This document shows, one piece after another, positions 1 to 54,218 of a DNA stretch of 54,218 bases. The DNA lies in assembly GCA_009784825.1 (NCBI GenBank), contig WQXO01000012.1, positions 1 through 54,218 of the forward strand, written 5' to 3'. Made by a program: the position numbers and the translations under genes. The notes under the pieces are model-generated. The model made no database searches. It was given only the letters and a program-made list of their open reading frames with translations, and had not been told where the DNA came from. The first letter of the stretch is position 1. Each line of letters opens with the position of its first letter. Source of the DNA: Oscillospiraceae bacterium. GTDB lineage: Bacteria; Bacillota; Clostridia; Oscillospirales; Ruminococcaceae.

Positions 1-3000
1 ATGCGTGTCTGACAATTGAAATTCGACACCTGCAATCGTTCCGCCCATTTCGCTTTCTTTAACAAATGTTAAGGTTGTATTTATTTTAATGGGGGCGTTA
101 TTAACTATTACCGGTGTGTTGGTGTTATATGTTGTGGAAAGAGAAACCGGTATCGGGTCGGGGTGGGGCGTGTATCCGTCCGGAGAAGATGTTTGAATAA
201 GGTAATAACCGGTACTCAACACGTTTGGTGCGGAGTTAATGGTATATGGAGAAGTCTGTGTCATTGGTAGATTATTAAATGTGAGCGTTCCGCCTGTAGA
301 CGTTCCGCTATCTATCATGTTATCGTTTTCGTCATATAATTCAAAGTTCCCGACAAGCAGAATTGCGTTACGGTCACCGTCACGCAGGGTCACGGTGATT
401 GACGCACTGTGGGGGTAGTTAGTCCATGCTACGTTAGGAAGGTTTGTTGCACTGTTGATTTTCGAGATTGTGTGTGTTCCCGATTGATAGTAAGTTGCAA
501 TTGTATTAATTTCACGAATTTCATAGCTGTGTCCGCCTAATAATCCATTGAAAATGACACTGCCGTTGCCGGTGCGTGTTTGTGTGGCGACTTGAACAGC
601 GGGACTGTTTGTTGTGTCCCATAATTGGAATGTCACTGTGTCACTTGCACCAAGTCCTGTTTTATTAACCGTTATGCTCGGGCGGAAGAAGACATTATTG
701 GCATAATACGGTGTTGCGGGCATTGTTACGGTTCCGTCTCGATTGACAATAACAGTAAAGCTTGTCGGTTGAGTGTGAGAATTCACCCCGTTTGTCTGTA
801 GGGTATTGTTTTGGGTTATAGTGTATGTGCCGTGCGGTAAATCTGCAAAAGTTACCACTCCGCTTGCGTTTGTGGGTAGGTTAGTGAGGATTACACTGCT
901 AACAGTCGAAGAGGTTGTAGCCGCTCCGTTCACGTGTGTGAGTCTTGCGGTGAAATTCGCTTGATTTTCACCTAAGGGAAGAAAAATACCGGAGGGGGAT
1001 GCAATATTAATAACCTCATCGCTTCTTGCGGTGAAGCTGAAGCTTGCCGTTGCAGGTGCGTTTGTTACTGTAATAGTAGTCGGATTATTAGCATCACTCG
1101 CTCTTGCTGTAACTCTGATTGTCATTTCACTGTCGGTTGGAGTGGTGGCATTATTAGGTGTAACGGTTACTGCACCACTGCCGTTGTTATGACTGTGGTA
1201 TCTTAATGAATCGGCGACATAACCGTCCGGATAACTGACTTGTTTCAAGGTGTAATCTGCATTCGGACTCAAGGGATAAAGCGTGACTTGACCGTTTGTA
1301 CCGGTTTTCACCGTCATTTCGAGGATTTCGACTCCGGCAATGTTACGCCACACCTCAAATTCAACATTGCTTAGTTTTACGTCGGGACGCATACTGTCTT
1401 GAAGTGTTAAGGTTATTGTAGCAAGTCTGTTGCTGCTTCCGCCGCCGCCACTCCCGATTACAAGAGTGTCACTGTTGTCATCAACCTCAATATCTTCCCA
1501 TGCGAAATTGATTTTGTTTTTGAGGGGGACGGTAATTCCGGGGGCAACAACACAGGTATAGGTTAAGATGTAACGGTCACGGGCGTTATCGGACGGGAGG
1601 TTGACCTTGAAGTTTGCGGGGTAGTCCGAAAAGTCGAAGATTTTCATTTCCTTTTGGTCTGTACAATCCTCGTCATCCTCATCACATCCGGCACAGTCAC
1701 CGCAATCATACAAATACCATATATCGTCGAATTTCCATATATTAGCATCCCCGGAAATTGGTGAAAGTGTTCCGTTGGCATTAACAGTCGCCCGAACGAG
1801 TTGAACACTCTCAATATCAAGCCTTAAGCCGGGTGGCGATTCGTCGATAAGGACATCACGGTCGGCGGGAAGAACTCCCGTTGGGTTGAGAATAACTCCG
1901 TTGACGTTAACATCAACTCTATAGTTATACTCGCCAACCGGTGACGGAGTTATACGGGTCTTGTTCAATCGAGGATTGGCTACTTTTTGAGTGGCAGCTG
2001 CTGTCGGTGATACTGTAGAAAAATCACCGCCGAGAACAAGAGTTGCAGAGTTTGTTATATCAATGTTGTTTGTTGTTTTGAAAGCATTAGCCAATTCAAG
2101 GTTGGTAGGGTCAATGGCTGTTCGATAGGTAATGGTGTGGGTCTCGGTACCGTTAGGGAGGGTGATTGTTAGAGTTTGACCTGATGCTGACGCAGTTACA
2201 CCTCCTCCGGTTATTGAACCGGGAACATATGTTAGTCCGAGCGGAAGTACGTCTACAATTGTTGCACCCGTCAAGTTCATTTTATTTTGATTGACGACGA
2301 TAGTCCATGTAATTTCGGGGTTTTGGGTAGTGGTGTTATAAGTAACTGTCGTACCGATTTTGGTCATCATTTGGCTTGTTGTGGTCAGCCACGCCGAGGC
2401 TGTCGTGGTGGGAATAAGAATAGGTGATTCAGGTGTTCCGCCGGCTAAGACCCCGCTGAACGAAACAACATTATCAAATCGCCTATTTATCGGGGTGTTT
2501 CTCGCATGGTCTGCCACTCCGACATAGGTGTCAAATTCAAACCAAAGTGTGTCTGTCCCGATTGCACCGACAGTTACTGTTAATGTACTCGCACCATTGG
2601 CTGTTGTTGTAGATATTCGTGTGTCACCACCTTGAACTGTAAAACCGCCCGCATAAGTCTGCTTATTATTGTTCGGGTTATGTTCAATTGTCAATGCGGC
2701 GAAATTATCGGTAATAGTTCCCGAGGCAATATTAATTTTGTGAGGGTTAACTGTTACACGCCATGTTATTTTTCCGGTGGCACGGTCATATCCCATTGCG
2801 TTTTTCTGAATTACATTAGTGACAGCACCGCTTGGTTTGCTAATTGAGGGGCGTGTGAATGTTATTGGGCTACCGGGTCCGGGCCCGTAAGTCCAGTATC
2901 TCCAGTCGAAGTCAATCCATGCGTTATTGCTACTGTCAAAACCTCCGACAGTCGGATTATCAAAGTAAGTATCAGCTATTTTTGTCCTGTATGTAACAGT

Positions 3001-4347
3001 GTATACAGAGGCATATACAGGGGAGGTGGGTTCACCCCTCGGTGGGAATATAACACGGAACGAGTAATCATTGGGAAAGGTTCCTCCGGGGGTTTCGTTA
3101 ATTGCAAAGCCTGTGCCGACAGGAGTAGGAGATACTGTTATGCTACCCGAAACAAGTGTCATGCCTGGCGGGAGCTTATCGTAAAGAACAAGGTTGGTGA
3201 GGTAGCGGTCATTTGTGTTAATTGTGATTGTCCATTCCATTTCACGCCCGATTTGTTTGCCGACTTTCCCCATCCACTGCCTGTGTGCAGCACCGACGGT
3301 TACTGAAGCGGTTTCGGTGCGAAGTGCGGTGGGGTTATCCTTTTCAAACACCTTGACCTCATTAGTCGCCGTTATGTTTTCTGTTGCTGTTGCTGTGTTC
3401 AGTTTATCGTCGGATATGCGGGTTTCATATCCCCAATTATCGGGACTGTCTGTGGTGTATGTTATAGTTGTAGCGGTTGCGGTTGTATTAACCACTACTC
3501 CTGCGTGTTCGTATATAATTCCTGTTTCCATGTCATTAAAGCCGCTTGAATTAAAATGCGGCAGTGATTCGAGAATAAGAGTATGAACCCTTGGGTCAAA
3601 GGTGTCTGTGAAAGTAACAGGAAGCTCGGGGTCGCGACTGTTGGGTCCTGTTGCTTCGATTTTTCCTGTAACATAAGTAATGTTCCATTCAAATCGATTG
3701 TCTTTATAATTTCCGGTTTTCCCTAAAAACATGGTTGAGGGCTTGTGTTGGTCGAAATAGAGGTTTAAAACTTTGTCCGGTGTCAGTGTTATTTGGTATG
3801 CGTATTTTTCTCCGATTGCAGTTGCGTCAAATTGGACATTAACCTCAATCCAGCCGTTTTCAATCTCGTCACCGTCATAATAACCATATGCAGCATTAGT
3901 CCAGTAAGACAAGGTGTCGTCAAAAATAACCTGCAGGTTGCTCCCCGAAGCATTAAGCTTTGCAAATTCTAAGTATACCCCGTCGAAAGAACCGCCGATG
4001 TTACGAGGCAGGTTTGTGCCCCAGGACAAGCCGGCAGGGAGAGCTATCTCATATGTTTTATTTGGCGAATCATGGATTGCCGTTAATTTGTCCGGAGGTA
4101 TTACAAAATCAATCAGTAACGACATATTGCTCGCCATGAGGTCGGGAGGTATAGCGTCTCCGTTTTTAATTTCTGAGCCGCCGCTATACACCGAAATATT
4201 AACTATATTAACTGCACTGATAAAGCTCCCCGTAACGGCAGCTTGTGCACTGAAATCCAACGGCACACCCACAAATAGTTGCAAAGTCAATGTTAATATC
4301 AAAGCCAAAGATAACGCTAATTTAAAATTGGTTTTAATAGTTTTCAT
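1..4347 (-). CDS. Giant secreted Cna-B/isopeptide-domain adhesin (3' end outside window)
   Basis: The reading frame is open for 1449 codons from an ATG at 4347 to the window edge, so the C-terminus (anchor or sorting signal) is not seen. A GGGGG ribosome site lies 5 bases before the ATG. Residues 1-36 are a Sec signal peptide (MKTIKTNF, a hydrophobic core, then FSAQA). The first roughly 870 residues hold repeated beta-sandwich modules of the DUF11/fimbrial-isopeptide type, with phrases such as EMEWTITINTNDRYLTNLVLYDKLPPG cut short here to EMEWTITINTN and VLPLGLTYVPGSI. A cysteine/acid island (CGDCAGCDEDDEDC) sits near residue 880, then a GSGGGGSS linker near 962, then Cna-B-like modules (for example SNVEFEVWRN and VTFQLWDTTN). 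This is a surface adhesin or stalk protein by architecture; the ligand is unknown. Threonine, asparagine and glycine are abundant, as is usual for such proteins. Confidence 0.85.
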   Translation of the reverse strand, partial: MKTIKTNFKLALSLALILTLTLQLFVGVPLDFSAQAAVTGSFISAVNIVNISVYSGGSEIKNGDAIPPDLMASNMSLLIDFVIPPDKLTAIHDSPNKTYEIALPAGLSWGTNLPRNIGGSFDGVYLEFAKLNASGSNLQVIFDDTLSYWTNAAYGYYDGDEIENGWIEVNVQFDATAIGEKYAYQITLTPDKVLNLYFDQHKPSTMFLGKTGNYKDNRFEWNITYVTGKIEATGPNSRDPELPVTFTDTFDPRVHTLILESLPHFNSSGFNDMETGIIYEHAGVVVNTTATATTITYTTDSPDNWGYETRISDDKLNTATATENITATNEVKVFEKDNPTALRTETASVTVGAAHRQWMGKVGKQIGREMEWTITINTNDRYLTNLVLYDKLPPGMTLVSGSITVSPTPVGTGFAINETPGGTFPNDYSFRVIFPPRGEPTSPVYASVYTVTYRTKIADTYFDNPTVGGFDSSNNAWIDFDWRYWTYGPGPGSPITFTRPSISKPSGAVTNVIQKNAMGYDRATGKITWRVTVNPHKINIASGTITDNFAALTIEHNPNNNKQTYAGGFTVQGGDTRISTTTANGASTLTVTVGAIGTDTLWFEFDTYVGVADHARNTPINRRFDNVVSFSGVLAGGTPESPILIPTTTASAWLTTTSQMMTKIGTTVTYNTTTQNPEITWTIVVNQNKMNLTGATIVDVLPLGLTYVPGSITGGGVTASASGQTLTITLPNGTETHTITYRTAIDPTNLELANAFKTTNNIDITNSATLVLGGDFSTVSPTAAATQKVANPRLNKTRITPSPVGEYNYRVDVNVNGVILNPTGVLPADRDVLIDESPPGLRLDIESVQLVRATVNANGTLSPISGDANIWKFDDIWYLYDCGDCAGCDEDDEDCTDQKEMKIFDFSDYPANFKVNLPSDNARDRYILTYTCVVAPGITVPLKNKINFAWEDIEVDDNSDTLVIGSGGGGSSNRLATITLTLQDSMRPDVKLSNVEFEVWRNIAGVEILEMTVKTGTNGQVTLYPLSPNADYTLKQVSYPDGYVADSLRYHSHNNGSGAVTVTPNNATTPTDSEMTIRVTARASDANNPTTITVTNAPATASFSFTARSDEVINIASPSGIFLPLGENQANFTARLTHVNGAATTSSTVSSVILTNLPTNASGVVTFADLPHGTYTITQNNTLQTNGVNSHTQPTSFTVIVNRDGTVTMPATPYYANNVFFRPSITVNKTGLGASDTVTFQLWDTTNSPAVQVATQTRTGNGSVIFNGLLGGHSYEIREINTIATYYQSGTHTISKINSATNLPNVAWTNYPHSASITVTLRDGDRNAILLVGNFELYDENDNMIDSGTSTGGTLTFNNLPMTQTSPYTINSAPNVLSTGYYLIQTSSPDGYTPHPDPIPVSLSTTYNTNTPVIVNNAPIKINTTLTFVKESEMGGTIAGVEFQLSDTH

Positions 4348-4392
4348 GTTTACCCCCAAAAAATGTCTTTGTAATACGCATACTTAATTATC

Positions 4393-4421
4393 ATTATAGC
4401 AGATGCACCGTACCATTACAG
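4393..4421 (-). promoter_or_regulatory. Possible promoter of the adhesin gene
   Basis: On the minus strand a perfect TATAAT occurs at 4398-4393, about 46 bases before the adhesin ATG. The hexamer 17 bases further upstream, CTGTAA at 4421-4416, is a poor -35 match, so the promoter may need an activator. This is sequence matching only. Confidence 0.35.
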
Positions 4422-4513
4422 CACTAAAAACAAATAAAACAGGGTAAAAACTTAAAATGTTTTGAGATGTTTATCGTGTTTTAAATAATTATAATTAAAT
4501 AATTGCTTGATTA

Positions 4514-4542
4514 TTGATTTTTTTGCTGTGTTATGCTATTAT
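4514..4542 (+). promoter_or_regulatory. Probable promoter of the membrane-protein/rRNA methyltransferase operon
   Basis: TTGATT at 4514-4519 and TATTAT at 4537-4542 are separated by 17 bases and lie just upstream of the AGGAGGG ribosome site for the gene at 4562. The three following genes overlap or abut, so this promoter probably serves all of them. Confidence 0.55.
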
Positions 4543-4561
4543 AAGAGAATTAGGAGGGAGT

Positions 4562-5653
4562 ATGTTAAACAAATTATGGCGTTATATTTTTAAAGGGACT
4601 AAATATGAAATGGTGCTTGCCCTCAGTGTTATCGGGGCGGTCGCCGGCTCATTAAAGATAATCTTCGCTTTCAGCTTCCTTGATATTGCGATAGTTTTTT
4701 CATGCGTTGTTATAGCCGTTGTCGCCTTTCGCATGCAAAAGGAATTTGAGAAAAAAGAGGAAGACGCTGAATTTATTAAGGTTGAGGTTGAACCAGAGAA
4801 AGACGATTATGTACCTAAAGAGTGGGACGGGCGTGAAATTAACCTTGAGGAAGCTGCCTCACGCTATGACGATGTTCACTTAAAAATAACCAAAACCCAG
4901 TTGACCATTCAGGAAATTGAGGAGGGTAGGGAATTAGAACTCCTTGATGAACCGGTTGACGAAGTTATTGATACTCTTGAGAAGTATATATATGAGAAAA
5001 CCGCTCGTGAAAGGCGAGCAGAATTCATTAAAAAACCGTTCGCTGTTTTTGAGGATTCACCTTTCATTTTCCGTACAATAATAATACTGTCCGCCTTGTT
5101 TTTCTTAAATATGCGGACACTCCCGTTAGACCACGTGCATTACAAAATACCCGCAGAGGTATTTAAGCAAATAATAATCAGTCTTTTACCAATGGGCGGT
5201 GCTATTAATAATGATTATCACTCAATCGAAAACGGAATGTTAATGATTGTTTTTATGGTGCTTTTCATTATTTGTTTATTCATAACGTATTTATCGATGA
5301 AATTGGGATTGCAAGTACATGTTCCCGTAATCGGGGTTGGTGCGTATGCTAAGTCGATTATCTTCGGGCAGTTCCCCGAAATTATTATTTTTACCCTTGC
5401 TGTAATAATACTTTTGGTAATATTCTGGGTGAGGTATGTCAGAACCCCTCCTCCCGAAGATGAGGCGACCTTTACCGAAATGACCGCATATGACAAGGAA
5501 TACGCCGACAACCTTGTTATAACGCCGGACTATCGCTTCAAGAAGGAATATGACCATTTGATGGACAGGTCAAACGCAATTGATAATGCAGTTGAAGCAA
5601 AAATAGATGAACTGCTTGAAAATCGCAATATGGGGAATAAATCCGATGAATAA
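4562..5653 (+). CDS. Polytopic membrane protein of unknown function, tandem member 1
   Basis: I do not recognise this family. The chosen ATG follows AGGAGGG by 3-4 bases; an upstream in-frame ATG at 4514 overlaps the promoter and lacks a ribosome site. The 363-residue product has two N-terminal membrane segments (about residues 16-55), a charged acidic cytoplasmic-type stretch (about 57-165, with runs such as EFEKKEEDAEF), then about four more membrane segments (FRTIIILSALFF, MLMIVFMVLFIICLF, a Gly-rich weaker segment, and IIIFTLAVIILLVIFWV) and a charged tail. The next gene has the same plan of membrane bundle, acidic linker, membrane bundle, suggesting a diverged duplication. Its last codons overlap the next start by 8 bases, so the two are probably translated together and may form a complex. 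Confidence 0.8.
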   Translation: MLNKLWRYIFKGTKYEMVLALSVIGAVAGSLKIIFAFSFLDIAIVFSCVVIAVVAFRMQKEFEKKEEDAEFIKVEVEPEKDDYVPKEWDGREINLEEAASRYDDVHLKITKTQLTIQEIEEGRELELLDEPVDEVIDTLEKYIYEKTARERRAEFIKKPFAVFEDSPFIFRTIIILSALFFLNMRTLPLDHVHYKIPAEVFKQIIISLLPMGGAINNDYHSIENGMLMIVFMVLFIICLFITYLSMKLGLQVHVPVIGVGAYAKSIIFGQFPEIIIFTLAVIILLVIFWVRYVRTPPPEDEATFTEMTAYDKEYADNLVITPDYRFKKEYDHLMDRSNAIDNAVEAKIDELLENRNMGNKSDE

Positions 5654-6758
5654 TGATAAATACAATTTGGTTGAGATTTTTCCGAAAATGTGCATTTCTG
5701 TTGACAAAGTCGCAGAGCTTTTCCGAGGGAGGTTTCTCGAAAAGGTCATGAGCGTTTCTATGGCTATGGTGGCTATGTCGCTGATTAATCCTATTCCGCC
5801 TTTTGTTGTTGCATTGGCTTCAAACGATTTGGCGGAGGGTGCATTGCGGTTAGTTTTCTTCCTGTCAATAATCGTTATAGTAATATTGTCGCTGTTTGTG
5901 TTTGAAAATGCGATTTTTATTCCGTTTTTAGTGTACATAGGCGTGGTTAAGGGCTTCTTTTTCTTAGAGGGGTACGCCGATGCGATTATGGCGTTAATAT
6001 TCGCCATAAGTTTTTTTATCGCTTTCATCATGTATAGAATAATTAAACCGGAAAAAGAGGAGTTCCCCGACGAGGACGAGTTCGACAATGTAACAATCGA
6101 GGATATTCAAAAAGCAGAAGCACCCGAAATCACCGACCGCTTGGAATTCCTCGAACACATCAACGATAACGAACCCGAAACGGTAGTCGTTCAAGAGGAA
6201 GCGGGTACGCTTGAGGAACGATTTAAGTTTTTAGAGGACATGAACGACGATGAAATGGATTTTTCTATTGAACTGGAAAAACTGCGTGAGGAGCAGGGTA
6301 AAACGAAACAGTATCCGCAGATTTTCATGACCTTTAGTCGATTTATCGAGTTCTATGAAGAAACCACGGCAATGAAGCGGATAATTCTAACTCTGTCAAT
6401 TCTGTATATCGCAAATCCTCGGGGAGGGGATATAACAACACTTATATTTTTTGGTGGTTTCGCCGCTATTGCGATTGTGTTGTCACTTGCCTTAAGAAAG
6501 AACCTTTTTGTTTCTGCGTTTTATGTTTTGGGGACTATTAAGTCAGTTTTATATGGGCAGCTTATCGAAATGTTGATATGTATTGTACTGGTGACTGTAA
6601 CACTGATGTTTTTCCTTATCAGAAAAGCAGCTCAAGAAAAAAGTGATGCCTCCGACAAAGGCTTCACTGAATTAACTGAGGAAGAGTTACAGCGTGTTTC
6701 TTCCCCGAAACCCACTGACCCCGGTTCACGCTTTGATGACTATCATTACGGAGATTAA
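5646..6758 (+). CDS. Polytopic membrane protein of unknown function, tandem member 2
   Basis: The start chosen is the ATG at 5646, inside the end of the previous gene; a longer frame from 5607 would overlap more and has no better ribosome site. The 370-residue protein has hydrophobic segments near the N-terminus (VMSVSMAMVAMSLI, LVFFLSIIVIVILSLFVF and following), an acidic linker of about 90 residues, and further membrane segments near the C-terminus. The linker contains an internal repeat: DRLEFLEHINDNE and, about 30 residues on, ERFKFLEDMNDDE. That repeat could be a short docking or dimerisation helix. It shares architecture but little obvious sequence with its upstream neighbour. No enzyme motif is visible and I assign no function. 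Confidence 0.8.
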   Translation: MNNDKYNLVEIFPKMCISVDKVAELFRGRFLEKVMSVSMAMVAMSLINPIPPFVVALASNDLAEGALRLVFFLSIIVIVILSLFVFENAIFIPFLVYIGVVKGFFFLEGYADAIMALIFAISFFIAFIMYRIIKPEKEEFPDEDEFDNVTIEDIQKAEAPEITDRLEFLEHINDNEPETVVVQEEAGTLEERFKFLEDMNDDEMDFSIELEKLREEQGKTKQYPQIFMTFSRFIEFYEETTAMKRIILTLSILYIANPRGGDITTLIFFGGFAAIAIVLSLALRKNLFVSAFYVLGTIKSVLYGQLIEMLICIVLVTVTLMFFLIRKAAQEKSDASDKGFTELTEEELQRVSSPKPTDPGSRFDDYHYGD

Positions 6759-6762
6759 AAAA

Positions 6763-8067
6763 GTGATTAAGAAAAACGATGTTATTGAAATAACTATTAC
6801 CGATATAAGTAATGACGGCAACGGTGTCGGCAGGTTTGACGGGGTTGTTGTGTTCGTGCCTTATTCGGCAATCGGTGATGTGCTTGAGGTTCGGGTGCTG
6901 AAAATCGCAAAAACAGTTATGTATGGAAAGATTGAGCGGATTATAAACGCTTCTGCCGACAGAATAAAAATCGACTGTGATGTGTTTGCCCCCGCCGTAG
7001 GCGGCAAAACAGGCAGTGCCTGTGGTGGGTGTGATTTTCGGCACATTACTTATAATGCCGAGCTATTTTCTAAGGACAGGTTTATCCGTGACGCTTTCAC
7101 CCGAATAGGTAAGCTGAATCCGGAATTTCAACCCATTATCGCAAGCGATAACACAGAGCATTACAGGAATAAAGCACAGTATCCTGTTGACGGGGAGGTT
7201 ACGGGGTTCTATGCGGCGAGAAGTCACCGAATTGTACCCCACGAGGAGTGTAAGCTGCAACCGAAAATATTCGGTGAAATTGTTGATTTTATTATGCTTT
7301 ATAATCTTTCGTTAAGGCATATTTGTATTCGCAAAGGGCATTACAGCGGCGAGATTAATGTAACTTTAGTGTCTTATGAAAAAAACGACGAGTTTTATAA
7401 AATTGCGAAGCTAATCATGGAGAACTTCAAGGAGGTTCGGGGTGTTGTTTTGAATATTAACAAAGGCAGTAACAATGTCATTCTCGGTGATGAGGAAATT
7501 GTATTATCCGGCGAAGGTGATATTTTTGATACCATGTGCGGTGTTAAACTTAGGATTTCGCCTAAATCTTTTTATCAGGTGAATACACCGACTGCTGAAA
7601 AGTTGTATGAGGTTATTCATGAATTCACAGAACCCGACGGGAAAACAATCCTTGATTTATACTGTGGGATAGGCTCAATCGGACTTTCGATGGCATGTAA
7701 AGCTAAAGAGGTTGTCGGCGTTGACAGGGTGAAAAGTGCTATCGAAAACGCACGTTTAAACGGGTTCGAGAATACAAGATTTATCTGCGGCGATGTTGGC
7801 GATATATTCAACCAACTGTCTACTGTCAACTGTCCACTGTCAATTATATTAGACCCTGCGAGGAAAGGCTGTGAATCAGCTGTCCTTGAAAATGTTGCAA
7901 AACTATCACCTGAGCGGATTGTTATGGTGTCGTGTGACCCTGCTACCGCCGCCCGTGACTGTGCGAGATTAGGCGAACACGGCTATAAAACAAAAAGAGT
8001 CCGCGGGGTGGATATGTTCCCGCGAACTCGTCATGTTGAGTGTGTTGCGTTGCTGGTGAAAGAATAA
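6763..8067 (+). CDS. rlmD: 23S rRNA (uracil-C5)-methyltransferase, RlmD/RlmCD/TrmA family
   Basis: It transfers a methyl group from S-adenosylmethionine to C5 of a uridine, in this family usually in 23S rRNA. An N-terminal TRAM domain (ITDISNDGNGVGRFDG) is followed by a cysteine set typical of the 4Fe-4S cluster (CDVFAP, then ACGGCDFRH), the SAM-binding motif (ILDLYCGIGSIGLSMA) and the catalytic region LDPARKGC plus MVSCDPATAARD, whose Cys is the nucleophile. The start chosen is GTG 6763, 9 bases after GGAG; ATG 6736 is in frame but lacks a ribosome site and overlaps the previous gene. Target base (U747 or U1939) cannot be told from sequence alone. A short CAACTGTC-type repeat at 7813-7843 is translated within the methyltransferase domain (NQLSTVNCPLS), just before LDPARKGC. 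Confidence 0.93.
   Translation: MIKKNDVIEITITDISNDGNGVGRFDGVVVFVPYSAIGDVLEVRVLKIAKTVMYGKIERIINASADRIKIDCDVFAPAVGGKTGSACGGCDFRHITYNAELFSKDRFIRDAFTRIGKLNPEFQPIIASDNTEHYRNKAQYPVDGEVTGFYAARSHRIVPHEECKLQPKIFGEIVDFIMLYNLSLRHICIRKGHYSGEINVTLVSYEKNDEFYKIAKLIMENFKEVRGVVLNINKGSNNVILGDEEIVLSGEGDIFDTMCGVKLRISPKSFYQVNTPTAEKLYEVIHEFTEPDGKTILDLYCGIGSIGLSMACKAKEVVGVDRVKSAIENARLNGFENTRFICGDVGDIFNQLSTVNCPLSIILDPARKGCESAVLENVAKLSPERIVMVSCDPATAARDCARLGEHGYKTKRVRGVDMFPRTRHVECVALLVKE
7813..7843 (+). repeat. In-frame CAACTGTC repeat inside the rRNA methyltransferase gene
   Basis: Four imperfect units related to (C)AACTGTC lie head to tail and are translated as QLSTVNCPLS immediately before the conserved LDPARKGC motif. 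A similar stretch occurs in the biotin ligase gene at 46500-46534. Two unrelated genes carrying the same low-complexity insert suggests a dispersed repeat tolerated in coding sequence. Confidence 0.5.
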
Positions 8068-8068
8068 G

Positions 8069-9727
8069 CTACGTTACCATGTCACGCTGTTTGTAACCGA
8101 AAAATCCGATAGTTGTCAGTGCCAGTGCAATTATTGTAAGAATAATTATGGGGACCCAGTTCATCTCCTCTAACGGAATCTGCGGAATATGCTTCATCGG
8201 TGATAAGCTGGTGAGCCATTTAGGGAGCAGGTCGGGCATTGAACCAAGGAACATTACAAAACAGACAAAGCCGTAATACCCCCACAAAACCCCTGTTGCT
8301 TTCGGGAATATCCCGATTAGCAGAACCGCAAATCCGAGCATGACCCATATCGCAGGCAGATAAGACATATATGCTATAATCAGCCCGTCAATTGTGAACG
8401 GGTTTTTTTCTGCTGTTGCGGCAACCGCATATAACCCCACAGCAGTAAAAAGCTGTGTAAATACACTTAAAACATACGCAATTGTGATATATCCGCAGAA
8501 GTATTTCCCTCTTGAAACAGCACGGGAAATTACGTGTTCTACCCGCCCGTCTCTCTCCTCGGAGCGTAATCTTAATACAACCAATAATACAGGGATTAAT
8601 GAAATTAACGTCATCATTCCGGTTATGAACACACCGAAATATTCCGTTATCATGTCGGCGTATTCCTCTGCAATTTCCTCCATTTGTTCGTCGGATAAGG
8701 CTTCAATCACTTCAGGAGGTAAACCCACCATTTCAAGATATGCGGGCATGTTAGAAACATAGCTGCCTATGTCGCCTATAACTGTTCCATAAGATGCTCC
8801 TGCACAGAACATTGTAATCAACCAGATAATCAACATTTTGCGAAGTAAGCGAAACGACAGACCGAACGGCGACAGCATTGATTTTGCCGCCTCCTTTTTA
8901 CCGGGCTTTGCAGGAATGAAGCCTTGCCCCAAATCCCGCATAGAATTGAGTTTATAGGCTAATGCGGATATAATCACTACCTCAAGAAGCAGAATTAATA
9001 CAGGGAGCCAGCTTTCATCAGCGGTGAAAATCTTGGTTCGCAGGGGCAATCCTAACGGGCTGATTAGTGATAGGAATTCTACACTTTTATCAATGTCACC
9101 CATTGCTCTTAGCATATATGCACCGCCAACAGTCAGGAACGATAACCCAACCGCTCCTCCCGAGCTTTGCGAAAGTTGGCAGAACACTGCAGTTATCGCC
9201 GCAAAAACTAATCCCGTTGCACCGGAGGTAATCCCGTAGAGCATACACCCTGCGAAGCCCATAGTTTCCACCTGCGTAACTGCCATTCCGAGTCCTGTGG
9301 CAATCGCTAAAATTGTGTTAATAATCAACGCTGTAATCATCACCGCATTAATGTTCGCTAATTTTCCTACAGGGAGTGAACGCACTACCTCTGTTCGTCC
9401 ATGCTCTTCATCAGCACGGGTGTGGCGGACTACAAGAAATATATTCATAATTGCAACAGCAAGCATATACCATAACAACATCATCGCACTGTACATTGCA
9501 CCTGTTGTATTCCCGTAAACGGGACCCATCATGGAAACCATAATTGGGTTATCATATATTGCTATTACTTGGTCTCGAGCGGCTTGGTCAATGAACATTT
9601 CTTCCATTCCCGGGGCAAGTGCAACCGAAAAAAGCACGAGGATTATTATCCAAATGGTGGCGATTACACGTTCCCGCCGAAGCATAAACCGAACCAACCT
9701 CCCGGTATTGTCAAAGTTACCCCTCAT
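8069..9727 (-). CDS. ABC-2 type exporter permease, fused two-half form
   Basis: This 552-residue integral membrane protein is the likely transport channel for the ATPase encoded just upstream. Membrane segments are spread over two similar halves, each beginning with a short Arg-rich stretch and a hydrophobic helix (RRERVIATIWIIILVLFSVAL; later LRKMLIIWLITMFCAG). The motifs VVRHTRADEEHGRTEVVRSLPVG and LRLRSEERDGRVEHVISRAVSRG, quoted here only in part as RADEEHGRTE and SEERDGRVEHV, are characteristic of the exporter-type permeases that follow TetR regulators. A large acidic external loop (EALSDEQMEEIAEEYADM) lies in the middle. Its ATG overlaps the ATPase stop by one base. Substrate unknown. 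It ends one base from the convergent methyltransferase gene, with no visible terminator between them. Confidence 0.88.
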   Translation of the reverse strand: MRGNFDNTGRLVRFMLRRERVIATIWIIILVLFSVALAPGMEEMFIDQAARDQVIAIYDNPIMVSMMGPVYGNTTGAMYSAMMLLWYMLAVAIMNIFLVVRHTRADEEHGRTEVVRSLPVGKLANINAVMITALIINTILAIATGLGMAVTQVETMGFAGCMLYGITSGATGLVFAAITAVFCQLSQSSGGAVGLSFLTVGGAYMLRAMGDIDKSVEFLSLISPLGLPLRTKIFTADESWLPVLILLLEVVIISALAYKLNSMRDLGQGFIPAKPGKKEAAKSMLSPFGLSFRLLRKMLIIWLITMFCAGASYGTVIGDIGSYVSNMPAYLEMVGLPPEVIEALSDEQMEEIAEEYADMITEYFGVFITGMMTLISLIPVLLVVLRLRSEERDGRVEHVISRAVSRGKYFCGYITIAYVLSVFTQLFTAVGLYAVAATAEKNPFTIDGLIIAYMSYLPAIWVMLGFAVLLIGIFPKATGVLWGYYGFVCFVMFLGSMPDLLPKWLTSLSPMKHIPQIPLEEMNWVPIIILTIIALALTTIGFFGYKQRDMVT

Positions 9728-10467
9728 TACGACACCTCACTTTCCTTGTAGTATCGCATAAACAGCTCCTCCATTGTGCCGGGTACAGTGCCTGTACCTG
9801 CTGCTACACCTTGTTTTAGCTCCTCTAATGTACCGGTCTTGATTAACTTGCCTTTCATAATGACGCCGACACGGTCGCAAAGGCGTTCAACCTCGGACAA
9901 AATATGGCTCGACAGTAATACACTTTTCCCGCTGTTTTTGATATTAAGCACCTGCTCAACGAACATTTCCCCCATTAACGGGTCTAAGCCACTGGTCGGT
10001 TCATCTAATATAAATAAGTCTGCGTCGGAGGCAAAGGCAGCTATTAATGCGACTTTCTGGCGGTTGCCCTTTGAATAGGTTCTGCATTTTTTCGACGGGT
10101 CAAGGTCGAATATGTTTAATAGTTTATCACGCTTTTCTTTATCCTGTTTTCCTCGAAGACTTACGAACAGGTCAATAACCTCGCCTCCCGTGAGGTTCCC
10201 CCACAGATTAACATCACCGGGGACGTAGGCAATTCTTTTATGAATTTCCACTGCGTTCTTCCATGCGTCCTTCCCGAAAAGCTTCGCTTCCCCCGAGGTG
10301 GCTTGCAGAATTCCCAGAAGTGTGCGGATTGTGGTGGTTTTTCCTGCACCGTTAGGTCCGATGTACCCGAACACCTCCCCCTCGCTTACCTTGAAGTTGA
10401 TGTCGTCTAATGCGGTGAATTTACCGAATTTTTTGGTGAGATTGTTGGTTTCGATGAATTGGTTCAT
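9727..10467 (-). CDS. ABC transporter ATP-binding protein
   Basis: This 246-residue ATPase powers the adjacent ABC-2 permease. Walker A is GPNGAGKTTT (about residue 38), the signature is YSKGNRQK, Walker B is LFILDEPTSGLD and the switch His lies in SSHILSEVERL. The C-terminal part is short, as in drug or antibiotic exporters of the CcmA/DrrA type. Its start overlaps the TetR gene by four bases (ATGA) and its stop overlaps the permease start, so the three are translationally coupled. The substrate cannot be inferred. Confidence 0.95.
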   Translation of the reverse strand: MNQFIETNNLTKKFGKFTALDDINFKVSEGEVFGYIGPNGAGKTTTIRTLLGILQATSGEAKLFGKDAWKNAVEIHKRIAYVPGDVNLWGNLTGGEVIDLFVSLRGKQDKEKRDKLLNIFDLDPSKKCRTYSKGNRQKVALIAAFASDADLFILDEPTSGLDPLMGEMFVEQVLNIKNSGKSVLLSSHILSEVERLCDRVGVIMKGKLIKTGTLEELKQGVAAGTGTVPGTMEELFMRYYKESEVS

Positions 10468-11111
10468 TTTATATATTCCTCCTTGTAAAATATTTTTCTG
10501 AAAATGTTGAAGTATTCCTCCATTTCGGACAGATAACGCTCATATTCGCTTTTATAGCTTGATATGGACTTGGTTCTGTCCACTTGTGCGTTGGCGTAAC
10601 CCATAAGCGTCCACCAAATGATATTAATAATTTTCTGCGGCTCAATATCATCTTTGAAAATAGATGTGTCGATGTTCTTAAAAGCGTTCATGGCTACGCT
10701 TGCTTGGATTTCCTTATACATCTCATTGAATTTACCGCCGGGGTTTTCTTGTTCATTCATATAAGCGGCGGCGGCGAAATCGAACAAAAGCGGATATTTC
10801 TGTGACAAGTCCATCTTTAGCAGGGACATCTGCCATATTCGGTCAAGAATATCTGTTAATTCAAAATTGATTAAATCGAAATAATTGTTTTTCATAATAT
10901 CAATCGTATCTAACAGAATGAACTCATACAGCTTTTCTTTGCTCCCGAAATAGTGAAAAAGCAGACCCTTCGAGATTCCCGCCTCTTTTACGATTTCGTC
11001 GGTTGAAGCATGCTTGAACCCTTTGCTGAATTCTTTCATGGCGGCGTTGATTACCCTGTTTCGCTTTTCTTCGTCCATGTCCATGATTTTGTGGGATTCG
11101 ACTTCGAGCAT
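10464..11111 (-). CDS. TetR/AcrR family repressor of the ABC exporter
   Basis: The N-terminal helix-turn-helix is typical of TetR proteins (RNRVINAAMKEFS, then IVKEAGISKGLLFHYFGSKEKL, shown here in part as GISKGLLFHYFGSKE). The C-terminal 150 residues are a helical ligand-binding and dimer domain without a recognisable specificity. ATG 11111 follows AGGAGAG by about 8 bases. An in-frame ATG near residue 13 is an alternative start. The gene is first in a three-gene operon with the exporter, and a near-perfect 21-base palindrome covers its transcription start, so it most likely represses its own operon until a transported compound binds. Confidence 0.93.
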   Translation of the reverse strand: MLEVESHKIMDMDEEKRNRVINAAMKEFSKGFKHASTDEIVKEAGISKGLLFHYFGSKEKLYEFILLDTIDIMKNNYFDLINFELTDILDRIWQMSLLKMDLSQKYPLLFDFAAAAYMNEQENPGGKFNEMYKEIQASVAMNAFKNIDTSIFKDDIEPQKIINIIWWTLMGYANAQVDRTKSISSYKSEYERYLSEMEEYFNIFRKIFYKEEYIK

Positions 11112-11138
11112 TTCATCACTCTCCTGTCAATTAAAAAG

Positions 11139-11192
11139 TTGACTGACTGAGTCGGTCAATATTAGTATAACACGATTGACCGCTTAAGTCAA
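11139..11192 (-). promoter_or_regulatory. Promoter and operator of the tetR-ABC operon
   Basis: On the minus strand TTGACT (11192-11187), a 17-base spacer and TATACT (11169-11164) form a strong sigma-A promoter. Just downstream, at 11139-11159, is a 21-base palindrome with half-sites TTGACTGACT and AGTCGGTCAA around a central G; nine of ten pairs match. It would sit over the transcription start. The -35 and spacer also contain a TTGAC/GTCAA inverted pair (11176-11192), possibly a second weaker site. Confidence 0.8.
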
Positions 11193-11250
11193 TGCAAATT
11201 ATGTTAAAAATATTACCGAAAATTCACTTGAAAATATATGCAGAGTTTAC

Positions 11251-11282
11251 AAAAGAAAACAAGGGGTGAATTACCCCTTGTT
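11251..11282 (-). terminator. Terminator of the eleven-gene operon
   Basis: AACAAGGGGT (11258-11267) pairs with ACCCCTTGTT (11273-11282) around a 5-base loop. On the minus strand it is followed by a T-rich run (TTTCTTTT). The TAA stop of the pseudouridine synthase lies in the loop and stem edge. Confidence 0.8.
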
Positions 11283-11969
11283 ATTTACAGTTGCAGGCGG
11301 ATTATTTTCGCCTTTAAATAATTTTGTGAAAATTTGCGGTGTTTCTGATTTAAACTGCATTTCTTCGCCTGAGGTCGGTTGCTTTACGGTTAATACCGAC
11401 GCATGAAGCCCTAATCGGTTAAGCGGGTTAGCAGTTGCACCGTATTTTTTATCGCCGACTACCGAATGTCCTATGTCTTTCATATGAACACGGATTTGGT
11501 TTTTTCTGCCTGTTTCGAGCGACAATTCAAGCAGTGAGTATTTCCCCGAAACTCGCAAGACTTTATAATTCGTTATCGCTAATTTCCCGTCGCCCTCACG
11601 ATTGCCGGAATATACCTGAAGCGATTTAGTCTGCTTCAACCATGAGGTGATTCTGCGTTCGGGAATTGTAACACGCCCCTCAACAATTGCGATGTACCCC
11701 CGCTTAATCGCTGTATTATCCCAATTGTCCTGCAACTTCAGCTTGACCTTTTCGCTTTTCGCAAACAACATGACACCCGACGTTTCACGGTCAAGACGGT
11801 GGACGATAAATACTCGCCCCCGCTTACTCCTCATATAATCATTAACAAAGCGGTAAGCGGTGTTTTCTTCTCGTTTGTCGGTGGAAATCGATAACATTCC
11901 CGCAGGTTTGTCTATCACGATTATATCCCTGTCCTCGTAGATTATATCGAATTTTCGGTTCTTTTTCAT
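11271..11969 (-). CDS. RluA-family pseudouridine synthase
   Basis: It isomerises uridine to pseudouridine in structured RNA (rRNA or tRNA). Motif II with the catalytic aspartate is HRLDRETSGVMLFA (about residues 57-70). Other conserved blocks are IDKPAGMLS, TGRKNQIRVHM and GDKKYGA. At 232 residues it lacks an N-terminal S4 domain, so it is the short RluA/RluC-like catalytic form. ATG 11969 follows GGAG. It is the last gene of the eleven-gene operon, 6 bases after the alkyltransferase-like gene, and ends in a hairpin terminator. The RNA target is unknown. Confidence 0.92.
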   Translation of the reverse strand: MKKNRKFDIIYEDRDIIVIDKPAGMLSISTDKREENTAYRFVNDYMRSKRGRVFIVHRLDRETSGVMLFAKSEKVKLKLQDNWDNTAIKRGYIAIVEGRVTIPERRITSWLKQTKSLQVYSGNREGDGKLAITNYKVLRVSGKYSLLELSLETGRKNQIRVHMKDIGHSVVGDKKYGATANPLNRLGLHASVLTVKQPTSGEEMQFKSETPQIFTKLFKGENNPPATVNNKG

Positions 11970-11975
11970 TAGCTC

Positions 11976-12296
11976 CTACCCCTCACTATTCGGGAAAATA
12001 TATCTGCACTTTCCCATGTGTACTCTGCCGTCCGGGAGGAATTCAACCCCCTCGGATTTTAACATAGCCTCCTGCTTGCCTTTTCCGCCGAATACATATG
12101 CCTCAGCTAATCTTCCGTCGTTATGAACGACACGATGGCAGGGGGCGTTTTCCGGTGAGATATTAGAGTGCAGAGCGCTCCCAACAGCACGGCAGGCACG
12201 GGGACTTCCTGCCTCAACTGCCGCCTGTGAGTAGGATATGACTGTTCCGGAGGGGATTTTCCTCACTGTGTCAAAGACTTTCTCCTTGAAGCTCAT
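11976..12296 (-). CDS. Methylated-DNA-cysteine methyltransferase family protein (short form)
   Basis: This small protein of 106 residues corresponds to the C-terminal DNA-binding and active-site domain of O6-alkylguanine-DNA alkyltransferases. It has the winged-helix motif (SYSQAAVEAGSPRACRAVGSAL, in part SPRACRAVGSAL) and the acceptor cysteine in PCHRVV, so it is not a tryptophan-type ATL protein. It lacks the N-terminal domain of Ogt/Ada-C. The start chosen is ATG 12296, which overlaps the preceding stop as ATGA; an upstream TTG at 12332 would add 12 residues inside the previous gene. It may repair O6-alkylguanine or act as a damage-flagging protein. Confidence 0.88.
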   Translation of the reverse strand: MSFKEKVFDTVRKIPSGTVISYSQAAVEAGSPRACRAVGSALHSNISPENAPCHRVVHNDGRLAEAYVFGGKGKQEAMLKSEGVEFLPDGRVHMGKCRYIFPNSEG

Positions 12297-13438
12297 ATGC
12301 TTATTATGTCCCCTTCTCCCCCTGTGAGGCACTTTCCACCAGATTTTGTGACGACATAAGTGTCCTCCACGCCGACTAAACCCACGCCGTCAATGCCTTT
12401 CTTCGGTTCAATGGCAATAGTCATATTCTCTTTCAGAGGGGTATCGAAACCGTTAGAGATTATCGGGTATTCGTCAATATATAACCCAACGCCATGCCCT
12501 AAAAATCGTACATTTCTGTTGGCAAAACCGATATTATTATATATTTCTGACGGGATAGCACCGGGTTTTAACGCCGAGGCGAGTTCTTTTTGAACCTGCA
12601 TACATTCTCTGTGAGCCGCCAAAACTTCAGCGGACGGTACTGCCCCGAACATATAAATCTGTGTGCGGTCAGTGTGGTAGCCGTTATAACCGTAACCCAC
12701 GTCAACGAAGACCAAGTCACCTTCTCTTAAAACACGTTCCCTGTCGCCGATAATCGGCACAGCGGGACACATACCTTTCATGCCGCCCGGACCGTTAAAG
12801 TTAGTCGGATACAGCGAATTCTCGCCGAAGCCAAGTTGCCCGATAACACATTCAATTTGAAACATCGAGAACCGTGAAACTCCGTGGTAGCCTAACTTTA
12901 TCATTTCCTTATACATTTCGGCGGTGAGGTCAATTTCACGCATACCCTCTTTTAATAAGGTCGGTATTATTAATTCAAATAAGGTTTTATGTTGTCGCCC
13001 CGATTCCTCCATGCAGGATAATTCGTAGGGGCTTTTGACCGCTCGGATGTTCAGAATATGGCGGTCAAGCGGTTTAATTTCATCAATTTTGAAGTATTTT
13101 TTCAACCGCTCAAGCATAGCTAATGGCATTACCTCGGCTTCGATTAATGTTGTACCTGCATTATCGCCGACTATTTCGGCGGCGTTTTTATAGCTTGTCA
13201 TTGGATAAATATTTTCAAGCGGCGACTCGGCTTTTGCCCGCTCGAAACTGTTGCGGACACAATAAGCGTAATCACCGTTACGCTTCAGAATGAATACACC
13301 GTCTTGAATTGTGCCTGTAAAGTAATATTGGTTGACTTTATCGACGATGAATGCAGTTTCCCATTCGACGCAGGTATTGAGGGTGTTGTGGAGGTTTTCG
13401 ATTCTTTTGAGGATTTCCTGTTTTTCTAATTTGTGCAT
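12293..13438 (-). CDS. M24 family metallopeptidase (Xaa-Pro aminopeptidase-like)
   Basis: The protein of 381 residues has the two-domain plan of creatinase/prolidase-type enzymes: an N-terminal domain and a C-terminal pita-bread domain. Metal ligands are visible as the Asp in VFVDVGYGYNGYHTD (both aspartates), the His in FLGHGVGL, the Glu in AIEPKKG and the Glu in GVEDTYVV. It probably releases N-terminal residues ahead of proline from peptides in the cytoplasm, with two Mn or similar ions, but amidinohydrolase relatives exist. Its ATG overlaps the sirtuin stop by one base (TAATG), and its stop overlaps the next ATG, so it is translationally coupled on both sides. Confidence 0.9.
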   Translation of the reverse strand: MHKLEKQEILKRIENLHNTLNTCVEWETAFIVDKVNQYYFTGTIQDGVFILKRNGDYAYCVRNSFERAKAESPLENIYPMTSYKNAAEIVGDNAGTTLIEAEVMPLAMLERLKKYFKIDEIKPLDRHILNIRAVKSPYELSCMEESGRQHKTLFELIIPTLLKEGMREIDLTAEMYKEMIKLGYHGVSRFSMFQIECVIGQLGFGENSLYPTNFNGPGGMKGMCPAVPIIGDRERVLREGDLVFVDVGYGYNGYHTDRTQIYMFGAVPSAEVLAAHRECMQVQKELASALKPGAIPSEIYNNIGFANRNVRFLGHGVGLYIDEYPIISNGFDTPLKENMTIAIEPKKGIDGVGLVGVEDTYVVTKSGGKCLTGGEGDIISI

Positions 13439-14178
13439 TATTTTAACTCCTCCATTACCGATTTCATAACCTCGCCGATTGCCTCATTTATTGTCAACTT
13501 CGCATGGTTGTCACGGCTTGTTGAGCCTTTATTAATCAGCACAAGGTCGTTACCGGTGAAATAGTCAATCAACCCTGCCGCCGGATAAACTGCAAGTGAA
13601 GTTCCGCCGATAATTAACAAATCCGCTCGTGCAATTGCTGTTATTGCCGCAGTAACAACCTTGTTGTTCAACTGTTCTTCATACAGCACCACATCGGGGC
13701 GGACAATTCCGCCGCATTTTTCACAAATTGGGATTGCATTAAAACTAAGAGTGTATTCAAGTGTGTATTCTGTTCGGCATTTCATGCAGTAATGGCGGTG
13801 GTTTGTGCCGTGAAGCTCAAGCACGTTCTTGCTTCCCGCCGCTTGGTGAAGTCCGTCGATGTTTTGTGTAATAACCGCAGTGAGTTTCCCCTGCGATTCT
13901 AATTCTGAAAGTGAAAAATGTGCAGGGTTCGGTTTTGCGTCAGTGACGAGATTTTCTTTGTAATATCGAAAAAACAACTCCGGCTGTTCCAGAAATAACG
14001 AGTAGGAGAGCAGTTTTTCAGGAGGGTAGCCATACGCCTCTTGTGCGGCATACAGCCCTTTTTCCGAGCGGAAGTCCGGGATTCCGCTTTCTGTGGAAAC
14101 GCCTGCACCGCCAAAGAATACGGCGTTACGGCTTTGTTTTATTAAATCGGCTAATTGTTGAATTTTTGTGTTCATCAT
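13438..14178 (-). CDS. cobB: NAD-dependent protein deacylase, Sir2/CobB family
   Basis: It removes acyl groups from lysine using NAD+. The NAD-binding motif GAGVSTESGIPDFRS, the catalytic region TQNIDGLHQAAGS with its downstream LHGT His, and a four-cysteine zinc knuckle (CMKC and CEKC) are all present; length (246 residues) is normal for class U/III bacterial sirtuins. ATG 14178 lies 10 bases from the AGAGG ribosome site. A TTG at 14187 is in frame but only one base from that site, so I prefer the ATG. The gene sits within the eleven-gene operon. Confidence 0.93.
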   Translation of the reverse strand: MMNTKIQQLADLIKQSRNAVFFGGAGVSTESGIPDFRSEKGLYAAQEAYGYPPEKLLSYSLFLEQPELFFRYYKENLVTDAKPNPAHFSLSELESQGKLTAVITQNIDGLHQAAGSKNVLELHGTNHRHYCMKCRTEYTLEYTLSFNAIPICEKCGGIVRPDVVLYEEQLNNKVVTAAITAIARADLLIIGGTSLAVYPAAGLIDYFTGNDLVLINKGSTSRDNHAKLTINEAIGEVMKSVMEELK

Positions 14179-14196
14179 TATTTGCAATCCTCTGTT

Positions 14197-14403
14197 TTAA
14201 ATGGGTGTAAACCGATTTACTTGACACCCGTCATGTTCGATTTCTTCATGCCACATTTCTGCCGGACGAACCCACGTTTTACCGGGATTGTTTAAATCAC
14301 GGTAAACCACCATTTCCTCTAATGTTTCGCTATGCAGGGCAGTTGTAATAACTTCATATTCGTTGCCCTTAAAATGTCTGTATTTCCCCGGTTTTACACT
14401 CAT
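14197..14403 (-). CDS. DUF1653 family small protein
   Basis: This protein of 68 residues shows the DUF1653 pattern: GKYRHFKGNEYEV, then MVVYRDL and WVRPAEMW. The family is widespread as a stand-alone small beta-rich domain, with no established function that I can name. Its ATG overlaps the stop of cutA as ATGA, so it is translationally coupled to it. Recognition rests on the motif pattern. Confidence 0.85.
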   Translation of the reverse strand: MSVKPGKYRHFKGNEYEVITTALHSETLEEMVVYRDLNNPGKTWVRPAEMWHEEIEHDGCQVNRFTPI

Positions 14404-14714
14404 TTCGTATTCTCCCCAATCCAGTTTAAATATTCCGAAAATCCGTCAGTAATCGGGATTTGTATAATCTCCGGCACTTCATAAGTGTGTGCTTCCTTAA
14501 TAGCAGATGCAATTTCTCTGAATAAGTCTGCTTTTGATTTTATAAGGAGCATTACCTCTTCTTCGTTGCAGATTTCACCCTGCCACGAATACACACTTTC
14601 AATCGGCATTAACTGAACACAGGCGGCAAGCCGCTTTTCCACAAGAAGCATTGCCGCTGACTTCGCCGATTTTTTATCAGGAAATGTAGAAATAATCATC
14701 GAATAATCAATCAT
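14400..14714 (-). CDS. cutA: CutA1 family protein
   Basis: This 104-residue protein has the trimeric CutA1 fold signature: ISTFPDKKSAKSAAMLLVEKRLAACVQ (in part EKRLAACVQ), SVYSWQGEI, EEVMLLIKSK and HTYEVPEIIQIPI. CutA1 was named from copper tolerance in E. coli, but a general role is not settled. The start follows GGGGG by 5 bases. It is gene 6 of the operon. Confidence 0.92.
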   Translation of the reverse strand: MIDYSMIISTFPDKKSAKSAAMLLVEKRLAACVQLMPIESVYSWQGEICNEEEVMLLIKSKADLFREIASAIKEAHTYEVPEIIQIPITDGFSEYLNWIGENTK

Positions 14715-14725
14715 ATTTACCCCCC

Positions 14726-15481
14726 TTACTTTTTCACTCCCGCCATGACAATTAACGCTAAATCATCATTAACATCATCAGCTAAAAAGTCGGTGTCCTT
14801 TACGTTGAAATCCATATTTTCATCTGACCACACCGCCCACGGCATCCATATTTCCTTAGGTTTTTCTATGTTGTAGCAGGCGGTTATTTTTGCAATCTCG
14901 GTTTTTTCCCATAGGTGACGCCACCAGTCCTTGCTGTGAAATGAGAATAACTCGCCGATTTCCTCAGGATATTGTGCTGATGGTTCGGCAATCCAGTATT
15001 TCTTCATTGCTTCGGGATAACCGTTTTCATATTCACGCACAAGCCCCGGGACTACAATTCCCAGTTGTCCGCCCGACTTCACCAATCTCGAGAAAGTGCA
15101 GGGGAAATACATCTCATCCGCACCGTAATAGTGGTAGCTGTCGATTGAAATAACTGCATCGAAAAAACCGTTCGCATAGGGCAGGGCGTGTGCCTCAGCG
15201 TTAATCGGAAAAACCTTGTCGGCGACTTGAGACTGCTCAAAACGCTGTAGATTCTCGGTTGCGGGAATCCATAGGTCATTAGCGAACACAGTTACCCCGA
15301 ATTCCTTAGCGAGGAATATCGAAGTCAACCCTTTGCCGCACCCCATGTCTAAGACTTTCATGCCGGGTTTTAAATCAAGATGTTCGCAGAGTTCTTCTAA
15401 TAAGTATAGCGGGTTTGGTCCCATCCAATTTTGACAAATCCAGTCTTCATCGTATTTTGCGGTTCTTGTGTATTTTTTCAT
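14726..15481 (-). CDS. Class I SAM-dependent methyltransferase
   Basis: The protein of 251 residues has the SAM-binding motif VLDMGCGKGLTSIFLA (about residues 41-56), an acidic residue ending strand 2 (FANDLW) and motif IV-like DAVISIDSYHYYG. A long Trp-rich C-terminal part (DWWRHLWEK, KEIWMPWAVW) may form the substrate pocket. Small-molecule methyltransferases of this type are common; no substrate is evident. Its ATG overlaps the upstream stop as ATGA. Confidence 0.88.
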   Translation of the reverse strand: MKKYTRTAKYDEDWICQNWMGPNPLYLLEELCEHLDLKPGMKVLDMGCGKGLTSIFLAKEFGVTVFANDLWIPATENLQRFEQSQVADKVFPINAEAHALPYANGFFDAVISIDSYHYYGADEMYFPCTFSRLVKSGGQLGIVVPGLVREYENGYPEAMKKYWIAEPSAQYPEEIGELFSFHSKDWWRHLWEKTEIAKITACYNIEKPKEIWMPWAVWSDENMDFNVKDTDFLADDVNDDLALIVMAGVKK

Positions 15482-15819
15482 GTTAAATCCTCCTCCAACG
15501 CCATTCCAGCCGCTTTTCCGTATGCCCTGATGAGTCCGCCTTTTCCGAGCAAAACTCCACCGAAATACCGCACAACAACTACCACAACATTCTGCAGGTT
15601 GCGGCGGGTGATTACGTTGAATATTGGCAGTCCCGCTGTTCCTTTCGGCTCGCCGTCGTCATTAGTTTTTGCGGTATTCGGCAGGACATAAGCAAACGCA
15701 ATGTGCCGTGCTTTCGGGTGTTGTGCGGTGATTTTCGCAATAAACGCCTTGGCTTCGTCTTCACTGTTTACCCTTGCGGCGTAACCGATAAAACGTGATT
15801 TTTTTATTTCATAATTCAT
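15478..15819 (-). CDS. YigZ/IMPACT family protein, single N-terminal domain
   Basis: It shows the UPF0029 (IMPACT N-terminal) pattern: EIKKSRFIGYAARV, DDGEPKGTAGLPI and NVVVVVVRYFGGVLLGKGGL with RAYGKAA. At 113 residues it has only this domain; usual bacterial YigZ proteins are about 200 residues with a second DUF1949 domain. Whether that loss is natural or lineage-specific cannot be told. The start follows GGAG and lies 3 bases after the deformylase-like gene. Confidence 0.88.
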   Translation of the reverse strand: MNYEIKKSRFIGYAARVNSEDEAKAFIAKITAQHPKARHIAFAYVLPNTAKTNDDGEPKGTAGLPIFNVITRRNLQNVVVVVVRYFGGVLLGKGGLIRAYGKAAGMALEEDLT

Positions 15820-15822
15820 AGT

Positions 15823-16263
15823 TTACTCCATTTTATCAGTGAATAAAACCCCGTCTAAGTGGTCAATTTCGTGGCATAACGTCGCCGCAAGAAAGTCTGT
15901 TCCGCTTACGATAATCGGTTCGCCGTTTCGGTCAAGTCCCGATACTGTCACGCTTTTTGGACGTGTTACCGTGCCTTGCGGTGAATCGGGAGCAATCGAA
16001 CCCTCTTTAACTCTTTGCGTTTGTACACTTTCTTCAGTGATTATGGGATTAATAAGCTCTATAACACCGCTTTTGTCGAGAATAACAATTACACGCCGCA
16101 GAATTCCGATATGAACCGCCGCACAACCATACCCGTTGACGTGTTTAAGAGTGTCACACATATCGTCAAGCAGAACCCATAACCGCTCGTCAAAGCTTTC
16201 AACCTCACGGCTCCTTTTGCGGAAAATCGGGTCATTCCAATTTGTTACTCTTCGCAGTGCCAT
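15823..16263 (-). CDS. Peptide deformylase-like protein with altered metal site
   Basis: The 146-residue product aligns along the peptide deformylase fold. Active deformylases use GxGLAAPQ, EGCLS and HExDH. Here the motifs read GYGCAAVH (residues 44-51), EGSIA (87-91) and HEIDH (131-135). The metal-binding Cys is therefore Ser89, and the catalytic-site Gln is His51, while both metal His and the catalytic Glu remain. It is likely a paralogue with altered or no deformylase activity, while the essential enzyme would be encoded elsewhere; this is inference. The ribosome site GGAGG precedes ATG 16263 by 5 bases, so the gene looks intact and expressed. Confidence 0.85.
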   Translation of the reverse strand: MALRRVTNWNDPIFRKRSREVESFDERLWVLLDDMCDTLKHVNGYGCAAVHIGILRRVIVILDKSGVIELINPIITEESVQTQRVKEGSIAPDSPQGTVTRPKSVTVSGLDRNGEPIIVSGTDFLAATLCHEIDHLDGVLFTDKME

Positions 16264-16609
16264 TATTCCTCCGCTTTTTAACCTTAGGTTTAATTAAATC
16301 ATAACTGTGCTGTATCATACGCTGTAATTCATCGAAAGGTATGTCGCCGCCTATAAAAACCGTGTTCCAGTGGGTTTTGTTCATGTGCCAGCCCGGCTGG
16401 ACGTCTGCGAACGCTTTACGTAGAAAATCCGCTTCAAGCGGGTCGCATTTTAAGTTAATATAGAGCCTGTCCTCTTTGTTGTGGGCAATCAGTGCGAACA
16501 TCTTCTTGTTACCGCTGTGACGCATAACTGCGGCAACTTCGTCAAACGGGTAGTCCTCGTAAACGAGTGGTTGTGTTAAGCAAAGGTTGATTAGTTCTCG
16601 TTTTGTCAT
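16232..16609 (-). CDS. MmcQ/YjbR family (DUF419) DNA-binding-like protein
   Basis: The small protein (125 residues) has the CyaY-like fold signature of MmcQ/YjbR: LPLVYEDYPF type entry (TQPLVYEDYPF), KMFALIA, INLKCDP and HMNKTHWNTVFI. The family is common and of unknown detailed function. ATG 16609 begins 2 bases after the upstream stop; a TTG at 16627 would overlap it. Its lysine-rich tail (KPKVKKRRNNGTAKSNK) overlaps the next gene's start by 32 bases. Confidence 0.85.
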   Translation of the reverse strand: MTKRELINLCLTQPLVYEDYPFDEVAAVMRHSGNKKMFALIAHNKEDRLYINLKCDPLEADFLRKAFADVQPGWHMNKTHWNTVFIGGDIPFDELQRMIQHSYDLIKPKVKKRRNNGTAKSNKLE

Positions 16610-16611
16610 GT

Positions 16612-17268
16612 CTACTCTCTCAAACAAAATGGCAGATTACCGCTTTCACGGTGTTTAATCACGCACGAGCAACACTTGCTGTGATTTGGACAGTCAGTTT
16701 TCGGACAGGGACAGACCGGGACGTTCGGGCATTTGGGGTTTTGAGCAGTCAGTAAATAATCACGACATTCAAATGTTTCTTTGCCGTCAAGGCTTGAATA
16801 CTCACCGTCGCCTTGATAAACGAACCCTAATTTCTCAATTACTTTGCCGGAGCCGATATTTTCTTTTGCGTGTCTGACGTAAAGCGTAGTCTGCTTTAAT
16901 TCGTTGAAAGCAAAGTCAACCATTGCTTTGCCTGCTTCGGTTGTCAGCCCTAACCCCCAACACTTTTTCATAATGCAGAATCCGATTTCAAACAGATTAA
17001 CCTCATCATTAAAGAAAACGCTGCCCGAGCCGAAAGCCTCGCCTGTTTCCTTTAATACGAAAACCCACCCGAAATAGTTGTCTTTCGGAATATTTTCAAC
17101 TTCATAAGTAAGCCATTCCACAGTAGTATCAATCGTTTCATGAGTGTTCCACCGCACGAATTTGGCAACATCGGGGTCGCTTGTCCAGTTATTAAACGCT
17201 GTTAATGCGTCGTCAACTGATGGCGGACGCAATATAATCCTGTTTGTTTCAAGTGTAGGTGTAGTCAT
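16612..17268 (-). CDS. GNAT acetyltransferase fused to a Cys-rich DUF6485-like tail
   Basis: Residues 1-175 are a RimJ/RimL-type N-acetyltransferase (ETNRIILRPP, IGFCIMKKCWGLGLTTEA, in part KCWGLGLTTEA, and NIGSGKVIEKLGF). Residues about 178-218 form a separate domain with seven cysteines (CPNVPVCPCPKTDC, then CCSC and FCLRE), which resembles the stand-alone DUF6485 family and may bind zinc. The fusion suggests that the Cys-rich piece recruits a substrate or metal. It is the first gene of the eleven-gene operon, with AAAGGAG as ribosome site, directly downstream of the promoter at 17321-17349. Confidence 0.88.
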   Translation of the reverse strand: MTTPTLETNRIILRPPSVDDALTAFNNWTSDPDVAKFVRWNTHETIDTTVEWLTYEVENIPKDNYFGWVFVLKETGEAFGSGSVFFNDEVNLFEIGFCIMKKCWGLGLTTEAGKAMVDFAFNELKQTTLYVRHAKENIGSGKVIEKLGFVYQGDGEYSSLDGKETFECRDYLLTAQNPKCPNVPVCPCPKTDCPNHSKCCSCVIKHRESGNLPFCLRE

Positions 17269-17290
17269 GTTATTTCTCCTTTAGCTATGC

Positions 17291-17341
17291 AAAAAATCCC
17301 CCTGCCGAGTATTACTTTACATTGTAACACTTAACAGGGGG
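17291..17341 (-). terminator. Terminator of sipL-spoIVA
   Basis: CCCCCTG (17298-17304) pairs with CAGGGGG (17335-17341). On the minus strand the stem is followed by ATTTTTT. The long loop holds part of the promoter for the next operon. Confidence 0.75.
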
Positions 17342-17349
17342 AATGTCAA
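17321..17349 (-). promoter_or_regulatory. Promoter of the eleven-gene operon, overlapping the spoIVA terminator
   Basis: On the minus strand TTGACA (17349-17344), 17 bases and TACAAT (17326-17321) form a near-consensus sigma-A promoter. Its spacer contains one arm of the terminator stem. Transcripts started here would read through only the distal arm, so the hairpin cannot form in them. This lets spoIVA end and a housekeeping operon begin in about 60 bases. Confidence 0.8.
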
Positions 17350-17355
17350 TTTATT

Positions 17356-18831
17356 CTATAATATTATGCAAATCAGTCCGCCGCAACCGTCATTGATTAT
17401 TCGTTGAATGGTTTCCTGCAGTTTCAACCTTGCGTCACTCGGCATACGGTACAGCTTATTGTGCAGTCCCTCATTGACTAATTCGTGCAGGGATTTCCCG
17501 AAAATGTTGCTTTCCCAGATTTTTGTGGGGTTTTCCTCGAATTCTTTGAGCAGGTACATGATGAGTTCCTCGGATTGGCGTTCTGAGCCGACTACGGGAC
17601 TTACCTCGGTGGTTATATTAGCGGCAAGCATGTGTATACTCGGTGCAGCAGCCTTCAGTCTGACTCCATATTTCCCGCCCTGCTTAACAATTTCGGGTTC
17701 CTCTAATGTAAGCTCATCAATGCTCGGCATAACAATTCCGTAACCCGTCGCACTCACCTCGTCAAGAGCTGCTTTGACTTTTAGATACTTCTTCCTGATG
17801 TTGGCGAGTTCAATCATGCACGGCATTAAATCGCCCTCGTCCTTGAGTTCTAACCCGGTCATCTCGCCTAAAATCCGGTAGAATAATTCGTTTTTGAGCG
17901 TTACCGAAATGAACCCTGCACCCTTGCCTAAGTCAATGCTCTCTACTTCGCAATTTGTCACATGCTCACACTCGTTAACCTTGCAGGAAACATTCTTAAC
18001 CTGGTCGATACTGACGATGTTTGCCGCAGATTCTTTAAGTGCATTCCAGACCTCGGTTTTAAGCCAGTGACCTTTTTCTAAAACTGTCAGCCATTTCGGA
18101 ATTTTGATGTTGATTTCTTTAACAGGGAACTGTAAAAGGATTTCGGTCATAATCCCTTTTATCGTTTCCTCGTTTAAATCGAGGCAGTTAATCGGGATAA
18201 CCGGCTTACCGTACTTCTCCCACAACGTCTTAGCCATCTCCACCGAGTTTTCAGACGTGGGGTCTTTACAGTTAAGGACAACGATGTAGGGCTTCTTAAT
18301 CGCCTCTAACTCATTAATAACACGTTCTTCCGCTTCCTCATATTCCTCACGGGGAATATCGGTTATGCTCCCGTCGGTGGTAATCACCAGCCCGATTGTG
18401 GAATGTTCGTTAATGACCTTCTGTGTGCCTACTTCTGCCGCCATATTAAAAGGAATTTCGGTGTCGAACCACGGTGTCACCACCATTCTCGGCATTTCGT
18501 TTTCAATATAACCGATTGAGCTTGGCACGATATACCCGACACAGTCTATTAACCGCACATTCATCATAGCATTGTCTTCTAATTCTATGGTGATTGCTTC
18601 CTCGGGGATAAACTTAGGCTCGGTGGTCATAATCGTTTTTCCTGCCGCCGATTGCGGAAGTTCATCAACTGCACGCTCCTTGCGGAACTCGCTGTCTATA
18701 TTCGGAATAACGATATTGTGCATGAACTTACTTATAAAAGTAGATTTTCCGCTACGCACGGGGCCAACTACGCCGATGTATATATTCCCGTCGGTTCTCC
18801 TTGCAATGTCTTGATAGATTGAACTGTTCAT
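17356..18831 (-). CDS. spoIVA: Stage IV sporulation protein A (spore coat morphogenetic ATPase)
   Basis: SpoIVA self-assembles with ATP hydrolysis into the basement layer of the spore coat on the forespore surface. Length (491 residues) matches the family (492 in B. subtilis). The Walker A motif is GPVRSGKST (about residues 23-31), followed by the conserved LIDCVGYIVPSS region, and the C-terminus ends in the typical hydrophobic GCGGLICIIL used for membrane-surface attachment. The start follows a purine-rich ribosome site. It lies 14 bases after sipL and shares its sigma-E-like promoter. A strong hairpin follows. This gene is good evidence that the organism forms, or descends from formers of, endospores. 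Confidence 0.98.
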   Translation of the reverse strand: MNSSIYQDIARRTDGNIYIGVVGPVRSGKSTFISKFMHNIVIPNIDSEFRKERAVDELPQSAAGKTIMTTEPKFIPEEAITIELEDNAMMNVRLIDCVGYIVPSSIGYIENEMPRMVVTPWFDTEIPFNMAAEVGTQKVINEHSTIGLVITTDGSITDIPREEYEEAEERVINELEAIKKPYIVVLNCKDPTSENSVEMAKTLWEKYGKPVIPINCLDLNEETIKGIMTEILLQFPVKEINIKIPKWLTVLEKGHWLKTEVWNALKESAANIVSIDQVKNVSCKVNECEHVTNCEVESIDLGKGAGFISVTLKNELFYRILGEMTGLELKDEGDLMPCMIELANIRKKYLKVKAALDEVSATGYGIVMPSIDELTLEEPEIVKQGGKYGVRLKAAAPSIHMLAANITTEVSPVVGSERQSEELIMYLLKEFEENPTKIWESNIFGKSLHELVNEGLHNKLYRMPSDARLKLQETIQRIINDGCGGLICIIL

Positions 18832-18845
18832 TTACTCTCTCCCCC

Positions 18846-20468
18846 CTAAACTATCGGAATTAATAACATACACGGCTCTGTTATTTTTTCATTCTCAAGG
18901 TCGTTCTCGGTGATAATCGCTTCCGCTCCCGTGTTATAACGCTTTGCAATGCTCCACACATCTTCGTTTTCCTCGGCGTAATACAGTTTTAAAGCATAAT
19001 CTGTATCCTTTGTCTTGGGAGCGTCTTCGTTTACGGTGATTTCTTTTATTACCTCTATGGAATTTAACTGATAAAGGCAACCGTTCAATCTGAGTAAAAC
19101 CCGTAAATCAACTCTGTTATCGGAGGAAATGCTGTAGGTTACATTCGTCACCTGTAAATTCGGTTCAATGCTGTGGTTCTCCAATCCGTCAGAATTGAGG
19201 GAGGACCCTGTCGCTTCCGTGACTAATTCAAACGGTTCGGATTTTTCCACATAAACAGGAGTGTTATTATCTAATCTGCCGATGATTTGCATATTTGCTT
19301 GCCCGGTAATAACCAGCTCGTTCTCACCCTTAGCACGACATACGATATTACTGATGTCGCAACGCCCGTCATATACCGCTTCGAGATTGCCCTCGTTACA
19401 CTCAACCGTGCCTTTGAGGTTCAACTGCCGTTCGATAATCTGCGGCATAGTTTCGGTTTTGATAATCGTTTTTGAGAAATTACTCTCGAAATCGGTGGAA
19501 TACATATCCACGAGCGGCATAACCTCTTTTTCAAGGTGTGCCATCACTGTACAATTAACTGTTAAATCGCACGCAAACACTTGATTGGTGCCTGTGTCGC
19601 CGCTTGACTTAACCTCCAAATCGCAATCCATAACCGATAAATCAATGAAGCAAATGTGTCTGTCGGTTATTCCGTTAATGTCGATAATCTGGCTAATCGG
19701 GACTACTGCTTCCATGATTTCGGCTTCTTCGGCATAAGCTTTGTTTTCGGTATTTTCTTCAAAGCTGTTGTCCTCTTCTCGTTTCATAAGATACAGAGCC
19801 TTGACTTGTGCTTCACCCTTAACCACTATTTTATTAGCGATGATTTTATAATCGGTAACAACCACGCTTGCGTCGTGGTGGAGAATGCTGCTTATTCCAC
19901 CTCTGCCTGCACCTGTTTCAATATCTTCACGAGTTACGAATTGGCGGCTGGTTATCAGTTTTTCACCGCAATAGCTTAACGCTGTTTTGCGTGTTTGTGC
20001 CCCCATACCGGAAACACCGGTAATCATCTCGGTTTCTCTTGCACAGCTAACCTTAACCTTGCAGCTTACTGCTCCCCGAATATCTATTCTTCTGCCGGAA
20101 ACAGCACGGCAATTGCAATAGTCTGTTTTCGGTGAGATATACACTACGGCGTTCTCCGCAGGTTTAACAAGGTCAATTGTCTTTGAATAGGTATACCGCT
20201 GTTCTATACAGTTAACTCGGTTGTCATCACGGCTAAGGTAGAGAACTTTTATGTAAACTACACCGTCACAATAAAGCTGATTCCCCGAAATGCTGTATGA
20301 AATTACACATGGGGTCAGAGTACATTTGAGAACCTTGAAGATGTCGGGATAATAATCCGGCAGCACATAATCGAATTCTACCCCCTGTTCGATTTGCCCG
20401 TCATGAACGACTTCGTTGATGAAAACAGGCTCCTTAGATATTTCCAATCGCTGATTGTTTAAGTCCAT
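18846..20468 (-). CDS. sipL: SipL-like DUF3794/LysM spore coat protein
   Basis: This 540-residue protein has an N-terminal DUF3794 region (VFINEVVHDGQIEQGVEFDYVLPDYYPDIFKVL, in part QIEQGVEFDYVLPDYYPDI), repeated beta-rich modules, and a C-terminal LysM domain (LKLYYAEENEDVWSIAKRYN, in part EDVWSIAKRYN). In Clostridioides difficile, SipL has this architecture and binds SpoIVA through the LysM domain to build the coat. Here it lies directly upstream of spoIVA, 14 bases apart. A related family without a spore role exists in some clostridia, but the position and the sigma-E-like promoter support SipL. The start ATG follows GGAGGG by 5 bases. Confidence 0.9.
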   Translation of the reverse strand: MDLNNQRLEISKEPVFINEVVHDGQIEQGVEFDYVLPDYYPDIFKVLKCTLTPCVISYSISGNQLYCDGVVYIKVLYLSRDDNRVNCIEQRYTYSKTIDLVKPAENAVVYISPKTDYCNCRAVSGRRIDIRGAVSCKVKVSCARETEMITGVSGMGAQTRKTALSYCGEKLITSRQFVTREDIETGAGRGGISSILHHDASVVVTDYKIIANKIVVKGEAQVKALYLMKREEDNSFEENTENKAYAEEAEIMEAVVPISQIIDINGITDRHICFIDLSVMDCDLEVKSSGDTGTNQVFACDLTVNCTVMAHLEKEVMPLVDMYSTDFESNFSKTIIKTETMPQIIERQLNLKGTVECNEGNLEAVYDGRCDISNIVCRAKGENELVITGQANMQIIGRLDNNTPVYVEKSEPFELVTEATGSSLNSDGLENHSIEPNLQVTNVTYSISSDNRVDLRVLLRLNGCLYQLNSIEVIKEITVNEDAPKTKDTDYALKLYYAEENEDVWSIAKRYNTGAEAIITENDLENEKITEPCMLLIPIV

Positions 20469-20491
20469 ACCATACCCTCCGTTTTAGAATT

Positions 20492-20504
20492 CCGGCGTTG
20501 CCGG
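20492..20504. repeat. Short CCGGC-GTT-GCCGG hairpin before sipL
   Basis: A perfect 5-base stem with a 3-base loop, 24 bases upstream of the sipL ATG. A sister element, CCGGC-GAA-GCCGG, lies at 35149-35161, 23 bases upstream of another minus-strand start. Both have TT before them. A transcribed leader hairpin or a small dispersed repeat are both possible. Confidence 0.5.
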
Positions 20505-20562
20505 CTTGCCACCGTGTTAGGAGTTTGCTGAAGCAACCTCCCTTCACCGGTTGTCTACAGAA

Positions 20563-20591
20563 ATAATATGTTCGGGTTGTACAGAATATGC
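20563..20591 (-). promoter_or_regulatory. Sigma-E-like promoter of sipL-spoIVA
   Basis: On the minus strand GCATATT (20591-20585), 14 bases and CATATTAT (20570-20563) match the mother-cell sigma-E pattern (-35 near KMATATT, -10 near CATANNNT). It lies about 95 bases upstream of sipL, with no good sigma-A promoter nearby. This fits mother-cell expression of both coat genes. Confidence 0.65.
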
Positions 20592-20600
20592 TATTACAAT

Positions 20601-20636
20601 AAAAAAACGGGACACACTTTTGAAAAGTGCGTCCCG
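20601..20636 (-). terminator. Terminator of the che operon
   Basis: A 14-base inverted repeat (arms at 20608-20621 and 20623-20636, containing GGGAC and GTCCC) is followed on the minus strand by seven T. One position is a wobble pair. It ends cheB and lies between it and the sipL promoter. Confidence 0.85.
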
Positions 20637-20648
20637 CATTATGTTAAT

Positions 20649-21692
20649 TTATCTCAGTTTTTCCATTAATACCCCTGCGATGTTTTGCAATGGTGCTTGT
20701 TTCACAACTCCGCCTAATCTGAATGCCACTTCCGGCATACCGTAAACCACGCAGGTTTCCTTATCTTGCCCGATTGTGAATGCTCCGCTGTTTTTCATGT
20801 TGAGCATACCCTTAGCACCGTCACCGCCCATGCCTGTCAGAATAACACCGAGGGCGTTTGATTTAGCAACATCTGCTACACTGTCAAACAGTACATCAAC
20901 AGAAGGGCAATGCCCCGTGACTTTCTCGCCCCGCTGACTTGACACGTAATAACCCCGTGTGTCTTTCCTTAGCCGAAGATGGAATTCGCCTGCACCAAGG
21001 AGGATTAAACCTTGTGTGAGTCTGTCACCGTCCTGTGCTTCCCGAACCTCCATCTTGCATATTTTATTAAGACGGTCGGCATACATTTTAGTAAACCCTG
21101 CCGGCATATGCTGAACAATTACTGTTCCGGGAGTGTTTGCGGGCAGATTTTGCACCACCACTTGAATAGCCTCAGTTCCGCCTGTTGAAGCCCCGATGGC
21201 GATAACTTTATTGGTGTTTTTTCCCGGGTTGAGAATACTCATAACCTGCTGAGGTGCACTTGCTGCAGACGATGAGGGGGTAACAACCGCTCTTCCCGCA
21301 CCCACACGAGCGGTAGAAGCCACTCTCACCGCTTTACGCAACTCATGTGCGAACGCATCCATTTCTCTTGCTGACGGTTTTTTTATGTAATCAACTGCAC
21401 CTGCCGATATAGCCTCGAAAGCTTCTACAGCAGAAGAAGTGACCACAATTGCCGCAACTTTTTGAATGGGGAGCATTTTTTTGAGGAATTCAATCCCGTT
21501 CATTTTAGGCATCTCGACATCAAGAGTGATAACATCGGGCTTCAATTGAAGGATTTTATCCTTTGCGTCCATAGGGTCAATTGCAGTTCCGATAACCTCA
21601 ATATCACTTGCTTGATTCAATGCGGTTGAAATAACATTTCTGAATATAGCAGAATCGTCTACTACAAGAGTACGAATTTTTTTGTTAAGCAA
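20649..21692 (-). CDS. cheB: Chemotaxis response regulator / protein-glutamate methylesterase
   Basis: CheB removes methyl groups from chemoreceptor glutamates and deamidates glutamines. The receiver domain has the Asp pair (VVDDSAI), phospho-acceptor (VITLDVEMP) and the TSS/K positions (VVTSSA, YIKKP). A linker precedes the methylesterase domain with the catalytic Ser in GASTGGTEA, His in IVQHMPAGF and Asp in GMGGDGAKG. The start is TTG 21692, 9 bases from GGGGG. It is last in cheA-cheW-cheR-cheB, 17 bases after cheR, and ends with a strong terminator. Confidence 0.97.
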   Translation of the reverse strand: MLNKKIRTLVVDDSAIFRNVISTALNQASDIEVIGTAIDPMDAKDKILQLKPDVITLDVEMPKMNGIEFLKKMLPIQKVAAIVVTSSAVEAFEAISAGAVDYIKKPSAREMDAFAHELRKAVRVASTARVGAGRAVVTPSSSAASAPQQVMSILNPGKNTNKVIAIGASTGGTEAIQVVVQNLPANTPGTVIVQHMPAGFTKMYADRLNKICKMEVREAQDGDRLTQGLILLGAGEFHLRLRKDTRGYYVSSQRGEKVTGHCPSVDVLFDSVADVAKSNALGVILTGMGGDGAKGMLNMKNSGAFTIGQDKETCVVYGMPEVAFRLGGVVKQAPLQNIAGVLMEKLR

Positions 21693-21709
21693 TGTATATC
21701 GCCCCCAGT

Positions 21710-22531
21710 CTATTCTTCTTTGCGGTAAATTGCCGGTTTAACATATTTGAACTTGGTTTGGTCTCTCGGAACACTCTCCGCATGTCCCACGAACAGATAA
21801 CCACCCGGTGCAAGAACTTCATATAATCTGTTCACTAAATCAATTTTTGTCTGCATTTCAAAGTAAATCATTACGTTGCGGCAGAAAATTATATCAAACG
21901 GATATGTTTTGAACGGAATTCTGTCCATGAGGTTAAATGTCTTAAACTCGACACGCTTAGTAACCTCGGGAGAAATCTTGAAACAGTCATTGGGTTGGGG
22001 AATAAAGTATTTCTTCTTCCATGTTTCGGGGAGCTTTGACATTGATTCCTTATGATAAACCGCTTCCTTGCCGATGTTCAGCACTCTTTGAGAAATATCG
22101 GTCGCAAGTGTGGAAACGTTCCACATTGATGTTTTATGCCCGAAATACTCCATAAGCTGCATTATATTGGTATAAGGCTCTTCCCCGCTTGAGCTCGCCG
22201 CACTCCATAAATAAACCCGGCGGTCTTTTTTAACTTTCTCGAAATAGGGTAGGGCAACCTCACGCATAAACTGATAGTGTTCTTCTTCCCTCATAAAATA
22301 AGTATGGTTGGTGGTCAGCTTATTAAGAAGGTTAATCATTTCTGTGCCGCTTCTGTCTGCGAACACCATGTTCAAAAATGATGTAAAGTCGCTAAACCCT
22401 CTTTGTGTAATCATGTTGGAAAGCCTTCCCTCAATCAAAACACGCTTTTGCTTGAGGTTAATCCCGTATTTGTTTTCCATCATTTCATAAAGCCGTTTAA
22501 AATCGGCATCGGAAATTTGCATTGAAGCCAT
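21710..22531 (-). CDS. cheR: Chemotaxis protein methyltransferase
   Basis: CheR transfers methyl from SAM to receptor glutamates. The N-terminal helical domain (about residues 1-70) and C-terminal SAM domain are complete. Conserved pieces are LTTNHTYFMREEEHYQF, LWSAASSSGEEPYT, DIIFCRNVMIYF and GYLFVGHAESV. Length (273) is normal. The start ATG has AAAGGAG a few bases upstream. It lies between cheW and cheB in the operon. Confidence 0.97.
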   Translation of the reverse strand: MASMQISDADFKRLYEMMENKYGINLKQKRVLIEGRLSNMITQRGFSDFTSFLNMVFADRSGTEMINLLNKLTTNHTYFMREEEHYQFMREVALPYFEKVKKDRRVYLWSAASSSGEEPYTNIMQLMEYFGHKTSMWNVSTLATDISQRVLNIGKEAVYHKESMSKLPETWKKKYFIPQPNDCFKISPEVTKRVEFKTFNLMDRIPFKTYPFDIIFCRNVMIYFEMQTKIDLVNRLYEVLAPGGYLFVGHAESVPRDQTKFKYVKPAIYRKEE

Positions 22532-22564
22532 TGTATCTCTCCTTTTAAAATTAATGCTTTTTAA

Positions 22565-23095
22565 TTAAAACGCCAAATCATGGTCAAAAATCAACTTCTG
22601 GACATCTAACACAAGTTTAATCCCGTCATTCATCTCTAATATATAGTCGATAAATTTATTATTATTCACTTGGTTTAAGTCAGGTGTTTCTGCGACATGC
22701 TTCTCGGAAACCGAAGAAACGTCAATAACCTCATCAACGATTAACCCGACGGAAACCCCCTCATGCGATACTATAATAGTACAAGCTCGTTCGTCATACT
22801 CAATTTCCTCTTTCCCGAAGCAGGCACGTACATTAACCACGGGAACTACCTTACTGCGAACATTGATAATCCCTTTGATAAAGTCGGGGATTTCCATGCA
22901 CGGAACTCGTGTTATCATGGGAACGCCGATAATTTCAATGATATACGGAATTTCAATTCCATAGACCTGTTCGCCGATAAGAAAAGTCAATACCTTGGTA
23001 ATCTCGGCTTCTTTTTCTGTATGAGATAAACCCTTTTTGCCGGAGCTGGCTATATTCCCTTGTCTTGCCGCCATCATTTCTTTCACTTCGCTCAT
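22565..23095 (-). CDS. cheW: Chemotaxis coupling protein
   Basis: CheW links receptors to the CheA kinase in the polar array. Residues 30-175 form the SH3-like CheW domain (LTFLIGEQVYGIEIPYIIEII, in part EQVYGIEIPYIIEII, then FIKGIINVRSKVVPVVNVR). About 30 extra N-terminal residues are polar and probably disordered. It is 11 bases downstream of cheA. Confidence 0.95.
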   Translation of the reverse strand: MSEVKEMMAARQGNIASSGKKGLSHTEKEAEITKVLTFLIGEQVYGIEIPYIIEIIGVPMITRVPCMEIPDFIKGIINVRSKVVPVVNVRACFGKEEIEYDERACTIIVSHEGVSVGLIVDEVIDVSSVSEKHVAETPDLNQVNNNKFIDYILEMNDGIKLVLDVQKLIFDHDLAF

Positions 23096-23106
23096 GATAT
23101 ATCCTC

Positions 23107-25191
23107 CTAATTTTCGATAAGGTTGGCTACGTCAATAATCAACGCTATGCTTCCGTCACCCATAATCGTACAGCCGGAAAGCCCGCCGCCTTTAATGTTG
23201 TATCTGCTGAAATATGCAGGGAAGGGCTTGACAACCACCTGCTGTTCACCGAGCAGCTTATCCGAGAACAGACATACGCTTTTATTCTCAGTTTCGACAA
23301 GAAGCAGAATACCATCCTCGAAATTCGTAACATCGGTATAAATTCCGAAACGCTCATGCAAACGCATAATCGGGTAGCAGACCCCTCTAATCATAATCAT
23401 TTCGCCGCGTTGAGTATCACGGATAATTTGGTCTTCCGTGATTTTGAAGCTTTGTTTTATCATGGAAATCGGAATGGTGAATATAGTTCCGCCTACCTCA
23501 ATTTCCATGCCCTCTATAATTGCGAGGGTCAACGGGATTTTAATAATAAAATTGGTGCCCACGCCTAATTTACTCTCCACCATAATCGTGCCGCCGCATT
23601 TTTCGATGTTTTGTTTAACCACGTCCATGCCGACGCCACGCCCGGAATACTCGGTTACTGCCTCATTAGTCGAGAAGCCGGGTAAAAGAATAAGGTTGTG
23701 TGCTTCTCTCTCGGTGTAATCGGAACGAGATTTCATAAGCAAGCCGTTGCGTTCCGCTTTATCGAGAACTTTTTCTGCATTGATGCCGCCGCCGTCATCA
23801 CTTACGGTGATAATGACTTCTCCCGAAGCGTTGACCGCCGATAATTTGATGTGGGCTTTAGCCGACTTGCCGTTTTTGATTCTGTCCTCGACATTCTTCT
23901 CTATGCCGTGGTCCATGCAGTTACGGACAAGGTGCATGAGCGGGTCGTTAAGGTTATCAACAATCGACTTGTCAACCTCGGTGGTTTCACCCTCTATAAT
24001 GAGGTCAACGTCTTTCCCGAGAGCTTTTTTCATGTCACGGACGATACGGTTCATCTTCGAGAACGGACCTGACAGCGGAACCATACGAATGGACATGACA
24101 GTGTCTTGAAGCTCATCGGTCAACTTCCTAAGTTCACGTGCCGCTTTATGGAAGCTCTCAAGCTGTAATCCCTCAAGCTCGGGATTGGATATAACCATTG
24201 ACTCGGTGGTTATAATTTCACCGACTATATCATGCAATTGGTCTAATTTTGCAAGGTTTACACTGATTATACTCTGTTTTCCGCCGTGTGCCGCATTGAC
24301 TTTTTCGTTTACGGCGGCAACATTGTTGGGTGCGGGAGCGGATTCCACAGGAGCGGGTTTAGGTGCGATTTCAATAACCGCCTCCGGCTCAACAGGAGCA
24401 GATTCAATAATTTCTTCTTCTACTGTGCTGTCATCGCTGTCGTCACTTTCAATGAATTCATAAGACTCGATGTTTAAAGCACTTTCGATAGTTTTGAGGA
24501 CATTGTCCTTGTCATCTGCTTTAAATGTAATTGTGAACCCGTGTTCCGCAATGTAATGAGCGGTTTCGGGGTCTTTCTCCACGTCGGCGGGGAAAAAATC
24601 GGCAACATCGGTTTCTTCCCTTATTTTATTAAGCAACAAGAAAGCACGCAGGTTTTCCATTTCAATCCCGTGCTCAAATAGTATTCTAATGGTAGCTTGG
24701 TCGGAGCCTGCTTTTTTCCCGCCTGCCGGCTTTGCGGGAGCTGATGCTTTAGCGGGCTGACTTGCCGCCGCAGGAGCTTTTCCGGAAAGCATATCCGCAC
24801 CATGCTCAAGCTCGGTCAGTATCTCTGAAAAATCTGTGGGTATGTACTCGTCATCAGATTGGATTAAGACAATTTCCGCCTTAAACAAGTCAGACATACG
24901 GAAAACGAGGTCATACACAAATGCGGTGTCGGGCAGGTTTGTATTCTCCCTGATTAAGAAGAACATATCCTCGCCTTTATGTGAAAGTTTTTGCAAACTT
25001 TCAAAGCCCATCATAGCTGATGAACCTTTGACCGTGTGCATTATGCGGAAAATCTCATTAATATCTTCGTCTGTGAAAACCCCCGCCGCTTCTGTCCTCA
25101 GTAGAATTTCATCAAGCTGTTCAAGCAGAGTCTCGCTCTCAAACAAATATGCATCAAGCATTGCCTCCATACCGGGTTCAACTTTTGACAT
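23107..25191 (-). CDS. cheA: Chemotaxis histidine kinase
   Basis: CheA autophosphorylates on a His in its P1 domain and passes phosphate to CheY and CheB. The P1 His is in MHTVKGSSAMMG (His52 from ATG 25191). A P2-like region lies around residues 150-265, then an Ala/Pro/Glu-rich linker, P3 dimer helices, the P4 kinase (VRNCMDHGIEKN, VSDDGGGINAEKV, GRGVGMDVV) and a C-terminal CheW-like P5 domain. The start is ATG 25191 with AGGTGG 5 bases upstream; an in-frame GTG at 25200 is possible. The operon lacks cheY, cheC and cheD within the window. Confidence 0.97.
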   Translation of the reverse strand: MSKVEPGMEAMLDAYLFESETLLEQLDEILLRTEAAGVFTDEDINEIFRIMHTVKGSSAMMGFESLQKLSHKGEDMFFLIRENTNLPDTAFVYDLVFRMSDLFKAEIVLIQSDDEYIPTDFSEILTELEHGADMLSGKAPAAASQPAKASAPAKPAGGKKAGSDQATIRILFEHGIEMENLRAFLLLNKIREETDVADFFPADVEKDPETAHYIAEHGFTITFKADDKDNVLKTIESALNIESYEFIESDDSDDSTVEEEIIESAPVEPEAVIEIAPKPAPVESAPAPNNVAAVNEKVNAAHGGKQSIISVNLAKLDQLHDIVGEIITTESMVISNPELEGLQLESFHKAARELRKLTDELQDTVMSIRMVPLSGPFSKMNRIVRDMKKALGKDVDLIIEGETTEVDKSIVDNLNDPLMHLVRNCMDHGIEKNVEDRIKNGKSAKAHIKLSAVNASGEVIITVSDDGGGINAEKVLDKAERNGLLMKSRSDYTEREAHNLILLPGFSTNEAVTEYSGRGVGMDVVKQNIEKCGGTIMVESKLGVGTNFIIKIPLTLAIIEGMEIEVGGTIFTIPISMIKQSFKITEDQIIRDTQRGEMIMIRGVCYPIMRLHERFGIYTDVTNFEDGILLLVETENKSVCLFSDKLLGEQQVVVKPFPAYFSRYNIKGGGLSGCTIMGDGSIALIIDVANLIEN

Positions 25192-25200
25192 TCTTACCAC

Positions 25201-25373
25201 CTGTCCTTTCGTTTAATAACTAACTAATGACCTATTATAACATAAATTTTATAAAAATGCTACAATTTTATAAAAAATATTTATTTTTTTTATATATAAT
25301 TGCTTATTTGGTATTTTTATGATAAAATATACTTAAATATCTAAACATTATGAAATGAGTGGGGTACTTATAA
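25201..25373. promoter_or_regulatory. Divergent AT-rich promoter region between cheA and the FliK-like gene
   Basis: Leftward, TATAAT lies at 25239-25234 but no good -35 is at the right distance. Rightward, TTGCTT (25300-25305), 17 bases and TAAAAT (25323-25328) form a moderate sigma-A promoter. I saw no flagellar sigma-D pattern (TAAA with GCCGATAA) on either strand. The rest is A/T runs. Confidence 0.5.
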
Positions 25374-27200
25374 ATGGCAGGTGTACCGCAAATCACTAAC
25401 CCGCTACAGGGGAAGGGATATTCTTCCACCACGTTGAATAACCAACAGCGTCCCGGCGGAGAGCAGTTCGAGATAATTCAATTGACCAAGCCGCAAGCCC
25501 CTAAGGAATCGACGGACAGGGAATCGGGTAATCGAGGTTTGATGACCGACCGCAAGGACTTGTTGCCTATGACGGTCAAAACGCCTAAAGACCCGACTAT
25601 GGCGGTGGAAACGCTCAAACAGCTTATAAATTCGGAGCTTCTTGCCACGGCTAAGGCAAACGGCTATACCGAGTTATACGGTGAATTAGAAAAGCTTTCT
25701 AAATCAATATACCTTTCGGTGGACGAATTAGTTAAGGAACTGCTCAATCAGGAGAAGCAGACAACCATGTTCTCGAATCACCAATTGTTCGCCATGCTTC
25801 GGGAGTTGGCGGGCAGAGCGGTTGCTTCCGACAACCTTGAACTGCAAAACGCAATCGGCAATTTCCTTAAAGCTGTTAATTTTTCAATGAACCGTGACGA
25901 AATCTTAAACGCCCTTTCGGCAAATCTAAGGTTTCTTTCCGGATATTTCTCGCCGTCACAATCGTTAGCGGAAAAGCTCTCCTCCTTAGCTGATGCATGG
26001 GGAGGGGGGAATGCAAGTGGCAATTTTGAGATTTTAAAGGGTGAAACACTGAGTTTGCTGCATAATGTTTCTGAAAGCCTCTTAAATAATGAGAAAACGC
26101 AAATCCTGATTCCGCTTATTATTCATAATCTGTCAAGGTATAATACTAATGATTATATGCTGAAGGATTACTTTTCTGCACTATTGGTTCATATTCCGTC
26201 AAATGTAAGAAATGGATTTGTTTCTGCCTTTGATGCGTTTTTTGCAAGTTTGGGGCTTGATAAAGGAGGCTCACCCAATAATAATACTACAAATTCCGAA
26301 ATAAATCAAGCCCTTTTTTATAAGTTCCCCTCACTTTTCGGTGAAAAATTAAACCAATCGGGGAATACAGCACTCTCGGGAATGACACAAAATGACCTGT
26401 CTACAGGATTAATGAGCTTTCTGCTCGGGAAATCGAGCGGAATGGAGGCAATCACAACCATTTTGTCAAACCTGTTTAATAGCGGAGATACAGCGATGCA
26501 ATCAGCCCTTCGCTCGGATTTGGCACAAGCGAACAGCATAAGCACCTTGGTGGATTATCTCAATAATATATTATCTCTTCTTCCGGACGTGCCGGAGAGG
26601 CAAACACTTTTTGAAATGCTTTCCGAAACCATAGCAGGTATGGCGGAGAAGGGCGAACTCCCTCCCGAGGCGGCGGCACAGAACAAGTCGTCTTTAGAAG
26701 AACTCACGGCTTTTATAGAAAAGAATATCAATCACGCCGCCTTAAAAACCTTAAATAGCTTCAACGCCTCAAACCTCTTGCAAAGTTTGATTAATGCACC
26801 GGGGGTATTTACACCGTTAGCACACTATATTATACCGTTGCAATTCGGCGGTACCCGTGCATTCGGGGAGCTGTGGGTGGATAATGATGAGAAAAACGCC
26901 GCAGCAGGTGCAGACGGCAAGAAAAATATCCACCTGTTCTTAACTTTTGAGGTGGAAACCGTCGGCAGGTTTGAAACCGACTTATACGCTTCGGGGGCAG
27001 AGATTAACCTTGCCGTTTTGTATCCGGAGGGGTTTGAGGGTGAGATGAAGGCAATAAAAGAGAAAATTAATCGGATAATCGCAGACACCGGCTATCACGT
27101 TAAGGAATTCCGCACAGGCGTATTAAGAGAGCCGCACGATTTAACTCAAATATTCCCCCGGATTTTAGAAAAACGAGAAGGATTAGATGTAGTGGTGTAG
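25374..27200 (+). CDS. FliK-like flagellar hook-length control family protein
   Basis: It has 608 residues. The N-terminal half is Gln/Asn/Ser-rich and probably flexible, followed by a long helical region. The last 110 residues resemble the FliK C-terminal domain: YIIPLQFGGTRAFGELWV, HLFLTFEVETVGRFETDLYASG (in part EVETVGRFETDLYA) and a final VKEFRTGVL. The next gene encodes a free FlhB-C-like domain, which mirrors the ylqG-ylqH pair of Bacillus. The function of that pair is uncertain. GGGG lies about 10 bases before the ATG. Confidence 0.7.
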   Translation: MAGVPQITNPLQGKGYSSTTLNNQQRPGGEQFEIIQLTKPQAPKESTDRESGNRGLMTDRKDLLPMTVKTPKDPTMAVETLKQLINSELLATAKANGYTELYGELEKLSKSIYLSVDELVKELLNQEKQTTMFSNHQLFAMLRELAGRAVASDNLELQNAIGNFLKAVNFSMNRDEILNALSANLRFLSGYFSPSQSLAEKLSSLADAWGGGNASGNFEILKGETLSLLHNVSESLLNNEKTQILIPLIIHNLSRYNTNDYMLKDYFSALLVHIPSNVRNGFVSAFDAFFASLGLDKGGSPNNNTTNSEINQALFYKFPSLFGEKLNQSGNTALSGMTQNDLSTGLMSFLLGKSSGMEAITTILSNLFNSGDTAMQSALRSDLAQANSISTLVDYLNNILSLLPDVPERQTLFEMLSETIAGMAEKGELPPEAAAQNKSSLEELTAFIEKNINHAALKTLNSFNASNLLQSLINAPGVFTPLAHYIIPLQFGGTRAFGELWVDNDEKNAAAGADGKKNIHLFLTFEVETVGRFETDLYASGAEINLAVLYPEGFEGEMKAIKEKINRIIADTGYHVKEFRTGVLREPHDLTQIFPRILEKREGLDVVV

Positions 27201-27209
27201 GAGGAAATT

Positions 27210-27506
27210 ATGTCAGATTCAAAAAAAGCCAACTTCGGACAAAAGGCGGCGGTTGCCTTAAAATACAATCCCGACTTAAACTATGCACCTGTTGTGGTTG
27301 CCTCGGGGTTAGGACACCTTGCACAGAAAATCGTCAACATCGCCGACGAAAACGGCGTACCGATATACCGTGACGACTCCACAGCGGCACTTCTTGTTAT
27401 GCTTAATTCGGGTGAATCTGTCCCTCCGTCCCTGTATGCGGTAATCGCCGCAATATATGCAGAGGTTGTTATGACGGTGGAGAATGGAAAAAAAGATTCG
27501 ACATAA
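27210..27506 (+). CDS. Stand-alone FlhB cytoplasmic-domain-like protein (YlqH type)
   Basis: It matches the FlhB/EscU autocleaving C-terminal domain (AVALKYNPDLNYAPVVVASG, in part AVALKYNPD, then VNIADENGVPIYRDDSTAA). The membrane part and the NPTH self-cleavage motif of FlhB are absent. In type III export, FlhB-C sets substrate class with FliK. The gene follows the FliK-like gene by 9 bases with AGGAGG before its ATG. Its final codons (GAT TCG ACA TAA) contain the first 0A-like box of the region upstream of spo0A. Confidence 0.9.
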   Translation: MSDSKKANFGQKAAVALKYNPDLNYAPVVVASGLGHLAQKIVNIADENGVPIYRDDSTAALLVMLNSGESVPPSLYAVIAAIYAEVVMTVENGKKDST

Positions 27507-27515
27507 TTCGACAAA
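27497..27515 (-). promoter_or_regulatory. Two tandem Spo0A-binding (0A) boxes one helical turn apart
   Basis: TTCGACATA at 27497-27505 and TTCGACAAA at 27507-27515 lie with start points 10 bases apart. The second is the exact complement of the 0A consensus TTTGTCGAA; the first differs at one base. Tandem 0A boxes at 10-base spacing are the arrangement bound by Spo0A dimers. They are about 165 bases upstream of the spo0A -35. The first overlaps the stop of the preceding gene. Confidence 0.65.
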
Positions 27516-27674
27516 ATCATACCTACCGATAGTTTAAATGAAAACCGCATTACTACATTTTGATAAACAGTTGAAATAATCCGTCGCATAAACTATGAAT
27601 TATGGCTTTGCCGTCGAATAAAACCGCTTAATGTAAAACACTTAAAATATCTTTGTCATTTTTGAAAATTACTA

Positions 27675-27704
27675 TTGACTAATTGGAAAATTCTGTGCTA
27701 TTAT
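27675..27704 (+). promoter_or_regulatory. Sigma-A-type promoter of spo0A
   Basis: TTGACT (27675-27680), 18 bases and TATTAT (27699-27704). AGGAGG at 27737-27742 then serves the ATG at 27750. No sigma-H pattern was obvious. Confidence 0.65.
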
Positions 27705-27749
27705 AGGTTTAGAAAATTTTCGAAAAAATAATATACAGGAGGTCAAAAA

Positions 27750-28553
27750 ATGACAAAGCAAGTACGCGTCTTAATAGGAGATGACAGTGTAGAATCGGGG
27801 GTTACATGGGCGAGGACCTTAATGTCTAAAGGTATGTATGTAATAACAAGACAGAAAAACGGGCGTGTTATTCTCGATACAATCAAAGCCGACAAGGAGA
27901 AGTTCGATGTAATAATTATGGAAGCGAAAATGCCCGAGTTGGATGCAGTATCGCTTATTGCCGAAATAAACGACATGTCCGGCTATACTCCTTTGGTTAT
28001 CGTAATATCGAATTATGATTCGCCTCAAACTGAAAATGAGGTTATGGAGGCGGGAGCGAAGTATTACATGGTTAAGCCGTTTATGTCAACTGTTTTAGCC
28101 GACAGAATAGAAAAACTGCTTGACAACACTCCCGAGCGGATTAACCTCAAAAACGTGTCCTATAACATACACGAATCAGTTCCCGATAATATTGAATACG
28201 TTGTCACCGATATTATTCACCAAATCGGAATTCCCGCACATATAAAAGGTTATCATTACTTAAGGACTGCCATTCTTCTCTCGGTTGAGGATGCCGAAAT
28301 GATTAACTGCGTTACTAAATTGCTGTATCCTACTGTTGCTAAGCAGTATTCCACCACTTCTTCAAGGGTGGAGCGTGCAATCCGTCATGCAATTGAAATT
28401 GCGTGGGACAGGGGTGATGTCGAAACGCTTAACAGCTATTTTGGTTACACCATTCACACGGCAAAAGGTAAACCGACTAATTCTGAGTTTATTGCATTAA
28501 TCGCAGATAAACTGAAGCTTAAATTCAAAAGCACACTGTCTTATACAAAATAA
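27750..28553 (+). CDS. spo0A: Spo0A homologue with Glu at the phospho-acceptor position
   Basis: Spo0A is the master sporulation regulator. The C-terminal DNA-binding domain is canonical: TDIIHQIGIPAHIKGYHYLR (family VTxIIHxIGVPAHIKGYxYLR), SRVERAIRHAIEIAWDRG and GKPTNSEFIALIADKLKL. The N-terminal receiver keeps the acidic pair (GDDS, residues 11-12), a Ser at the switch Thr/Ser position (VISN) and the Lys (MVKP), but where Spo0A has DVLVLDIIMP it has DVIIMEAKMP: Glu58 (codon GAA at 27921) replaces the phosphorylated Asp. This may mimic phosphorylation or make the protein phosphorelay-independent. It follows a FlhB-like gene rather than spoIVB, its usual neighbour, so it may be a second copy. 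A terminator follows. Confidence 0.95.
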   Translation: MTKQVRVLIGDDSVESGVTWARTLMSKGMYVITRQKNGRVILDTIKADKEKFDVIIMEAKMPELDAVSLIAEINDMSGYTPLVIVISNYDSPQTENEVMEAGAKYYMVKPFMSTVLADRIEKLLDNTPERINLKNVSYNIHESVPDNIEYVVTDIIHQIGIPAHIKGYHYLRTAILLSVEDAEMINCVTKLLYPTVAKQYSTTSSRVERAIRHAIEIAWDRGDVETLNSYFGYTIHTAKGKPTNSEFIALIADKLKLKFKSTLSYTK

Positions 28554-28560
28554 AATAAAA

Positions 28561-28597
28561 GGCAGAGATTTGCAATAATGCAATCTCTGCCTTTTTT
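28561..28597. terminator. Bidirectional terminator after spo0A
   Basis: GGCAGAGATTTGCA (28561-28574) pairs with TGCAATCTCTGCC (28579-28591) with one bulge; a T-run follows and A-runs precede. It ends spo0A and the convergent gene at 28596. Confidence 0.9.
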
Positions 28598-29228
28598 ATA
28601 TTTCATTTAAAACATTTAATATTTTTTCTGAACATCTGTTAATAAAATCGGTTAATATACCATTGGTGAAATAGTTTATTTGCCCGGTTGGTTTTGTATT
28701 GGTTTCAAAATAACGCAGTGTGTTATCCCGCCATGTTTTTATTTCATATTCAGTCAGCGAACCGAAGTCAAACGCTGTGCTTTTTTCCAAATACCCCCAA
28801 ACATCGGATTTTATATCGAACTTTTCAAAAAAATCAAACTCAAAAAGTGCTGCATCGCTGTTGTAAACCTCTCTGCGGGTATCCCACGTCATGCCTTCTT
28901 CCGAATATGCTTGTTCAAATGCCGAGTATACCATTTCTTTAAAATATATGTCTGTTAGAATATGCACACCGTAGCCTAAGTAAAAATCGCTGTATTCATC
29001 TTCTTTATGCTCGATTATAAAGTCTTTTGCCGTGTTTTCCCAAATCGTGAAATCCCGGTTTGTGAAGTGGGCTTTCAGGTGTTCTTCGTGTTTGTCGGTT
29101 TCAATATACGGCAAAAGGTGCATGGAATCAGGCGAAATTGTGCCTAAGTAAAAGTTCGCCTTATCGTTAACGTCAAAAGCGGTTAGAATCTTTTTCGCCA
29201 CACAAAAGTGAATAATCGGCATTGCCAT
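28596..29228 (-). CDS. Zinc-dependent phospholipase C family-like protein
   Basis: The N-terminus MPIIHFCVAKKIL followed by FYLGTISPDSMH is the entry motif of the zinc-dependent phospholipase C-like fold (Pfam Zn_dep_PLPC). Further His residues (HEEHLKAHF and YGVHILTDIYF) fit metal ligands of the all-helical domain. It has no signal peptide, so a cytoplasmic hydrolase is more likely than a secreted toxin. Length is 210 residues. The start has a GAGG-like site. Substrate unknown. Confidence 0.72.
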   Translation of the reverse strand: MAMPIIHFCVAKKILTAFDVNDKANFYLGTISPDSMHLLPYIETDKHEEHLKAHFTNRDFTIWENTAKDFIIEHKEDEYSDFYLGYGVHILTDIYFKEMVYSAFEQAYSEEGMTWDTRREVYNSDAALFEFDFFEKFDIKSDVWGYLEKSTAFDFGSLTEYEIKTWRDNTLRYFETNTKPTGQINYFTNGILTDFINRCSEKILNVLNEI

Positions 29229-29249
29229 AAATGTACCTCGGTTTTTCTG

Positions 29250-29534
29250 TTAATACAAATCGCTGTGACTGCCTGTTCGAGTCAAGGAAAGCACAAGGAC
29301 TTTCTTTTCAACACGATAAATAAGAATCCAATCGGGTTCAATATGGCAACCGCGATGTCCCGAATAATTACCGACTAACGCATGGTCACGGTTATGCTCG
29401 GGTAGCTCAATACCTTTTGCCAGCTTAACAATAACATCGTCAATCAGCGACATATCCAAGTTTCGCTTTTCCATTGATTTATAGTCTTTTTTGAAGCGTG
29501 ATGTAGGTTTAACTGTATATTTTACGTCATTCAT
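29250..29534 (-). CDS. YafQ/RelE family mRNA interferase toxin
   Basis: This 94-residue protein has the RelE/ParE fold pattern of YafQ (PTSRFKKDYKSMEKR, ELPEHNRDHALVGNYSGHRGCHI in part DHALVGNYSGHRGCHI, then PDWILIYRVEK). YafQ cuts mRNA on the ribosome; the Asp/His residues and the C-terminal region are compatible. It overlaps the antitoxin stop by four bases (ATGA), the normal type II order of antitoxin before toxin. Confidence 0.93.
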   Translation of the reverse strand: MNDVKYTVKPTSRFKKDYKSMEKRNLDMSLIDDVIVKLAKGIELPEHNRDHALVGNYSGHRGCHIEPDWILIYRVEKKVLVLSLTRTGSHSDLY

Positions 29535-29803
29535 GATTTCAAATCCTTGAATAATAAATCAAGATTATCATAACCTTTCACATTAGGGTCAACAGCAATT
29601 CTCTCAGCCTCTAACATTGCCGCAAGAGTTTCTCTGTTGGGTGTGCGTGAAATTTCAAAAGGAATTCCTTGATTACGAACAGCTTGACGAAGAAACATTG
29701 TCATAGCCACAGTCATGTTCAGCCCTAAATCCGAGAATAAATCCTCTGCTTGTCGTTTTAAATCGGCGTCCATTCTAATGCTTACGTTTGTGGTGTTAGT
29801 CAT
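29531..29803 (-). CDS. DinJ/RelB family antitoxin
   Basis: A 90-residue ribbon-helix-helix protein (NVSIRMDADLKRQAEDLFSDLGLNM, in part VSIRMDADLKRQAE), with a Glu/Asp-rich tail that would wrap the toxin. It should neutralise the YafQ-type toxin and repress the pair. A palindrome in its promoter fits this. Confidence 0.93.
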   Translation of the reverse strand: MTNTTNVSIRMDADLKRQAEDLFSDLGLNMTVAMTMFLRQAVRNQGIPFEISRTPNRETLAAMLEAERIAVDPNVKGYDNLDLLFKDLKS

Positions 29804-29836
29804 TAATAATCGCTCCTTTCACTGCATTGTATATAT

Positions 29837-29865
29837 ATTATACTGCATGATGCAGGCGTTGTCAA
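29837..29865 (-). promoter_or_regulatory. Promoter and palindromic operator of the toxin-antitoxin pair
   Basis: On the minus strand TTGACA (29865-29860), 17 bases and TATAAT (29842-29837) are a consensus promoter. CTGCATGATGCAG, a perfect palindrome, occupies 29843-29855, directly against the -10 and filling most of the spacer. Binding there by the antitoxin would shut the promoter. Confidence 0.85.
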
Positions 29866-29893
29866 TACATTATTTGAAAAACAACGAGGTTTT

Positions 29894-30736
29894 TTACCCT
29901 CGCCCTCTTTCGATTTTCTCTTTACGTTCTCTGCCGTCCTTAAGCAGTTGTTTCAACCGAACGGCATCATTAGCTTTAACCGCATCACGGTATTCAATCA
30001 AATTCTCGATTAATGAATCGATTTCATCGGCTAATTTGTCGGCGTTATCAAGGAAAAGCTCGCACCACATATCTTCATTTAACTTGGCTACACGGGAAAT
30101 GTCCTTATAACTCCCCGCTGAAAACCCCTTATGCTCTGCCGCCGCAGGGCTTTTTATATACGCACTTGAGATAGCGTGCGGCAATTGAGAGGTGTAGGCG
30201 ATAATGCGGTCATGCTCCTCCGGTGAGGTGAACACCACTTCGCCGAACCCTAATGCGGTGAACAGCTTTTTTGTTTTGTCTAAATCGGTTATATTTGCGT
30301 TATCGGGTGGGGTTAAAATCATTGAGGCGTTCTTGAATAATGAGCTTCTTGAATATCTAAATCCCCAGAATTGTGTTCCTGCCATGGGGTGTCCGCCGAT
30401 GAACACAAATCCGTTCTTGTCGGCAATCGGTTTAATGTCGGAGCATATGCCACGCTTAACACCACAGCAATCTATAACAATTGCTCCTTTTTTGAACAGT
30501 TTGGCATGTTTTTTAATATAATCAATCGCCGCTGACGGATAAACCGCAACAATCACAAAGTCGCACTCGTTTATGTTATCTTGTGACAGCTTCTTGTCAA
30601 CAGCATTAAGCAGTTTCGCCTCTAAGAACGAGCTTTCATTAATATCGTAAGCGTATACCTTATGTGAGGTTGTTTCCTTTATGACCTTAGCTAATGACCC
30701 GCCGATTAATCCAAGACCGACTATCCCTATATTCAT
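29894..30736 (-). CDS. tyrA: Prephenate dehydrogenase
   Basis: It converts prephenate to 4-hydroxyphenylpyruvate in tyrosine synthesis, with NAD(P)+. The Rossmann motif is GIVGLGLIGGSLAK, and conserved GGHPMAGTQFWGF and SQLPHAISSAY follow. Length is 280 residues, without a chorismate mutase or ACT domain. It abuts the DAHP synthase gene with no gap, so both are one aromatic-amino-acid operon. Confidence 0.95.
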   Translation of the reverse strand: MNIGIVGLGLIGGSLAKVIKETTSHKVYAYDINESSFLEAKLLNAVDKKLSQDNINECDFVIVAVYPSAAIDYIKKHAKLFKKGAIVIDCCGVKRGICSDIKPIADKNGFVFIGGHPMAGTQFWGFRYSRSSLFKNASMILTPPDNANITDLDKTKKLFTALGFGEVVFTSPEEHDRIIAYTSQLPHAISSAYIKSPAAAEHKGFSAGSYKDISRVAKLNEDMWCELFLDNADKLADEIDSLIENLIEYRDAVKANDAVRLKQLLKDGRERKEKIERGRG

Positions 30737-31738
30737 TTACTTCAATGCCTCCAGAACAGCGTTGGTTTTCGTCACAACCTCGGCAAATTCGTCCGGAGTG
30801 AGCGATTGTGCCCCGTCACATAACGCTGCAGACGGATTATTATGCACCTCTATCATAACGCCGTGTGCTCCCGCCGCCGCCGCTGTGTAGGTTAAGGGGG
30901 CGACATATCTCGCAATCCCCGAAGCGTGAGACGGGTCAACAATTACAGGGAGGTGAGTGAACTCTTTCAAAGCGGGCACTGCACTTATATCAAGGGTATT
31001 CCGTGTTGCAGTCTCAAACGTTCTGATACCTCTTTCGCACAAGATAACATTCCCGTTTCCTCCCGCCATAATGTATTCTGCACTCATAAGCAGTTCTTTC
31101 AGCGTACTTGATAAACCTCTTTTCAAAAGAACCGGTTTTTTCGTCCTGCCTAATGCTTTAAGCAGCTCCATATTCTGCATATTCCTCGCTCCGACTTGAA
31201 CCACGTCAACATCGTTGAACAGTTCAAGCTGGGACAAGTCCATGATTTCGGTGACTATAGGTAGTCCTGTCAGCTTCTTCGCTTCGAGAAGCAGTTCTAT
31301 CCCGTCTCCCCGAAGTCCTTGGAAGTCATAGGGTGAGGTTCTCGGTTTAAACGCCCCGCCCCGTAACATGGTTGCCCCTGCTTGCTTAACTGCGATTGCT
31401 ATTTCACAAATCTGCTCTTTCGATTCCACGGAACACGGTCCCGCAATAATCGCAAAGTCCTTCCCGCCGACCGTAGCGTTCTCTACCTCAACAATCGTGT
31501 CGTCCGGGTGGAACTTTCGATTTGCATTTTTATAAGGCTCGGAAATCCGCATAACATTTTCAACAACGCTCAACCCCCGAACAAGGTCAATATCAATGCT
31601 TGACACGTCCCCGATTAACCCGAGGACAGTCTGCTCCTGCCCGACACTTACATTAACGCTTAAGCCCTGACTTTTCACCCAGTCGATAAGATTATCAACC
31701 TGTGCTTTATCTGTATTGTTTTTAATTACGATTATCAT
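30737..31738 (-). CDS. aroF: 3-deoxy-7-phosphoheptulonate synthase (DAHP synthase)
   Basis: First enzyme of the shikimate pathway, joining phosphoenolpyruvate and erythrose 4-phosphate. It is the type Ibeta form: an N-terminal ferredoxin-like regulatory domain (residues 1-70) then the barrel with AGPCSVES, MLRGGAFKPRTSPYDFQG (in part FKPRTSPYDFQG), LLKRGL, ILCERGIRTFE and VIVDPSHASG. ATG 31738 was chosen; a TTG immediately before it is possible. A consensus promoter lies upstream. Confidence 0.96.
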   Translation of the reverse strand: MIIVIKNNTDKAQVDNLIDWVKSQGLSVNVSVGQEQTVLGLIGDVSSIDIDLVRGLSVVENVMRISEPYKNANRKFHPDDTIVEVENATVGGKDFAIIAGPCSVESKEQICEIAIAVKQAGATMLRGGAFKPRTSPYDFQGLRGDGIELLLEAKKLTGLPIVTEIMDLSQLELFNDVDVVQVGARNMQNMELLKALGRTKKPVLLKRGLSSTLKELLMSAEYIMAGGNGNVILCERGIRTFETATRNTLDISAVPALKEFTHLPVIVDPSHASGIARYVAPLTYTAAAAGAHGVMIEVHNNPSAALCDGAQSLTPDEFAEVVTKTNAVLEALK

Positions 31739-31771
31739 CAAAATGGAACTCCGTTTCTGTTTGTTTTTAAC

Positions 31772-31800
31772 ATGATATAATATTTATCTTGATTTGTCAA
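31772..31800 (-). promoter_or_regulatory. Promoter of aroF-tyrA
   Basis: TTGACA (31800-31795), 17 bases and TATCAT (31777-31772) on the minus strand. Divergent from the HD-domain gene, which starts at 31824. No T-box or attenuator is visible in the short leader. Confidence 0.7.
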
Positions 31801-31823
31801 GGAATATATGATAAAATAGTTGC

Positions 31824-32363
31824 ATGAAACAACCTGAAAACTATATTACCACCTATAAAAAGCACCGTTTTTCTCCCTTGAACCCCTCGCCCGACAACAT
31901 CGACATTGAGGATATTGCACACGCCTTGTCGCTTATGTGCCGTGCAAATGGGCATTTTACGGGTTTTTTTTCAATTGCCCGTCACTGTATAAACTGCTGT
32001 AAAGAGGGACAAGCCTGCGGGTTGTCGCCGCAAGCTTGTTTAATGCTTCTGCTTCATGACGCTTCGGAAGCCTATATTTCCGACCTCACCCGACCTGTGA
32101 AAATGGGGTTGCCCGATTATGTAAAAATCGAAGAACACCTTCAAAATGTTATATGGGGGAAGTTTGGGACAACTCCGACGGCTTCTGATTTAAAGATTAT
32201 CGGGGAAATCGACGATATGATGCTGAAATTGGAATTTGAGCATTTCGCCGACGAGGTTATCGAGATTGATACTATATCACCGAAAATCCCGCCCGACTTT
32301 GAGTTTGTTTCGTTTGAACAAGACGAACGGGATTATTTGGGGTTGTTTAATGGGTTGTGGTGA
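31824..32363 (+). CDS. HD-domain metal-dependent phosphohydrolase
   Basis: A 179-residue protein of the YfbR-like HD group. The metal motif is seen as H in SIARHCIN, HD in LLLHDASEAYISD and a later Asp (GEIDDMML). Such proteins act on nucleotides, but the substrate cannot be assigned. It is transcribed divergently from aroF. No clear ribosome site precedes the ATG, so translation may be weak or leaderless. Confidence 0.85.
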   Translation: MKQPENYITTYKKHRFSPLNPSPDNIDIEDIAHALSLMCRANGHFTGFFSIARHCINCCKEGQACGLSPQACLMLLLHDASEAYISDLTRPVKMGLPDYVKIEEHLQNVIWGKFGTTPTASDLKIIGEIDDMMLKLEFEHFADEVIEIDTISPKIPPDFEFVSFEQDERDYLGLFNGLW

Positions 32364-32368
32364 ATTTA

Positions 32369-32397
32369 TTGACATTTTAATTGGAATGTTATAAAAT
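32369..32397 (+). promoter_or_regulatory. Promoter of the leucine-rich-repeat lipoprotein
   Basis: TTGACA (32369-32374), 17 bases and TAAAAT (32392-32397). It starts six bases after the HD-gene stop. AAAGGAG follows before the ATG at 32439. Confidence 0.75.
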
Positions 32398-32438
32398 AAG
32401 CTGTATAGTCGCTATTTCTGATAAAAGGAGTTATTATT

Positions 32439-32855
32439 ATGAAAAAAACATTTCCATTACTACTCACAGCAGTAACATTTATTATAACCGCCTGTCATTC
32501 GTCAATTCCGGAAAGCTGGAATGAAACCGAAAGCTCAACAACTATCGAAGCAATGAGTGTTGATTCAACGACAACAGAAACAACAAAGACTACCGAACCC
32601 ACACCGGTTGAATGGGTTGAGATAGATTTATCCGGTCAAGGCATAACCGATGAAATGCTCGCTCAATATGTGGCAGACGGTACAATCCCACAAAATGTTA
32701 CGCATTTGAGTTTGTGGGGTAACCAAATCACCGATATTTCCACATTAAGCGGGTTGACGAATTTAATGTGGTTGCGTTTGTGGGGTAACCCGGTGACTCA
32801 AGGGCGGATAGATGAATTACAGGCGGCATTGCCGAATTGTTTTATATCGTATTAA
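32439..32855 (+). CDS. Small lipoprotein with two leucine-rich-type repeats
   Basis: A lipoprotein signal peptide ends in the lipobox ITAC (Cys at about residue 20), followed by a Ser/Thr/Glu-rich linker. Residues about 70-138 hold two repeats with the pattern LSLWGNQITDISTLSGL and LRLWGNPVT, typical of the short LRR family. It is exported and anchored to the membrane. Partner unknown. A hairpin terminator follows. Confidence 0.85.
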   Translation: MKKTFPLLLTAVTFIITACHSSIPESWNETESSTTIEAMSVDSTTTETTKTTEPTPVEWVEIDLSGQGITDEMLAQYVADGTIPQNVTHLSLWGNQITDISTLSGLTNLMWLRLWGNPVTQGRIDELQAALPNCFISY

Positions 32856-32881
32856 AAAGAGCGTAAATAACAGAATAAAAA

Positions 32882-32903
32882 CCGCCGAGTTTGCACTCGG
32901 CGG
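32882..32903. terminator. Bidirectional terminator
   Basis: CCGCCGAGT (32882-32890) pairs with ACTCGGCGG (32895-32903) around TTGC, with T-rich sequence to the right and A-rich to the left. It serves the LRR lipoprotein and the leftward KilA-N pseudogene. Confidence 0.9.
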
Positions 32904-32930
32904 ATTTTACTTTATTCGCTGCACGAGGAG

Positions 32931-33730
32931 TTATTCACCTTTATTCGTGAGTTTTTTCACGCTGTTATCCTGCGACAAAACACGCATTTGTGAAATAGCG
33001 ATTTTATTTAGCTTTTTAAGCCGTTCGGATTGCGGTATACCGTCATTAATTAACTCGGCATTAAGGCTTTCCATGTTTGATAAACAGACAAGCTGTGAAA
33101 TGTTTGCATAATCCCGAATGTTGCCTTTCTTTCCGGGACTGCTGTCACGCCACTGCTTTGCGGTCATGCCGAATAAAGCCATATTCAAAACATCCGCTTC
33201 GGTTGCGTAGATGTGGTTTATTTGCCCTGCGTTCAGCTTCGGCGGTATAAGGTTTTCCTTGATTGCGTCCGTATGTATACGATAGTTTATTTTAGCAAGA
33301 TTGCGTTTAATATCCCAGCCAAGCTGTCGCATTTCTTCGTCTTTCATGCGTTGAAATTCTCGGATTATTCGGCGTTAATCCACATACCAAACTCAAAAGC
33401 GATGTCCTTGTGAGCATAAGTGCCGCCGTAACGTCCGGCGGTTGCTTTAATTCCGATTGCGTTTGTTGCCTGCACCCATTCTTTAACGCTTACTTTATAA
33501 CTATTCAGACCTGCTTGACTTTTAATTATGGCGAATTCGCCATAATTAAAATCGGGGTTGTAGATACTTTCCCAAATCCCCAAAAATTCAATAGTGTTCC
33601 TGTTTCTAAGCCAATCAGATATGAAAAAATCACCGTCTTTGGCTTTTATCATGTCGGTCAGCGATATATAATCGTTGTCATTAATAGTCAAAACGGTTAT
33701 TTCTTGCCCCTGCACAACTAATTTGCCCAT
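32931..33730 (-). pseudogene. KilA-N domain protein, disrupted by a small deletion
   Basis: Two adjacent frames belong to one gene. The first (33730 down to 33365) starts after GGGGGGA and carries the KilA-N domain (YISLTDMIKAKDGDFFISDWLRNRN in part ISLTDMIKAKDG, and GRYGGTYAHKDIAFEFGMWINAE) then stops. The second (ending at 32931) continues with EFQRMKDEEMRQLGWDIKRN and ESLNAELINDG, the usual second half. In intact relatives, the WI(S/N)(A/P)E block is followed by about F-x-L-Y-L-I then EFQRMKDEE. That piece is missing and the frame shifts near 33350-33370, consistent with a loss of about 14 bases. KilA-N proteins are phage or mobile-element DNA-binding proteins; this one is a remnant unless frameshifting restores it. 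Confidence 0.85.
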
Positions 33731-33749
33731 GTTTTCCCCCCGTAAAATC

Positions 33750-35126
33750 CTATTCCATAATCCCCTCAATATAACCAATCATACTCCCTGTATTCGCCGC
33801 AAATATATTATTAGCGAACAGAATATCCGTAACACCGTGTTCGGTTAAATAATCCACCGCCTTATACGGGAAATACCGAATATCAATAACAATTATCTCC
33901 TCAAATGAACCGGTGAAAAACGGCACAAGTGCGTTACCGAAGCTGTCCTTGAATATTGCGAGCCGCCGTCCGTTGTTGACGTCGGTTTTTATATGGGTGA
34001 TTTTATTATCCCCGCCCATGAATATGCAATAAGACATGCCCACACTCTGACCGATGAACAGCGATGAATTAATCGCAACCGTAGGGTTGTCGTAATTATA
34101 ATAGGTCGTGGTATAGCTGTTGGGCGGCTTGTAATATATGAAATCCTCGGGATTGTTCTTCAAGCTTATATCGCCGGAATATCCGTACATCGTGCCCACA
34201 TACCCCGGAATAACCACGGTTTCATACTCTGACAAGGGTATAAACGGCACACCCGCAGTTTTAGCGAATTCCTCCGCCGCATAATACGCTCCGAGTGCCG
34301 CCCAGTGGTGGTCGGTTCTGAGGTAAATGTCCTCATTAACACGGGCGGAAAGTGCCGAATATATATTAACAGGTGTTACGTTATGCAGGAATGAATTGAT
34401 ATTATTGGTATTCGCACGCTGGTCACTGCTTAAATGGCGGTAATTCCTCGGACAGTAGAACTCTATCGGTGTAGGAATGACCATGCTGTACACGTTCATG
34501 TCTAATCTGTCGGCATAAGCGTTCATCGCCCTTGCATACCGCTCACCCATTGCATAGCTCCCGCCGAACAGCATAAGCCCTCTGTTTTGATAAACAAGAA
34601 TACCATTGTTACCTATATCTGCCACACCGTCGGGAACGTCGTTGGTGTTTTCACCGATTACACCATCCCATGCGGGGTCGTCCGTCGGTATATCGGAAAT
34701 ATCAATGTTATCAGGATTATCGAGATTGACGGAATTAGTGGTGCTGGTGGGATTATTGGGGGTGACAGGATTATCTTGAATATACGGATTATTCGGGAGA
34801 ACGGGGTTTTCGGGATTGTCCGGATTGTCGGCGATTACTACGTTATGGAGTGTCACCCCGTCAAAGCTGATTCCCGCCTTGTCTTTTAAATAAGCCGAGG
34901 TATCGGTTATGTTATCCCGCATAGGAACAGTGTCGGAGAAATATGTGCTTAAATCCCGTGTAAAATCTCCCGAAAACAAAGCGGCAAACGAGAATTCCGG
35001 GAACGGTTCAAGCTCCCTCCGCTCGGTTTCGGAGGTTTCGGGGCGTGGTGCAAACAGCAATAACGGACTGACAACCGCTAAAACAAGAATGAACAACGCA
35101 ATATTCAAAGCATTTGTTTTTTTCAT
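33750..35126 (-). CDS. DHHW-family protein, partner of the MBOAT acyltransferase
   Basis: The 458-residue protein has an N-terminal membrane anchor (NIALFILVLAVVSPLLLF) and an extracellular domain similar to AlgX/AlgJ/DHHW proteins. The DHHW hallmark is LRTDHHW (about residue 270), with downstream KDSFGNALVP holding the Ser/Asn of the SGNH-like active site. These proteins work with an MBOAT protein to O-acylate polysaccharides outside the membrane. Unusual: residues about 98-150 are a low-complexity Asn/Pro/Asp stretch (NPDNPENPVLPNNP and similar repeats), probably a flexible spacer. The MBOAT gene lies just upstream. Confidence 0.88.
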   Translation of the reverse strand: MKKTNALNIALFILVLAVVSPLLLFAPRPETSETERRELEPFPEFSFAALFSGDFTRDLSTYFSDTVPMRDNITDTSAYLKDKAGISFDGVTLHNVVIADNPDNPENPVLPNNPYIQDNPVTPNNPTSTTNSVNLDNPDNIDISDIPTDDPAWDGVIGENTNDVPDGVADIGNNGILVYQNRGLMLFGGSYAMGERYARAMNAYADRLDMNVYSMVIPTPIEFYCPRNYRHLSSDQRANTNNINSFLHNVTPVNIYSALSARVNEDIYLRTDHHWAALGAYYAAEEFAKTAGVPFIPLSEYETVVIPGYVGTMYGYSGDISLKNNPEDFIYYKPPNSYTTTYYNYDNPTVAINSSLFIGQSVGMSYCIFMGGDNKITHIKTDVNNGRRLAIFKDSFGNALVPFFTGSFEEIIVIDIRYFPYKAVDYLTEHGVTDILFANNIFAANTGSMIGYIEGIME

Positions 35127-35148
35127 AATACCTCCAAAAAACTATTTT

Positions 35149-35161
35149 CCGGCGAAGCCGG
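35149..35161. repeat. Short CCGGC-GAA-GCCGG hairpin before the DHHW gene
   Basis: Perfect 5-base stem with a GAA loop, 23 bases upstream of the start. It matches the element at 20492-20504 in stem and position. With only two copies, a dispersed family is suggested but not shown. Confidence 0.5.
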
Positions 35162-35182
35162 CATACGAGCCGAGGTTCTCGG

Positions 35183-36580
35183 TTAGAATCTATAATACAG
35201 GAATGGGTTGTTGGTTTCCCCCACTAACATAATCGCACATAGTATTATTAATGCCGCATTAGCAAAAGGAATAGCCCAGCCCAGCTTAATTTTTTTAATC
35301 CCTTTTTCGATATACCGATAAACAGGGGCACAGAATATAACAGCGAATATTACAATAAACAGCCTGTCATACAGTAAATTCAGTGAAACAATATCGTAGA
35401 ACCCGTTCCCGTTTAATCCGATAAGACTTGCGATAAACGTCCGCATAACCTCAAAATCCGTGAAATAAAACAGCGACCACCCGAATGTTACTAAAATAAA
35501 CGTCACAGGGATTTTTACTGCTGCGGGTACTTTCTCGGCAATTTTCAATAAGAATGCTTTCTCTAACATTATCAGCACCCCGAAATACATTCCCCAGAGT
35601 GCGAAGTTCCAGCTTGCACCGTGCCACAACCCTGTCAAAAACCACACCACCGCTAAGTTAAACCATACTCTTTTGCGGTTTCCGCCCAAGGGAATATACA
35701 CATAATCTCGGAAGAAGCCGCCGAGTGTCATGTGCCACCTCCGCCAGAACTCGCTGATTGACTGCGATATATACGGATAATTGAAGTTTTCCGGAAACTT
35801 AAACCCGAATATTCGTCCGAGTCCGATTGCCATATCGGAATATCCGGAAAAATCATAATAAATCTGTAAGGCGAAGAACAGTATCCCCAGCCACGCCCCC
35901 ATTACGGGAAGTGCGGAAACATTCCCCCCTAAGATGGTGTCACCTGCCGCCCCGATTTGATTGGCGATTAACACTTTTTTCGCCAACCCGATAACAAAGC
36001 GTGTAATCCCCTCACTGACGTTCTCCGGTTTAATCTTGCGGTTGTCTATATCGTGCTGAATATGCTCATAACGAACAATCGGACCCGCAATTAACTGCGG
36101 GTATAATGAAACATACATCAAGAATTTCATGCGGCTTTTCTGTGCGGGAATTTTCCCTTTATACAAATCGACCAAATATGAAATAATCTGGAACGAATAA
36201 AAGCTGATTCCTATCGGAAGTGACGGGCGGAACGGCAAAGCGAACAACCCCGAATACTTAAACACGGCTAACGACGTTAAGGTAATCGCAATCGCCGCCG
36301 CAGTGTACATTTTTGCACGGAATCCGGCTTTAGCGGATTTGAGGCGGTCATTTTCTGCGTTTCGTATATTAAGTTGTTTTTCTATGAATAATGCGAATAT
36401 ACGATTTATCTCTGTCGTTGCCAACAAAAGGAGAATCATCACAGGTTCTCCCCAAGCATAAAACAACAGTGAAAAACCTACAAGAACAACATTCCTGTAC
36501 ATAGTGTTTTTGAATATGAAATAAAGCAACAGGTTAAGCGGCAGAAACGCAAAAAGAAACAGCAGGTCAGCAAATATCAT
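35183..36580 (-). CDS. MBOAT family membrane O-acyltransferase (AlgI/DltB-like)
   Basis: A 465-residue polytopic protein with about ten membrane segments. The family motif, with the key His, is WHGASWNFALWG; LGGNRKR and FPENFNYPYISQSISEFWRRWHMTLGGFFRDYVYIPLGG (in part SQSISEFWRRWHM) are classic AlgI-type blocks. It passes acyl groups across the membrane to the adjacent DHHW protein, which adds them to a glycan. It has its own promoter and lies 56 bases upstream of its partner. The glycan is unknown; the polysaccharide genes at 41803-44800 are not adjacent. Confidence 0.94.
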   Translation of the reverse strand: MIFADLLFLFAFLPLNLLLYFIFKNTMYRNVVLVGFSLLFYAWGEPVMILLLLATTEINRIFALFIEKQLNIRNAENDRLKSAKAGFRAKMYTAAAIAITLTSLAVFKYSGLFALPFRPSLPIGISFYSFQIISYLVDLYKGKIPAQKSRMKFLMYVSLYPQLIAGPIVRYEHIQHDIDNRKIKPENVSEGITRFVIGLAKKVLIANQIGAAGDTILGGNVSALPVMGAWLGILFFALQIYYDFSGYSDMAIGLGRIFGFKFPENFNYPYISQSISEFWRRWHMTLGGFFRDYVYIPLGGNRKRVWFNLAVVWFLTGLWHGASWNFALWGMYFGVLIMLEKAFLLKIAEKVPAAVKIPVTFILVTFGWSLFYFTDFEVMRTFIASLIGLNGNGFYDIVSLNLLYDRLFIVIFAVIFCAPVYRYIEKGIKKIKLGWAIPFANAALIILCAIMLVGETNNPFLYYRF

Positions 36581-36615
36581 TTGGTCTTCCTTGTCATAAA
36601 AAATCAGTTATTGTC

Positions 36616-36644
36616 ATTATCTCTTTTTTTAACGACTTTGTCAA
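36616..36644 (-). promoter_or_regulatory. Promoter of the MBOAT-DHHW operon
   Basis: TTGACA (36644-36639), 17 bases and GATAAT (36621-36616) on the minus strand. It is back-to-back with the zinc-uptake promoter. Confidence 0.75.
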
Positions 36645-36685
36645 GCGATTACACAATATTTTATGTAAATTTCTCCATATTACTC

Positions 36686-36714
36686 TTGACAAGCTCTAAA
36701 TAATTATGTACCAT
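36686..36714 (+). promoter_or_regulatory. Promoter of the zinc-uptake-like operon
   Basis: TTGACA (36686-36691), 17 bases and TACCAT (36709-36714). I looked for a Zur box and found no convincing palindrome. Confidence 0.6.
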
Positions 36715-36751
36715 TGAGAATATTTCAGCATTATTATAAGGAGCGTATCAC

Positions 36752-37714
36752 ATGAAAAAATTGTCGGCATTGCTTTTGACAAGTATACTTTTCGTTTCAC
36801 TGACTGCCTGTGATATAAAACCGAGCGGCAACGACACCGATGTTAAGAAATTGAAAATAGTTACTACGATTTTTCCGGTTTATGATTTTACTCGTGCTGT
36901 AATCGGTGATGTTGATTCTATTGACTTATCCATGTTGATTAAACCGGGAGCGTCGGTTCATTCGTATGACCCATCGATTTCCGATATTCGCAGAATTAAT
37001 GAGAGTGATGTTTTCATATGTATAGGCGGTGAGATGGAGGAGTGGGCTGAAAGACTTCTAACAGCGGGAGATTTAGAGGGGAAAACCGTTATTCGTCTTA
37101 TAGAATATGTTGATATTTTGAAAGAGGCGGGTATTACTGAAAGTGATAGCTGCGGTCACGACCACAGCGAAAGCAATGCACATATTTACGACGGGCATAT
37201 CTGGACCTCCCCCGCTAACGCAATTATAATGGTTGAGGTGATTGCAAAAGCATTAGCGATGGTGGATTCTATTGATGATACGGAATTATACGAAAGAAAC
37301 GCCGCCGAGTATATTAATAATATTGAATTAATTATAGCAGAAATACACGATATAATTGTCACCGCCGGGCGTAACAAGATAATTATTGCTGACCGCAACC
37401 CGTTTTTGTATTTTTTAAATGAGTTTGCGTTTGAATATGAGGCGGCGTTCGGTGCGTGCAGTGACCAGAGTGATGCGTCAATCGCTACAATAATAAGGTT
37501 GACAGAGATTGTAAAAAATGATAGAATACCTTATGTGTATTACGTTGAGTTAAGCTCGGGGAACGTCGCTGAGGTAATTGCGGAGGAAACCGGCTGCGGA
37601 ACACTTCTGTTACACTCTTGCCAAAACGTCACCGATATTGAGTTTAGGAGCGGGGCGACATATCTGTCATTGATGAAGCAGAACGCCGAAAACTTAAGGC
37701 GGGGACTGAGTTGA
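36752..37714 (+). CDS. Zinc/manganese ABC transporter substrate-binding lipoprotein
   Basis: A cluster A-I (ZnuA/AdcA-type) binding protein. The signal peptide ends in the lipobox LTAC (about residue 20). Metal ligands are suggested by His in SVHSYDPS and in YDGHIWTSP; a His-rich loop (CGHDHSESNAH) lies between, as in zinc-specific members. The third site reads DRNPFLYF, as in a subgroup found in anaerobes, where the usual His is absent. It overlaps the permease start by 4 bases. Zinc is the more likely ion because of the His loop; this is inference. Confidence 0.9.
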   Translation: MKKLSALLLTSILFVSLTACDIKPSGNDTDVKKLKIVTTIFPVYDFTRAVIGDVDSIDLSMLIKPGASVHSYDPSISDIRRINESDVFICIGGEMEEWAERLLTAGDLEGKTVIRLIEYVDILKEAGITESDSCGHDHSESNAHIYDGHIWTSPANAIIMVEVIAKALAMVDSIDDTELYERNAAEYINNIELIIAEIHDIIVTAGRNKIIIADRNPFLYFLNEFAFEYEAAFGACSDQSDASIATIIRLTEIVKNDRIPYVYYVELSSGNVAEVIAEETGCGTLLLHSCQNVTDIEFRSGATYLSLMKQNAENLRRGLS

Positions 37715-38562
37715 TGATTGTCCCGATATTTGAAATAATAATTGACCTCTTCCAGCATTCTTTTGTGAGGAAGGCGATAATAGTCGGGGTTCTTGTATCG
37801 TTGTGTGCCGCATTATTGGGGGTAAGCCTTGTCCTTAAGCGGTATTCCATGATTGGTGACGGACTCTCGCACGTGAGCTTCGGGACGCTCGGAATCGCTT
37901 TCGCACTGGGTATATCCTCGCCGTTATATGTATCTGTCCCGTTAGTAATAGTTGCGGCATTTGCGTTGCTGAGAATTACTGAAAACAGCAGAATAAAAGG
38001 AGATGCGGCAATCGCACTTGTGTCGAGCAGCTCATTAGCAATCGGTGTAATCATTATCGCTGAAACAAAAGGTATGAACGCCGATGTTTATAATTATATG
38101 TTTGGGACAATTGCGGCAATTAAAAACTCGGATTTTTATATAAGTGTCATAATCTCGATAATAGTTTTGGTTTTATATATTTTCTTTTACAGCCGAATTT
38201 TCACTGTTACATTTGATGAACCGTTCGCACGGGCAACCGGCGTTAAAGCGAAAATGTACAACACCCTTTTAGCGGCACTGACCGCAATAATAATAGTAAT
38301 CGGTATGAGGATAATGGGAGCAATGCTCATTTCAAGTCTGATTATTTTCCCTGCATTGACCGCTATGCGGATTTTCAAGAGTTTCAAGAGTGTTGTAGTC
38401 TGCTCGGGAGTGTTATCGGTTTTCTGCTTTTTCACCGGAATAATTCTGTCGGTGGTTTTTGATACCTCGGCGGGAGCGGTTGTGGTGGTTACGAATTTAG
38501 CGATGTTTTTGATATTCTCTTTGTTGGGATTAGTATTAAATAGAATAAGAGGTGTTATATGA
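37711..38562 (+). CDS. Zinc/manganese ABC transporter permease (ZnuB family)
   Basis: A 283-residue permease with about eight membrane segments. Family blocks include DGLSHVSFGTLGIAFALG (in part DGLSHVSFG) and GAMLISSLIIFPALTA. It should form the channel for the binding protein. No ATP-binding subunit gene is present in this operon or elsewhere in the window except the exporter ATPase at 9727, so the ATPase must be encoded elsewhere or the system is incomplete. Overlaps both neighbours by ATGA. Confidence 0.92.
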   Translation: MMIVPIFEIIIDLFQHSFVRKAIIVGVLVSLCAALLGVSLVLKRYSMIGDGLSHVSFGTLGIAFALGISSPLYVSVPLVIVAAFALLRITENSRIKGDAAIALVSSSSLAIGVIIIAETKGMNADVYNYMFGTIAAIKNSDFYISVIISIIVLVLYIFFYSRIFTVTFDEPFARATGVKAKMYNTLLAALTAIIIVIGMRIMGAMLISSLIIFPALTAMRIFKSFKSVVVCSGVLSVFCFFTGIILSVVFDTSAGAVVVVTNLAMFLIFSLLGLVLNRIRGVI

Positions 38563-38984
38563 AACGGTTATTATGCGTTTTATTAATAGCGGTTGTTTTT
38601 CTGACCGCCTGTGACCCCGATAAAAAAATGCCTGTTGAGGAAACCGAGGAAACAGAAAAAGTCCTCGCAGAGTATAAAAAAATCACTGCCGATGAAGCTA
38701 AGGAGTTAATCGACAGCAATGGCAGTGTGGTTATTCTCGATGTTCGTGAGCTTTTTGAATATGAACAGAGTCATTTAATCGACGCAATACTCATTCCCGT
38801 TGATGAGCTTTCTGAACGTGTTGAAACCGAGTTACTTGACAAAAATGAGATTATTCTTGTATACTGCCGCTCCGGAGGGAGAAGTGCCCGTGCCGCACAA
38901 TTAATCGCCGATATGGGATATACAAATGTTTATGACTTCGGCGGAATCCTCGATTGGAAATACGAAACGGCAAAGGTTGAATAA
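38559..38984 (+). CDS. Rhodanese-domain lipoprotein
   Basis: The 141-residue product has a lipobox (LTAC, about residue 19), a short acidic linker and a single rhodanese domain with VILDVRELFEYEQSHL and active-site VYCRSGGRSARAAQ, so the catalytic Cys is present. It would act as a sulfur or redox transferase on the outer face of the membrane. Its overlap with the permease (ATGA) places it in the zinc operon, which is unusual. A functional link is inference. Confidence 0.92.
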   Translation: MKRLLCVLLIAVVFLTACDPDKKMPVEETEETEKVLAEYKKITADEAKELIDSNGSVVILDVRELFEYEQSHLIDAILIPVDELSERVETELLDKNEIILVYCRSGGRSARAAQLIADMGYTNVYDFGGILDWKYETAKVE

Positions 38985-39037
38985 ATCTGTGCTTTATTGG
39001 TAATAATACCCTTATATTTACATTTGGGGAGGGTATT

Positions 39038-39328
39038 ATGCAGTCAGTTGTTATCACAGAGGAGAATTTCGACACCGAGGTGAAAAAATCCCGCTTACCC
39101 GTATTAGTGAGCTTTTGGTTAACCGGTGAGCACCCGTTAGACAGTGTGAGTGAGCGGTTCGGCGGGAAACTCAAACTCGGGAAAATCAATGTAAACGATG
39201 AACCGAACTTGGTTTATAAGTACAGGGTCAGGAATTTTCCGACACTTCTGCTGTTCCGTGAGGGGAAGGTCGCTGATACCATTGTAGGGGTTACACGGGT
39301 TGACCAGTTAATGAGGATATTGTCATAG
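39038..39328 (+). CDS. Thioredoxin-fold protein lacking the CxxC motif
   Basis: This 96-residue protein follows the thioredoxin pattern: a strand ending VLVSFW, a helix, KLKLGKINVNDEPNLVYKYRVRNFPTLLLFREG (in part YRVRNFPTLLLF, with the cis-Pro), and the final GVTRVDQLMRIL. Where thioredoxin has WCGPC it has GEHPLD, so neither cysteine exists and it cannot do dithiol chemistry. A chaperone, scaffold or adaptor role is plausible. GGGGAGGG lies before the ATG, and it is 53 bases after the rhodanese gene. A strong terminator follows. Confidence 0.85.
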   Translation: MQSVVITEENFDTEVKKSRLPVLVSFWLTGEHPLDSVSERFGGKLKLGKINVNDEPNLVYKYRVRNFPTLLLFREGKVADTIVGVTRVDQLMRILS

Positions 39329-39347
39329 TTGCAATATCCTTTTTTTT
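39315..39347 (+). terminator. Terminator after the thioredoxin-like gene
   Basis: GGATATTG (39315-39322) pairs with CAATATCC (39332-39339), followed by eight T. The stop codon lies in the loop. Confidence 0.9.
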
Positions 39348-39388
39348 ATGTTATAATGAAATCATCAACAATTTGGAGGGCTGTTTCA

Positions 39389-40636
39389 ATGAACGAAATT
39401 CGTGACATAAACCTGTGGGAGAGCGGTAAACGCAAAATCGACTGGGTGGAGAGCAACATGCCGCTTCTTCGGGGGATAAAAGCAGAATTCGAGAGAACAA
39501 AGCCGTTTACAGGCTTAAAAGTAGCGTTATCGGTCCACTTGGAGGCTAAGACTGCATATTTATGTAAAGTATTTGCGGCGGGCGGTGCCGAGATGTACAT
39601 AACAGGGAGCAACCCGCTTTCCACGCAGGACGATGTGGCAGCGGCGTTAGCGTATGAAAACCTGAACGTCTTCGCATGGTATAACGTCACTGAGGAGGAA
39701 TACAAGCGGCATATTTCAAGGGTTATCGAAGCCGCTCCCAATATTATAATAGACGATGGCGGCGACTTGGTGAACCTCATTCATACCGAGTATCCTCATT
39801 TGTTGGACAATGTTATAGGCGGCTGTGAGGAAACTACAACGGGAATTATCCGCCTTATTTCCATGAATAAAGCGGGGAAGCTCAAATTCCCCATGGTGTT
39901 AGTTAATGATGCCGACTGCAAGCATTTATTCGACAATCGTTACGGAACAGGTCAGTCGGTGTGGGACGGGATTAACCGTACCACTAACTTGATAGTCGCC
40001 GGAAAAAACGTAGTAGTCGCCGGTTATGGGTGGTGCGGCAAGGGCGTTGCAATGCGGGCTAAGGGGTTGGGGGCTTCTGTAATTATCACCGAAATTGACC
40101 CCATTAAAGCAATGGAAGCGGTTATGGACGGGTTCAAGGTCATGCCGATGAACGAAGCCGCAAAACTCGGCGATTTCTTTGTGACCGTAACAGGGTGCAA
40201 GGACGTTATAACCGAGGCTGATTACCTTGTTATGAAAAATGGTGCAATCTGCTGTAATGCAGGGCATTTCGACTGTGAGGTAGATGTCGCTGGATTAAAG
40301 AAAATCGCAGTTGAAGAAAAATTGGCACGGAATAATATACAAGGGTATAAACTGAAAAACGGCGTGTGGGTCTATGTAATTGCAGAGGGTCGTTTAGTGA
40401 ACTTGGCGGCGGGAGACGGTCATCCTGCCGAAATCATGGATATGTCGTTCGCCATTCAAGCGTTGAGTGCGTTGCATTTGGTAAAAAATAAAGGGAAGTT
40501 AACCGAGAATATCATACACGTCCCTCGTGAAGTCGATATGGAGGTCGCAAGGAGGCAGTTAGGCTTCTGGAGTGTTAAAATCGATACGCTTACCGAGGAG
40601 CAGGAGAAATATCTCAACAGCTGGGAAGCTCATTAA
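39389..40636 (+). CDS. ahcY: S-adenosylhomocysteinase
   Basis: It splits S-adenosylhomocysteine to adenosine and homocysteine with bound NAD, relieving inhibition of methyltransferases. Conserved pieces include HLEAKTAYLCKVFAAGGAEMYITGSNPLSTQDDVAAAL (in part GSNPLSTQDDVAAAL), the NAD site VVAGYGWCGKGVAMRAKGLG (in part AGYGWCGKG), and NAGHFDCEVD. Length is 415 residues, close to the short archaeal/bacterial form. ATG 39389 follows GGAGGG; an in-frame ATG at 39329 has no such site and overlaps the terminator. TTGCAA-16-TATAAT at 39330-39357 is a possible promoter. Confidence 0.95.
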   Translation: MNEIRDINLWESGKRKIDWVESNMPLLRGIKAEFERTKPFTGLKVALSVHLEAKTAYLCKVFAAGGAEMYITGSNPLSTQDDVAAALAYENLNVFAWYNVTEEEYKRHISRVIEAAPNIIIDDGGDLVNLIHTEYPHLLDNVIGGCEETTTGIIRLISMNKAGKLKFPMVLVNDADCKHLFDNRYGTGQSVWDGINRTTNLIVAGKNVVVAGYGWCGKGVAMRAKGLGASVIITEIDPIKAMEAVMDGFKVMPMNEAAKLGDFFVTVTGCKDVITEADYLVMKNGAICCNAGHFDCEVDVAGLKKIAVEEKLARNNIQGYKLKNGVWVYVIAEGRLVNLAAGDGHPAEIMDMSFAIQALSALHLVKNKGKLTENIIHVPREVDMEVARRQLGFWSVKIDTLTEEQEKYLNSWEAH

Positions 40637-40667
40637 TGCAAATGCAACCATAAGTTGCGAAAATGCA

Positions 40668-40697
40668 AACCTTGGTTGGTAGAACGCAACCAAGGTT
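40668..40697. terminator. Perfect inverted repeat after ahcY (terminator or operator)
   Basis: AACCTTGGTTG (40668-40678) and CAACCAAGGTT (40687-40697) form an 11-base stem with an 8-base loop, followed by TTTTC. It probably ends ahcY. As it lies just before a TATAAT (40703-40708) in front of an XRE regulator, it could also be a binding site. GCAAC/GTTGC copies nearby add to the symmetry. Confidence 0.65.
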
Positions 40698-40733
40698 TTC
40701 TGTATAATGGAGAAAAAACAGGAGGAAAGCAAA

Positions 40734-41285
40734 ATGAACTTTTCAGAAAATCTAAGAAACATAAGAAAGGAACGCAACCTTTCACAAGAACAATTGGCGG
40801 AGCTGCTTAGTGTATCAAGGCAGGCAGTTTCAAAATGGGAGCAGGGTGACGGCTACCCCGAAACCGAGAAATTGGTATCAATTGCACAAAAGTTAGACGT
40901 TTCGTTGGACGCATTATTACTTAATAAGCAACCCGAGCCTGAAATCGCAGACGTCCCCCAAAGTAATACCGTTTTTTCTTCAAACAGGAAAATTTTTGTT
41001 CAGTCATTTGACGGGAAAACAATGGCGGCGTATTATAAGTTCTCGGTACAGGATAACTTACTTAGCAAAAAAATAAAGGACGAACCCAAATGCTGCCTTG
41101 CGGGAACAGATACAACCAGCTTTTGGGGAGATAATCTTGTAACACTCGGCTGGTATGCCACTCATGAAGATGCAACACGGGAATTAAACGACATTTATAC
41201 CGCCATACAAAACGGAGAAACGACCTATCAGCTTAAATATAACGCAAAAGTAAAGGTTAAGGCGTTCGGGATAAAATTATTATGA
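40734..41285 (+). CDS. XRE-family transcriptional regulator
   Basis: Residues 1-58 (from ATG 40734) are a helix-turn-helix typical of the Xre/Cro family (LRNIRKERNLSQEQLAELLSVSRQAVSKWEQG, in part SQEQLAELLSVSRQAVSKW). The C-terminal 110 residues contain no recognised domain (SNRKIFVQSFDGKT and TLGWYATHEDATRELNDIY). The ATG follows AGGAGG; an upstream ATG at 40707 overlaps the promoter. It overlaps the acetyltransferase start by 4 bases, so the pair may respond to a shared signal. Confidence 0.88.
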   Translation: MNFSENLRNIRKERNLSQEQLAELLSVSRQAVSKWEQGDGYPETEKLVSIAQKLDVSLDALLLNKQPEPEIADVPQSNTVFSSNRKIFVQSFDGKTMAAYYKFSVQDNLLSKKIKDEPKCCLAGTDTTSFWGDNLVTLGWYATHEDATRELNDIYTAIQNGETTYQLKYNAKVKVKAFGIKLL

Positions 41286-41779
41286 ACATAGAAAAACACG
41301 ATAAATTATCAAGTGATTTAAAACAAAAATCCGCAGAGATTTCCACCCTTGCCGGTGAAATATGGCGTGAACACTACACGGCGATTATCGGTGCAGGGCA
41401 GGTGGAGTATATGCTTGAGAGGTTTCAAACAGCTCAGCAAATATATATTGATATAAAAGAGAACAATTATGTCTATTTTTCTGCGAATTGCCCGAAAACT
41501 AAGACAATGACAGGGTATTGTGCGGTTCAACCTCGGGACGGGCATTTGTTTTTAAGTAAGATTTATGTTCGCAAAAGTGAGCGAGGGAAAGGGATTGCAC
41601 ACAGTTTTTTGGAAAAAGTGCGGGAGTTTGATTATAATATAATCCGCTTGACGGTTAATAAACATAACAGTGGTGCAATCGCAGTTTATAAAAAAGAGGG
41701 CTTTGAAATTATTGATGAGGTTAATGTGAATATAGGCGGCGGTTATTTCATGGACGATTATGTTATGGAGATTAGATAA
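41282..41779 (+). CDS. GNAT family acetyltransferase
   Basis: A 165-residue single-domain N-acetyltransferase. The acetyl-CoA loop motif (R/Q)xxGxG/A appears as ERGKGIAHSFLEKV, with FLSKIYV before it and HNSGAIAVYKKEGFEI after it. Substrate unknown. It is translationally coupled to the XRE regulator. A hairpin terminator with a T-run follows. Confidence 0.9.
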   Translation: MNIEKHDKLSSDLKQKSAEISTLAGEIWREHYTAIIGAGQVEYMLERFQTAQQIYIDIKENNYVYFSANCPKTKTMTGYCAVQPRDGHLFLSKIYVRKSERGKGIAHSFLEKVREFDYNIIRLTVNKHNSGAIAVYKKEGFEIIDEVNVNIGGGYFMDDYVMEIR

Positions 41780-41803
41780 GGAGGCTGTCAAGCCTCCTTT
41801 TTT
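41779..41803 (+). terminator. Terminator after the acetyltransferase
   Basis: AGGAGGCT (41779-41786) pairs with AGCCTCCT (41791-41798), loop GTCA, then six T. It lies between convergent genes. Confidence 0.88.
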
Positions 41804-43413
41804 CAACTTTGGTCTTGTTTTAGCGAGATAGCCATAACACCTGAAATAACCCACATCATTTGACTTGCAATCGGTGTGCTGATGTTAAACAACGCCTGTA
41901 TACCGTATCCGGTAAATGCCGCAAGAGAAGCCATGAGTATCGGATTTGTGAAAGATTTCTTAATGGATTTGATAAATAATGTTCCTAAAAAGGTTAAATA
42001 GAACAAAAGTCCGAAGATACCTTGGCAAATCAGTATTTGCAAATACTCGTTATGGGCTTTGTCATAGGTTTCACCATAGAACCTCTGTGCCTCCTCAGGG
42101 AAAGCGAAATAGAAAGTGTCCGGCCCGCTCCCTATAAGCAGATAATCGGGAACTACGGATAGTGCGTGTCGCCATATATATACCCTCATTGTGCCGAATT
42201 CGTCTTCAAGATTTCCGTGCAGAATTTCACGGGCTTGATAAAACAGTTCACCGAATCCGGTTGAGTTTTCGTCTGCTTGTCTGCCTATAACCTCGACACT
42301 TGCTATGCCCAATATAATGACACTTGCCAATAATATAGCCCCGTGTTTCCATTTTATGGGTGTTTTTACCGAAACGTCGGAATCCTGTTCTTTAGACGCC
42401 GCTTTTTTCTTCCAAAATACCGTTAATAATAATCCGACGGCTAACAGCGTGATAGTGACTACAGCGTAAAATACTATTCTTCCGGCAGAATCCGCTTTCA
42501 GAATAATACAGTTATAAAAAAGACGTTGAAGTGTGAATGCCGCCGCCCAAGATGAGACGAGTATTAAAAATCTGCCTATGTATTCACGGCTTTCTACAAT
42601 AAACGGTATAGCCAAGACCACCGCTCCTAAAGCTCCCACCATACCCGATTCTGCACCCGCTGAAATTAACATCCAAAAGCTTAATGCACTGCCTGCGATT
42701 AAAACCGGACTCCATTTCGATTTTGACCGCACAAACAAAAAACCACACAGCAAAACTGTAATACAAACAAAAGTGGATAAAGCCATTATATTGCCGAGAG
42801 TTGAACGGAATTGAAGAACATAGTGCCCATGTCTGAATATTTCTTCGAGTTCACCGAAATACATATTAAAAACATTAACACCGTAAAACTGAAGAAGCCC
42901 CATTATAGAAATAGCTGAGGCGGCTATGGAGAAAATACCGAAATCACGCATACGAGGCTTGTACCAGTTAGCGATGATTAAAAAAATCGCAACATAAAGA
43001 AACTGCGTTAAAGCTCCGTCATGGCGTTCATAAAACCCGCCCCATACATCTGCATCAGCCTCCCCCGCAAAAGGCGAAGCCAATGCCGAGATAAACGTTA
43101 TTAATGCATATCCTAACGCTGCCCATTCTGCAACCGTCGGCAGTTTTTTCGGGAGAAATCTGTGTCCGAGAATCAATTTAATCATGTAAACGCCCATTAC
43201 CATACACAGAATAGAACTCACACAAATAAGAAAAAACCAGTATTTATGTCCGGTTAAGTAATAATATCGTGCGTGGTTGAAATACATCGGTTGAACACAC
43301 ATCATCAATATAAACAGTATTTCGGCAATCCAGCTTTTCCCGATTTCAATATATTTAAGCGATTCCGCTTCTTTACGGAGCCGTTCCGCCTCTAACTTCT
43401 TTTTACTTGGCAT
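41803..43413 (-). CDS. O-antigen ligase/polymerase family membrane protein
   Basis: A 536-residue protein with about twelve membrane segments, a charged N-terminus (MPSKKKLEAERLRKEAES) and a periplasm-type loop with FGELFYQAREILHG, then RVYIWRHALSVVPDYLLIGSGPDTFYFAFP (in part RVYIWRHAL and GSGPDTF) and HNEYLQILICQGIFG (in part HNEYLQILICQG). These are the hallmarks of the Wzy/WaaL fold, in which the His and Arg in these loops are catalytic. It likely polymerises or ligates a lipid-linked glycan. It overlaps the sugar transferase by 11 bases. Confidence 0.88.
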   Translation of the reverse strand: MPSKKKLEAERLRKEAESLKYIEIGKSWIAEILFILMMCVQPMYFNHARYYYLTGHKYWFFLICVSSILCMVMGVYMIKLILGHRFLPKKLPTVAEWAALGYALITFISALASPFAGEADADVWGGFYERHDGALTQFLYVAIFLIIANWYKPRMRDFGIFSIAASAISIMGLLQFYGVNVFNMYFGELEEIFRHGHYVLQFRSTLGNIMALSTFVCITVLLCGFLFVRSKSKWSPVLIAGSALSFWMLISAGAESGMVGALGAVVLAIPFIVESREYIGRFLILVSSWAAAFTLQRLFYNCIILKADSAGRIVFYAVVTITLLAVGLLLTVFWKKKAASKEQDSDVSVKTPIKWKHGAILLASVIILGIASVEVIGRQADENSTGFGELFYQAREILHGNLEDEFGTMRVYIWRHALSVVPDYLLIGSGPDTFYFAFPEEAQRFYGETYDKAHNEYLQILICQGIFGLLFYLTFLGTLFIKSIKKSFTNPILMASLAAFTGYGIQALFNISTPIASQMMWVISGVMAISLKQDQS

Positions 43414-44800
43414 GTGTTTGAGTCTCCTTATCTGTTATTGTTGTGACAGTTTTGTTATCATCTTCGTTTTCTTGTTTTTTCTCTGTCACGCCTTGTGTGC
43501 TTGAAGGGAGAAAAAGAACCTTAACTGTTTGCATAATCAACTTAATATCCTGCCAAATTGAAAACTGCTCAATATACATAATGTCTAATAATAGTTTTTC
43601 GTCCGGTGATATACTGTAATCACCGAAAACTTGAGCAAGCCCTGTTAAACCCGCCTTTACCTTCAGCCGAAATGAGAAATTCGGATATTTCAATTTATAT
43701 TGTTCGATAATCTCGGGGCGTTCCGGACGCGGTCCGACTAAGGACATATCGCCGTTTAATATATTAAAAAGCTGCGGCAGCTCGTCAATTCTGACCCGGC
43801 GAATAAACCTTCCTATCGGTGTCACCCTGTCATCGTTTTTTGACATTAGGCGTGCCACACCGTCTTTCTCTGCATCAACACGCATGCTCCGGAATTTATA
43901 CAGTGTAAATTCCTCGGCGTTTTTTGTAACTCTCGTTTGTTTATATATAGCCGGACCTCGGTCGGATAAGCGAATGGCAAGCCAAGTTATCGCCATTAAC
44001 CCGCTGAGCAGAATTATGGCGAGCAGTGAAACAACGACATCCATGCATCTTTTTATGAAACGGGCTTCTATACTCATTTGCGAATTGCCGGGAAGAAACA
44101 TCGGTGTCCGTGAAATCCACGAGACCTGTGAGGTGTGCAGCAACACACCGGAAAATGTCGGGAGAATGTACATGTGTTTACTGCGAGCGAAACAATAATC
44201 GAACAAGTATTCCTTGTTTTTTTCTTCAATGTTTAAAAAAAACACTGATTCCGCTTCATCTATATTACGAAGCAGAATTTCCTGCGGTTCGTCTTGTGAC
44301 AGAGAATTAATGACAATAAACTTTTTTTTGTGGTTTTGAAGACGCAGACAATAATCGTCAGCTTTTTCTTTGTTTGAATATATAATTATCGCTTTGTGTG
44401 CCGGTTTTACAGTGTAATACAGCTTGTTCACCAAGAATACCGCAGGAATAATAAACACAATTTGTGCTGCGATTATTAATAAAAAACCTGTAACCGGAAG
44501 AAGTCTGAGAGCTTGTAAGCATAGTTGGAAATATTCAAACGCATTTACGGTTATAATGCATAAAATCCACGATACTACAAGTTCGGGAGAATCGACATGA
44601 CCGAAATTTAAGCTGTTGTATATCTTGCAGGCGAAATATAGAATTCCGATGTACAGCATTACGATAATGTAGTTACCCCAGTAATACAGAACGGTTTCTT
44701 TATAAAAGATGTTTTGCCCCGCCCAGAAAATACCCAGAATGGCGGCGAACAGCAATATATTTGATACAGACAGCAGGGCTGTACTCATTTTTCGTGTCAC
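43403..44800 (-). CDS. Undecaprenyl-phosphate sugar phosphotransferase (initiating)
   Basis: It has an N-terminal set of membrane segments (about residues 1-130), a soluble middle domain and a C-terminal catalytic domain with one membrane helix. Catalytic motifs are KFRSMRVDAEKDG (in part FRSMRVDAEKD), RIDELPQLFNILNGDMSLVGPRP (in part DELPQLFNIL and GDMSLVGPRPE) and KVKAGLTGLAQV. It puts the first sugar phosphate on undecaprenyl phosphate for a surface polysaccharide. The start GTG 44800 lacks a strong ribosome site; ATG 44788 is an alternative. A TATAAT lies upstream near 44851, on the minus strand. Confidence 0.93.
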   Translation of the reverse strand: MTRKMSTALLSVSNILLFAAILGIFWAGQNIFYKETVLYYWGNYIIVMLYIGILYFACKIYNSLNFGHVDSPELVVSWILCIITVNAFEYFQLCLQALRLLPVTGFLLIIAAQIVFIIPAVFLVNKLYYTVKPAHKAIIIYSNKEKADDYCLRLQNHKKKFIVINSLSQDEPQEILLRNIDEAESVFFLNIEEKNKEYLFDYCFARSKHMYILPTFSGVLLHTSQVSWISRTPMFLPGNSQMSIEARFIKRCMDVVVSLLAIILLSGLMAITWLAIRLSDRGPAIYKQTRVTKNAEEFTLYKFRSMRVDAEKDGVARLMSKNDDRVTPIGRFIRRVRIDELPQLFNILNGDMSLVGPRPERPEIIEQYKLKYPNFSFRLKVKAGLTGLAQVFGDYSISPDEKLLLDIMYIEQFSIWQDIKLIMQTVKVLFLPSSTQGVTEKKQENEDDNKTVTTITDKETQTHAK

Positions 44801-44919
44801 TTTTTCACTTCACTTTCAACTTGGTATTTTAAGATAATATACAATTATATCATGTTTTATATGAAAATGCAAATTCTTATGATTATCGGAATTGCTCGGA
44901 TTATGCGGTAATAAAACAA

Positions 44920-44948
44920 TTGACATAACTTTTGATAAGTGTTACAAT
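44920..44948 (+). promoter_or_regulatory. Promoter of the small membrane protein
   Basis: TTGACA (44920-44925), 17 bases and TACAAT (44943-44948), near consensus. GAGGA follows before the start. Confidence 0.75.
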
Positions 44949-45004
44949 GAAAGTAATACTTGACGGGGTTATGCAAGTATACATACGCAGGAACGAGGAC
45001 AATG

Positions 45005-45565
45005 ATGAAAGAAAACGCTTTCGGCACATCAACGGCTGACATATTTTTGTTGATTATCCCAATTGAATTAGTTTTATTCATGTTTATTACACCGATGTTT
45101 TTGTTTTATGACAATTCCGGAGGAAGATATGAATTGACAGGATATAACACTATTAAGGGCGAGTATTATAGTGGTGAAAAAGTAACAATCGAGGAGGAAA
45201 CAGGGTTTTCTGATAATGTGGTTATTTTTAATTGGGTGGCGTTGTTGTTTCCCGTGATTCTCGGAGGCACGGCAGTTGTGTTCGTGTCTGCGAGTGTTTC
45301 TGATGTAATAAAAAAGAAAGCGTTCAGGTTGTTGTTTCTGCTTGGCATAGCGGGGGTAATTATATTTACGGTTTATGTGTTTGCGTATTTAAACTTGTCC
45401 GCTCTCGGTAAATTCTTCAGCTTGGACGGACATGAGGGTTACATACTTCCGGCTGTAGGGTGTTATATATCGGGTGCATTGTATATTTTGTTTTGTATAA
45501 TTGTCGGAATACGGCTAAGTAAAATTAAAGCATCTCTTTCTTCACAATCGGAGCAAGCCTCTTAA
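45005..45565 (+). CDS. Small membrane protein of unknown function
   Basis: I do not recognise it. About 186 residues with four membrane segments: residues about 12-34 (FLLIIPIELVLFMFITPMF), then a polar loop (RYELTGYNTIKGEYYSGEKV), then VIFNWVALLFPVILGGTAVVFV, LLFLLGIAGVIIFTVYVFAY and a final ILPAVGCYISGALYILFCIIV. The start ATG 45005 is 5 bases from GAGGA; ATG 45002 is directly adjacent, and an upstream ATG at 44960 is less likely. Its 3' end overlaps bioY by 41 bases in the opposite direction. Confidence 0.72.
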   Translation: MKENAFGTSTADIFLLIIPIELVLFMFITPMFLFYDNSGGRYELTGYNTIKGEYYSGEKVTIEEETGFSDNVVIFNWVALLFPVILGGTAVVFVSASVSDVIKKKAFRLLFLLGIAGVIIFTVYVFAYLNLSALGKFFSLDGHEGYILPAVGCYISGALYILFCIIVGIRLSKIKASLSSQSEQAS

Positions 45566-46055
45566 TAAGAACGGCACACATCACGGTTTTAACGGCATCG
45601 CCCGGCAGAAACGGCAGCATACTCATTGTGAGTGCGGGTATAAATTCAGACTTGGTCACATACATAAACCATGGTACACCGATTAAATAAGTTGCAGCCC
45701 ATCCCGCTGTCATCGCTATAAATAATACGGGATACGATAACCCGAATTTCTCGATAATCAATCCTGTCACAAATGCACAAGCGATATAGCTGATTATAAA
45801 ACCGCCCGTTGCTCCGGGTAGTCCGCTTGGTGCGAATATCGGGACGCCTGCCAAGCCGATTAGTACAAATACAGTTTGGCTGATTGCCGCTTTTTTCCAC
45901 CCGAGCAAGCCTGCCGAAAGGAATATCGAAATATGCACCAGCCCCACAGGGATAGGGCCTATCGGGATTTTCACCGGGGACAGTGCAATGCTTAATCCGG
46001 CGAATAATGCACACAGCATAATGGTTAGGGTTTTTGACTTGTTTTCCGATTTCAT
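45525..46055 (-). CDS. bioY: BioY biotin transporter substrate-binding component
   Basis: BioY is the membrane S component of the biotin ECF transporter; it works with shared EcfA/T subunits encoded elsewhere. This 176-residue protein has six membrane segments and the family features VKIPIGPIPVGLVHISIFLSAGLLG (in part PVGLVHISIFLS), PSGLPGATGGFIISY (in part GATGGFIISY) and FLPGDAVKTVMCAVL (in part FLPGDAVKTV). It overlaps birA by ATGA, linking uptake and use of biotin. Confidence 0.95.
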   Translation of the reverse strand: MKSENKSKTLTIMLCALFAGLSIALSPVKIPIGPIPVGLVHISIFLSAGLLGWKKAAISQTVFVLIGLAGVPIFAPSGLPGATGGFIISYIACAFVTGLIIEKFGLSYPVLFIAMTAGWAATYLIGVPWFMYVTKSEFIPALTMSMLPFLPGDAVKTVMCAVLIKRLAPIVKKEML

Positions 46056-46756
46056 AGTGTAACACTTACCTCCCCCGATGATAACACATCACGTGTTCCG
46101 TCGGGTTTTTCTGTAATAAGATTGCCGAATTCGTTTATGTCGACGGCGATTGCGGTGGTTTCACCGTATTTCACTTGCTTGCCGAGTATAAAGCAACGCT
46201 TTTTGTATTCGGGAATTACATTTTCAAGCCAAGTATCCGAGGTAATTGAATTGATAATGCCTGCGATTAATCTATTATGGGTGTTTTCGGGAATGTCCGA
46301 GTTGAATATCCCGGCGTATTCTTCGTTGGCTGTTACGTTTATTCCTATTCCGAGTATTACAGCACCGGAAACAGCTTCTGTTAAAATTCCGCAGATTTTT
46401 TTATTGTTCAGGAATATATCGTTGACCCATTTAATTTTACAAGAATTCCCTGTAACTGTTTCAATGACATTGCAAACAGTTACAGCGGCGGCAGGGGTAG
46501 TCAGTTGACGATTAACGGTTGACAGTTGGCAATTATTCAATACCAAACTCATGTATATTCCGCCGGACGGGGAGTGAAAGCTTTTACCGTGCCTGCCCCT
46601 GCCCGAGGTTTGTGACAGTGCAATGATAATGCTGCCTTGCTCAAGCTTTCGTGCTTCTTCATTAGTAGAGTTGAGTGTTTCATAAATATGAATGTTTTGA
46701 GATAAAACGGGATTCGCTAAGTAGGCACGAATCCCGTTAATTGTAATAATGTGCAT
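46052..46756 (-). CDS. birA: Biotin-protein ligase, catalytic domain only
   Basis: It activates biotin with ATP and attaches it to carboxylase carrier proteins. The key motif is SGRGRHGKSFHSPSGGIYMSL (in part GRGRHGKSFHSPSG), then KWVNDIFLNNKKICGILTE (in part KWVNDIFLNNKK) and ILGIGINV. It is 234 residues and lacks the N-terminal DNA-binding domain, so it does not act as a repressor. An insertion-like stretch NCQLSTVNRQLTT (46500-46534) is discussed under repeats. Confidence 0.95.
   Translation of the reverse strand: MHIITINGIRAYLANPVLSQNIHIYETLNSTNEEARKLEQGSIIIALSQTSGRGRHGKSFHSPSGGIYMSLVLNNCQLSTVNRQLTTPAAAVTVCNVIETVTGNSCKIKWVNDIFLNNKKICGILTEAVSGAVILGIGINVTANEEYAGIFNSDIPENTHNRLIAGIINSITSDTWLENVIPEYKKRCFILGKQVKYGETTAIAVDINEFGNLITEKPDGTRDVLSSGEVSVTL
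46500..46534 (-). repeat. In-frame CAACTGTC repeat inside birA
   Basis: On the coding strand CAACTGTCAACCGT then CGTCAACTGACT. It resembles the element in the rRNA methyltransferase (7813-7843) and is translated as CQLSTVNRQLTT, just before the conserved helix. Both encode QLSTVN. Confidence 0.5.
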
Positions 46757-46763
46757 TTTTGTA

Positions 46764-48458
46764 TTAATACTCCCAGCCCTTGATTGTACTGTCTAATTTA
46801 ATCTTGGAAATCTGCTCTTGCAGGAGATTGGCTTGACCGGAGAGTTCCTCAGACGCCGCCGCACTTTCTTGAGCTGTTGCGGAGTTGGTTTGAACAACCT
46901 GTGAAATCTGGTCAACACCTGTGTTAATCTGGCGAATCCCCTCGGATTGTTCGTTGGAGGCAAGTGCAATTTCATTGACCAACCGCTGAACCAACTTGGT
47001 TTTTTCGGCAACCGCTTCAAGCGATTTGGCGGTTTCTTGTGCTATGCTTGCACCCTTCTCCACGCTGGTGATACTGCCCTCGATAAGGGAGGTGGTCTGT
47101 TTCGCCGCATCTGCTGATTTTGAAGCAAGGTTTCTCACTTCCTCCGCAACAACCGCAAAGCCTTTACCTGCACTTCCTGCTCTTGCCGCTTCGACTGCCG
47201 CATTCAACGCAAGAATATTAGTCTGGAACGCTATATCATCGATAACTCTGATAATTTTGCTGATTTCGTTAGATGAATTGTTGATTTCGCCCATTGCGGC
47301 AAGCATATCTGACATATGAGCATTACCGCGTTGAACCTCGTTATTAGTGTCATTGACAAGGTCATTGGCTTTAGTGGCGTTTTCGGAGTTGTCTCTTACT
47401 TGCTCGGAGATTTCTTGAATAGAAGCAGACAATTCTTCAATTGCACTCGCTTGTTCGGTAGCCCCCTGTGAAAGAGCCTGTGCCGCCCCCGAAACCTGTG
47501 AACCGCCGCTGTTAACCTGTTCTGAGGCGGTATTAATTTCTGCAAACATTTCGTTAAGCTGTTTTAATGTCTGCACCAACGCTTTACCCATCATGTCTTT
47601 ATCGGAGCGAATCTGTGCCTTAACGGTAAGATTGCCGTTTGCGATTTCTTGAACAACCCTTGCTTGTTCCTTGACACCTTTTATCATTTCCTCAAAGGCA
47701 GAGGCGAGCTTGCCGGTTTCATCCTTGCTGTCAGATGTGATAGCCACATCGGTGTTTCCGAGGGAAATTTGATGAGCGGCTTCTGCCATTTTAACTACAG
47801 GTTTAGCAATAAGTCCTGAAATATATGTCGCTAAAATAACACCGAGTAAAACTGCAAATGCCAATGCAAGAATAACGACGATGAGCAAGGTTAAAAATAA
47901 TTTGTCCGAAGCATCATCGGCTAACTTAGCGGCGTGAGTCTTTTGCTCCATGCTCGTGTCAAAAAGCTCTGCCATCTTGTTTGTATCGGGTGTGAACGTC
48001 CTTAAAGTTACATATAACTCGGCTGCATCTATACCTGCTTTAGCACCGGCATACATGGTTCTTTCGCATTCCATAAATGCACCGTCGTATATTTTACATG
48101 CTTCATCAAATGTTTTCAGCATTTCCTCATTATTTTCAATGGTTTTGCGATAAATGTCCTTGTTTTTATACATGGTTTCCTGATAAGTGAGGAAACGATT
48201 ATGTGCGTCCTCCACTAATTCTGTATCGCCGGTTGCAGCAGCAATAATGTATTCACGCATACATGCACGCTGACGTTGAACCATTTCAACAATTTTTGCC
48301 ATTGCCGGAAGCGGTTCGGTTTGCTCTGTGTACATTGTGGACATGGAATTACTAAGCTGTGCAATCCCGACAATGCCGAGTATACCTACGAATAATGATA
48401 GGACAATCATAATTGCAAAGCCCATAGTCAGCTTTGCGGAAATTTTCATGTTTTTCAT
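46764..48458 (-). CDS. Methyl-accepting chemotaxis protein
   Basis: A 564-residue chemoreceptor. TM1 is at residues about 11-32, then a four-helix sensor (4HB_MCP type, about 33-185), TM2 ([20 protein letters not shown] in part), HAMP and a signalling domain. The tip contains the family block [23 protein letters not shown], here in part [20 protein letters not shown]. It is not next to the che operon. ATG 48458 is 9 bases from AAGGAG. No C-terminal pentapeptide for CheR docking is seen (ends IKGWEY). Ligand unknown. Confidence 0.96.
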
Positions 48459-48485
48459 GGAATATTCTCCTTCAAGTAAAGTTTC

Positions 48486-48552
48486 CCCTACTTTTTCGCA
48501 GAGAATGCGAAAAACATAGGGCTATTATATCACGGTTTTTTTGTGTTGTCAA
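48486..48552 (-). promoter_or_regulatory. Consensus promoter and 5' leader hairpin of the chemoreceptor
   Basis: On the minus strand TTGACA (48552-48547), 17 bases and TATAAT (48529-48524) match consensus exactly. Transcription would start near 48517, inside a hairpin with arms CCCTACTTTTTCGCA (48486-48500) and TGCGAAAAACATAGGG (48506-48521). A hairpin at the extreme 5' end of the mRNA is typical of stabilisers, but a regulator site is also possible. Confidence 0.75.
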
Positions 48553-48604
48553 GGGAATTTATACGCACATGCAAGGGCTTTTATGATTATTTTTTGGAAA
48601 TCCA

Positions 48605-48633
48605 TTGACAAAGTTAATTCATTGTGGTATATT
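48605..48633 (+). promoter_or_regulatory. Promoter of tRNA-Thr
   Basis: TTGACA (48605-48610), 17 bases and TATATT (48628-48633), 18 bases before the tRNA. Confidence 0.8.
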
Positions 48634-48651
48634 AGTTAATATTCATTATAT

Positions 48652-48724
48652 GCTTGTGTAGCTCAGTTGGTAGAGCAGCTGATTTGTAATCAGCAGGTCG
48701 GGGGTTCGAATCCGTCCACAAGCT
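48652..48724 (+). tRNA. tRNA-Thr (anticodon TGT)
   Basis: Cloverleaf is complete: acceptor GCTTGTG/CACAAGC with discriminator T, D arm with GCTCAGTTGGTAGAGC, anticodon stem GCTGA/TCAGC with loop TTTGTAA (TGT), and T arm GGGGGTTCGAATCCGTCC. 73 bases, no CCA encoded. Confidence 0.95.
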
Positions 48725-48735
48725 GTCTTCTAAAG

Positions 48736-48817
48736 TCCCTTGAACAGTAGGTTTGAAGGGATTTTCTTATTTTTCAAAAAAAACGTGATTTACGGTTTGG
48801 TGAACTTTTGGTGAACT
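48736..48817 (+). other. Terminator hairpin and att-like arm repeats downstream of tRNA-Thr
   Basis: TCCCTT (48736-48741) and AAGGGA (48756-48761), then ATTTTC and T-rich sequence, form a terminator. About 35 bases on is a perfect tandem 11-base repeat, TTTGGTGAACT at 48796-48806 and 48807-48817. Such tandem repeats beside a tRNA 3' end are typical of integrase arm sites in phages and integrative elements. No integrase gene and no second copy of the tRNA end were found in the window. Confidence 0.45.
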
Positions 48818-48940
48818 CGCAGAAAAAGTACCACCTCTATTTATAGTAATGGTGTGAATGTTTTAGCCGCCGCACCCCATTGGGAGGGCAGAAACTGTCT
48901 GTATACGTTCAAGGTAGTAAATACTCAAAGGAGAAGAAAA

Positions 48941-49948
48941 ATGAAAATTGAAATGGGCGAATCTATATTCTATTCATGGCTTAGACACGTCAAAGAATGT
49001 CAAATAGTACAGACAAACTGGAAAGCTTCCCTCTCGTGGCAATTACAAAACGAGGATAAGCTGAATCACTTGATGAGCGTTACGGACGATTTTTTCAAAA
49101 ACAAGTACAATTATGAAATTTTCAAAAACAATTCACTTTCTCAACTTCTCAAACAAGCTGAATTGGACGCAATCGGCACTTATATTTCTGAAAGTGGCAT
49201 TGAAATTCATGTTGTTGACGTAGCTTTTCACGAAGGGGGTCTTTTGTACGGTGGCAAGGAAGAAACAGCTATGCGTGTTACAAAGAAACTAATAAGAGCG
49301 GCTTTGTGTCTTATAGGATACTTCAATATTTTTGAGGGTGATATTATTTTCGCCTCGCCAAAAATAAACAACTCTGCTATGGAGGTTTTAGAGCCATGCA
49401 TTAGTGATTTGAATAAATTACTGCACGATAATGGTTACGATTTCAAGGGGCGTGTAATAGCAAACGAAGATTTCAAAGAGCTTGTTTTAACGCCTATATT
49501 GATTGCAAGTGACGGTGTTTCCGATACATCGGAGTTGTTTATGCGTGGGTATCAGCTTGTAAAAATGTTCGGTGATGACCGCCCAACAAGAAAGCGAACA
49601 GTCAAAACGACAGATAATAATGCAGTTTCCAACGATTCTCTTTCCGAATTGAAAATAGGTAAAATCGCACAGACTTTATTACGAGAAACATTGGAAAGCG
49701 GCAAAGTCAGCGAAGATGAAATCCATTTAATGCAGACCAAAGAATACTCTAAAAAAGTTTTTGATATTCAATATCCGTTATTATATAAACCGGATTCTGT
49801 AAATGAGGTAAGTCCGGCGAGATACTATTCAATACCGTTGAGAATAAAAGGGGTTGTTTATTATCTTTGCCGTGAATGGTTTGAAGTGCCAGCTAATAAC
49901 GACAGACCATTTTTGTTGAAATGGCTTGAATTGCACGGAGCAATTTAG
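48941..49948 (+). CDS. Protein of unknown function downstream of tRNA-Thr (possible nuclease-like fold)
   Basis: I do not have a family name. From ATG 48941 (after AAAGGAG) it has 335 residues. Distinctive blocks are MGESIFYSWLRHVKECQIVQTNWK (in part SWLRHVKECQIVQTNWK), IEIHVVDVAFHEGGLLYGG (in part VVDVAFHEGGLLYGG), EGDIIFASPKIN, and SDTSELFMRGYQLV. The order acid-x-AFHE-(loop)-(I/V)FASPK recalls PD-(D/E)xK-type nuclease cores, but this is only a resemblance. The C-terminus (YYLCREWFEV, then FLLKWLELHG) looks like a separate small domain. I recall similar proteins as lone accessory genes in other Bacillota. It lies directly behind the att-like site, and its codon use seems looser than neighbours, which suggests transfer. 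Confidence 0.7.
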   Translation: MKIEMGESIFYSWLRHVKECQIVQTNWKASLSWQLQNEDKLNHLMSVTDDFFKNKYNYEIFKNNSLSQLLKQAELDAIGTYISESGIEIHVVDVAFHEGGLLYGGKEETAMRVTKKLIRAALCLIGYFNIFEGDIIFASPKINNSAMEVLEPCISDLNKLLHDNGYDFKGRVIANEDFKELVLTPILIASDGVSDTSELFMRGYQLVKMFGDDRPTRKRTVKTTDNNAVSNDSLSELKIGKIAQTLLRETLESGKVSEDEIHLMQTKEYSKKVFDIQYPLLYKPDSVNEVSPARYYSIPLRIKGVVYYLCREWFEVPANNDRPFLLKWLELHGAI

Positions 49949-50045
49949 CATTCTGATAAAGAATAACAAAATTCAAAATAGTCAACTGAATAATTTAACT
50001 ATGGTTATCAAAATTCACGAATATCGTTCCATATGGGAGCAGTAT

Positions 50046-50105
50046 GCGGAACTCCGTTCCGCTGTACAACATCTATAACACCAGTTTATGCGGAACTCCG
50101 TTCCG
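50046..50105. repeat. Two copies of a palindromic GCGGAAC-TCC-GTTCCG element
   Basis: Copy 1 at 50046-50062 is GCGGAAC-TCC-GTTCCGC; copy 2 at 50090-50105 is GCGGAAC-TCC-GTTCCG, 44 bases on. Each is preceded by TAT or TTAT and followed by GTG-like sequence. A related GGAACTCCGTTTC lies at 31745, upstream of aroF. They may be a small dispersed repeat. Confidence 0.55.
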
Positions 50106-50126
50106 GTGTTCAATTATGAAATAACA

Positions 50127-50150
50127 AAAACCCGCTTTTCAGTGGGTTTT
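50127..50150. terminator. Bidirectional hairpin terminator
   Basis: AAAACCCGC (50127-50135) pairs with GTGGGTTTT (50142-50150) with one wobble. It can stop transcription from the unknown gene. Confidence 0.75.
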
Positions 50151-50205
50151 ATTTATGTTGTAAAGATATATCTACTTCTTTTAACTTGGCTTAAACACTG
50201 CGACT
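50142..50205 (-). pseudogene. Remnant duplicate of the DUF2271 lipoprotein 3' end
   Basis: This 64-base stretch resembles 52072-52133. Exact matches include TTTATGTTGTAAAGA (50152-50166 and 52082-52096) and TTGGCT-AAACACTGC around 50186-50201 and 52114-52129. On the minus strand it encodes VAVFKPS* against VAVFEPN* in the real gene. It therefore looks like a decayed copy of that gene's end, on the other side of the Na/Pi gene. Confidence 0.6.
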
Positions 50206-50257
50206 CTAAATTATATCTATTGTTCCTAACCCAAGATAAATATTTTGCAATAAGTTA

Positions 50258-50286
50258 TTGATACTTTCTTCATAATGTGATAAAAT
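50258..50286 (+). promoter_or_regulatory. Promoter of the Na/Pi cotransporter gene
   Basis: TTGATA (50258-50263), 17 bases and TAAAAT (50281-50286). An AGGAG site follows. No Pho box was identified. Confidence 0.6.
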
Positions 50287-50350
50287 ATCAGAAGAAAGGA
50301 CAAGCATTTCATAATAAAAACTTGATTTTCTTCGGTTAGGAGTATAAACA

Positions 50351-52018
50351 ATGGGCTATTTAGAGTGGTTTCAGGTAGTTGGCGGCTTAGGATTGCTTTT
50401 ATTCGGCATGAAAATGATGTCAACGGGACTTCAGGCAGTAGCAGGGGACAGTCTGCACACAATACTTAAACGAGCTACATCTAACAGATTTTTAGCGATT
50501 ATAGCCGGAATTGTAGCTACTATATGTATTAACAGCTCTACTGCTGTGACGATTATTACCGTTGGATTCGTTAATTCCAAGCTGTTGAGCTTGACCCAAG
50601 CAATCGGCATAATCATGGGGGCGAACGTAGGAACTACATTTTCGGCTCAGTTGATTGCCTTCAAGATAGATGCCGTTGCACCGCTGATTATCTTTATCGG
50701 CGTGGTAATGCACCTGTTTTTCAAAAAAAGGAACATCAAAAACATCGGATATATTATATTAGGGTTCGGTATTTTGCTATTCAGCATAACAACTATGGGG
50801 GCACCGCTGAAGGAATTCGCGAATCAACCGTCCTTTAACGCAATGCTGACCTCGTTTAAAAATCCGATTGCGGCATTATTCGCCGGATTTATCTTTACTG
50901 CGGTAATCCAAAGTTCCTCGGCGACTATGGGACTGCTTGTTACCATGCACCTGTCGGGAGTTCCCATTCCGTTTGAAACATCGGCATTTATAATATTGGG
51001 AACTAATATAGGTACGAGCACAACAACGGTGATTGCTTCAATCCCGGCAAGCCGTGAGAGTAAGCGGGCGGCATTGTTCCATATAACCTATGATATTATC
51101 GGGAGCATAGTATTCGGTACGTTAATCTTTGTATTTCCGTCTATATTGGGCTGGTTTGAGTCTACATGGTCAGAAACAGCCCGTCAAGTCGCTATGTTCC
51201 ACACCTTGTACAATGTAGCCACGCTTTGCTTGCTTTTGCCGTTTATTAAACAGCTTTCGTGGCTCTTACAAAAAGTCATTCCGCTTAAACCCGAAGAGAT
51301 TAACAAAAAGACCCACGAGAAAAAATTGATGTATCTTGATTTTAAACTTGGACAGAAAACACCGGCACTTGCGGTTGTTAATGCCCATCTTGAAGTGTGC
51401 CGCATGGGCGAAATAGTCAATGAAAACTTAAATTTAGCGTTAAAAGCGTTTTTTGAAAGTGATACCGAAAAAGCAAAAAAAGTAATGAAAAACGAGGAAA
51501 CTGTAGACTATCTCAATCAACATATTGCCGCTAAATTAGTCGAGTTAAACAGTATTGAACTCTCTGTAAATTCTGCCGAAAGAATAGGCAGTATGTTTGG
51601 ATTGTTGATTGACATTGAAAGAATCGGTGACCATGCAGAGAATATCGCTGAATATGTTATAATCATGAAAGATGAAGGCATAACGCTCTCTGATGTTGCC
51701 ATGGAAGAATTAAAAGTTTTAAATGATTTGGTTATAAAAATTGCGGATAAATCCATTTCTACATACAAAGATGAGGATTGTGAGAGTTTGTCTGCTATAC
51801 AAGTGCTTGAAGACAAAATTGATGATTTGTCGGAAACGTTTGTTAATAATCACATAAAACGTTTGAAAGGGGAACTTTGCAATCCCAAAGGCGGGATGAT
51901 ATTTACTGATTTAATCGGTGACTTGGAGAGAATCGCCGACCACGCATATAATGTTGCTTTTTCAATAATAACGAAAGAAGAAAAGAAATCAAGAGAAAAA
52001 GTAAAGATTAACGTATAA
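50351..52018 (+). CDS. Na/Pi cotransporter family protein with PhoU-like C-terminus
   Basis: A 555-residue protein. The N-terminal half has about nine membrane segments and the NptA/SLC34 repeat QSSSAT (residues about 195-200, in VIQSSSATMGLL) with NSSTAV in the first repeat (ICINSSTAVTII). The C-terminal 200 residues are helical and PhoU-like (DIERIGDHAENIAEYV and DLERIADHAYNVAF). It should move phosphate with sodium, with the PhoU part as a sensor. ATG 50351 is 9 bases from AGGAG. It is flanked by related 60-base sequences. Confidence 0.95.
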   Translation: MGYLEWFQVVGGLGLLLFGMKMMSTGLQAVAGDSLHTILKRATSNRFLAIIAGIVATICINSSTAVTIITVGFVNSKLLSLTQAIGIIMGANVGTTFSAQLIAFKIDAVAPLIIFIGVVMHLFFKKRNIKNIGYIILGFGILLFSITTMGAPLKEFANQPSFNAMLTSFKNPIAALFAGFIFTAVIQSSSATMGLLVTMHLSGVPIPFETSAFIILGTNIGTSTTTVIASIPASRESKRAALFHITYDIIGSIVFGTLIFVFPSILGWFESTWSETARQVAMFHTLYNVATLCLLLPFIKQLSWLLQKVIPLKPEEINKKTHEKKLMYLDFKLGQKTPALAVVNAHLEVCRMGEIVNENLNLALKAFFESDTEKAKKVMKNEETVDYLNQHIAAKLVELNSIELSVNSAERIGSMFGLLIDIERIGDHAENIAEYVIIMKDEGITLSDVAMEELKVLNDLVIKIADKSISTYKDEDCESLSAIQVLEDKIDDLSETFVNNHIKRLKGELCNPKGGMIFTDLIGDLERIADHAYNVAFSIITKEEKKSREKVKINV

Positions 52019-52065
52019 ACATGTATCTCCCCCCTTTTTGATACATTGTAATTCATTTTTCGATA

Positions 52066-52110
52066 AAACAAGCGGGTTTCCTTTATGTTGTAAAGAAAAC
52101 CCGCTTGTTT
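52066..52110. terminator. Bidirectional terminator between the Na/Pi gene and the lipoprotein
   Basis: AAACAAGCGGGTTTC (52066-52080) pairs with GAAAACCCGCTTGTTT (52095-52110) with a small bulge. It stops both convergent genes. Confidence 0.88.
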
Positions 52111-52765
52111 AATTTGGCTCAAACACTGCTACTACTCCGCTAATCATCGAGTTTTCCGGTGAATCCTCGGTTAAAGCGTTCGGTTCATATGACTCGTTTG
52201 TTCCCTCAAAGAAAAACTCCTTCTCGGCTGTGACAGAAACAGGCTCGTTCCCGATTTCGATAACCCCGGAATATATAACATAATTTTTCCACCGCAGAGT
52301 TCCCTCTACAAAGAATACATACTCTCCTTGTTTAACGGGAGTGCCGCTAAAATCGGTCAAGTCCCATGAATATGAAAGATTGCCTGCTTTGGGTGTCGCT
52401 CCCGATATAGCGTCAACCTCGGATTTTTCCATTTCGGAAAGCCCCGAGCTTGAAACCCATACTTTAATAGAATCGGGTCTTGTTTTATACCCGCCGTCAG
52501 CAGTCCAGCGAGTTGCATAAAGCGTGTTGATGTAGTTACCGTCAGTATCCTCAATCCAAACTGCGAATTGGTTGCTCGCCCAGCCGGAGATTTTCTCATA
52601 ATTAAAAGATACGGTGAGTTGTCCTGTTGTGTGTGTGGATATTTCGTCTATAGTGGGAAGAGTTGTTGTGGTTGCCTCGGTTGTTTCAATTGGAGTGTCA
52701 GTGCTTTTACAAGCGGTAAGTGCAACGAGCAGTATCAATGTTATAATTGTTATGATATGTTTCAT
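52109..52765 (-). CDS. DUF2271-type lipoprotein
   Basis: The 218-residue protein has a lipobox (LTAC, about residue 18) after a hydrophobic signal, a Thr-rich linker and a DUF2271-type beta domain (FAVWIEDTDGNYINTLYATRW, in part WIEDTDGNYINTLYATRW, then PDSIKVWV, DAISGATPKAG and FFVEGTLRWKNYVIYSGVI in part EGTLRWKNYVIYSG). In other bacteria DUF2271 members occur next to PepSY or flavin-linked redox proteins, but none is here. Membrane-anchored, exported, role unknown. TTGGAA-17-TATAAT at 52829-52801 is a promoter. Confidence 0.85.
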   Translation of the reverse strand: MKHIITIITLILLVALTACKSTDTPIETTEATTTTLPTIDEISTHTTGQLTVSFNYEKISGWASNQFAVWIEDTDGNYINTLYATRWTADGGYKTRPDSIKVWVSSSGLSEMEKSEVDAISGATPKAGNLSYSWDLTDFSGTPVKQGEYVFFVEGTLRWKNYVIYSGVIEIGNEPVSVTAEKEFFFEGTNESYEPNALTEDSPENSMISGVVAVFEPN

Positions 52766-52800
52766 GGCTGTTCTCCTGATTTGTTAGTGAATTTCGTTTA

Positions 52801-52829
52801 ATTATACCACACAGACGGCGGATTTCCAA
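52801..52829 (-). promoter_or_regulatory. Promoter of the DUF2271 lipoprotein
   Basis: On the minus strand TTGGAA (52829-52824), 17 bases and TATAAT (52806-52801). Confidence 0.65.
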
Positions 52830-52924
52830 GCCTTTTTAAAAAGAAAATACTTTTTAAAGTGTAACATTATTTAATTAATGGGCATAAAATATTTCTAAAT
52901 AATTATATCGAAAGGGAACGAATT

Positions 52925-54055
52925 ATGTCATATTATGTAAACAGCATGGAAAAACTTAAATCAGCATTGGAAAGCCATGATTTAAACATCAACATCATCA
53001 TAACAGGCTCATTTGAACTAACAGGGTACGCATACATCAGCGGAGGGAAAACAGTCACTATTATTTCAGATGGTTTAGCCGAGCATGTGATTTCTATGAA
53101 TTCGGCACATAATTTCCAAGTGCGTGACGGCGGCAATCTTATATTGGGCGATGGTTCACCGTTAATGCTTTCGGGTGAGGTTGTCGGGATTATTAATGTT
53201 GTTGAAAACGGTTCAATCGTTGTCAACGATGGTGTTTCAATAATAAATGAAACGGACGTTACATCAAGATATGCACTGCATTTAAGCGGCTCAAACGTAA
53301 CCGGTGTAATAAACGGCGGGTATTTCAGCGGTTATGTTGCGTTAGATGTGAGAAACGGTGCAAAGGTTACGGAAATTCGTAAGGGTGAGTTTGTGGGAGA
53401 AACAAACGCTGTCGTTGTCAGCGGCGATACTTCAAAGGTTTTCAAGATTTCAGGCGGGGTTTTCTGGGGCAAGAATAGTGTTGCAATTAAAACAGAAACA
53501 AGTATATTACTTGAGCCGGGATTAAATGACAGCAAGGGGATTACTCGGTTCAGCGGAAAGGACGGCGTAATTTTCAACAATGACAGCTTGATAGTCTTCC
53601 CGAACGGTTATGTAATGAGTTCTCAAACCGAACCCGTCAACAATATTGCGGGAACAGAGTTTAAGTATCTTGAGCGGTTTATTGATGGGGAAGGTGAGAA
53701 GAATGTAGATTTCCCCTGTATTAATATTTCCGAACCGGGTGTGTACTATTATACAATCGGCGAAACAAGCGTTTCCGGGAACGGCTGGACTACAGACACG
53801 AAGAAATACCCGGTTGTCGTGACTGTTACCGATGACGGGAACGGTAAATTATCGTCGCATGTGAATTATCCCGAAGGATACCCGAAGTTCGTCAACAAGT
53901 ATGAACACTCGTCAATCTGTATTGAATTGGGTGCTGTAAAAATTGCGGTAGGGGCTCCGCTTGAAGATGGTCAGTTTACTTTCGCTGTGTTTGATGCAGA
54001 TGGAAATCCGGTTGCTACCGCCACAAATCGCGAATCAGGTCAGGTCAATCCTTAA
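52925..54055 (+). CDS. Pilin-like isopeptide-domain protein, apparently truncated
   Basis: It begins with a beta-helix-like region (about residues 1-240, with repeating G-x-N-x-I-V patterns such as NGSIVVNDGVSI and NGAKVTEIRKGEF) and continues with a pilin T-antigen/FctA-type half-domain (EPGVYYYTIGETSVSG, YPVVVTVTDDGNGKL) and the start of a second (GAVKIAVGAPLEDGQFTFAVFDADGNPVATATN). The latter stops after NP, well before the usual GKVTFxxLxYxxPGTYxYxI. It has no signal peptide and no sorting motif, so export is doubtful. Either a natural truncated gene or a broken one. A hairpin terminator follows in 20 bases, suggesting the end is real. Confidence 0.75.
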   Translation: MSYYVNSMEKLKSALESHDLNINIIITGSFELTGYAYISGGKTVTIISDGLAEHVISMNSAHNFQVRDGGNLILGDGSPLMLSGEVVGIINVVENGSIVVNDGVSIINETDVTSRYALHLSGSNVTGVINGGYFSGYVALDVRNGAKVTEIRKGEFVGETNAVVVSGDTSKVFKISGGVFWGKNSVAIKTETSILLEPGLNDSKGITRFSGKDGVIFNNDSLIVFPNGYVMSSQTEPVNNIAGTEFKYLERFIDGEGEKNVDFPCINISEPGVYYYTIGETSVSGNGWTTDTKKYPVVVTVTDDGNGKLSSHVNYPEGYPKFVNKYEHSSICIELGAVKIAVGAPLEDGQFTFAVFDADGNPVATATNRESGQVNP

Positions 54056-54076
54056 TGGTATAAATCAAAACCATAA

Positions 54077-54113
54077 AAAACGGTTACTTCTTTATATAAG
54101 GAGTAACCGTTTT
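54077..54113 (+). terminator. Terminator after the pilin-like gene
   Basis: AAAACGGTTACT (54077-54088) pairs with AGTAACCGTTTT (54102-54113), with an inner CTT/AAG pair in the loop. The T-run is short. Confidence 0.8.
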
Positions 54114-54127
54114 GTGCAATGTGTACA

Positions 54128-54218
54128 AAAAAAAAAAAAAAAAAAATGCAAAAAGTAAAAAGAAAAAAAAAACCGCATGAAAAAAAAAAAAAACATAAAG
54201 AAAAAAAAAAAATAAAAA
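54128..54218. other. A-rich low-complexity window end, likely artefact
   Basis: From about 54128 the sequence is mostly runs of A separated by single other bases. It has no bacterial gene or intergenic look and is unlike the rest of the window. A contig-end sequencing or assembly artefact is most likely. Confidence 0.75.

Follow-up and report, generated by a model that had tools for sequence, protein, structure and literature searches.

Endospore-forming bacteria start sporulation via Spo0A, which is phosphorylated at a conserved aspartate, as summarized in a recent review (PMC11210211). In Bacillus subtilis, Spo0E is described as one of the phosphatases that reverse this phosphorylation (PMC3533761), and the core of the 0A box is given as TGTCGAA (PMC3485338). 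Receivers without the aspartate are also known. Glu is reported as the commonest replacement of Asp in receivers generally (26%), and in the parts consulted of the same article Spo0A is named for a laboratory substitution only (PMC4395418). Glu is reported to partly activate many response regulators (PMC12632262). For Spo0A, Asp-to-Glu alone is stated to be insufficient for activation (Maule et al., citing Green 1991; PMC4395418). Here we describe a spo0A gene whose product carries Glu at the acceptor position.

The spo0A gene and its acceptor position

The window, that is, the whole stretch of DNA analysed here, spans 54,218 nucleotides (contig WQXO01000012.1, assembly GCA_009784825.1, Oscillospiraceae bacterium). 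Its spo0A encodes a protein of 267 amino acids (Table 1). The protein matched the Spo0A profile TIGR02875 over residues 4-260 at 255.6 bits (curated cut-off 200), indicating a full-length Spo0A. The Pfam receiver domain Response_reg (PF00072) was matched by residues 7-120 at 54.2 bits (cut-off 30.2) and Spo0A_C (PF08769) by residues 152-255 at 155.5 bits (cut-off 25). Further, the Spo0A_C domain matched the solved Spo0A domains 1fc3 and 1lq1 with E-values of 2.7e-46 and 1.7e-44, and the first-pass annotation, made from the sequence, was right to call the DNA-binding half a textbook Spo0A.

Table 1. Features of the window discussed in the text
Feature	Position	Strand	Evidence
SpoIVA, spore coat ATPase	17356..18831	-	profile match
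SipL-like (SipL/SPOCS domains, weak LysM), adjoins spoIVA	18846..20468	-	domain match
608-aa protein, no Pfam match	25374..27200	+	Pfam scan
FlhB C-terminal-domain protein (PF01312), 98 aa, upstream neighbour of spo0A	27210..27506	+	Pfam
Two exact 0A-box cores (TTCGACA = TGTCGAA on the other strand), starts 27497 and 27507	27497..27513	-	sequence match
Sigma-70-type (sigma-A-like) promoter-like site, TTGACT-18-TATTAT	27675..27704	+	consensus match only
spo0A, Glu58 receiver and Spo0A_C DNA-binding domain	27750..28553	+	ORF, profile matches, AlphaFold2 model
Asp11-Asp12 acidic pair, intact	27780..27785	+	translation, alignment
Glu58 codon GAA, phospho-acceptor Asp position	27921..27923	+	sequence, alignments, model
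Ser87 (T/S position), intact in window protein	28008..28010	+	alignment
Lys109 (catalytic Lys position), intact in window protein	28074..28076	+	alignment
Spo0A_C DNA-binding domain, slow evolution in family	28203..28514	+	profile match, tree steps

The same annotation had placed Glu at the phospho-acceptor position in a receiver that otherwise retains its acidic pair, Ser and Lys. The codon, the alignments and the structural model agreed on Glu58, and the protein keeps D11, D12, S87, Y106 and K109. When DVIIMEAKMPELDA of the window protein was aligned over DVVILDIIMPHLDG-type Spo0As, Asp65 and Pro110 were in register, which identifies E58 as the acceptor position; the alignment with Spo0A homologues, proposed earlier as a check, likewise put Glu58 in the acceptor column. 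Thus, the window protein lacks the phosphorylatable Asp of Spo0A. Given that D11, D12, S87 and K109 are kept, metal binding may remain.

An AlphaFold2 model of the protein, built from 73 sequences, had a mean pLDDT of 89.7 (mostly 93-98 in the receiver blocks) and a pTM of 0.53. The modelled receiver forms a complete five-strand fold (residues 6-9, 30-33, 54-58, 82-87 and 105-108) alternating with five helices, in which Glu58 lies at the end of strand 3, S87 at the end of strand 4 and K109 after strand 5. The linker (residues 129-139) had a pLDDT below 50, and because of the low pTM the relative placing of the two domains in the model is not fixed.

Glu58 might be an artefact of alignment or assembly, the real acceptor being another Asp nearby, for instance Asp65, or the codon having been misread, and the gene does come from a single assembly of 32 contigs. 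However, the register is ungapped, Asp65 and Pro110 are conserved in both the Asp and the Glu groups, the model places residue 58 at the end of a strand and all 24 nearest homologues (P0002-P0025) also have Glu, so that this explanation is almost certainly wrong. The 24 homologues rule out a sequencing error, and the recurrence of Glu across many homologues rules out a unique oddity of one genome. In the same 24 relatives, position 87 is Ala (23) or Val (1), and position 109 is Arg in the Asp-type sister clade.

From its place after flagellar-type genes instead of spoIVB, the gene had been suspected of being a second Spo0A. This suspicion was not upheld, as no other protein in the 98.7%-complete genome passes the TIGR02875 cut-off and the neighbourhood is uninformative. 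The search of the window's own genome for an Asp-type Spo0A found none. The sole other Spo0A_C protein found there (C2:13338-14144, equal to L002:985-1791; 82.9 bits against the TIGR02875 cut-off of 200) is a paralogue with a divergent receiver joined to Spo0A_C, whose acceptor strand AIILEIEL has Glu; its relative in the genome of locus L040 (L150) has Asp in AIILDLEL. L040 and L042 have the window's order of genes, in which spo0A comes after the 98-aa FlhB protein and the 608-aa protein; long proteins related to the latter precede spo0A in both. A spoIVB-like gene lies directly upstream of spo0A in 15 of 41 Glu loci and 44 of 131 Asp loci (spoIVB-like denotes membership of one group of upstream proteins; the SGSP motif is present in 80 of its 84 members, and in genome G132 the group coincides with a Peptidase_S55 match). 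Since so few Asp loci have this neighbour and the window's arrangement is shared, gene location says little about residue 58.

Many genomes of the family (e.g., L153-L158, L160, L162-L166) encode extra Spo0A_C proteins with N-terminal parts far from a receiver; their residues at the acceptor column vary, and the alignment there is unsure. Several genomes have more than one Spo0A, such as G326 (Lapin-002__bin94) with a Glu copy (L097) and an Asp copy (L109), and the nine Spo0A_C matches of G231 include fragments. Elsewhere in the window, two opposite frames (33365-33778, minus strand; 33410-33721, plus strand) share FNYGEFAIIK, a possible sign of an inverted repeat.

Distribution and evolution of residue 58

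Among the best 120 of 8000 scored homologues, the 119 besides the query had Glu in 69, Asp in 49 and Ala in one. The fetched Spo0A loci, including the window's own, gave Asp 85 and Glu 25 (n = 110, some genomes being present twice); one of the six search patterns behind loci L040-L119 held the Glu motif, so this set may lean to Glu. A sample of the Ruminococcus albus family (99 readable of 100 fetched regions) had Asp 76, Glu 21, Asn 1 and Ser 1, and leans towards the query because the regions were taken from the higher-scoring among the 262 genomes that matched (of 297). In a class-wide control set (90 Spo0A frames, of which some share one genome) the counts were Asp 84 and Glu 6, with the Glu rows falling in two other families of the class. 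Given the homologue, locus and family counts against this control, Glu at site 58 is not due to chance. The controls L329, L333, L335 and L348-L350 combine a Glu acceptor with loss of the second acidic residue (DH, DK), and Spo0E was not found for them.

Across 422 sequences of the family, site 58 was D in 251, E in 167, S in two, N in one and A in one. An acid is thus present in 418 of 422, and Glu accounts for 167 of the 171 non-Asp residues. At least five genus groups (g1, g35, g63, g69 and g71) contain both types. All five genomes sampled from the genus to which the window belongs show at least one receiver loss: E58 in the window, N11, E58 and A87 in G015 and G204, and A87 and R109 in G132 and G258. 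Judging by isolate names, some of the nearest metagenome-assembled relatives presumably come from termite guts. Glu also occurs in a named isolate, Paludicola sp. MB14-C6 (P0171), for which no spore phenotype turned up among the papers listed in a literature search. The name of Ruminococcus bromii, which is described as a spore former (PMC5814915), was absent among the 120 matches listed by a second protein search.

We built a FastTree tree of 512 unique Spo0As (from 539 rows) with the six catalytic columns left out. The tree excludes L029, L082 and L201, whose frames are short, as well as L002 and, apart from L151 and L159, the divergent paralogues in the range L150-L169; loci L120-L149 were left out of the analysis. 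Site 58 required a minimum of 46 changes on this tree, 42 of them between Asp and Glu. One parsimony resolution under one rooting gave 27 changes from D to E, 15 from E to D and 4 to other residues, and 23 independent D/E contrasts lay on supported branches. A two-residue alphabet reached dozens of times indicates conservation of the charge but not of the aspartate itself. Other acidic positions of the family, by contrast, drift in different directions: at site 12, the 98 readable non-D residues were mostly N (64), with E at 24; at site 53, E made up 18 of 59 non-D residues, and N, Q and others were also seen.

Divergence was allowed for by comparing subsets with equal induced tree length. In the 119 genome-drawn family rows (tree length 40.0), site 58 changed 13 times and site 109 changed 19 times; in the 90 class controls (39.6), each of the two sites changed twice. 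Over all 422 family rows, which are the better-scoring matches to the query, sites 58 and 109 had the largest family-to-control ratios of steps after column 79, which is hardly filled in the controls. In the family, a site of the receiver took 73.3 parsimony steps on average and a site of the DNA-binding part 25.3; in the controls, where the receiver is the faster part too, the values were 23.4 and 11.6. The canonical set (acid 11, acid 12, Asp 58, Ser/Thr 87 and Lys 109) was intact in 39 of 91 unique family rows (L170-L269) and in 71 of 90 control rows. Among the genome-drawn family rows it was intact in 59 of 119, and phosphorylation may for this reason persist in part of the family.

Tests on independent pairs gave no significant co-variation between Glu58 and a lost D12, K109 or S87 (median p of 0.63, 0.73 and 0.38, respectively). 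A compensation of side-chain length, pairing Glu58 with Lys109 and Asp58 with Arg109, looked neat in the 60 nearest rows, in which the exceptions were P0028 (Asp-Lys) and P0058 (Ala-Arg), but it did not extend to the family as a whole (E-R 24, D-K 184). Two other receiver residues were conserved in the 422 family sequences and not in the class controls: Lys36, just before helix 2 (K 363, R 39), and Glu95, in helix 4 of the model (E 388, Q 28). Together they form a possible family-specific receiver interface.

Spore genes, 0A boxes and Spo0E

The genome that carries the window is 98.74% complete and holds spore developmental genes. In addition to SpoIVA and the SipL-like protein (Table 1), it encodes a full-length SpoIIE below the curated cut-off, SpoIVB at C5:47211 (a 204-aa piece below the TIGR02860 cut-off), SpoIIR, SASP and SigG. 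A spoIIAA-spoIIAB-sigF operon lies at C9, where SpoIIAA and SpoIIAB were identified by eye and sigF scored 189.6 bits, below the cut-off of 321. In the window, spoIVA and the sipL-like gene directly adjoin a cheB-cheR-cheW-cheA cluster (17356-25200).

We scanned 61 family genomes, of which 27 were picked for a Glu-type Spo0A, 32 for Asp and two for Asn or Ser; some picked for Glu, such as G224, hold an Asp copy too. SpoIIE was present in 59 at E < 1e-30, never over the cut-off (G118 and G300 matched weakly), SASP in 60 and SpoIIR in 43; SpoIVA was found in 67 of 71 genomes, some counted twice via loci. The idea that Glu marks the loss of sporulation was rejected, because SpoIIR occurred in 20 of 27 Glu types and 21 of 32 Asp types (p 0.58).

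Exact 0A-box cores were present in the 400 bp preceding spo0A at 20 of 42 Glu loci and 68 of 151 Asp loci (loci not made unique). Their density upstream was 1.43 (Glu) and 1.39 (Asp) per kb against backgrounds of 0.14 and 0.12, about tenfold. The window's two cores are 10 bp apart and overlap the end of the upstream gene. When only loci that differ in their upstream sequence were counted, such tandem boxes (one exact, the other with at most one mismatch) were present at 5 of 40 Glu loci and 11 of 142 Asp loci. Further, the spoIIAA-AB-sigF operon of the window's own genome has a core immediately upstream of spoIIAA, in the context AATTTGTCGAAATCG; 0A boxes are thus present, as sequence matches, at both spo0A's own promoter and the spoIIA operon. 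At spoIIE, most regions had no exact core: it was found in 2 of 13 regions of Glu types and 1 of 5 of Asp types, and that of the window's own genome was not near the start. Sigma-70-type sites numbered nine in 27300-28800, where 4.3 were expected.

These results bear on whether the receiver is a relic in a decaying Spo0A of a lineage that is losing sporulation. SpoIIR was not found in 18 of the 61 family genomes, and several spore genes are listed as missing from Ruminococcus albus 7 (PMC3533761). Against decay stand the spore genes and the spoIIA operon of the window's own genome, the similar frequency of SpoIIR in Glu and Asp types, the constraint on the DNA-binding domain and the retention of 0A boxes; moreover, drift free of selection would not yield Glu almost exclusively. 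We consider decay very improbable, and the window Spo0A, judged from its sequence, is probably a working protein.

An HMM scan for the Spo0E family (PF09388) matched none of the 61 family genomes, including that of the window (G000), and matched 34 of 49 class genomes and the B. subtilis control. The Spo0E-type phosphatase of a canonical phospho-regulated Spo0A system was accordingly not found in the window genome, although for a family of 42 residues the lack of a match in an HMM scan tells less than a match would. All 34 class genomes with Spo0E have an intact catalytic set; the 15 without it divide into seven intact and eight broken sets, six of the broken ones being Glu types (Fisher 1.4e-5 for Spo0E against an intact set, kinship ignored). 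Because Spo0E is missing equally in Asp types of the family and in 7 of 41 intact-set class genomes, its absence is a family trait and not a consequence of Glu.

Glu58 could be a true phosphomimetic gained lineage by lineage, so that Glu types would be constitutive and Asp types phosphate-switched. The reported partial activation of many response regulators by Glu (PMC12632262), the near-exclusive use of Glu among non-Asp residues and the presence of S87 and K109 in the window protein, which could hold a mimic, all favour this. It would, however, need dozens of switches between constitutive and regulated states, with about 15 reversals on one resolution. Further, Asp58 rows often carry another loss (38 of 97 in the family against 13 of 84 in the controls), S87 is lost in all 24 nearest Glu relatives and no Spo0E was found in the family genomes tested, and we regard the proposal as unlikely. 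Alternatively, Spo0A might still be phosphorylated by orphan kinases, on Glu58 or on another residue such as Asp11 or Asp12. Asp11/Asp12, Ser87 and Lys109 are intact in the window protein, and phosphorylation of Glu is considered possible, with no case known in bacterial signalling according to the text consulted of Maule et al. (PMC4395418). The repeated loss of D12, S87 and K109 in relatives and the failure to find the Spo0E phosphatase family in 61 genomes both speak against continued phosphorylation, which we hold to be improbable.

Proposed regulation and relation to known systems

Our main reading, to which we assign a probability of roughly 60%, is that the window encodes the orthologous Spo0A of a spore-gene-bearing member of the Ruminococcus albus family, that its receiver is an aspartate-less (pseudo-)receiver, that the phospho-switch is no longer under strict selection in the family while position 58 is held as an acid, and that activity is probably set by expression via autoregulation. 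The proposed mechanism would start from what the sequence indicates, namely that the acceptor Asp is absent and that the DNA-binding domain, the 0A boxes and the spore genes are kept. The acid at position 58 would then keep the receiver competent to dimerize and to bind DNA without phosphate. The decision to sporulate would consist in the amount of Spo0A, autoregulated at the 0A boxes, perhaps with unknown partners. For the family, the scheme would take in the drift of the catalytic Lys, mostly to Arg, the drift of the Ser/Thr and second acidic positions, and the lack of detectable Spo0E.

The first-pass annotation had raised the possibility that Glu mimics the phosphorylated state, in which case entry into sporulation would be independent of a phosphorelay and controlled by expression level. 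Loss of the obligatory aspartyl-phosphate switch remains the likeliest explanation and, with 0A boxes upstream, expression control is plausible; the simple account of Glu as a phosphate mimic needs correction. As an explanation for one gene, it fits poorly with dozens of changes between Asp and Glu and with Asp-type sisters that lack the catalytic Lys. So many changes between the two residues point to an equivalence of Asp and Glu in the family, which favours a structural charge over a strict phosphomimic. More tentatively, and at somewhat less than even odds, the whole family may have uncoupled Spo0A from phosphorylation: residue 58 would serve as a fixed negative charge, with Asp and Glu functionally equal and Spo0E gone, and cells would enter sporulation according to how much they contain of an autoregulated Spo0A that is active by itself.

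The family is large and includes many gut bacteria; it has repeatedly dispensed with the acceptor aspartate and yet keeps its spore genes. If Spo0A works without phosphate there, a second regulatory logic for sporulation entry would exist, and a search for sporulation kinases in the family may be misdirected. Natural pairs of sister species with Asp and Glu provide a ready-made test of the role of the acceptor residue.

No natural Glu-type Spo0A was named among the papers listed in searches of the open-access literature. Natural Glu receivers are known in general, and a Glu-type Spo0A is apparently new within that literature. A natural Glu acceptor is shared with plant pseudo-response regulators and the Rim15p receivers of Ascomycota, as described in the article consulted (PMC12632262). 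Those receivers differ in being eukaryotic and in having other outputs, and are not known to be joined to a Spo0A_C domain. Compared with Spo0A as defined by TIGR02875, the window protein has the same full-length two-domain layout, a DNA-binding domain like 1fc3 and 1lq1, and 0A boxes at its own gene and at spoIIA; it differs in its Glu acceptor, in that no Spo0E was found in its genome and in its position after a flagellar-type gene instead of spoIVB. With aspartate-less receivers such as ChxR and RitR it shares a receiver fold without a phosphorylatable Asp. Unlike these, the Spo0A site of the family toggles, and does so almost solely between Asp and Glu.
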